Positions 1-33,113 of a stretch of DNA of 33,113 bases are shown here, piece by piece (the stretch's first letter is position 1; every line of letters begins with the position of its first letter). The DNA is from Acidobacteriaceae bacterium. GTDB lineage: Bacteria > Acidobacteriota > Terriglobia > Terriglobales > Acidobacteriaceae. The DNA lies in assembly GCA_003151985.1 (NCBI GenBank), contig PLZC01000265.1:1-33113 (forward strand), written 5' to 3'. Made by a program: the position numbers and the translations under genes. Below the pieces are notes generated by a model. That model did not search any database. It saw nothing but the letters and a program-made list of their open reading frames with translations, and was not told the origin of the DNA.

Positions 1-676
1 TTCGAGAACTGCACATTCGGAGAGCTGCATCTTGATCAGAAGTCTCCTACTTGCATTAGACTGGGTCATCGATTTCTCAGACCCTTGTCCGGTACTGGGG
101 CAAGAGGAGAGGGGAGAGGAACATGATCTTGGTAACTGGCGACGTCGTTCTGGACCACAACATTTACACGGGTACCCGGGCTGACGCGGGCCTCGATATG
201 CGGCTTCCCGGTGTCTGCGTGCCTTGGTGGCAGCTTCCGTATCTAGCCCGAGATTAGCGATGCAGATACGGTGCGTGGGGCTGCTGGTCAGCCCTGCCTT
301 TTGTCAGGCCGGCTCCGAGTCCAGTCGTGCTCTCCTCAGCAACCGGATAACCTATTCAGCCAGCTCCGACTTCTTAGTGGCGGCAAACGGAGCGCGCTTA
401 GGATGGGTGGGATCGCAAGAGGATAGCTCGGGCCGCTGAAAAGCGATCATGTGCGCAAGGAAGCCTCTTACTACCCGATTAGGCACACAAAGGCCTCCCT
501 CGGGGTTCTTAAACACCCAAGGCCTGCGGACGTTTTGTTCAAGATGGAATTGGGTCTTCCGTCTGGTGTTCTGCGTCAACCCATCCCTTTGTGGCCGTCG
601 CCGGCCAACTTTCATCGTATGTGCACCTTTCTCTCGTGAGTTTTGTATGGTCTCGCATCAGGCGAGACTCCCCTTC

Positions 677-1096
677 TTAGACCTGGATTTTACCCAAGGG
701 CTTGATCGTCAGCCTCTTCGTACCGTCAGGGCTGGCAACGGAATAGATCAGTGAGAACGCGGCAACGTATCGATTGCGGGTTGCGTCGCTCCAATTGTGT
801 TCGTCTGCCTGCTCGGCGAGCCAGTCCAAGACTTCCTGCTTCGTGATCGACTCTGCATCGCGGTGTCCGAATGCCGACAGCATCCGTTTGAACTTCAGGC
901 AACAATCATATGCGTGCTTTGCGTCCCGTTCGGCCGCAAGGAACCTGTTTGCGTCCTCGACGAATTCACCGAATGTGACCTTCTTCGCACTAGCGCCGGC
1001 AATCTGCGGCAGCTTGCCTTGCCGTTTCTCACCTTCCCGGCTTCGCCTTACATTTGACCCCATTGAAAGTTCGTCACCTGATGAACTCAAGGCCAC
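677..1096 (-). pseudogene. Truncated tyrosine recombinase/phage integrase (N-terminal SAM-like core-binding domain only)
   Basis: ORF contains VTFGEFVEDANRFLAAERDAKHAYDCCLKFKRMLSAFGHRDAESITKQEVLDWLAEQ...WSDATRNRYVAAFSLIYSVA, typical of the integrase core-binding domain; the ORF stops before any catalytic R..HxxR..Y region. Confidence 0.6.
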
Positions 1097-1814
1097 CTTT
1101 CCGCCATTTCTGCATTGGATTGAACGCCCTCACCGGCGTTTGTTCTATTGGAATAGCTCCTTCTTTCTTCCTGAAGTGGATTTAACCCCGATTCCTGTAT
1201 CCCTGCTATTGGGATGAAGCCTCCTTCGCTTGTTGTCTGCTTGAATTCGAACTCGTCTATAGAACCGTGATGAATCAGAACTGGCGCCTATGTTTCTGAT
1301 CATCGCGGAATCGATCCGACACTATATATAGACACGCGCCACAAGGAGACGAGTATTCCTGCCGTAACATGGTCTGTAACAGTTCCTATCTATTATTAGT
1401 ATAGGAGCCTCATACCTGCCGGATTACATGTCTCTACTTGCATAAGAAAACAGCAAAGATGACCGACCGCTTCCTGGCGCGCGCGCGCGAAGTGTTTTAG
1501 GTCATCGTCGACGAAGACACCTGGTGTAGGACGGGCTGAGTCTTTCGAGCGCGTTTTCGTTTCATATCTGAATCCGCATTGTTGCCTACGCGTGAGCCAG
1601 AATTCCTTTTTAACTAGATCGATTTCTCGAATTAACGCATATGTTGGAAATCAATTCCCAATTCCCCAAAGGTCAATCGCACATGCATGGCTCGCGTGCG
1701 AGGGCAGATATGCCTCCACGATGGAGACGCCAGGTATCAGTGGAACGGAACTCGATTCCTCTTTGGTTCGAGCCCACCCGGTCCAAATTCAAAGGGTACC
1801 AATTGGAGTTACAA

Positions 1815-2276
1815 ATGATAACCATCAAAATCAACGGAACTGTGTTCTGCGCCGACACCATCGAAGAAGCCACCGCCTTGGCCAAGGCTTTTGACTTGCC
1901 CTTGAAGGGTGAAAGGCAATCCAGCCATGAAGTTCAAATCCGCCACCTGGGAATCAAGCGCCGCTCGCGAGCACGAATGATTCACCAACTCAACAAAGGG
2001 TTGACCGAGGCAGGTCAATCGGCGGCTCATGCGCTTGGAGCGGTTGCGACAATCGTGACGCCACTCGCCGGCAGCGCTGTTAGTGCCGCCATTGGAAAGA
2101 CTGGAACTCTTGCTGAGGCCCTTGGCGCTAAGCTACAACGAATGTCTAAAGCAGCCAAAGTGCGGGCTCTTCGCAGCTTTCCGCAAGCTGACCTCAGAGC
2201 GTTGCTCAATGAGCTCGACGAACTGAAGCCACCAGACAACCCTCCGTCGTCCCAAAAGGGTCTATTTACCAAATAG
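1815..2276 (+). CDS. Hypothetical protein (MITIKINGTVFCADTIEEATALAKAF...)
   Basis: ORF 1641-2276; internal ATG at 1815 gives a plausible start with an EEATALAKAF-type amphipathic N-terminus; no family recognised. Confidence 0.5.
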   Translation: MITIKINGTVFCADTIEEATALAKAFDLPLKGERQSSHEVQIRHLGIKRRSRARMIHQLNKGLTEAGQSAAHALGAVATIVTPLAGSAVSAAIGKTGTLAEALGAKLQRMSKAAKVRALRSFPQADLRALLNELDELKPPDNPPSSQKGLFTK

Positions 2277-2798
2277 CTGAACTAACGAACGGGGGTGCAG
2301 ACGTCATTGCGGCCAATGGCCAAATCTTCGCGCCTGCACTCTGAACCCTGGCAGCGGAGGCGTTGCGGACATCGTGATGCCTCCGATCGCTTCTCCACAC
2401 CAATGCTCTTTCCATACCCCCAGCTTTTCCATTCTCTGTTGTGAAGAAGCCCCTCGGGCATAGGTTCAGGTATCTGGTCCCATCGGCCGCCATCTCTGGC
2501 CGTCATCGAGCAAATGATGTCTTCTTGTTGATGCCTGAAAGGTGAACTGGAAGGTGTTGGAACTGACTCTGAGGACCCTACTTCGTTCTCCACTTTGCGC
2601 CGCGGGCCTTCTCTGACGCCGCGGAATTCATCGCGGCCCTCATGGCCGCTCCATCCTGCCAACCCCAAAAACCCACACGCGCATCCGCCGGAAACTGGCC
2701 CTTACCGTCCAAAACCTGCTTCTTCCCAAGCCATGAAAATAGTTCATTTCGGCCCCGATTTGGCTGTCCGGATTTCTGGCCGAATTTGCAGCGAAAAG

Positions 2799-2822
2799 GT
2801 AGGAAATCCCGGGATTTCCTAC
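2799..2822. repeat. Perfect 24-bp palindrome GTAGGAAATCCCGGGATTTCCTAC
   Basis: Direct reading; both 12-nt arms exactly complementary, no loop. Confidence 0.9.
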
Positions 2823-3335
2823 GAAGCATTGCAACTTATGACTTTAAGGAACGGATTTTGGCCTTGAAATCCTCGGCCTAGTATAGGACGATTGGTCGAA
2901 AGTGGTGAATTTCTAGTAACCAAGTAGTAATATTTCCTTCATCTTTTCTTCATCTCTGCAGCAATCTACCAACGATCTGTCCAGCAATAGGCGCACACTC
3001 CCGAACACGTGATCGACTTCTGCCTCATAACGCCGGGGTGGTTTCATGCGACAAAAACGCCGCCCCGAGGCCGGCATGGTTTTGCATGAGCTCAGATTGG
3101 ATTCCTATCGAATTGCTGGTTGTTCTTGAATCTCCAATCCCTCGCTCGTTCCAATCAGCTTGGCTTCGTACCCATCACGTAGTCTGGCGACGCCCATCAG
3201 TGAGCTCCCCGGTCAAGGTCCACTTTGTCTTGCTAGTTCGGGCCGATTTTGTGTCTGCTGGAGTTGGCGGGATAATTTCGCACATAGCAACCGGCGCTGG
3301 TCCGCTGAGTGCGTCCCGGCGCGCCTATGAGCTGA

Positions 3336-4106
3336 GCCCAAACTTGGGCGGAGTCGAGCACAGTACCGGCTGGCTTTTCAGCCGATATGCCCAGACTTGG
3401 GCATACCTGAGTATCCCCAGAATTGGGTAGAACCACTACTGAGCCCAGTTTTGGGCTGAGTCACTCGGCTGGCCATCAGCTAAGTGCGGGCTGAGTTGAT
3501 CCACCGTTGGTGGACGGAGGTCAACGGGCTGAGATTCACTGTCTTTTCAGGCCAACGGGCAGGGAAGTTAGCCGGTTGTGGGTATGCTCAAACTTTGAGC
3601 ATACCTTCGGCTGAGTCACTGGCCTGACGACTCAGGTGAGTGTTCCTCCATTGGAGGAAGACCAGCCGGGTGTTTTCGGCCGATTGAATGCGCTGAGTTT
3701 TCAGCAGATTCAAGATCCAGTTTTGGACCTTTCGGGGAATCAATGGTTTGGCGGGGGGTTCCTCATATCGAGGACACCGGGTATTCCTCGTAAGTCTGGC
3801 CGGTTCTGCTGCGTTTCAATATAGGGGTGTGCGCCAGTGGAGTAGACCTGGCCCCGGCGGTGGGCCGCGGAGCGTCCACACCTATGAGCAGAAGGTCATG
3901 GTCCAGAATTGGTCCATGACGGTTTCGTTTGCAGGAACGACCCCTGCTGGCATTACGCAGATTTGCGTAATGATGATTCTGCAGGAGTTAGTGTCATTCC
4001 TCAGATTTGAGGAATGAGCCGCATAGAGATGACGGAGTTTTGCGTCATGATCCATCCTCCGTTGCAGGTTGAACCCACTTCGACATTTCCTCAATTTGAG
4101 GAAATG
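3336..4106. repeat. Array of about 14 short inverted repeats with divergent stems and a shared apex
   Basis: Examples: TATGCCCA-GACT-TGGGCATA (3386-3405), AGCCCA-GTTT-TGGGCT (3442-3457), GGTATGCTCA-AACTT-TGAGCATACC (3581-3605), TTCCTCCA-T-TGGAGGAA (3643-3659), CATTACGCA-GATT-TGCGTAATG (3951-3972), CATTCCTCA-GATT-TGAGGAATG (3995-4016), CATTTCCTCA-ATT-TGAGGAAATG (4084-4106). Confidence 0.88.
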
Positions 4107-4224
4107 CCATTGGTATGTTCCGGCGGGTTTAGTTTGAGTTATCCACAGATATCTGCTGCGATCTGCCCAAGCATAGGTGGTTTCACTTATTGACGCGGCG
4201 GTTCCGATACCGAATCCTGTCTAC

Positions 4225-4446
4225 ATGACCAACAACGTAAGTTCAGATTCGATCGAGTTGAGTGATTCCGACATTGCGAACATCACCGGCATTGGGGTGA
4301 AGGCTGAAGCATTGATCGCCGAGATCCTCGCGCAGTTAGACGAAGAGGCCCGGAAGGTCGCGCAGAAGTCAGCACTGTTGCGGCTATTGCTTCAAATCAT
4401 CAAGAATAAGAATGCTGCCGCCGCTGACATAACGGCGGCGCATTGA
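4225..4446 (+). CDS. Small hypothetical protein (MTNNVSSDSIELSDSDIANITGIGVKAEALIAEIL...)
   Basis: ORF 4177-4446; the internal ATG at 4225 is the more likely start; coding-like composition; no family recognised. Confidence 0.45.
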   Translation: MTNNVSSDSIELSDSDIANITGIGVKAEALIAEILAQLDEEARKVAQKSALLRLLLQIIKNKNAAAADITAAH

Positions 4447-4562
4447 TTGGTGAGCGATAGCGCCTTGATCGCGGCGGGCCGCGGAACAACAGGCCGTTAA
4501 GCGGGCTGAGTTTGTCTGTACCGCCCGCACTCGGTTCGCCAGAGGCAGCCTTGCCGCTCAGG

Positions 4563-4600
4563 CATGATCAGGGTGTCACATCATGATCAGGGTGTCACAT
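4563..4600. repeat. 19-bp perfect tandem duplication CATGATCAGGGTGTCACAT x2
   Basis: Direct reading at 4563-4581 and 4582-4600. Confidence 0.9.
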
Positions 4601-4659
4601 TTGGCTAAGCTAGGACGCGAGTGTTCTTCAGGCCGCCGAAGCCGATCGGTTTGCATGTT

Positions 4660-4887
4660 TCAGCAGGCTGACCCTGCCCTTTGGCGAACGCCGTGGCCTG
4701 TATTCTTGGCCGCAATCAGGCTGAGCCGAAGCTCGTCCAGCATCAGGATGTAGACGATCGTGTCGTTCTCGTCCCCGTTGGGATTCTTCCGACTAGCCAG
4801 CAGGGCGACGCGCAGGTCGCCCAGCATCGCAATTGTCTCGTCCAAGTGCTCAGAGTCATAGAAGAATGTCGTGCATTGCATTCGCAT
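4660..4887 (-). CDS. Small hypothetical protein, abutting the upstream zinc-ribbon gene (TAA|ATG)
   Basis: ATG (complement of 4885-4887) directly follows the stop of the 4888-5847 ORF, suggesting translational coupling. Confidence 0.5.
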   Translation of the reverse strand: MRMQCTTFFYDSEHLDETIAMLGDLRVALLASRKNPNGDENDTIVYILMLDELRLSLIAAKNTGHGVRQRAGSAC

Positions 4888-5847
4888 TTAGGCGGCCTGT
4901 CTTTCTGGTTCGGAGTTGAGTTGCCGGTAGAGTTCCCGCTGGGCTTGATCTGCTGCTCCCTTGCGGCGGTCTTTCATGACCCTTCTCGCGCCCGCCTTCT
5001 GGCGACCGCGCCGGGCAGTGAGCGTCTCGTTAACCAGGCTGACAAACGATGTGAAACTGAGCATCTGGTGGGTCTCCAGGCGGCCTTTAAGCAGCTCGCA
5101 TGCCCGCAGGTAATCGGCTGCATACCGGCCCACAATCACGCCCTTAGAGCGCCGTAGCTCGCGGAAGGTGAACTCCCCTGACCTGATCCCAAGCCGGTAA
5201 TCGTCCTTGCGCTCGGAGATCTTCCGGAAGCAGTACTCGAGTCCCTCAGCGAGCCATTCCGGATGCGTCGGGTCGTCTGCTACTGGCCGCTTTCTGCTGA
5301 CCGCCATGGCCAGGAAGCGGGCCGCGATGAGGGGCAGGCCCTGGGAGTCAGCGGCGGCCTCAAGGCCGCCTTTCTCTCCTGCTGCGAAGTAGATCTGGCC
5401 GGCGATCCCGTTGGCTAGCATGGTGTCAAGCTGTCTCTGGTAGCGCCGGATGGATTCGTCAACAACCGCCAGTGCGATGCCTCTGTTGGCTGCCACCTGA
5501 TACCGCGACCGGCCTGTGAAGTGATCTGCCCAGATCAGGTAAGCCGTGCCTTCAGGCAGTCGGTCAACAGCGCGGCCAACGAACTCCTTGAAGCGGGTAA
5601 CCTTCACGCATCCGCAGCTTGTTGTCTCGCCTGACTGCAGGCGGTTCAGCCGGGTCTCGATGACGCCCGTGCAGTCCTTGCAGCCCCTGAGGCCGCCGCA
5701 GTCGCAGGTGGCCAGTACACGCTGGCCGCCGTGGTCGATCGAGGGCAGGAGCGCCCGGATAACCAGCTTCCCGTAGCGCATGCCGATCTCCGCCGAATTG
5801 TCCTTGGCGGGTCTGCCGGGCCGTCGAGTTGTGGAGGTTTCTGTCAT
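4888..5847 (-). CDS. Phage-like protein with N-terminal CxCG...SCGC zinc-ribbon motif
   Basis: N-term MRYGKLVIRALLP...VLATCDCGG...LNRLQSGETTSCGCVK resembles the YGrLtVi...CxCDCG...L.sGntkSCGC module common in phage and AP2/HNH-associated proteins; C-terminal part unrecognised. Confidence 0.65.
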   Translation of the reverse strand: MTETSTTRRPGRPAKDNSAEIGMRYGKLVIRALLPSIDHGGQRVLATCDCGGLRGCKDCTGVIETRLNRLQSGETTSCGCVKVTRFKEFVGRAVDRLPEGTAYLIWADHFTGRSRYQVAANRGIALAVVDESIRRYQRQLDTMLANGIAGQIYFAAGEKGGLEAAADSQGLPLIAARFLAMAVSRKRPVADDPTHPEWLAEGLEYCFRKISERKDDYRLGIRSGEFTFRELRRSKGVIVGRYAADYLRACELLKGRLETHQMLSFTSFVSLVNETLTARRGRQKAGARRVMKDRRKGAADQAQRELYRQLNSEPERQAA

Positions 5848-6132
5848 TGGTTTAAGTATCCAGTAGTCGTGGCGGTTACCAAAGCTCCAGCGCCACCCGC
5901 CCTGTAGGGTCGGGTCCCGCGCGCTTCGGTCATTCGTAATGGTGAGGTAGGTCGTTGAGATTATTTGCCTTTAATCACATCTAAAGCAAGCGGCCGTTAG
6001 CGGCCCAGCCGCGGCTAAGGCCAGCGTCAAGCATGTAGTCAACAAGCCAACCTGTTCTTCGGGTACTCAAGCACCTCGACCTGATGGATAAACGGGCTGC
6101 TTTCAGGCATCACGACCGCCCCTGACTGGATG

Positions 6133-6449
6133 GAACCCTTGCAATGCAAGAGTTCACTCACAATGGGAACGTTCCAACGGGTTCTTCCTATCGCCCCTGA
6201 CTGGCCGGGTTCTTGCTTTCCGGGCTCTACTTTCTTAAGAGATACAAGCTAAGAACAGTCCGGGGGTAATTCAATCCCGGCTTCAGGCTGCTTTTGCTAT
6301 CTGAGAGGGGTAAAGGCGGCGCAAGACCAGAAACCGGCCATCAACTCTCGGCCACTTTTCCAGACTATAGAACCAGCCACGGAATGCGGATAGGGGAATC
6401 CCCTAGATTGCCCGATTCATCGGTGTTTTGTTCATCCTCCATTGGAGGA
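6133..6449. repeat. Additional short hairpins related to the 3.3-4.1 kb array
   Basis: GAACcCTTGCA-A-TGCAAGaGTTC (6133-6155), GGAACGTTCC (6166-6175), TAGGGGA-A-TCCCCTA (6391-6405), TCCTCCA-T-TGGAGGA (6435-6449; core identical to the 3643-3659 element). Confidence 0.75.
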
Positions 6450-6525
6450 CGGACAGGTTTGGAAAGTCTTCGCGCTAGCCGGCGCATATTTTCTCCATTG
6501 AGAGTATTGTTCGAACGGAATAGCT

Positions 6526-9500
6526 TTGTGGAGAAATGTCATACCTTTGGCGGCTTGCATGAGCAAAACTTCCCTGTCAACTGCTCTGACTTCCCTCGCC
6601 AAGCGAGCGCCGTCCTCGACGGGTGCCCAAGTTGACCCTTACTATGAAGTGCCTGGAGCATTTCCGGCTACCTGTCCCCAACACCCTTGCAGCCAGGAGC
6701 AAACTTTATTGTCCTCGTCGAAAAAGGCCCGCATTGTCGTTGCCACGCTGGTCCTGACAGCCTTGGCATCCGCTCATCAAGCCGCTGCTTCCCCTGGCTC
6801 CGGCCAGCCGCCAGTCTCACTGCAAACTCTCAAGCAGAACTTTACCGTGCCTCCACCCGAAGCCAAGCCGATGGTTCGCTGGTGGTGGTTTGGAGCCGCC
6901 GTAGAGAAGCCCGAGATTCTTCGCGAACTTCAACAGATGAAGGCCAACCGCATTGGCGGTGCTGAACTGGCGTTTGTCTACCCCGAGGTCCTCGACGATC
7001 CCTCCAAGGGCCTTAAAAACCTTCCTTTCCTTTCGCCGGCAATGCTCGAAGCTGTGAACTATGCCCAGGCAGAAGGTCGCAAACTTGGTCTGCGCATCGA
7101 CGTCACTCTCTGCAGCGGTTGGCCGTACGGCGGCCCCAATACAAGCCTCGAAGAAGCTGCCGGACGACTCCGCACCGCAGAGCTCTCCGTAGCCGCGAAC
7201 GCCACGTCGGTTGCCGTACCTCCGCTCGCGGAAGGGGAGTCGCTCCTCTACGCCTCGATCGCCAACTCCATCGCAACGACCGCTCCTGTTGAAGGCAGCC
7301 GTGCTGCCGGCAAGAGCAACGGCGCACCCCCGCCAGTGAGCTGGGACGCTGCTTCTGCCCGTCCTCTCGAAGTTGCCGGGAACAACGCTGCCATTTCCGC
7401 CTCGGACAAGCCACGAACCGCCCTGTTTTTCATCGCCAGCCACACTGGGCAGGAGGTCAAGCGAGCCGCCGTCGAAGCTGAAGGCTGGGTGCTCGATCCC
7501 TTCAGCCGTGACGCCGTCGCAACCCACCTTCAGAAAGTCGGTGAGCCTCTCGTCAAGGCCTTCGGAGCAACCCCTCCCTATGCCATCTTCTCTGACTCCC
7601 TCGAAGCCTACGGAGCTGACTGGACCCCGAGTCTGCCCGCCGAATTCAAAAAGCGGCGCGGCTACGATCTCATTCCACGCCTCCCCGAACTTGTAGCCGG
7701 AGGCACACCAGAAGCAGAAACAATTCGCCATGACTATGGCCGAACACTTACGGAACTTGTAGACGAAAACTATCTAGCCCAGATCAACACCTGGGCCATC
7801 GCACATCACACGAGATTCCGCTCCCAAACCTACGGCGAACCCGCAGTCAGCTTCTCCAGCCAGAATCTCGTCGGACTTGCAGAGGGTGAAGGCCCACAAT
7901 GGCGCACCTTCTCCACGCTTCGCTGGGCTACATCTGCCAATCACGTGTTCGGCCACAACGTCAGCTCCGGCGAAACCTTTACCTGGCTCCACTCTCCGGT
8001 CTTTCGCGCCACGCCCCTCGATATGAAGACAGAGGCCGACATTGACTTCATCATGGGCGAGAATCTGCTCATCTTCCACGGATGGCCCTACTCTGCGCCG
8101 AAGGCTGGTGAACCAGGCTGGTCGCTCTACGCCGCTGCTGTCTTCAACAATCACAATCCGTGGCACCCCGTCATGCCGGCCGTAACAAGCTACATAGCAC
8201 GCATCAGCTACCTCATGCGCCAGGGGCAGCCGGCCAACCAGGTTGCGGTTCTTCTCCCCACTGATGATGCATGGGCCAGCTTCCGTCCCGCCAGGGTTAC
8301 AGCAACGGGAGCCATGGAGCGCCTCATCACCCCGGCCCTCATGTCGGCCATCCTTTCCGCCGGATACAACGTCGACTACATCGACGCCGACGCCATCAAC
8401 AAGGTTGGTATCAACCACCAGATCCTGCTTCTCCCGCCCACCGACCGCATTCCTCTCGCGACCTTGCAGAGGATAAAGGCGTTCAATGTTGCCGGAGGGA
8501 GGGCAATCGCAGTTGGTCGCACTCCGTCCCTTGATCCCGAAGGCAAACCGCTCCCTGAGATCGGGGCTCTGTGCAAGCAGCTTTTCGATCCCGCCCGATC
8601 CACATTCGTTCCCAGTGAGGAGCAGCTTGCCGCAGCGCTTTGGCGCGCCGCTACGCCCGACTTCAAGCTCATTGGCGCAGCGGGTCCCGCGAAGGATCAG
8701 CTTGGATTTATCCGCCGTAAACTGCGTAATGCCGACATCTATTTCGTCGTCAACACCAGCAACAAGACCATCGAAACAGGCGCCACCTTTGCGACCACTC
8801 ATAAATTCGGCGAGCAGTGGAATCCCGAAAATGCCAGCTTCGCCGCAGCCAAGGCGGAAGCCCAGCCTCTCCATCTGGCGCCCTACGAGTCACGGATCTT
8901 CGTCTTCTCCGGCTCAAAACCCGCCACACAACTCGCTCCCATGGTCGCGCCGTCCACACTAATCGTCGATCTCAGCACCGATTGGAAGGTCACCTTCACC
9001 GCTAGCGGGAAATCCGTGACCGAGCATTCCCTCACCGACTGGATAGCGGACCCCAGTATGCTTCACTACTCCGGAGAGGCCGTATACTCACGGGACTTCA
9101 CTCTGCATGTTGCCCCTGCAACAAGGGTCTTTCTTGAAGTCGAGGGCGGCAATGCACTTCCCGGTGCGCCAAACTCTCCGCCCGAGCATCCGGTACTCGG
9201 TGCCAACGGACTGCCCAATCCTCTCATCACGCGCCCCGGCCCCGGCATGCACGCTTATTTCGATCCGCCCATCCGCGAGGCGGCCCTTGTCACCATGAAT
9301 GGAGAGGCTGCGGGCGCGCTTTGGCATCCGCCTTATCGCATCGACATCTCCAAGCTTCTCAAGTCCGGACAGAATCACATCGAGATCCACGTTTACAACA
9401 CGGCATTGAATGCCTGGTCTGCTCTGCCGCCGCATGACTACAAGCCGCTCATTGCGAAGTATGGCGATCGATTCCAGATGCAGGACCTCGACAAGGTTGA

Positions 9501-9558
9501 GCCCGTCTCTTCCGGACTGCTTGGGCAGATTCACCTCTTGACAGAGGGCGCAAGATGA
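6526..9558 (+). CDS. Secreted glycoside hydrolase, GH106-like (alpha-L-rhamnosidase family)
   Basis: PPPEAKPMVRWWWFGAAVEKPEILRELQQMKANRIGGAELAFVYP signature and RIDVTLCSGWPYGGPNTS; signal-peptide-like KKARIVVATLVLTALASAHQAAA lies internally, so the true start is probably near 6709 (TTG). Confidence 0.85.
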   Translation: MWRNVIPLAACMSKTSLSTALTSLAKRAPSSTGAQVDPYYEVPGAFPATCPQHPCSQEQTLLSSSKKARIVVATLVLTALASAHQAAASPGSGQPPVSLQTLKQNFTVPPPEAKPMVRWWWFGAAVEKPEILRELQQMKANRIGGAELAFVYPEVLDDPSKGLKNLPFLSPAMLEAVNYAQAEGRKLGLRIDVTLCSGWPYGGPNTSLEEAAGRLRTAELSVAANATSVAVPPLAEGESLLYASIANSIATTAPVEGSRAAGKSNGAPPPVSWDAASARPLEVAGNNAAISASDKPRTALFFIASHTGQEVKRAAVEAEGWVLDPFSRDAVATHLQKVGEPLVKAFGATPPYAIFSDSLEAYGADWTPSLPAEFKKRRGYDLIPRLPELVAGGTPEAETIRHDYGRTLTELVDENYLAQINTWAIAHHTRFRSQTYGEPAVSFSSQNLVGLAEGEGPQWRTFSTLRWATSANHVFGHNVSSGETFTWLHSPVFRATPLDMKTEADIDFIMGENLLIFHGWPYSAPKAGEPGWSLYAAAVFNNHNPWHPVMPAVTSYIARISYLMRQGQPANQVAVLLPTDDAWASFRPARVTATGAMERLITPALMSAILSAGYNVDYIDADAINKVGINHQILLLPPTDRIPLATLQRIKAFNVAGGRAIAVGRTPSLDPEGKPLPEIGALCKQLFDPARSTFVPSEEQLAAALWRAATPDFKLIGAAGPAKDQLGFIRRKLRNADIYFVVNTSNKTIETGATFATTHKFGEQWNPENASFAAAKAEAQPLHLAPYESRIFVFSGSKPATQLAPMVAPSTLIVDLSTDWKVTFTASGKSVTEHSLTDWIADPSMLHYSGEAVYSRDFTLHVAPATRVFLEVEGGNALPGAPNSPPEHPVLGANGLPNPLITRPGPGMHAYFDPPIREAALVTMNGEAAGALWHPPYRIDISKLLKSGQNHIEIHVYNTALNAWSALPPHDYKPLIAKYGDRFQMQDLDKVEPVSSGLLGQIHLLTEGAR

Positions 9559-9760
9559 GGTCCACCACCTCTCCTAGCTCTCGGGCCTTGATTGAATGTG
9601 AGGGCGCCGTCGCCTGGCGGCTCTGGAAGGCTCCATGCCCGGTTTTCCCCAGATTCCGCGGCGCAGATCTGATCGCCATGGGGATCAGGGGGATTGACTC
9701 CCCACCCATATCGAAGCCACACTGTGGCGTGAGCGATTTACCGAAGAAGATAGACGATCC

Positions 9761-9946
9761 GTGGAAGACGCCAGAAATCCTGGCTTTCAGGGCGGCGGCG
9801 AAAGCCTGCATTTAGCCGGCGAGTCCTATAGTGAATTGAAGGACATTTTAGCGACCGAAGACGAATTGACTCCGGTCGAACTTCGCTACAAGGATCCGAG
9901 CGATACGTGGGAAATCGTGTTCGGGCGTTCTAAACCGTCTTCTTAG
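9761..9946 (+). CDS. Small hypothetical protein
   Basis: ORF with plausible C-terminal half (ELTPVELRYKDPSDTWEIVFGR); weak. Confidence 0.3.
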   Translation: MEDARNPGFQGGGESLHLAGESYSELKDILATEDELTPVELRYKDPSDTWEIVFGRSKPSS

Positions 9947-9949
9947 CGT

Positions 9950-10225
9950 TCATTTGTGCTCGCCACAACAGAAGGAAATGGGCCACCCGAGCCGGAAGTC
10001 GTGGCCGACGTGAAAGCCCTCTCCAACCGGGCATTGGTAAGCGTGTAGTAGATAACCCTTGCGGCAATCTGGCTTGGATTTCATCCCTTCTACTCTTTCC
10101 TCGGCTGTCTCGCGGGTCAGCCAGATCAGCTTCGCACATGGGACACAAAAGCCGATCTCTCGCTTCCTGGCGATCGCCCGCAGCGCCTGCAGCTTCTTCC
10201 TTCTGGCAGCTTTCTTACGGTTCAT
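9950..10225 (-). CDS. Small cysteine-containing hypothetical protein
   Basis: ORF with basic N-terminus and FCVPCAKL...YQCPVG...FCCGEHK cysteine pairs. Confidence 0.4.
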   Translation of the reverse strand: MNRKKAARRKKLQALRAIARKREIGFCVPCAKLIWLTRETAEERVEGMKSKPDCRKGYLLHAYQCPVGEGFHVGHDFRLGWPISFCCGEHK

Positions 10226-10313
10226 TCCCGATCACTGTGCCATGCAAGTCGCCGGCCGTCAAGACTGTGGTGTGGCGGCGCGATGTGCGGTAACGTAGAA
10301 GGCGCGGATCGTT

Positions 10314-10697
10314 ATGAAACCCGAGCTTGAGGAACTGATTCGCGTTGCGAGAAAAGAGCTGAGAAAGTCGTCGGGATTGCCATTGACCGCTGAAGAGGAG
10401 GCTGAAGAGGAGCATAAAGCCGCGATCCACGGTTTGGAGAAGTTCCTGCGCCGACGCCTGGGCGTGGCCGCCGTGTTCAGGTTGTGCATGGAGGTCACCT
10501 GGACTCCTGGAGGTGCAGTCGCCAGCCTGGACACGGGAGACAACATCTTCAAGTTACGCAGGGCTGATGACGAGAGCTATCTTCTGTGCATCGTCGAAGG
10601 CGAAGCCCAGCGCCAGGTAGTGCGAATCGAAGCGTCTGACAGTCAATTCGAGAACCGGCTTCTCGTGGCAATCGCAGACGCTTCCGGGCGGGGCTGA
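10314..10697 (+). CDS. Hypothetical protein (MKPELEELIRVARKELRKSSG...)
   Basis: ORF with coding-like composition; no family recognised. Confidence 0.5.
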   Translation: MKPELEELIRVARKELRKSSGLPLTAEEEAEEEHKAAIHGLEKFLRRRLGVAAVFRLCMEVTWTPGGAVASLDTGDNIFKLRRADDESYLLCIVEGEAQRQVVRIEASDSQFENRLLVAIADASGRG

Positions 10698-10708
10698 GCC
10701 CTCGCCCT

Positions 10709-11016
10709 TCAAGCGCGATCTTCAAAGTCATCCATGTACTCGATGCGGATTTCAAGATCACGATTACGTGGCGGCAAGGTGGCGGCAAGGTGGCGGCGGC
10801 GGAGATCAGGGGCGGGAACTGGTGAACGGTGACGGTGCCGGACATGTGATGCTGGCCGAAGACCAGACGCGGCTCCCACTCGTAGATGTCCGGCGCATCG
10901 GGTTCAGAGTAGGTTCTGGTATCAATGCCAACCCATCGGAAACCGGCGGGTAGGGTGATGAATCCAGGTCGCGTGGGCAGTTGTTTGAGCAGCGCAGGGT
11001 CAAAGGCTCTAGGCAT
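10709..11016 (-). pseudogene. Small hypothetical gene frameshifted by an 11-bp triplication
   Basis: MPRAFDPALLKQLPTRPGFITLPAGFRWVGIDTRTYSEPDAPDIYEWEPRLVFGQHH... with GGGAG 6 nt before the ATG; removing one 11-bp unit restores ...AAATLPPRNRDLEIRIEYMDDFEDRA*. Confidence 0.55.
10768..10800. repeat. 11-bp tandem repeat: GTGGCGGCAAG x2 plus GTGGCGGCGGC
   Basis: Direct reading. Confidence 0.9.
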
Positions 11017-11221
11017 GTGTCTCCCGGTCATTGTGTCTACGATGTCGGCCTGGTGATCTGGCCTGTATTGCCCGCCGCTGGTCCGCCGGGAGCGGCCAGG
11101 CGCGCCGGGCATGATCAGTGTGTTTTACAGGGTGCTCACTGCTCAGTCTGGGTAGTGCATACTGGTTACAGTCACTCCAATGCTGTAAACTACTGTGTAT
11201 AAAATGGCTTCTAAGGTGCCG

Positions 11222-11249
11222 GGCTCCAGAGACAGGTGTCTCTGTAGCC
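11222..11249. repeat. 13-bp imperfect inverted repeat GGCTcCAGAGACA-GG-TGTCTCTGtAGCC
   Basis: Direct reading; one mismatch. Confidence 0.85.
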
Positions 11250-11771
11250 ACCCCCGTAACTTTAATTCTACCGATATGCGTGTGCCGGTATGCCGTCGTT
11301 GGTAGCCCTCTTGGCTTTAGCGTGCCAGCACGTCTACAGTGCCTGTGGGGGTATCTCCAGGTCGGTTTACGACGAATCCGTATGATTCGAGTTCAGCCCT
11401 TATCAGGCTCCGCGTCCGCAGCCGTGTTGCACACAGCCGTTGCATTATCAGCGCTTCCCTGGAGAGGTTATCCTCTTCGTTGCCATCGGTAGTTGGCCCC
11501 GAAGCTCTGCGCCGGTCAATCCCGGCGGCCCACAACCTCATCACCCTTGCGCCCAGCCCTCAGGTCTGGACCACTCACTCTGCTTGTTGCAACCGAGGCT
11601 ATTACGGGCCAGGGTTCCGGCACCTTAATTGGTGCGGCTTGGTGGTGGCTTAGTGCTGGCGGTCTACGCTCAAAAGGTAGAGCCATTCGACTGCCGTCTC
11701 TGCCGCTATCGCTGTTGGTCCGGTCACCTAGCGGGTATCGCCCGCGGCCTGCAACCGGACATGGCCTTCTC

Positions 11772-11900
11772 TGTTGCTACCGGCCGCACTTCTCGTAGCG
11801 CGGAGGTTCCGGTCTGTTGGCACCGGCCCAGTCTGTAGCGACGGGGAGGTTCCGGTGTGTTGCTGCCGGTCCCGACGATTGTCTCGGGCAGGTTCCGGTC
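11772..11900. repeat. Three consecutive 43-bp degenerate repeat units
   Basis: Units start at 11772, 11815 and 11858, each beginning TGTTGS and ending RGGTTCCGGTS; interior sequence variable. Confidence 0.8.
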
Positions 11901-12454
11901 CTTGCTGCTGTATTCAGAATTGCATGAGCCCTGATTCTCACCAAAGGCCCGGTGATGATTTCTCATCTCCTAAAGGTAACTTTCAATTCAGAAGGTCCAA
12001 TCAGACAGTTCGGTCGAACTTTCTTCATGATTTGTGAAAGAAAGATACGGTCCGGGGTCCGGTGTGGTCTGCCCCTATAAACAACTACGCTTCCCGCGGG
12101 GTGTTTTGTGACATCCAGCCCGAGATTCTTATTGTGGGGCTCCAGAGCTTCTCCTCATATAAGGGAAACACCCTATGTGTCCTTCGTTTGTGATCGCCAC
12201 ACGTTCTGGAGGTTGCTCAGGTACCGTGCCATCAAAATGGCGATGCATATACCGGACCGGATAGGGGATTTACCTGAGTCCAGAATCCAGACGATCGGTG
12301 CATTCTGTCACGGAGTCAAGCCGGATGCAGGTGAGAAAATCACAGCGCGGGTTTCTGACCAACCCATACCGCGATTGACCGTGGAGCCGGGTTAGAGGTC
12401 TCCGCGGGTACAGGTTGGCGCCCGCACCGGCAATTCAGAACGAGGAATTGCAAC

Positions 12455-12748
12455 GTGGCAAATATACAACCGATTCGGCGCCGGGAACCTTCCGACGCTA
12501 CAACCACAACTACAACCCAGGCCGGATCACCGGCCGGCGATTCCACCCCTGAATCCCTGATCGGTGCCGACGAAGCCAGTGCTTACATTGGCTTCAAACC
12601 GATCACGATCCTGAGGATGGCCAAAAAGGGCTTGCTGCCTAGAATTCCATTCCCAGTTGGCAAGACAGGCAAGTTCAGGTACAAGTTCCGGATGTCCGAG
12701 TTGGAAGCGTACGTCGAGTCTCTAGCTCGGCCTGCAAAGGCGGCTTGA
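12455..12748 (+). CDS. Excisionase/MerR-like helix-turn-helix DNA-binding protein
   Basis: LIGADEASAYIGFKPITILRMAKKGLLPRIPFPVGKTGKFRYKFRMSELEAYVESLARP, typical of the HTH_17/excisionase family; GTG start. Confidence 0.75.
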   Translation: MANIQPIRRREPSDATTTTTTQAGSPAGDSTPESLIGADEASAYIGFKPITILRMAKKGLLPRIPFPVGKTGKFRYKFRMSELEAYVESLARPAKAA

Positions 12749-12773
12749 GAGTCCGGAATTGAGTTCCTTCCAC

Positions 12774-12805
12774 AGTGGACCCAGAGGATGGGTCCACTTC
12801 TTTTA
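12774..12805 (+). terminator. Rho-independent terminator after the excisionase-like gene
   Basis: AGTGGACCC-AGAGGAT-GGGTCCACT followed by TTCTTTT; 9-bp perfect stem. Confidence 0.85.
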
Positions 12806-12884
12806 TGCCCCAAAGCCGGTAGAAGCGTGTGCATATTTGATGGCATATCTAATTATGTTTCTGTAAGTTATTGATAAAACTATA

Positions 12885-12909
12885 GGTTCGAATCCCTGGT
12901 GGGCAGCCA
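12885..12909 (+). other. tRNA 3'-end-like fragment; att site candidate
   Basis: GGTTCGAATCCCTGGTGGGCAGCCA has TTCGAAT T-loop and terminal CCA, but the upstream sequence does not pair as a T-stem/acceptor, so it is not an intact tRNA. Confidence 0.5.
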
Positions 12910-13108
12910 AATACTCCTTGCAATCCACCACTTCCTCTACTTTTCTGGACGTGTCTCTCCTTAGAGCTCTCGCAAACGAGGGATTATGAGAAGCCCCAGG
13001 CCGCAGCCATGCTGACCCTAGGAATCAAGGACTTCGGATTCTCGTAAATGGTTCTTGAAATAGTTCTCAAACCTCTATCATGGCAATGAGTTTCAAGAAC
13101 GAGTCCCC

Positions 13109-13339
13109 ATGGCGGATTTGGACCGCATCACGCAAAGCCCGGATATGATGAGCGGCCGTCCCTGCATCCGGGGAATGCGGGTTACAGTCGGCATGATCGT
13201 TGGCCAGATCGGCGCCGGCGTCAGCATCGATGAGCTTCTTGCCGACTATCCGTATCTGGAACGCGAGGACATCATGCAGGCATTGCGCTACGCAGCATGG
13301 CGCTCCGATGAGCGAGAAGTGTTGCTGGCCAGCGCATGA
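13109..13339 (+). CDS. DUF433-family antitoxin
   Basis: DRITQSPDMMSGRPCIRGMRVTVGMIVGQIGAGVSIDELLADYPYLEREDIMQALRYAAWRSDE, a classic DUF433 pattern. Confidence 0.9.
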   Translation: MADLDRITQSPDMMSGRPCIRGMRVTVGMIVGQIGAGVSIDELLADYPYLEREDIMQALRYAAWRSDEREVLLASA

Positions 13340-13709
13340 AGATTTTGATCGACAGAATCTCTCGCCGAGCTGGGTCAGGGTGCTGAACGAGGCGAGGATT
13401 GAGGCTACCCACTGGTCCCAGGTTGGCCCCGCCACAACGCCGGACCCGGCCATCATGGCTTAGGCCATAGCCAACGGGTTTGTCATCCTGACCAACGATC
13501 TGGATTTCGGAATTGCTCTAGCTATCGCAGACAGAGAAAAGCCAAGCGTGGCACAGATACGCGGAGAAGATCTCAGACCCCTATCCATCGGAAATCATGT
13601 GGTGCTGGCCCTGCGCCAGATGCAGGTGGAACTGGAAGCCGGAGCCCTGCTGACGATTGATCCCAAGCGAACACGGCTTCGGCTTTTGCCACTGCGAAAG
13701 AGGGAGTAG
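13336..13709 (+). pseudogene. DUF5615 PIN-like toxin, inactivated
   Basis: MKILID / RQNLSPSWVRVLNEARIEATHWSQVGPATTPDPAIMA*AIANGFVILTNDLDFGIALAIADREKPSVAQIRGEDLRPLSIGNHVVLALRQMQVELEAGALLTIDPKRTRLRLLP; one frameshift near codon 7 and one TAG at 13461-13463. Confidence 0.85.
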
Positions 13710-13718
13710 AGGAAGATC

Positions 13719-14276
13719 ATGTTGATCGGCTATGCGCGCGTCTCCACCCAGGACCAGAATCTCGGTTTGCAGATAGATGCCCTGACCAATGTGGGGTGCA
13801 AGAAGATCTTCCACGAAAAAACAAGCGGCAGCCGCGCGGAACGCCCCGAGTTCACAAAAGCGCTGGAAGCGTTGCGCGAAGACGACACGCTCGTCGTTTG
13901 GAAGCTGGACCGGCTGGGCCGGAGCGTCAAGACCCTGGTTGACTTGGTTAGCGAGCTCGACAAGCAAGGCATCCAGTTCAAGAGTCTTACCGACGCGATC
14001 GATACAGGTACGCCTTCGGGCCGCTTCTTCTTTCATGTCATGGCCAGTCTGGCACAGATGGAGCGGGAATTGACCGTCGAAAGAACCCGCGCTGGTCTTG
14101 AAACCGCCCGGAAGCTGGGCCGCAAAGGAGGCCGTAAGCGGCGGATGACCGACAGCAAGATAGAATCTGCAAAGCGACTGCTAGCCAACGGTATGCCGCC
14201 CCGAGACGTAGCCCTGAACCTCAGCGTGTCCATTCCAACGCTTTACAGGTGGATTCCAGCCTCTACACAGCCTTAG
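13719..14276 (+). CDS. Serine recombinase (resolvase/invertase family)
   Basis: MLIGYARVSTQDQNLGLQIDAL...VVWKLDRLGRSVKTLVDLV...TPSGRFFFHVMASLAQMERELTVERTRAGL, with C-terminal HTH. Confidence 0.95.
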   Translation: MLIGYARVSTQDQNLGLQIDALTNVGCKKIFHEKTSGSRAERPEFTKALEALREDDTLVVWKLDRLGRSVKTLVDLVSELDKQGIQFKSLTDAIDTGTPSGRFFFHVMASLAQMERELTVERTRAGLETARKLGRKGGRKRRMTDSKIESAKRLLANGMPPRDVALNLSVSIPTLYRWIPASTQP

Positions 14277-14329
14277 CGTACGATTTTTTCCGTTTCGTGA
14301 GCTGGCCCCAGGTAGCACCCGTGCAACCT

Positions 14330-14356
14330 AAGGTGGCTCTTCGGAGCCGCCTTTTT
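14330..14356 (+). terminator. Rho-independent terminator after the resolvase
   Basis: GGTGGCTC-TTCG-GAGCCGCC followed by TTTTT; UUCG tetraloop. Confidence 0.9.
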
Positions 14357-14568
14357 CTATGGCCGCTGAAAGATCCATCACCACTCAGCAAACGATCGCC
14401 ATTTGATCCGAAGAAGATCGTCGACGGTCTGCCTGAACAATTCTGCCGCCCGTAGAGGACTCCGTGCGATGTGGCGGTGTGGTTTAGTAAAGGCAAAGAA
14501 AGCACATCTGCAAGCCCACCTTGCCGCACCGATGGCTGCTCTCTTCCGAAGGCTGACTTTCCCACATA

Positions 14569-15465
14569 TCAAGCAACAGCGATACCGTTTCGCCGGCGCA
14601 ATTCCCGAATTAGACCGCTGTGATCGAGGTTTCCGTCGCCGTGCGTGATCATATCGGCAAATAAGGAATCGACCATGCTTGCGACAGGAAGGGACAGCCC
14701 AACGGTCTGCGCGTAGGAGAGAGCATTTCGCGTATCTTTGAGTTGCCATTTGGCGGGGCCGCCAGGAGTGAAATCATTTTCGATCATTCGTTGGCCATGC
14801 TGTCTGAGAATGGGCGAGTCGGCAAAACCACCAGCCAAGGCTTCACGAACAATAGCCGGTGATGCGCCGCCTCTTTCGGCGAGCAATAGGGCCTCGGAAA
14901 CAATGGCGATGGTGCCCGCGACGATTAGTTGATTGACCAGTTTCGCCAGTTGGCCGCATCCTACCGGGCCAACACGAACGGGACGGCCGAGCACAGATAG
15001 AAGCTGCGCAATCGAGATGAAATCTCCTTCGCTGGCGCCTACCATGATGGCCATGGTTGCGTTCCGGGCGCCGAGTTGGCCTCCTGAAACTGGGGCATCC
15101 ACGTAATGTACGCCAAATTCGGCTGCGCGACGAGCCTGATCGACTGTGGTTTCAACCGCAATCGAGCTCATGACCACGACAGTCGCTCCCTGCGCCATGG
15201 ACTGGACGACGCCTTCGCGTCCGAACAGAATGGCGTCGCAGGTGGGGCCGTCACTCAACATGCAGATGACGATTGAGACTCCCTCGGCGACCTCGTTTGC
15301 GTGGGCACAGGGCACGGCGCCGGCCGCGACAAGCGGGTCGAGCTTTTCGGAGGACCGGTTCCAAACGCGGAGCGAGAAGCCGGCTTGAATGAGGTGAAGC
15401 GCCATAGGCGCACCCATGATGCCGGTGCCAATGAATCCCACACCTAGTTTCATGTGACCTACCAA
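14569..15465 (-). CDS. NAD(P)-dependent oxidoreductase, 3-hydroxyisobutyrate/tartronate semialdehyde reductase-like
   Basis: VGFIGTGIMGAPMALHLIQAGF, VDAPVSGGQLGARNATMAIMVGA, GCGQLAKLVNQLIVAGTIAIVSEALLLAERGG. Confidence 0.93.
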   Translation of the reverse strand: MVGHMKLGVGFIGTGIMGAPMALHLIQAGFSLRVWNRSSEKLDPLVAAGAVPCAHANEVAEGVSIVICMLSDGPTCDAILFGREGVVQSMAQGATVVVMSSIAVETTVDQARRAAEFGVHYVDAPVSGGQLGARNATMAIMVGASEGDFISIAQLLSVLGRPVRVGPVGCGQLAKLVNQLIVAGTIAIVSEALLLAERGGASPAIVREALAGGFADSPILRQHGQRMIENDFTPGGPAKWQLKDTRNALSYAQTVGLSLPVASMVDSLFADMITHGDGNLDHSGLIRELRRRNGIAVA

Positions 15466-16418
15466 CCGAACGCAGTTCTTACGCAGTCTCGACTGCGCTT
15501 CCAGGTTTCACGCAGGGGTTGGGTTGGAACAAATTTGCTTTCGAACGCGAGTTCAACGGCGGCCCGCCCCTTGAAGTGATTTGCTCGCAAAGCGGCTGCA
15601 ATCGCAGGAAAGTTGGCAACGCCCTGGCCAAGATACTCTGTCCATGTTCCATCCGCGTATTGATCGCGAAGATGCATGTATACGATTTGTTTGGCATAAG
15701 TATTGATGAATGTTACGGGGTCAACTCCCCCGCGTACCAGCCAGTTCAGGTCCGGACCTAGCTTGAAGTCGGGAAGCCGTGCGAGTGTGCCCTTCAGATC
15801 GTGCATTCCATTGGCTACTTCGTAAGTGTGGTTATGTAAGTTGGGAACGATTCCATGGCTCGCACATAAGGCGGAGATCTCCTTCAGAATGGCGGCTTGG
15901 GCGTCGAACTCGGCGTCGGTTTTGGGCCTTTTCGCATCTCCTACCGAAATTCCGAATGTTTTGCCATGCAGTTGAGACAAGCGCGGCACGACGACAGCGA
16001 TGTCTTTCATGGTGGCGTCGTGGGTTTTCGCGTCCCACAAGCTCGCCCCATAGGAGCAGCCGGTTACGGGTATTCCATGTTTCTTTGAAAGTCCTGCTAT
16101 GTGCTCTACAGCGTCATCATGCCGCAGATTGACTTCCATGAGTTCTACGCCGTCAAAGCCCGCATACTTGAGATCGCTGAAAGCTCGATCGAGATCCGGT
16201 GTTGCATCCCAGTTTGGAGGGTACTTGCTGGCATAGACCCAAATGTGCGCACTTACCTTCGTTGGAGGTTCGGATGCTTGCGATAGCAACGGTTGCGCAC
16301 AGTAATGCGCAAGGACTGTTCCGGCAAGAGCGCCGGAGGTCCGTATGAAATCTCTGCGGCTATATGAATCACGATTGCGCATTGTTTCCTCTTCCAAAGT
16401 TGCGTGTAGGCAATTCAT
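15459..16418 (-). CDS. Sugar phosphate isomerase/epimerase (xylose isomerase-like TIM barrel), twin-arginine signal
   Basis: SRRDFIRTSGALAGTV TAT-type leader; GFDGVELMEVNLRHDD, NLHNHTYEVANGMHDL, LGPDLNWLVRGGVDPVTFINTYAKQIVYMHLRDQ. Confidence 0.9.
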   Translation of the reverse strand: MNCLHATLEEETMRNRDSYSRRDFIRTSGALAGTVLAHYCAQPLLSQASEPPTKVSAHIWVYASKYPPNWDATPDLDRAFSDLKYAGFDGVELMEVNLRHDDAVEHIAGLSKKHGIPVTGCSYGASLWDAKTHDATMKDIAVVVPRLSQLHGKTFGISVGDAKRPKTDAEFDAQAAILKEISALCASHGIVPNLHNHTYEVANGMHDLKGTLARLPDFKLGPDLNWLVRGGVDPVTFINTYAKQIVYMHLRDQYADGTWTEYLGQGVANFPAIAAALRANHFKGRAAVELAFESKFVPTQPLRETWKRSRDCVRTAFGW

Positions 16419-16434
16419 TTTACGGTCAAGAATT

Positions 16435-17256
16435 CTAATTCCGCAAGTCGTTCAGGCGCATGAGGCGGTTTGTTTCTGCATAAGCCTCTTCTACCCATTC
16501 GACAATACGAGCCGGATCGGGTGAATATTCCAATTCGATGGAGACTACACCATCGATTTGAAGAGCTTTGATCGCTTGAAGATAGGGGCTGAATTTCACG
16601 ATGCCCTTTCCCGGGGGAAGATCGCCGTGAACTTTTCCATCGCAGTCGCTGATGTGAACATGGATGGCTTTGTTCTTCAACCGATGAACGGAATCCGGAC
16701 CGCAGTCAGAGAGGACCAGATGGCTAATATCGATGTTAGCTCGCACATGGGGATGTGCACATTCGTCGATAAAACGTACCATCTCATCGATATTGTTGAG
16801 CAGGCTGAGCCGGAATGGCTCAAGTTCAAGCGCGATATCGACATTCTTTCCGCTCGCATAATCGCCCAGGATGCGACAGGATTCAATCGCCCAGCGCCAT
16901 TGGTCCGCGGGCGAGATGACTTCTCGCTGCCATAGATATTCTCCCAGGACAAGGACAATGTTCCCGGCTCCAAACTCGGATGCAAGTTCGATAAAGCGCT
17001 TGCAGCGGGCAATATGGAAATCGCGCACAGGGTCATTGAAATCGATGAGACCAAGCGCCACGACGGGCAATGAAGTAATGGGAAGGTTAGCCTTTTCGCA
17101 GGTGCGTGCTATGAGGTGCTTTTCTTCAAGCGAGATAGTCATCGCCTCGGTAAAGATATCCACGCAATCGAATCCAATGCGCGCTATGTGTTGAAGACCT
17201 GCAGCGGTTTCAACACCGGCCTGAGCAAAAGCACTATTGATGATGCCAATTTTCAT
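16435..17256 (-). CDS. Sugar phosphate isomerase/epimerase (xylose isomerase-like TIM barrel)
   Basis: MKIGIINSAFAQAGVETAAGLQHIARIGFDCVDIF...VDIALELEPF...RANIDISHLVLSDCG...AIHVHISDCDGKVHGDLPPGKGIVKF. Confidence 0.92.
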   Translation of the reverse strand: MKIGIINSAFAQAGVETAAGLQHIARIGFDCVDIFTEAMTISLEEKHLIARTCEKANLPITSLPVVALGLIDFNDPVRDFHIARCKRFIELASEFGAGNIVLVLGEYLWQREVISPADQWRWAIESCRILGDYASGKNVDIALELEPFRLSLLNNIDEMVRFIDECAHPHVRANIDISHLVLSDCGPDSVHRLKNKAIHVHISDCDGKVHGDLPPGKGIVKFSPYLQAIKALQIDGVVSIELEYSPDPARIVEWVEEAYAETNRLMRLNDLRN

Positions 17257-18353
17257 GGTTGTCTCGGAGTGAGGTTCTTAAGAGTGATTTCTTCCACAGT
17301 GACCATGCGGTGTTCCGCAGCGCTCAAGGCGGTGGCCTGTACAAGCGCGATGGTTCGGAGGTTGTCTCGACCGCTAATTGCAGGGAGTTGGCCGGTTTCG
17401 AGAGCAATGAGTAACTGGCTCATGGTGCCTGCAAAGGCATCCGGGAACCAACTTTCGACGGGATTGAATTGGTGAAAGCTCTGGTCGCCTTTGCGAGCAT
17501 AACGCATGGTTGAGGGGGTTGTGTAGGGGTCCTTGCACCAACCGATATCCCCCATGGCCAGTCCTTCCAGCCCTTCAACGCGCCACTGGATGCGGATGTC
17601 ACCAGGGCAGCCTTCTTTCACGGGCCCGGTCCAGACGTCATCAATAACAACGCAGCGGAGGCCGTCTTCATATTCGAGAATCGTGGTGCAAATGCCGTCA
17701 GTATGAGGAAATTTCGTGCGGGGGTCTGGGCAGGTACTGCAAAAAACGCGCTGCGGATCACCAAACCAATAGCGCATGCAATCCAGGTGGTGGATAGACA
17801 TAATCCAGAGGGTTGCGGAGCCGGTTTCGGCTTGCCAGGGCTGCCAATGTGGGACACCGCGCATATCAATTGTGGCAAAAACCGGAACGCCGAAAGCACC
17901 TTGCTGAATAAGCGTCTTGACGGCGTAAACGGATGGGTCGTAACGCATGTTCTGATTGACCGAGAGTTGTATCCCTGCCCTTTCGCAAGAGCGGACCGCA
18001 TCTAAGGCTTGAGCATAACTAAGTGCCAATGGCTTCTGGGCCAGAATGCCTTTCACAGTGCCGCGTGCGCAGGCGGCATGAATCAGTTCAAGCTGGTACT
18101 GGGGAGGGACGGCGATGTCCAGGATTTCGATGGAGGGGTCGTCGAGGAGCGCCTCGTAGGTTTCGAACACCTGGGGAACCGAGTGTCGCATCGCCACCTT
18201 GGCGGCATTTTCCCGATTGCGCGAGGCAATAGCAACTGGATTGAAGCCTGCGCGCCGATAGCTTACAAGATGGCAGTCATTAACGATAAATCCGCTTCCA
18301 AGGATCCCAATGCGGAAGTCCTTTCTGCGCGGGACTGGTGGAGAACTTGGCAA
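17253..18353 (-). CDS. Gfo/Idh/MocA family oxidoreductase
   Basis: FRIGILGSGFIVNDCHLVSYRRAGFNPVAIASRNRENAAKVAMRH...LDIAVPPQYQLELIHAACARGTVKGILAQKPLALSYAQA; ORF-track start 18650 runs antisense into an IS remnant, TTG at 18353 is the more likely start. Confidence 0.9.
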   Translation of the reverse strand: MPSSPPVPRRKDFRIGILGSGFIVNDCHLVSYRRAGFNPVAIASRNRENAAKVAMRHSVPQVFETYEALLDDPSIEILDIAVPPQYQLELIHAACARGTVKGILAQKPLALSYAQALDAVRSCERAGIQLSVNQNMRYDPSVYAVKTLIQQGAFGVPVFATIDMRGVPHWQPWQAETGSATLWIMSIHHLDCMRYWFGDPQRVFCSTCPDPRTKFPHTDGICTTILEYEDGLRCVVIDDVWTGPVKEGCPGDIRIQWRVEGLEGLAMGDIGWCKDPYTTPSTMRYARKGDQSFHQFNPVESWFPDAFAGTMSQLLIALETGQLPAISGRDNLRTIALVQATALSAAEHRMVTVEEITLKNLTPRQP

Positions 18354-18371
18354 TTGCGTAAGAGTTTCCTT

Positions 18372-18403
18372 CTCAGGATGACCGGATCTCAGGATGACCG
18401 GAT
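18372..18403. repeat. 16-bp perfect tandem duplication CTCAGGATGACCGGAT x2
   Basis: Direct reading. Confidence 0.9.
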
Positions 18404-18533
18404 CATTGTACAACTCCTGGCCGCTATTGAAAGGGCTCTGAGGATGTCCCGCGTCTAGTTGAAAGTGGCGTGCGGCGGTTGGGTTGATGATACTACGAAG
18501 CAACCTGCCCGGTGGCAGGCTATGTGTCGTTGA

Positions 18534-18638
18534 GGATACCTGGAGTTTTACAACTCCATCCGCCCCCACTCCAGCCTGAAAGCGCTCACGTCCGATCAGG
18601 TATACTTCAACCGCCTGCCGGATACACTGGCAGCCTAA
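18534..18638 (+). pseudogene. IS3-family transposase (OrfB/rve) C-terminal remnant
   Basis: Own translation: GYLEFYNSIRPHSSLKALTSDQVYFNRLPDTLAA*, the canonical YNxxRPHSSL end of IS3-family transposases; stop codon just upstream. Confidence 0.85.
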
Positions 18639-19386
18639 AAGCAAAAGCAAGAACGTCCACTTAAGGAAAAAGCAAAAACTGCCCGAACAACCGGAGCCCC
18701 CTCACACCGCACCCTGGCCGCCGCAAAGCACGCAGCATAAAGCGATCATCAGCAGTTCGTGAAAGTCGTGTAAGGCGGCATTGCCGCAGCGCGGGTCCTC
18801 AAGCCCTTCCCAACAGGAACCAAACTGCTCCAGTGTTTCTTTGCTGGACATCAAATCCTCCTGCAAGAAACCTCAGGCTTCCCGATGACTACGGTAAGTA
18901 CCAACCGTGGTTGAACTCAATTTCAAATGCGATTGCCCTGGACGAATCGCAGGAATGGCTTGACATGCGGCGGGGAGAACTCTACTCTTTCGATTGGGAT
19001 TTTGAAACCTTTTAAAGCAACTCGCCGCTGGAGCCAACGGAGTCTTGTTCTAACAGGGGAGTATTTGCGACTGTCGATCCAGCTTTGTGCAAATTTTTCT
19101 GCTAGAGGGTCTGGCCAAGCATCAGCCTGATACGTGCGTTATCGCACTGTCTGTCATGATCGTAACTATGCTTTGCTGGAGGTCACGGGCCAAAACAGTC
19201 AGGCTTTGCCCGGGATATTGTTGTCAAGTGATGCAATTTGCTTTGGCGGCGTGGACTGCGAAGAGGTCGGCTGTATAGATTTTTGTTTTCTTGCTCGGAT
19301 TGACTTCGGTCGCGTTGGCGCCGCAGCTCCAGGAGCCAGGTGTCAAGACGCCGTCGCGTATCCTCAACCCTGAATTCAAGGAGCCG

Positions 19387-20349
19387 ATGTTGACGAGGGA
19401 TGAGCAGAAACCGATCGTTGTTGTTGGGAGTATCAATGCTGACCTGGTCGCACACGTTGAGAAGATACCGCGGTCAGGGGAGACGGTTCTGGGTTCTGAC
19501 TTCACGATTCATCCCGGAGGCAAAGGCGCAAATCAGGCAGTCGCGGTGGCGCGTCTCGGTTATCCGGTTCTAATGATCGGTAAGCTGGGCATTGATGCCT
19601 TCAGCGACCAACTGCGTGCAAGTCTTCGCGGTGCGGGGGTAGATATTCGCGCTGTGGACAGGGTGGAAGGGGCTTGCGGCGTGGCTCTGATCGAAGTGGG
19701 TCCACGCGGAGAAAACAGCATCGTAGTAGTTCCCGGCGCAAATGCCAAGGTGCTGCCGGAAGATATCGACAGCAATATTGAGATTCTTCGCAGTGCTGGA
19801 GTAGTACTCGTCCAACTCGAGATTCCCATGCAAACAGTTGCGCACCTTACTTCCGTCTGCGCGCGGGAACATGTCCCTGTGATGATGGATCCGGCACCGG
19901 CACATGAGCTTCCCCCCGAGGTGTTACGAACAATACGTTGGTTCACGCCGAATGAGACCGAAGCAGCGTTCTATACCGGCAGCGGCGCTGAAACACAGTA
20001 CGATTCACACAAACAAAGAGACGCGCTCTTTGCACTCGGCATTCAAGGAATAGTCCTGAAGCAGGGTGCACGCGGAGTCTATCTGGCAGATTTAGACGGC
20101 ACAGAGGCCGCCATTCCCGCTTTTCCAGTCGAGACGGTCGATACTACCGCTGCAGGTGATGCCTTCAATGGCGCATTTGCCACTGGTTTGATGTTGGGGA
20201 AGAGTCCGACAGAAAGCGCTCTCTTTGCTGCCGCCGCGGCGGCCATCTCCGTCACGCGTCCAGGTGCGCAACCGTCCATGGCGTCGAGGGAGGAGACGGA
20301 AGCGCTGCTAGAAAGGTTCGGCTCGGTAAGAGCTTCCGGTGGCGGCTAG
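19387..20349 (+). CDS. rbsK: Ribokinase (PfkB family)
   Basis: KPIVVVGSINADLVAHVEKIPRSGETVLGSDFTIHPGGKGANQAVAVARLGYPVLMIGKLGIDAFSDQLRASL...VDTTAAGDAFNGAFATGL. Confidence 0.92.
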   Translation: MLTRDEQKPIVVVGSINADLVAHVEKIPRSGETVLGSDFTIHPGGKGANQAVAVARLGYPVLMIGKLGIDAFSDQLRASLRGAGVDIRAVDRVEGACGVALIEVGPRGENSIVVVPGANAKVLPEDIDSNIEILRSAGVVLVQLEIPMQTVAHLTSVCAREHVPVMMDPAPAHELPPEVLRTIRWFTPNETEAAFYTGSGAETQYDSHKQRDALFALGIQGIVLKQGARGVYLADLDGTEAAIPAFPVETVDTTAAGDAFNGAFATGLMLGKSPTESALFAAAAAAISVTRPGAQPSMASREETEALLERFGSVRASGGG

Positions 20350-20399
20350 CCACGGGAAATGGATTGGAGGGAGCCAGGACACCAGGCATTTCCTGACCT

Positions 20400-21140
20400 T
20401 CAACGAAGGCGCCGAAAAGGGTCGAGAATGCGTCCTTTTCCAAGCGTTCCTTTGCATCCTGTCTGGCCAAGACGGCCAGTTGCACGCTTACCGGGACTGA
20501 TCGGCATTCGAAGAGCGCACCGCCGTCAAGCAAGCTGTCAGCACAGGCCCGGAACCAAAACCGGCATCCCTCCTCGACGCCGAGTCCAGCATCAACCTCG
20601 CCGCCGAGTGGTCCTTTCTCGCCGCACTGAAGCTCCCCCTCGACCCCAACCTCGACGAAGCGCTCAAACTCACCGCCGGCTGGGGTCACCAGGGCCAGGG
20701 CAGCACCGTCATGCCCGGTCGTGGTCTCGCCCCCGAACGCGCATGGACCGAAGCCGAGCGCGAAAAGCTCGCCGCTCTCGCCGCCGGGCAATTCAGCATC
20801 CCGGCCCTGGCCCTTGACGACGCGTTCACCCTTCCTCGGTGAAACGTGTGTCGATGTCCATCTCAACGGCGAGGCCCGCTGGTCCGCCGTGCCCATCCAC
20901 GTCTGGAATTACACCCTCGGCGGATACCAGGTCCTGAAAAAGTGGCTCAGCTACCGCGAGTTCACCGCGGAACCTACCTCACCCCTGCTGCACCGCGCCC
21001 TTCGACCCGAAGAAGCCGCATATTTCGCGCAGGTCGTCCGCCGCATCGGGGCCATTCTCCTCCTCGGTCCTGCTCTCGACGCCAGCTACCGCGCCATTCT
21101 TCCCACGGCTACCGGACTTCCGGCCGCAACCCATGGCTGA
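20400..21140 (+). pseudogene. C-terminal remnant of a type ISP restriction-modification enzyme
   Basis: WSAVPIHVWNYTLGGYQVLKKWLSYREF...LLHRALRPEEAAYFAQVVRRIGAILLLGPALDASYRAI matches the type ISP C-terminus; preceding segment LDPNLDEALKLTAGWGHQGQG...LALDDAFT is in another frame, plus an upstream stop. Confidence 0.65.
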
Positions 21141-21220
21141 TGCGGGCGGCATGTGGTCAGGGGCTAAACAGGCTGCGGAAAGAGGACTGATTTCGAGAGA
21201 TTTGGCCCAAGGGACTTCAG

Positions 21221-21645
21221 CAGGGGCTAAAGCCCTGGTGATTTTATTGGGTTTATCGGCACGACTAAAGTCGTGCCCTGTTACAAAGCCCCAGAAATGG
21301 AGTTTTTCCGCAGCCTGTAAAGCCCATTGATTTTGTTGGCTTTATCGGCACGACTGAAGTCGTGCCTTAAAAAGAAACTAGATCCCTGTCTTTTTGTAAG
21401 TTGAACAATCGAAATGTGATGGGTAGAGGGTGGGTTCTTGGACAGATGCAGCGAGTTAGCGCCCGCTACGCTGGGGTTAGCGAGTTAGCAAGTTAGCGGA
21501 TGGCAGTGATCGAGGCAGGTTTCATCCCTCCGTGGGTCGGCGAAGCCGGTGGACGACTGTTACAAAGCCCCAAGATGGGAGTTTTTTCGCAGCATGTAAA
21601 ACCCATTGATTTTATTGGCTTTATCGGCACACCTGAAGTCGTGCC
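21221..21645. repeat. Dispersed hairpin repeat family GGCACGACTRAAGTCGTGCC (three copies) with repeated flanks
   Basis: GGCACGACTAAAGTCGTGCC (21258-21277), GGCACGACTGAAGTCGTGCC (21347-21366), decayed GGCACACCTGAAGTCGTGCC (21626-21645); shared context TTACAAAGCCCCA, CGCAGC.TGTAAA.CCCATTGATTTT.TTGGCTTTATC. Confidence 0.9.
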
Positions 21646-21774
21646 CTAAAGGAACTGATCTGCAAGTTAAACGACAGCCCCGTAAAGCCCGGGCCTAAAG
21701 GCCATCGAAATTGAGGCGGCATTCAGGGGCCTAGAAGGCCCCTGCTCCCTCCGTCCTTCCTGAACCACAACGCC

Positions 21775-23166
21775 TCAGAGGCTGGGCGCGGGTTTCGCCA
21801 GCAGAACGCCCAGGGCGCAACTGGCCATTCGGGCCAATTCGCCGTCGGCGCGGCTGGTGAGGACTATCGGAACTTTGGCGCCAACCACCACTCCCGCTGC
21901 CAGCGCGCCGGCCAGATATTGAAGCTGCTTGAAGAGAATGTTGCCGGCTTCCAAATTGGGAACCATGAGAAGATCCACGTCTCCCGAGACCGGGGATTTG
22001 ATCTTCTTGATGCGTGCGGCATCGCTTGAAATGGCATTATCGAAGGCGAGCGGGCCATCGACGATGGCGCCTGTAATCTGCCTGCGATCGACCATCTTGC
22101 AAAGGGCAGCCGCGTCGAGCGTAGATGGAATGGCGGGGTTAACCGACTCCACCGCCGAGAGGATTGCCACCTTGGGGTTGACGACCTCGAGCTTGACCAT
22201 CATGTCGATGGCATTCTGCAGAATGTCGATTTTGGTTTCGAGGTCGGGCTGGATGTTAATGGCCGCGTCAGTGACGAAGAGCGGCTTGTGATAGGAGGGC
22301 ACATCCAATGCGAAGACGTGGCTGATGCGGCGGCCGGTGCGCATTCCGCCGTCGCGCGAGACGACAGCGCTCATGATCTCGTCGGTGTGCAGCGAGCCCT
22401 TCATGAGCATTTGGACCTCGGCCTTGCGCGCCAGTTCTACGCCCCGCACGGCGGCGGCGCGGCTATCGGAAACATCGACAATGCGGATTCCATCCAAGTC
22501 AATCTCGAGGCCGGCGGCGACCGAGCGGATGATGGACTCGGAACCGACAAGAACGGGAACAATCAACTTGTCTTTGAACGCCTGAATGGCTCCGCCGAGA
22601 GAGACTTCGTCGCAAGGCCAGACAATGGCGGTGTTGACGGCGGGCTTGGAGGTGGCACGGGCGATCATGCCAAGGTAGTGACGATAGGGATTGTTCACGA
22701 TGAGCTGGGGCACGGGCAGCGTGGACCAGCGCACCTTCGTGAGAGGAGCCAAAAGGCGGGCTGTACCCGTGAAGATGAGCGTGCCGGCGCCGTTGTTTGC
22801 CTCGCAATCAAAGGTGATCCCCTTGGTGGCATCGTCCTTGGCCGTAACCTGCACCTTGACGAGAATGCGATCTCCGACACGAATGCGATCGTGGAACGAG
22901 AGAGAAACGTCAGTGAGCGTGCATCCGGGCCCGGGTATATTCATGCTGAAAAGCCCCGAGATGAGCGAGGCGCACCACATGTTCGGGCCTGTGGGAGGAA
23001 TGCCCCCGGCACGATCGATGAGCTCATCTGAGTTCAGAACGGAGTGAAATCCTGAAATCGAGGCAAAAGCCATTGCGTCATCCGTGGTCAGCACGTGCTC
23101 TGTCCTGGCTGTATCGCCAACTGAAATCTCGTCGTATGTCTTGCTCTCAATAATTCCCAGATTCAT
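21775..23166 (-). CDS. Bifunctional MaoC-like enoyl-CoA hydratase/phosphate acetyltransferase (phosphotransacylase)
   Basis: N-terminal MaoC-type SKTYDEISVGDTARTEHVLTTDDAMAFASISGF; C-terminal phosphotransacylase VLVGSESIIRSVA...MKGSLHTDEIMSAVV...SHVFALDVPSYHKPLFVTDAAINIQPD. Confidence 0.93.
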   Translation of the reverse strand: MNLGIIESKTYDEISVGDTARTEHVLTTDDAMAFASISGFHSVLNSDELIDRAGGIPPTGPNMWCASLISGLFSMNIPGPGCTLTDVSLSFHDRIRVGDRILVKVQVTAKDDATKGITFDCEANNGAGTLIFTGTARLLAPLTKVRWSTLPVPQLIVNNPYRHYLGMIARATSKPAVNTAIVWPCDEVSLGGAIQAFKDKLIVPVLVGSESIIRSVAAGLEIDLDGIRIVDVSDSRAAAVRGVELARKAEVQMLMKGSLHTDEIMSAVVSRDGGMRTGRRISHVFALDVPSYHKPLFVTDAAINIQPDLETKIDILQNAIDMMVKLEVVNPKVAILSAVESVNPAIPSTLDAAALCKMVDRRQITGAIVDGPLAFDNAISSDAARIKKIKSPVSGDVDLLMVPNLEAGNILFKQLQYLAGALAAGVVVGAKVPIVLTSRADGELARMASCALGVLLAKPAPSL

Positions 23167-23572
23167 CGCAATTCCTTCCGTGGCTGATCGCCGGCTAATT
23201 TGCAGCTATATCTCATGGTATGTTCTGCGGGCGCGGTTTGACGTGACAGTAGTCACTCAGGCTGGTGAAGGGCTGTGGAGCGGGCTTCTGCATTGCGGGG
23301 CAGGGTACCGATGACACCATGCCTTGATGCGATGAAGGCATACAGGGATATTACAAAGCTTTACGAGACGATTGACTATAGACAAGCGCGCGCACAGGGA
23401 CTGAGCTACGCTCGTCACCAGCATCGAGCTTATACCCGTTGGGTCATCTCCCAAGTGACCATGACGCCAGTCGTGAATACCGGACTTTTGCGGATCCTTT
23501 TTCAAAGTTGTGGACGTGAAACTGCGCCGTACGCACTGATCTGGAATCTACCTCAATTTCAGGAGATCGAAC

Positions 23573-23797
23573 ATGCTGATGCCTGACAAAACCCGCGCGA
23601 ATCGGAACCCGGTGAGCGCAACCTACACACTTTCGCGGAACAACCTGGAATTCGCGGGCCTCGTGGTGTATTTCTTCGCACTCACGATCATCTTCGCGAT
23701 CACACTCATTGTGATGTTATTTCAGCCCCGAGATGCGTATGCGAGAGCGGCGAACGATCATCGATCCCCGGTAGTGGTCAGCTTACGCAGCCTGTAG
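23573..23797 (+). CDS. Small single-TM hypothetical protein
   Basis: One hydrophobic segment FAGLVVYFFALTIIFAITLIVMLF with polar flanks. Confidence 0.5.
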   Translation: MLMPDKTRANRNPVSATYTLSRNNLEFAGLVVYFFALTIIFAITLIVMLFQPRDAYARAANDHRSPVVVSLRSL

Positions 23798-23815
23798 TCT
23801 TGCCGTTTCAAAGCA

Positions 23816-25399
23816 TCATTGATTGACACCCCAGCCGCCACCGCCGGGGGACTCGATGCGCAGGCGGGCTCCGGCGGGCAGCTCTCGCGTACACTTGCCG
23901 GGGAGGACGCTCTCCACTCCATTCACGATGAGCGTGGTTTTGCCAGGCGCTGCGGCTTCGCCTCCGGCTAGTCCCCAGGGCTGCGTTTGGCGGCGGTCGG
24001 CGAGGATCGTAACCTGGGCATCGCCGAGGAGTTCGATTTCGCGCACCAGGCCGTCCCCGCCACGATGGAGGCCCGCACCGCCCGATCCGCGGCGCAATGC
24101 GTAGCGCACCATGCGGAAGGGATAGGCGTACTCGAGGGCCTCGACGGGGGTGTTCTGGGAGTTGGTCATGTGGGCGTGATGGCCGCTGGCTCCGGGGCCA
24201 ACGGGCGAGCCTCCAAGGCCTCCGGCGATGGTTTCGTAGTAGGTGAAGGGCAAGTTGGACCGGGGATCGATGCCGCCAATGGTGAGGTTGTTCATGGTGC
24301 CTGAACTGGCGGCGGGGATGCGGGCGGGAAGAGCCGGGGCCAGCGCGCGCAGCAACGTGTCCACGATGCGCTGCGAAGTTTCCACGTTGCCGCCCGCCAC
24401 CGCCGCGGGAGGTAGGGCGTTGACGATTGTTCCCTCGGGCGCGATGACCTTGACTGGCCGCATGAGACCGGCAGTGGCTATTGCGCCTGGCGGCAAGAGG
24501 CAGCGGAAGACATAGAAGACGGCGGACCAGGTAATTGCGTAGACGGCGTTGATGCTGCCAGGAACCTGCGGGTCGGTGCCGGCGAAGTCCACGACGGCGC
24601 GGCGATGCCTGGGGTCGTTGCGCAAGGTTACGCGAATGCCGATGGGACCCGGCCGGACACCGTCGTCGTCGAGGAAGTCCTCGGCTTGCCACTTGCCAGC
24701 GGGGAGCGAAGCCAGTACGGAACGCATCAAGCGCTCGGAGCCATCGATGAGAGCGCAAACTCCGCGCGAGAGGCGTGCATGGCCGAAGCGGCGCACCAAT
24801 TCCTGCATCCTGGCTACGCCGACGCGGCAGGCTCCCAACTGGGCGGTCAGATCGCCCTCGCGTTCTTTTGGCGTGCGTACATTCGCCAACAGAATTGCAA
24901 GCACCTGTGAATCCATCTTGCCCGCGTGCATTAGTTTGACAGGAGGAATGCGGATCCCTTCCTGGGCGATTTCGCGGCATGGCCCCATGGAGCCGGGATA
25001 CATGCCGCCCACATCGGCGTGATGGGCGCGATTTGCGACGTAGAATGCGGGCTTCGCTTTGCCAGGGAGAAAGACCGGCGCGACCATGGTGATGTCGGGG
25101 AGATGGGTTCCGCCGCAATAGGGATCATTGAGCAGGGCAACATCACCAGGCGCAAGACGCAGCGTGGCGAGAACCGCGCTGACCGACATGGGCATGGAGC
25201 CGAGGTGAACCGGCATATCGTCGCCCATGGCGATCAGGTCGCCGTCAGAGTTGAAGACGGCTGAGGAATAATCGCGGCGTTCCTTGATGTTGGGGGAGAA
25301 GGCGGTGCGGCGCAGGGCAGCGCCCATTTCGACGGCGATGGAATGCAGGGCGTGACCGAGGACGGCGATTTCAGCGGCATCGAGAACAGGCAGACTCAT
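23816..25399 (-). CDS. hyuB: Hydantoinase B/oxoprolinase family protein
   Basis: GAALRRTAFSPNIKERRDYSSAVFNSDGDLIAMGDDMPVHLGSMPMSV, LNDPYCGGTHLPDITMVAPVF, GMYPGSM; start placed at the ATG overlapping the hyuA stop. Confidence 0.95.
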   Translation of the reverse strand: MSLPVLDAAEIAVLGHALHSIAVEMGAALRRTAFSPNIKERRDYSSAVFNSDGDLIAMGDDMPVHLGSMPMSVSAVLATLRLAPGDVALLNDPYCGGTHLPDITMVAPVFLPGKAKPAFYVANRAHHADVGGMYPGSMGPCREIAQEGIRIPPVKLMHAGKMDSQVLAILLANVRTPKEREGDLTAQLGACRVGVARMQELVRRFGHARLSRGVCALIDGSERLMRSVLASLPAGKWQAEDFLDDDGVRPGPIGIRVTLRNDPRHRRAVVDFAGTDPQVPGSINAVYAITWSAVFYVFRCLLPPGAIATAGLMRPVKVIAPEGTIVNALPPAAVAGGNVETSQRIVDTLLRALAPALPARIPAASSGTMNNLTIGGIDPRSNLPFTYYETIAGGLGGSPVGPGASGHHAHMTNSQNTPVEALEYAYPFRMVRYALRRGSGGAGLHRGGDGLVREIELLGDAQVTILADRRQTQPWGLAGGEAAAPGKTTLIVNGVESVLPGKCTRELPAGARLRIESPGGGGWGVNQ

Positions 25400-27414
25400 C
25401 GCGGGACTCCTGAATTCAATTTGGATTTCCTGGCCGTCAACAGCAGATTGCCGGAGCCGTCGACGGTAGCTGCCCAGCCCATTGGCAGGTAGGTGGTAGC
25501 GCTTAACTCGGCGATGACGGCGGGGCCGGAGAACCGGTCGCCGGGTCGAAGCAGAGTGCGATCGTAGATGGCCGCACGGCGCCATCGGCCCTCTTCAAAG
25601 ACGCGATGCGAGGCGATTCGTGCCGATTGTCCATCGCCTCGTTTGAGGGCCACCTGCGGTTGCTTCGGCCGGCGCGTTTTGGCGACAGCCTGCACCCGGA
25701 GTGTGACGATTTCAACTGCACGCGTGGAGTCGGCGTAACCGTAGGCGCGCGCGTGGAGCCGGTGGAATCGAGTAACTGCGCCGGTGCCCCAACCTATGCG
25801 TAACTCGTAGCCCTGCCCCTGGTAGCGCAAGTCGGCTGCGCAAGTGAGCGTGGGCCGCGATCCTTCGGCGTGAAAAGCTTTACGCGCCTCCTCTTCCAGT
25901 TCACGGAAGACGGTGTTGATGCGGGGGCTGCCTGGAGCGAGCATTACTGTGCGCGAGAACTCGCGGCGCAGGTCGGCGTGGAGAATGCCAAGAGCAGAGA
26001 GCGCACCCGGCACGGCTGGAACAAGGACCCGCCGGATGCCCAATGCGGAGGCCAGCGCACAGGCGTGCAACGGCCCGGCGCCGCCGAACGCCAGCAGCGT
26101 AAAGGCACGCGGGTCGTGACCGCGCTCGATTGAAACCCGCCGCAACGCGCTTTCCATGCGCGCATTGGCTACGCGCACAATGCCCTCGGCCAAATCCTCG
26201 ACGCTGCGAAAGCCGCCGCCAACGCTGCCTAATGCGCGACGCGACCGCGACTCATCCAACCGCATCGCGCCGCCCAGAAAGTGGGCCGGATGAAGGCGCC
26301 CCAGAATCAGGTTGGCGTCGGTAACGGTTGCGTGTTCGCCGCGACCGTAACAGGCGGGCCCCGGGTCGGCACCGGCAGACTGTGGACCGACCTGAAGTGC
26401 GGACGCTGCGTCTATCCAAGCGAGCGAGCCCCCGCCCGCACCGGCTGTGTGGATGTCGAGCATGGGCACGCTTATGGGCAGACCGGCCACCTCACCCTCA
26501 GTGCTCGTGGGTGGCTCGCCCGTCGCGTCAAGCAATGCAACATCGGTGGAAGTGCCGCCCATGTCGAAGCTGATGACCCGATGGATGCCTGCGGCGCGGG
26601 CCACACTGAGCGCGCCGATGACGCCGCCTGCCGGACCAGAAAGAATGGTTCGCACCGGCTCGCGCGCTACAGACCGCGCCGAGAGGATTCCTCCCGACGA
26701 CTGCATGATGCTGAGCCGCGCATGCCACTTCGCGAGACCCTTTTCGAGGCTGCCGATGTAACTCGCCATGCTCGGCGAGAGATAGGCGTTGAGCGCGACC
26801 GTCGATGCCCGCTCGAACTCGCGGAATTCGGGCAGTATTTGATGCGAGAGCGAGAGCGGAAGCCCCAGCGATGCCAGGGCCGACTCGATGGCGCGCTCGT
26901 GGGCCGGATTGGCGAAGGAGAAGAGAAGCGAGACCGCAACCGATTCCGCTTGCGAGGATTGAACCTGGCGGCGAAGTTCCTTGAGCGCGGCTTTGGTGGG
27001 TGGATGGAGCACGGCGCCGTCGGGACCGATCCGCTCGCGCAGACCGAAGCAACTGTGTTCTTCAACAATCGGTGCGGGGCGGTGCAGGTCCCAATCGTAG
27101 AGGCTTGGCCGGGCCTGGCGGCCGATGGCCAGCGTGTCCTCAAACCCCGCGGTAGTTACGAAGGCTACCCGTGCGCCCTTGCGCTCGAGCAGAGCGTTGG
27201 TGGCCACGGTTGTGCCATGGCGTACCTCGATGGAGTTTGCGCCGACTCGCTGCACAATTTTCTCGATTGCTTCGAGAATGGCGGCGGCCGGATTTTCGGG
27301 TGTCGAGGGAAGTTTGAGTACTTCGAGCTTGCCGTCGGCGCGATAGACGCAATCGGTGAAAGTGCCACCCGTGTCGATGGCGATGATAAGCCGCTGGTTG
27401 GGGCGCCGAGTCAT
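25396..27414 (-). CDS. hyuA: Hydantoinase A/oxoprolinase family protein
   Basis: IIAIDTGGTFTDCVY, VRHGTTVATNALLERKGARVAFVTTAGFEDTLAIGRQARPSLYDW, FDMGGTSTDVALLD, AGAGGGSLAWID, LLAFGGAGPLHACALA. Confidence 0.96.
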   Translation of the reverse strand: MTRRPNQRLIIAIDTGGTFTDCVYRADGKLEVLKLPSTPENPAAAILEAIEKIVQRVGANSIEVRHGTTVATNALLERKGARVAFVTTAGFEDTLAIGRQARPSLYDWDLHRPAPIVEEHSCFGLRERIGPDGAVLHPPTKAALKELRRQVQSSQAESVAVSLLFSFANPAHERAIESALASLGLPLSLSHQILPEFREFERASTVALNAYLSPSMASYIGSLEKGLAKWHARLSIMQSSGGILSARSVAREPVRTILSGPAGGVIGALSVARAAGIHRVISFDMGGTSTDVALLDATGEPPTSTEGEVAGLPISVPMLDIHTAGAGGGSLAWIDAASALQVGPQSAGADPGPACYGRGEHATVTDANLILGRLHPAHFLGGAMRLDESRSRRALGSVGGGFRSVEDLAEGIVRVANARMESALRRVSIERGHDPRAFTLLAFGGAGPLHACALASALGIRRVLVPAVPGALSALGILHADLRREFSRTVMLAPGSPRINTVFRELEEEARKAFHAEGSRPTLTCAADLRYQGQGYELRIGWGTGAVTRFHRLHARAYGYADSTRAVEIVTLRVQAVAKTRRPKQPQVALKRGDGQSARIASHRVFEEGRWRRAAIYDRTLLRPGDRFSGPAVIAELSATTYLPMGWAATVDGSGNLLLTARKSKLNSGVPR

Positions 27415-27567
27415 TTGCTGCCAACATATCAGTTTTGGCTTGCGTTCCGTCTGCAAGGCAAATTAGATAAGAACTGTGAAGGATTGTCCATAGCAGGACT
27501 GACGCAACCATGATTTGAGACATTTGAGTTACACTCGCCACTCGCATATCACGAAGAACGAAATCGA

Positions 27568-28848
27568 ATGAACAACCACGATTCATCGGTGCAGACGTTT
27601 CGCTGGGGTGCCGCCACGCCGGAGCAACGCCGGGTAGTGGTTGCGGCCGGCCTGGGCTGGATGCTTGATGCATTCGACGTGATGCTCTACTCGATTGTGC
27701 TGACCACATTGATGCGAGCCTTTGGCATGAGCCGGACCACGGCCGGGTTTCTCAACGCGCTGACGCTGGCGGCCTCGGCACTAGGCGGCTTGCTCTTCGG
27801 CGTGCTGGCTGACCGCTTCGGACGCCGGCGGATGCTAAGCGCCAGCATCCTCATATACTCAATCTCTACTTTTGCATGCGGCCTCTCCACCAGTATTGCC
27901 GCGCTGGCAATATGCCGATTCTTGCTGGGGCTGGGCATGGGCGGCGAGTGGAACACCGGCGCCACGCTGGTGGCTGAGACCTGGCCTGCCGCCGCGCGAG
28001 GCCGCGCGCTGGGCATTGTGCAAAGCAGTTGGGCCGTGGGCTATGCACTCTCCGCCGTTGTCGCGGGACTGATCCTGGCCCACGCGAACTGGCGCTGGGT
28101 TTTCTTTGCCGGTATTTTGCCTGCAGTTGTTGTGTTGTGGATTCAACGCAGCGTGGCCGAGCCGCCACTTTGGGAGCGCAGCCGGAATGCCGCTGTGCCG
28201 GGCGAAATGCGGCGAGCACTTCGGCGTTCGCGGGGGCCGCTGCTGGTGCTGACAGCGGCAAACACCTTCGGCATGTTCGGCTGGTGGGGTCTTTTCACCT
28301 GGATTCCTGCATACCTTGCGTTGCCGGCCAGCGAGGGCGGGCGCGGCTTTAATATGCTGAGCCTCACCGGCTTTCTGGTGGTTCTCAATCTGGTTGGCAT
28401 GCTCCCCGGCTACCTCTTTTTTGGAGTGATCGCTGACCGTTTCGGACGCCGCCAGGCCTTCGTCGGCTATCTCGTAGCTGCCGCGGCCGCCGTCCCGCTG
28501 CTGGCTTCCGCACGCCAGCCCGCGCTTATTCTTATATTCGCCTGCGTTGCAGCTTTCTTCGGCACCGGGTTCTTCACCGGATCGGGGATCATTGGCAGTG
28601 AACTTTTTCCCACACAGATCCGCGCCACGGCCCTTGGTATCTCCTACAACGTGGCCCGCGGCCTTAGCTCACTGGCGCCGATCACTATCGGTGCACTTAG
28701 CCAACGCTACGGGCTTTCCTGGGCCTTCGGAGCAAGCGCGCTGGCCTTTGCGGCGGCAGCCGTAGTTGGCCTATTGTTGCCAGAGACACTTGGGGCAGAA
28801 CTGGTATCAGATGGGGCAACGAGTGCGATTCCAACGTATGGTGACTGA
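27568..28848 (+). CDS. MFS transporter (AAHS/sialate-type)
   Basis: GLGWMLDAFDVMLYSIVLTTLMRAFGMSRTTAGFLNALTLAASALGGLLFGVLADRFGRRRML...GLGMGGEWNTGATLVAE...ADRFGRRQAF; about 12 hydrophobic segments. Confidence 0.95.
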   Translation: MNNHDSSVQTFRWGAATPEQRRVVVAAGLGWMLDAFDVMLYSIVLTTLMRAFGMSRTTAGFLNALTLAASALGGLLFGVLADRFGRRRMLSASILIYSISTFACGLSTSIAALAICRFLLGLGMGGEWNTGATLVAETWPAAARGRALGIVQSSWAVGYALSAVVAGLILAHANWRWVFFAGILPAVVVLWIQRSVAEPPLWERSRNAAVPGEMRRALRRSRGPLLVLTAANTFGMFGWWGLFTWIPAYLALPASEGGRGFNMLSLTGFLVVLNLVGMLPGYLFFGVIADRFGRRQAFVGYLVAAAAAVPLLASARQPALILIFACVAAFFGTGFFTGSGIIGSELFPTQIRATALGISYNVARGLSSLAPITIGALSQRYGLSWAFGASALAFAAAAVVGLLLPETLGAELVSDGATSAIPTYGD

Positions 28849-28856
28849 GGATTGAA

Positions 28857-29513
28857 GTGATGATTTTGATGGCGAATTTTCTTGATGCGGATTTTGTTCC
28901 CAATGGGGACCTTGACAAGGACGTCTGGGTCAAAGCGGAGAGAGTCAGGTTCAACCGGGAAGCCTTCCGGGGAACTGAGCATCCGGAGATCGAAACTGCG
29001 GTCGCGAGTTTGTGGACGAGGCAGTATCTTTATCTGGCCTATTGGTGTAAGTACATGGCATTGAATTTTTTCGAAGGTGAAGATCCGAGCGAAAAGCGAT
29101 GGGAGTTATGGACACGCGATGTCGTAGAAGCTTTCATCGCACCGCAGCGGAACCAGAGCTCGCATTACTACGAGTTTGAGGTGGCGCCAAATAATCAGTG
29201 GATTGACCTGGAGATTGAGTTAAGAAGCAAACAGTCTCCAAATGTGCAATGGAATTCCGGGTTTGAACATGACACGAGGATTGATGCAGCGCGGCGGATG
29301 TGGACGACCGAGATGCGCATTCCTGTTCGGTCCATGGGGGCCGACCACGTTGATCAAAGTGCGGATTGGCGAATCAATCTCTATCGCGCCGATGGCGTTG
29401 GCCCCGACGCTGAGAGGAATCTGCTTAGCTGGAGCCCCTTGCCACTTGCCAATGGCTCGTTTCATCAGCCGGATTCGTTTGGCGTTCTAAGATTCATTGG
29501 ACCTGGTAAGTAG
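28857..29513 (+). CDS. Carbohydrate-binding family 9-like domain protein
   Basis: DVWVKAERVRF...ASLWTRQYLYLAYWCKYM...LWTRDVVEAFIAPQRNQSSHYYEFEVAPNNQWIDLEIE, typical of bacterial CBM9-like proteins. Confidence 0.8.
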   Translation: MMILMANFLDADFVPNGDLDKDVWVKAERVRFNREAFRGTEHPEIETAVASLWTRQYLYLAYWCKYMALNFFEGEDPSEKRWELWTRDVVEAFIAPQRNQSSHYYEFEVAPNNQWIDLEIELRSKQSPNVQWNSGFEHDTRIDAARRMWTTEMRIPVRSMGADHVDQSADWRINLYRADGVGPDAERNLLSWSPLPLANGSFHQPDSFGVLRFIGPGK

Positions 29514-32500
29514 GTCTGCCAAGTCCGCTGCACCGGCGTGATTCTCATCGAGCTTCAGCACTTTTCGGAGAAGCGCGCGAGCCCGCTTTGTGTCTCCCAA
29601 ACCCGCGAGAGCCTGCGCTTGCAGGAAGGTTGCCAATATGTCCTGACGCTGCTTCAAATCTTCGTCGAGGAGGAGCATGGCGGGCAAGGATGTGGCAAAA
29701 TAATCGATCGTCGGCGTTTCTCGTTCCAACTGCAGAGCGTGGTCATGGATCTCCTGGAACAACGCAGCGGCCTTCTCCGACTGTCCCAACTTTTCGAGCG
29801 CCAAGGCGGTCCACCAAGTGGTTTCAGAGATGGCATGGACTTGCATCTGAGAAAAATCCCCTTCGCGCGCGACTGCTCGATTCCACCACTTTGCGGCCTC
29901 GTCTTTCTTCCCCAGCGCGTCGTTGGCCACTCCCATCCAATAGTCGATGGCGCTATGGCTTGCAAGCAAATGTCTTGCTTCGCTCAACGATTGCGGCGGA
30001 TTGAGAGCAGCTTCAAAATGAAAGATAGCAACTGCCGGCTGGTTATTTCCCAACGCCGATTGCCCGAGCATGAGTTGGGCTCGAACATATTGTGCGAGTA
30101 CGAGTCCCTCGCCACCCTCCCACGGTTGAAAGTGACGCGCGAGCAATAACTTCAACGCATCGGAGGGACGTTTCTGCTGATTCAAGAGCGTGGCGAGTTC
30201 CACGGTAAGATCGTCGCGGGTCTCTACCAGATCGCGCACGGTTTCAAGAGCTGCCAGCCTGGACGCAGGCGGCTCTCCAATGCGCTTGAGCAACTGATCG
30301 TATTCATAAACGATCCGGGCATCTTGTGGAGAAAGCGATCTTGCCTGCTCGAATGCGTGGCGCGACTTTTGCTCATCGTGACGAATGTTGTAGTAGGCAA
30401 AGCCGAGGTTTCGCCACGCTGTGGGGAATGTGGAATCCAAAGCGGCGGCACGTTCCCACAACTCGATGGCTTCTTCATGGCGGCGGCGATCATAGAGAAG
30501 GTTGCCTAGATAGTATCGTGCGCGGGAGTCTTGCGGATGCACCCGGATGGCCTCTTCGAGCAGTACCATCTCGTCCAGGCGACTGGGAAATACATAGGTC
30601 GAGTCGGCCTCAGCGGCACAACGATAAGCAGCAGAGCTTTCTTCGTTGCGGCCAAGATGTACGCAGACAAATCCCAGGGCATATGCAAGCATCGCCGCAC
30701 TACCGTCCTGGACTTGATTGCGGGGCGCGGAGAGAACCCGGTAAACATCCTCAAGCATTCCGGCGCGCAGGAGATCGAAGACAAGATCGAGAGTTTGACC
30801 ACCCTGTGGCACTTCGCCAGAGTTTAAATACCTGCTCCAGATGTCAAGTGGATCAAGCGCGCGCGTCGCCTGCAACATGAGCGCAGAGTCGTCCTGACGT
30901 CCCATTCTCTGCAGGATCATGGTTTGCAGATTTCGCGCATTCAGGTTGTCGGCGTCGGTCCGCAGGGATCTTTGAATGTGATCGAGGGCGCTGGCCCACG
31001 CTCGGTTTACGCAGTCGATCTCGGCAAGGCGATGATACGCGGGCCCGCGCCATGCGGCATTCCATGTGGACTTGTAGAAGGCCTCATGGGCTTGCTCCAG
31101 ACGACGCTGGAATAGCAGCGCAAGGCCAAGGTTGTAGTGCGGCTCTCCGTCGTATGGGTTTGGATTGCGCTCGGTGAGGCGTGCGATCGAGGTGCGAAGA
31201 AACTGTTCCGCGATTGCGAATTCACCGCGCCGAAGATGCCACCGGCCCAATGCGCAATTAGTACGGCTGTCCTGCGGATCGCGGCGAAGCGCCTCGCTCC
31301 AATAGGGCTCCGGACTGCGGGTTGCGTGGCGGTACTGCTCCAGATGCAAGCCGATGAGATAGAGCTGGTCATTGGTCGCGACTTCGCCTGGCGGGGGTGG
31401 TTCCGTTGCGACTTCCGGCCTCTCTACGGGCGTGGTTTCCGACGGAGCATAACGCAGCACCGTTTCGCCGGCAGACTCCAGAACCACTTCAAGATCCTGA
31501 ATCGCGGCAGGAACGGAAAACTCGATACTGACGGGAGACTCCGGCTTCAAATCCTCGACATGCGCCGCATTTTCACGCTGATTGTAATTCAGACGAATTG
31601 AACTTCCGGGCATCGCACGCGTGACCATCAGGTGCAGCCGCACAGCGTCCCCTTGCCTCTCAACGCGGAGAGCGGCGTCGGTATTGGCGAAGTCGGGCAC
31701 GCCTATTTTGCGGATCGGATACCAGAACTGGCTAAAGGTCTTGGTTTCACCCGGTGCAAGAAATGAAAAGTCGGGCTGATTATCGGTGTAGGCTCCTGCC
31801 ATTAACTCGATGTATGGACCATCGGAATCAGTCAGGCTGCGGTCCCAGGCATATCCGAATTCGTGGTTGCCCCAGGTCCACTGCTTCTTTCCCGGAGCGA
31901 CGTGGTGATTGGCCACATACACGACGCCCGCCTGCTGTGCGTGATCGTATCCTCCGGCAAAGTCCCCTTTCGAGCCGATGGCCATGTAACTTGTAGGTAC
32001 CGGAATGTTGGCATACCAGCTCAGATCGTTGGCCGCGTAAGAACCATCGGGCAAGAAGTGCGCGGGCTTCTCTTGCTCCGGAACGCCGGATGTCGCGCGC
32101 TTTCCATAGTCGACGCCGTAGTAAGTTCCCTGACTAAGTGGAAACTCGGTTACTGCACGCTTGGCGTGATCCGCGACAAAGCAAACATCCCTGGGAAAGA
32201 ACGACTGGAATTTTTCGTGAACGCGCGTTGCAACGTTAGCCCACCATAGGAATGTCTGCGTATCCGTCGTGCGGTTATAGAGGCGCACCTTCAATTCGAG
32301 ATACGCCTTTCCCGGACGCAGGCAGAGGCCGTGCATCCCCTTCATTCGCAACATGGGATCGTGATCGCTGCACCAGACAGTGATGGAAGCATCCGCATCG
32401 CGCTCGATAAACACTTCGACGGGCATGAAGGTTGCGGGCCGGTGATGCTGCGGCCAATTGAACTCGACACCTCCGGAGATCCAAGGTCCCGCAAGTCCAA

Positions 32501-32906
32501 CCAGGGCGGGCTTGATCACGTTTTGGCGGTAGAAGAAATCGTAATTGCCGATCTTGTCATAGCCGACATGAATGCGGCCACCTATTTCCGGCAGCATCAT
32601 CAAGCGAAGAAATTCATTTTCGAGATGAACTGCTTTCCAGCTACGATTCTTCGGGACAGTGTCCACTCGATCGATTACGGGCAACGGGTAGACGCGCCCG
32701 CTGCTGCCCTGGTAAACACGTTTTTCCAGGAAGAGTGGATTCGGATCCGGCTTGGCAGGCATATAAGACCGAATCGCCACGGGCTGTTCCCAAGCCTTGA
32801 CGATGCCTGTCTCTGTTGGCGGGGCGAGGGGAAGCTGCAAATCCGAGAAACCATCTTCGGCGCTCAAGGCTTCCTGTCCGGGTTTTGAATTAGTTCGATG
32901 TACCAT
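29487..32906 (-). CDS. DUF5107 domain and TPR-repeat protein
   Basis: Start RVYPLPVIDRVDTVPKNRSWKAVHLENEFLRLMMLPEIGGRIHVGYDKIGNYDFFYRQNVIKPALVGLAGPWISGGVEFNWPQHHRP (DUF5107) then many TPR units; start placed at the internal ATG 32906. Confidence 0.92.
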   Translation of the reverse strand: MVHRTNSKPGQEALSAEDGFSDLQLPLAPPTETGIVKAWEQPVAIRSYMPAKPDPNPLFLEKRVYQGSSGRVYPLPVIDRVDTVPKNRSWKAVHLENEFLRLMMLPEIGGRIHVGYDKIGNYDFFYRQNVIKPALVGLAGPWISGGVEFNWPQHHRPATFMPVEVFIERDADASITVWCSDHDPMLRMKGMHGLCLRPGKAYLELKVRLYNRTTDTQTFLWWANVATRVHEKFQSFFPRDVCFVADHAKRAVTEFPLSQGTYYGVDYGKRATSGVPEQEKPAHFLPDGSYAANDLSWYANIPVPTSYMAIGSKGDFAGGYDHAQQAGVVYVANHHVAPGKKQWTWGNHEFGYAWDRSLTDSDGPYIELMAGAYTDNQPDFSFLAPGETKTFSQFWYPIRKIGVPDFANTDAALRVERQGDAVRLHLMVTRAMPGSSIRLNYNQRENAAHVEDLKPESPVSIEFSVPAAIQDLEVVLESAGETVLRYAPSETTPVERPEVATEPPPPGEVATNDQLYLIGLHLEQYRHATRSPEPYWSEALRRDPQDSRTNCALGRWHLRRGEFAIAEQFLRTSIARLTERNPNPYDGEPHYNLGLALLFQRRLEQAHEAFYKSTWNAAWRGPAYHRLAEIDCVNRAWASALDHIQRSLRTDADNLNARNLQTMILQRMGRQDDSALMLQATRALDPLDIWSRYLNSGEVPQGGQTLDLVFDLLRAGMLEDVYRVLSAPRNQVQDGSAAMLAYALGFVCVHLGRNEESSAAYRCAAEADSTYVFPSRLDEMVLLEEAIRVHPQDSRARYYLGNLLYDRRRHEEAIELWERAAALDSTFPTAWRNLGFAYYNIRHDEQKSRHAFEQARSLSPQDARIVYEYDQLLKRIGEPPASRLAALETVRDLVETRDDLTVELATLLNQQKRPSDALKLLLARHFQPWEGGEGLVLAQYVRAQLMLGQSALGNNQPAVAIFHFEAALNPPQSLSEARHLLASHSAIDYWMGVANDALGKKDEAAKWWNRAVAREGDFSQMQVHAISETTWWTALALEKLGQSEKAAALFQEIHDHALQLERETPTIDYFATSLPAMLLLDEDLKQRQDILATFLQAQALAGLGDTKRARALLRKVLKLDENHAGAADLADLLTRSNES

Positions 32907-33113
32907 TATTTTCCCATGAGAAGAGTGATTTACAACTTTCTGAACTTGTCCAATTCCGCAGCAGGTAAGTGAGTTGAGATATGATATTGCCGTTCTTCCC
33001 CAGCCTCTAGCCCGCATTATTCGTGAAGCCTGAGTTAGCGAAAGCCTTTTGTGCTACAAACATGTTGACGAGACAGTGTTTATCGCACATTGAGAGGCTT
33101 TCGCTTGACCGAT

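What the first reader, a model, noticed from the sequence alone, without database searches (positions are those of the whole stretch)
3336..4106. Array of about 14 hairpins with diversified stems but a constant apex in a non-coding interval
Seen: 14 inverted repeats in about 770 bp. Arms differ between copies, yet each stays self-complementary (perfect or one mismatch), and nearly all close on CA...TG around a short apex, usually GNNT: GCCCA-AACT-TGGGC 3336; TATGCCCA-GACT-TGGGCATA 3386; CCCA-GAAT-TGGG within 3412-3429; AGCCCA-GTTT-TGGGCT 3442; TCCACC-GTT-GGTGGA 3500; GGTATGCTCA-AACTT-TGAGCATACC 3581; TTCCTCCA-T-TGGAGGAA 3643; GCTGA-GTTT-TCAGC 3692; GATCCA-GTTT-TGGACC 3714; GTCATGGTCCA-GAAT-TGGTCCATGAC 3895; CATTACGCA-GATT-TGCGTAATG 3951; CATTCCTCA-GATT-TGAGGAATG 3995; ATGACGGA-GTTT-TGCGTCAT 4029; CATTTCCTCA-ATT-TGAGGAAATG 4084. 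Arms appear to covary across copies, which implies selection on, or a copying mechanism for, hairpin structure rather than sequence. No ORF here looks coding. Inference: a structured ncRNA (large multi-hairpin phage-RNA style), a set of folded-ssDNA recombination or transposition substrates, or a proliferating miniature palindrome family. I know of no named element with this signature.
Basis: partly seen in the sequence, partly recalled or inferred. Interest (0 to 1): 0.87.

Follow-up and report, generated by a model that had tools for sequence, protein, structure and literature searches.

The report
Array of phage-regulator DNA landing sites
A soil-bacterium genome carries a row of about 13 different small palindromes that look like the DNA landing sites which phage regulators of the Rha/Roi family carry inside their own genes, suggesting a stretch of DNA that can be recognised by many different phage regulators at once, perhaps as a decoy or an infection sensor.

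Summary
The array is real. At 3336-4106, 7 hairpins with score >=8 stand where 0.1 are expected, and it is the densest such cluster in 1.2 Mb of this and a congeneric genome. It is neither a known RNA (no Rfam match) nor a dispersed palindrome family. No DNA relative was found in about 500 related genomes, phages or plasmids. The key came from one hairpin: 3995-4016 is identical to a palindrome inside a phage antirepressor gene (Rha/Roi, Pfam PF09669). Of 54 distinct Rha genes, 52 carry a palindrome at that same codon position, with varying arms and a near-constant apex (CA-NNNN-TG). The arms follow the protein's recognition helix H-x1-X2-V-x-R: N/H/D/T dictates T/C/G/A at position -3, R/A/K dictates C/G/A at -2, and D/K dictates C/G at -5. 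These are therefore very probably cognate DNA operators. The window's hairpins match the Rha repertoire far better than genomic hairpins (mean score 13.2 vs 7.2) or than their own stem-shuffled versions (9.8). Best reading: a non-coding array of operators for at least seven Rha specificities in a genome lacking Rha, acting as decoy or sensor against phage regulators. The operator identity is well supported; the decoy/sensor role is inference.

The parts
3336..3349 (+). Palindrome GCCCA-AACT-TGGGC (half-site GAGCCCA)
   Evidence: resembles the Rha palindrome TTGCCCAAAGTTGGGCAA (score 12).
3365..3385 (-). Palindrome CCGGCTGGCTTTTCAGCCGA; on the - strand CGGCTGA type (apex GA..TC)
   Evidence: score 17 against Rha TCGGCTGAAAAGTCAGCCGA (L407).
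3386..3405 (+). Palindrome TATGCCCA-GACT-TGGGCATA
   Evidence: (score 12).
3414..3429 (+). Imperfect palindrome TCCCCA-GAAT-TGGGTA (half-site CCCCA)
   Evidence: (score 12, against Rha CATTCCCCAGATTTGGGGAATG).
3438..3461 (+). Palindrome ACTGAGCCCA-GTTT-TGGGCTGAGT, one mismatch
   Evidence: score 10 (below the 12 line).
3500..3514 (+). Palindrome TCCACC-GTT-GGTGGA, weakest member
   Evidence: score 9.
3581..3605 (+). Palindrome GGTATGCTCA-AACTT-TGAGCATACC, 12 bp stem
   Evidence: score 14 against Rha CCTGCTCAAAGTTGAGCAGG.
3643..3659 (+). Palindrome TTCCTCCA-T-TGGAGGAA
   Evidence: score 13.
3692..3705 (+). Palindrome GCTGA-GTTT-TCAGC (apex GA..TC, the Rha variant with Ala in place of Arg)
   Evidence: score 12; the Ala-to-GA rule is.
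3712..3731 (+). Palindrome AAGATCCA-GTTT-TGGACCTT, one A.C mismatch
   Evidence: score 11.
3758..3776 (+). Degenerate palindrome TTCCTCATATCGAGGA
   Evidence: 5 bp; score 12.
3895..3920 (+). Palindrome GTCATGGTCCA-GAAT-TGGTCCATGAC
   Evidence: score 14 against Rha GATGGTCCAAGATTGGGCCATC (L350).
3951..3972 (+). Palindrome CATTACGCA-GATT-TGCGTAATG
   Evidence: score 14.
3994..4017 (+). Palindrome TCATTCCTCA-GATT-TGAGGAATGA; its 22 inner bases are identical to the palindrome inside an Acetobacter Rha gene
   Evidence: L305, L351; score 22.
4029..4048 (+). Palindrome ATGACGGA-GTTT-TGCGTCAT, one mismatch at the -2 pair
   Evidence: (score 12).
4084..4106 (+). Palindrome CATTTCCTCA-ATT-TGAGGAAATG
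   Evidence: score 15.
4139..4147 (+). Perfect DnaA box TTATCCACA, 33 bp beyond the last palindrome; link to the array unproven
4225..4446 (+). Orphan 73-aa ORF just downstream; membership of the system unproven
   Evidence: No relative in 150 relatives, viral contigs or 85,462 GTDB genomes.

Best explanation
The array is a non-coding cluster of about 13 double-stranded operator palindromes of the kind bound by phage Rha/Roi-type (PF09669) winged-helix regulators. Each site has a different half-site, so the array as a whole should be recognised by many different Rha proteins (at least seven predicted recognition-helix types). Shown here: Rha genes carry such a palindrome at a fixed codon position; its half-site follows the residues of the recognition helix; the window's palindromes belong to the same repertoire. 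Inferred: in this bacterium, which has no detectable Rha gene, the array acts in trans on incoming phages, either as a decoy that titrates the regulator or as a sensor region that reports its binding to neighbouring genes.
For: 52 of 54 distinct Rha genes have a palindrome 80-125 nt after the MSSxEIA codons; with a stricter threshold 48 of 63, against 2.8% in shuffles. Recognition code in 48 sites: X2 N->T 20/20, H->C 11/12, D->G 10/13, T->A 2/2 at -3 (z 20.6); R->C 35/36, A->G 8/8, K->A 4/4 at -2 (z 23.6); x1 D->C 14/14, K->G 14/14 at -5 (z 12.2). The predicted fold puts these residues at the start of the second helix of an HTH followed by a beta-hairpin. Window hairpins vs the Rha repertoire: mean best score 13.2, with 13 of 16 at >=12; 400 genomic hairpins give 7.2 and 1.25%; stem-permuted window hairpins give 9.8 (maximum of 30 sets 10.8). 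One site is identical over 22 bases to an Acetobacter Rha palindrome. Nine Rha-like palindromes lie in 770 bp; 3.1 Mb of other non-Rha DNA has no comparable cluster. No PF09669 match in the genome.
Against: No homologous array was found anywhere, so conservation is untested. Rha is rare in this host class: 0 of 300 relatives have a match over the cut-off, so a strong need for decoys is not obvious. The Rha sequences are related, so code statistics overstate independence. The - strand folds unusually well (z -11.3) and unambiguous loops all have one orientation, which a plain operator array does not require. Assigning a helix to each window site is not itself evidence, since most CA-closed palindromes would fit some helix.
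Confidence: 0.55

Rival explanations
1. A large structured ncRNA transcribed from the - strand whose hairpins fold locally; resemblance to Rha palindromes is secondary (for example hairpin recognition by the same kind of protein).
For: Fold z -11.3 on the - strand against -5.7 on the + strand; the first outward mismatch is A.C (G.U on the - strand) in 5 hairpins against G.T in 2; unambiguous loops all share one orientation.
Against: No Rfam family; no homologue by DNA or by a covariance model of 3940-4112 in 300 relatives; the amino acid-to-base rules in Rha fit duplex DNA reading; mismatches in Rha palindromes are not G.U-biased enough to decide (8 GT, 4 AC).
Confidence: 0.15
2. A regulatory or replication-control region of a decayed prophage or mobile element: several Rha-like or O-like proteins once encoded nearby used these sites (lambda-like origin with iterons, adjacent DnaA box).
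For: Mobile context: truncated integrase at 677-1096, excisionase-like HTH at 12455, resolvase at 13719; perfect DnaA box at 4139; lambda-type O genes carry palindromic iterons CCCTCA..TGAGGG inside the gene (L136).
Against: Origin iterons serve one initiator and are nearly identical, whereas here at least seven half-site classes occur; no O-like or Rha-like gene was found in the window ORFs scanned or, for PF09669, in the genome.
Confidence: 0.2
3. Quasi-palindromes made and perfected by replication template switching after local duplication of a few ancestral hairpins, without function.
For: Template switching creates and maintains perfect stems with multibase compensatory changes (PMC8794818); some units look paralogous (3951 vs 3995; 3386 vs 3581).
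Against: Does not explain why stems match the Rha repertoire better than stem-permuted versions, the CA..TG closure, or the 22-base identity with a phage gene.
Confidence: 0.1

Closest known systems
Intragenic palindrome of phage Rha/Roi/Ant antirepressor genes (PF09669); HK022 Roi is the classical member (Clerget and Boccard 1996; that Roi binds a site in its own gene is recalled from memory, the paper is not held)
   Same: Same palindrome architecture, apex, half-site repertoire; one site identical over 22 bases.
   Different: In phages there is one site inside the coding gene of its own reader; here many different sites stand in non-coding DNA without a reader gene.
Lambda ori iterons inside gene O
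   Same: Palindromic binding sites of a wHTH protein inside its own gene, with half-site CCTCA..TGAGG; a DnaA box lies near the window array.
   Different: Lambda iterons are nearly identical and serve one initiator.
Mycobacteriophage stoperators and multi-operator regions (from general knowledge)
   Same: Many short operators for a phage regulator.
   Different: They have one specificity and are dispersed or tandem; here the specificity differs from site to site.
GOLLD/ROOL/OLE large ncRNAs (PMC12286853)
   Same: Many hairpins in about 800 nt, mobile context.
   Different: No Rfam match; no multibranched conserved fold shown; no tRNA island.

Membership tests
Rha/Roi-type operator palindromes | Palindrome with innermost A-T pair, C-G (or G-C with Ala helix) next, 4-nt centre | tested here: met
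Rha/Roi-type operator palindromes | Half-sites drawn from the repertoire seen in Rha genes | tested here: met
   13.2 vs 7.2 (genomic hairpins) and 9.8 (stem-permuted).
Rha/Roi-type operator palindromes | Located inside a Rha gene, one per gene | tested here: not met
   No PF09669 gene in the window or genome; 13 sites in non-coding DNA.
Rha/Roi-type operator palindromes | Bound by a Rha protein | not testable with these tools
   Needs EMSA or DAP-seq.
Rfam structured RNA families | Match to a covariance model | tested here: not met
   (best E-value 1.0, far under its cut-off).
REP/BIME or other dispersed palindrome families | Conserved stems in many dispersed copies | tested here: not met
   no other copies in the 6.0 Mb genome above background.
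Integron attC sites | R boxes GTTRRRY/RYYYAAC with 57-141 nt imperfect palindromes separated by cassettes | not tested
   By inspection, hairpins are 14-26 nt and lack the boxes.
Theta replication origin (lambda/iteron type) | Near-identical iterons plus an initiator gene | tested here: not met
   At least seven half-site classes; no initiator found among scanned ORFs.

The most novel reading that the evidence does not exclude
A protein-free, polyvalent anti-phage (or phage-sensing) element: a chromosomal array that displays operators of many different phage Rha-family regulators, so that whichever phage enters, its regulator is titrated or detected. New sites may have been acquired from phage Rha genes, since the loops read like coding S/P-D/E/V/N-Leu and share one orientation.
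Probability: 0.3. Interest if true: 0.95.

Novelty: categorically new. Interest (0 to 1): 0.85.

Why it matters
An array of operators with different specificities for one family of phage regulators would be a new kind of element, a protein-free multi-phage decoy or sensor. The work also exposed an apparently undescribed regularity that makes it testable: Rha/Roi genes carry their own operator within the coding sequence, and three recognition-helix residues predict three bases of each half-site. That gives a ready-made amino acid-to-base code for about 600 phage records with a Rha-like match, predicts which phages each array site should bind, and offers a source of orthogonal regulators.

Tried and rejected
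Rfam at gathering and permissive thresholds: nothing. BLAST of the array against 120 and 399 relatives, phages and plasmids: only chance-level 20-35 bp matches. Small ORF 4225 and protein 4888-5847 as anchors: orphan ORF; the second has only weak mobile-element relatives without arrays. Single-sequence covariance model of 3940-4112 in 300 relatives: only itself. IUPAC triple-hairpin pattern in viral contigs: coding repeats only. The dispersed repeat at 2380-2930 as part of the same element: copies sit at contig ends without hairpin arrays. Coding of the array as a Rha pseudogene: apex positions are not in one frame and no PF09669 match exists. Site TGGTCCAGAATTGGNCCA in viral contigs: one chance hit in an acidic coding repeat. 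Exact operator patterns TTCCTCANNNTTGAGGAA and TGGTCCANNNTTGGNCCA in 250 relatives: isolated sites only, no arrays. Fold search of the Rha model against PDB: no significant match. Literature searches found no paper describing the Rha palindrome or code among open papers.

Full report
OBSERVATION. The interval 3336-4106 holds the palindromes described. Against 500 dinucleotide shuffles there are 7 hairpins of score >=8 where 0.11 are expected. Folding is unusually stable on both strands and only there. In 1.2 Mb of this genome and a complete congeneric genome the next densest 800-bp window has 5 hairpins of score >=7 against 8 here. All 11 clear hairpins close on CA..TG, against 8.4% of genomic hairpins.

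WHAT IT IS NOT. No Rfam family. No copies elsewhere in the genome. No DNA relatives in 120 and 399 related genomes beyond chance, nor in phage or plasmid records. A covariance model of the right block finds only itself in 300 relatives. The flanking 73-aa ORF is an orphan.

THE LEAD. A pattern keeping only the apex and outer bases of two array hairpins (CATTNNNCAGATTTGNNNAATGA) was scanned over GTDB. Two of 58 hits were identical to window site 3995 including all six free bases. One lies in Acetobacter inside a phage antirepressor gene with Rha (PF09669) and ANT domains. A viral relative has a compensated version (CATTCCCCA-GATT-TGGGGAATG) at the same codons.

RHA GENES CARRY A DIVERSIFIED PALINDROME. 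Eighty Rha loci were drawn from IMG/VR with a profile and a dozen from phage records. Hairpins pile up at one place, 80-125 nt after the MSSxEIA codons: 48 of 63 distinct genes at a strict threshold, against 2.8% after shuffling; 52 of 54 at a relaxed threshold. Arms differ from gene to gene; the apex is usually CA-NNNN-TG or GA-NNNN-TC. This is the same signature as the window array.

THE ARMS FOLLOW THE PROTEIN. Aligning 48 palindromes on the innermost A-T pair and reading the helix H-x1-X2-V-x-R: X2 sets base -3 (N->T 20/20, H->C 11/12, D->G 10/13, T->A 2/2); the residue at the Arg position sets base -2 (R->C 35/36, A->G 8/8, K->A 4/4); x1 sets base -5 (D->C 14/14, K->G 14/14). The exceptions at -3 appear to be register problems (L374; the VxAT group L375/L376/L404). 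Permutation z-scores are 20.6, 23.6 and 12.2; relatedness inflates these, but the rules recur across divergent Rha groups. A predicted structure (mean pLDDT 82) is a helix-turn-helix whose second helix begins at K-x-H, followed by a beta-hairpin. The simplest reading is a dimer reading duplex DNA, with the operator inside its own gene. From memory, HK022 Roi was reported to bind a site in its own gene; the paper is not held.

THE WINDOW ARRAY BELONGS TO THIS REPERTOIRE. Best local scores of window hairpins against Rha palindromes average 13.2, with 13 of 16 at or above 12. For 400 genomic hairpins they average 7.2, with 1.25% at or above 12; stem-permuted window hairpins keeping the inner two pairs average 9.8, with a maximum of 10.8 over 30 sets. 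Individual pairs are striking: 3995 (22/22), 3365 vs L407 (score 17), 4084 (15), 3895 vs L350 (14), 3581 vs L388 (14). By the code, the sites span at least seven helix types; because nearly any CA-closed palindrome can be assigned a helix, this list is a prediction, not evidence. In 3.1 Mb of other non-Rha DNA nothing similar is clustered. Single operators outside Rha genes do occur, for example upstream of a regulator in Rhodoblastus (L345), and in coliphage BEK3 a site of foreign type (ATGGCTCA) upstream of a Rha gene whose own site is ATGCCCCA.

MECHANISM. Shown: the palindromes are real, diversified, and of the Rha operator class. Strongly inferred: they can be bound by Rha-type proteins of several specificities. 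Inferred with less support: because the genome has no Rha gene and one protein cannot read all these half-sites, the array most likely acts on incoming regulators, as decoy or sensor; the sites lie just upstream of a DnaA box and an orphan ORF. The uniform loop orientation (all unambiguous cases GNNT on +) suggests copying within the array, capture from Rha coding sequence, or an additional RNA role.

LIMITS. No second array was found, so conservation and site turnover are untested. Rha is rare in the host's class. The genome is a 73%-complete assembly, so absence of a Rha gene is not certain. The ncRNA reading is not excluded. Nothing here is an experiment.

Noticed in passing
L369-L448, L305, L187, L350, L357, L358, L450 (Rha genes): General finding beyond the window: phage Rha/Roi genes carry a palindrome inside the gene, and recognition-helix residues predict half-site bases at -2, -3 and -5.
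   Followed up: yes
window 2380-2930: Multi-copy dispersed repeat (7 copies in this genome, several at contig ends, so it probably breaks the assembly), with a perfect 24-bp palindrome that is compensated in another copy (GTAGGAAATCCCGGGATTTCCTAC vs GTAGGGAATCCCGGGATTCCCTAC).
   Followed up: partly
window 21258-21277 and 21347-21366: Paired hairpins GGCACGACT-AA/GA-AGTCGTGCC; the same hairpin occurs on other contigs (L013, L028): a REP-like family.
   Followed up: no
window 4139-4147: Perfect DnaA box TTATCCACA next to the array.
   Followed up: no
L354 (Escherichia phage BEK3) around 42-23 nt upstream of the Rha start codon: A non-coding Rha-type palindrome whose half-site (GGCTCA) fits a different Rha than the phage's own (GCCCCA): possibly a site for a rival's regulator.
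   Followed up: partly
L347, L348 about 2500-2551 (Drexlerviridae, upstream of a KilA gene): Two tandem Rha-type palindromes (CATTCCTAAGATTTGAGGAG, TTCCTCAATTTGAGGA) in non-coding DNA.
   Followed up: no
window 677-1096: Truncated integrase (N-terminal part only), a sign of a decayed mobile element at the contig start.
   Followed up: no
window 4888-5847: Protein with a weak HNH-endonuclease-like N-terminus; distant relatives sit near recombinases in this genome and a congener.
   Followed up: partly
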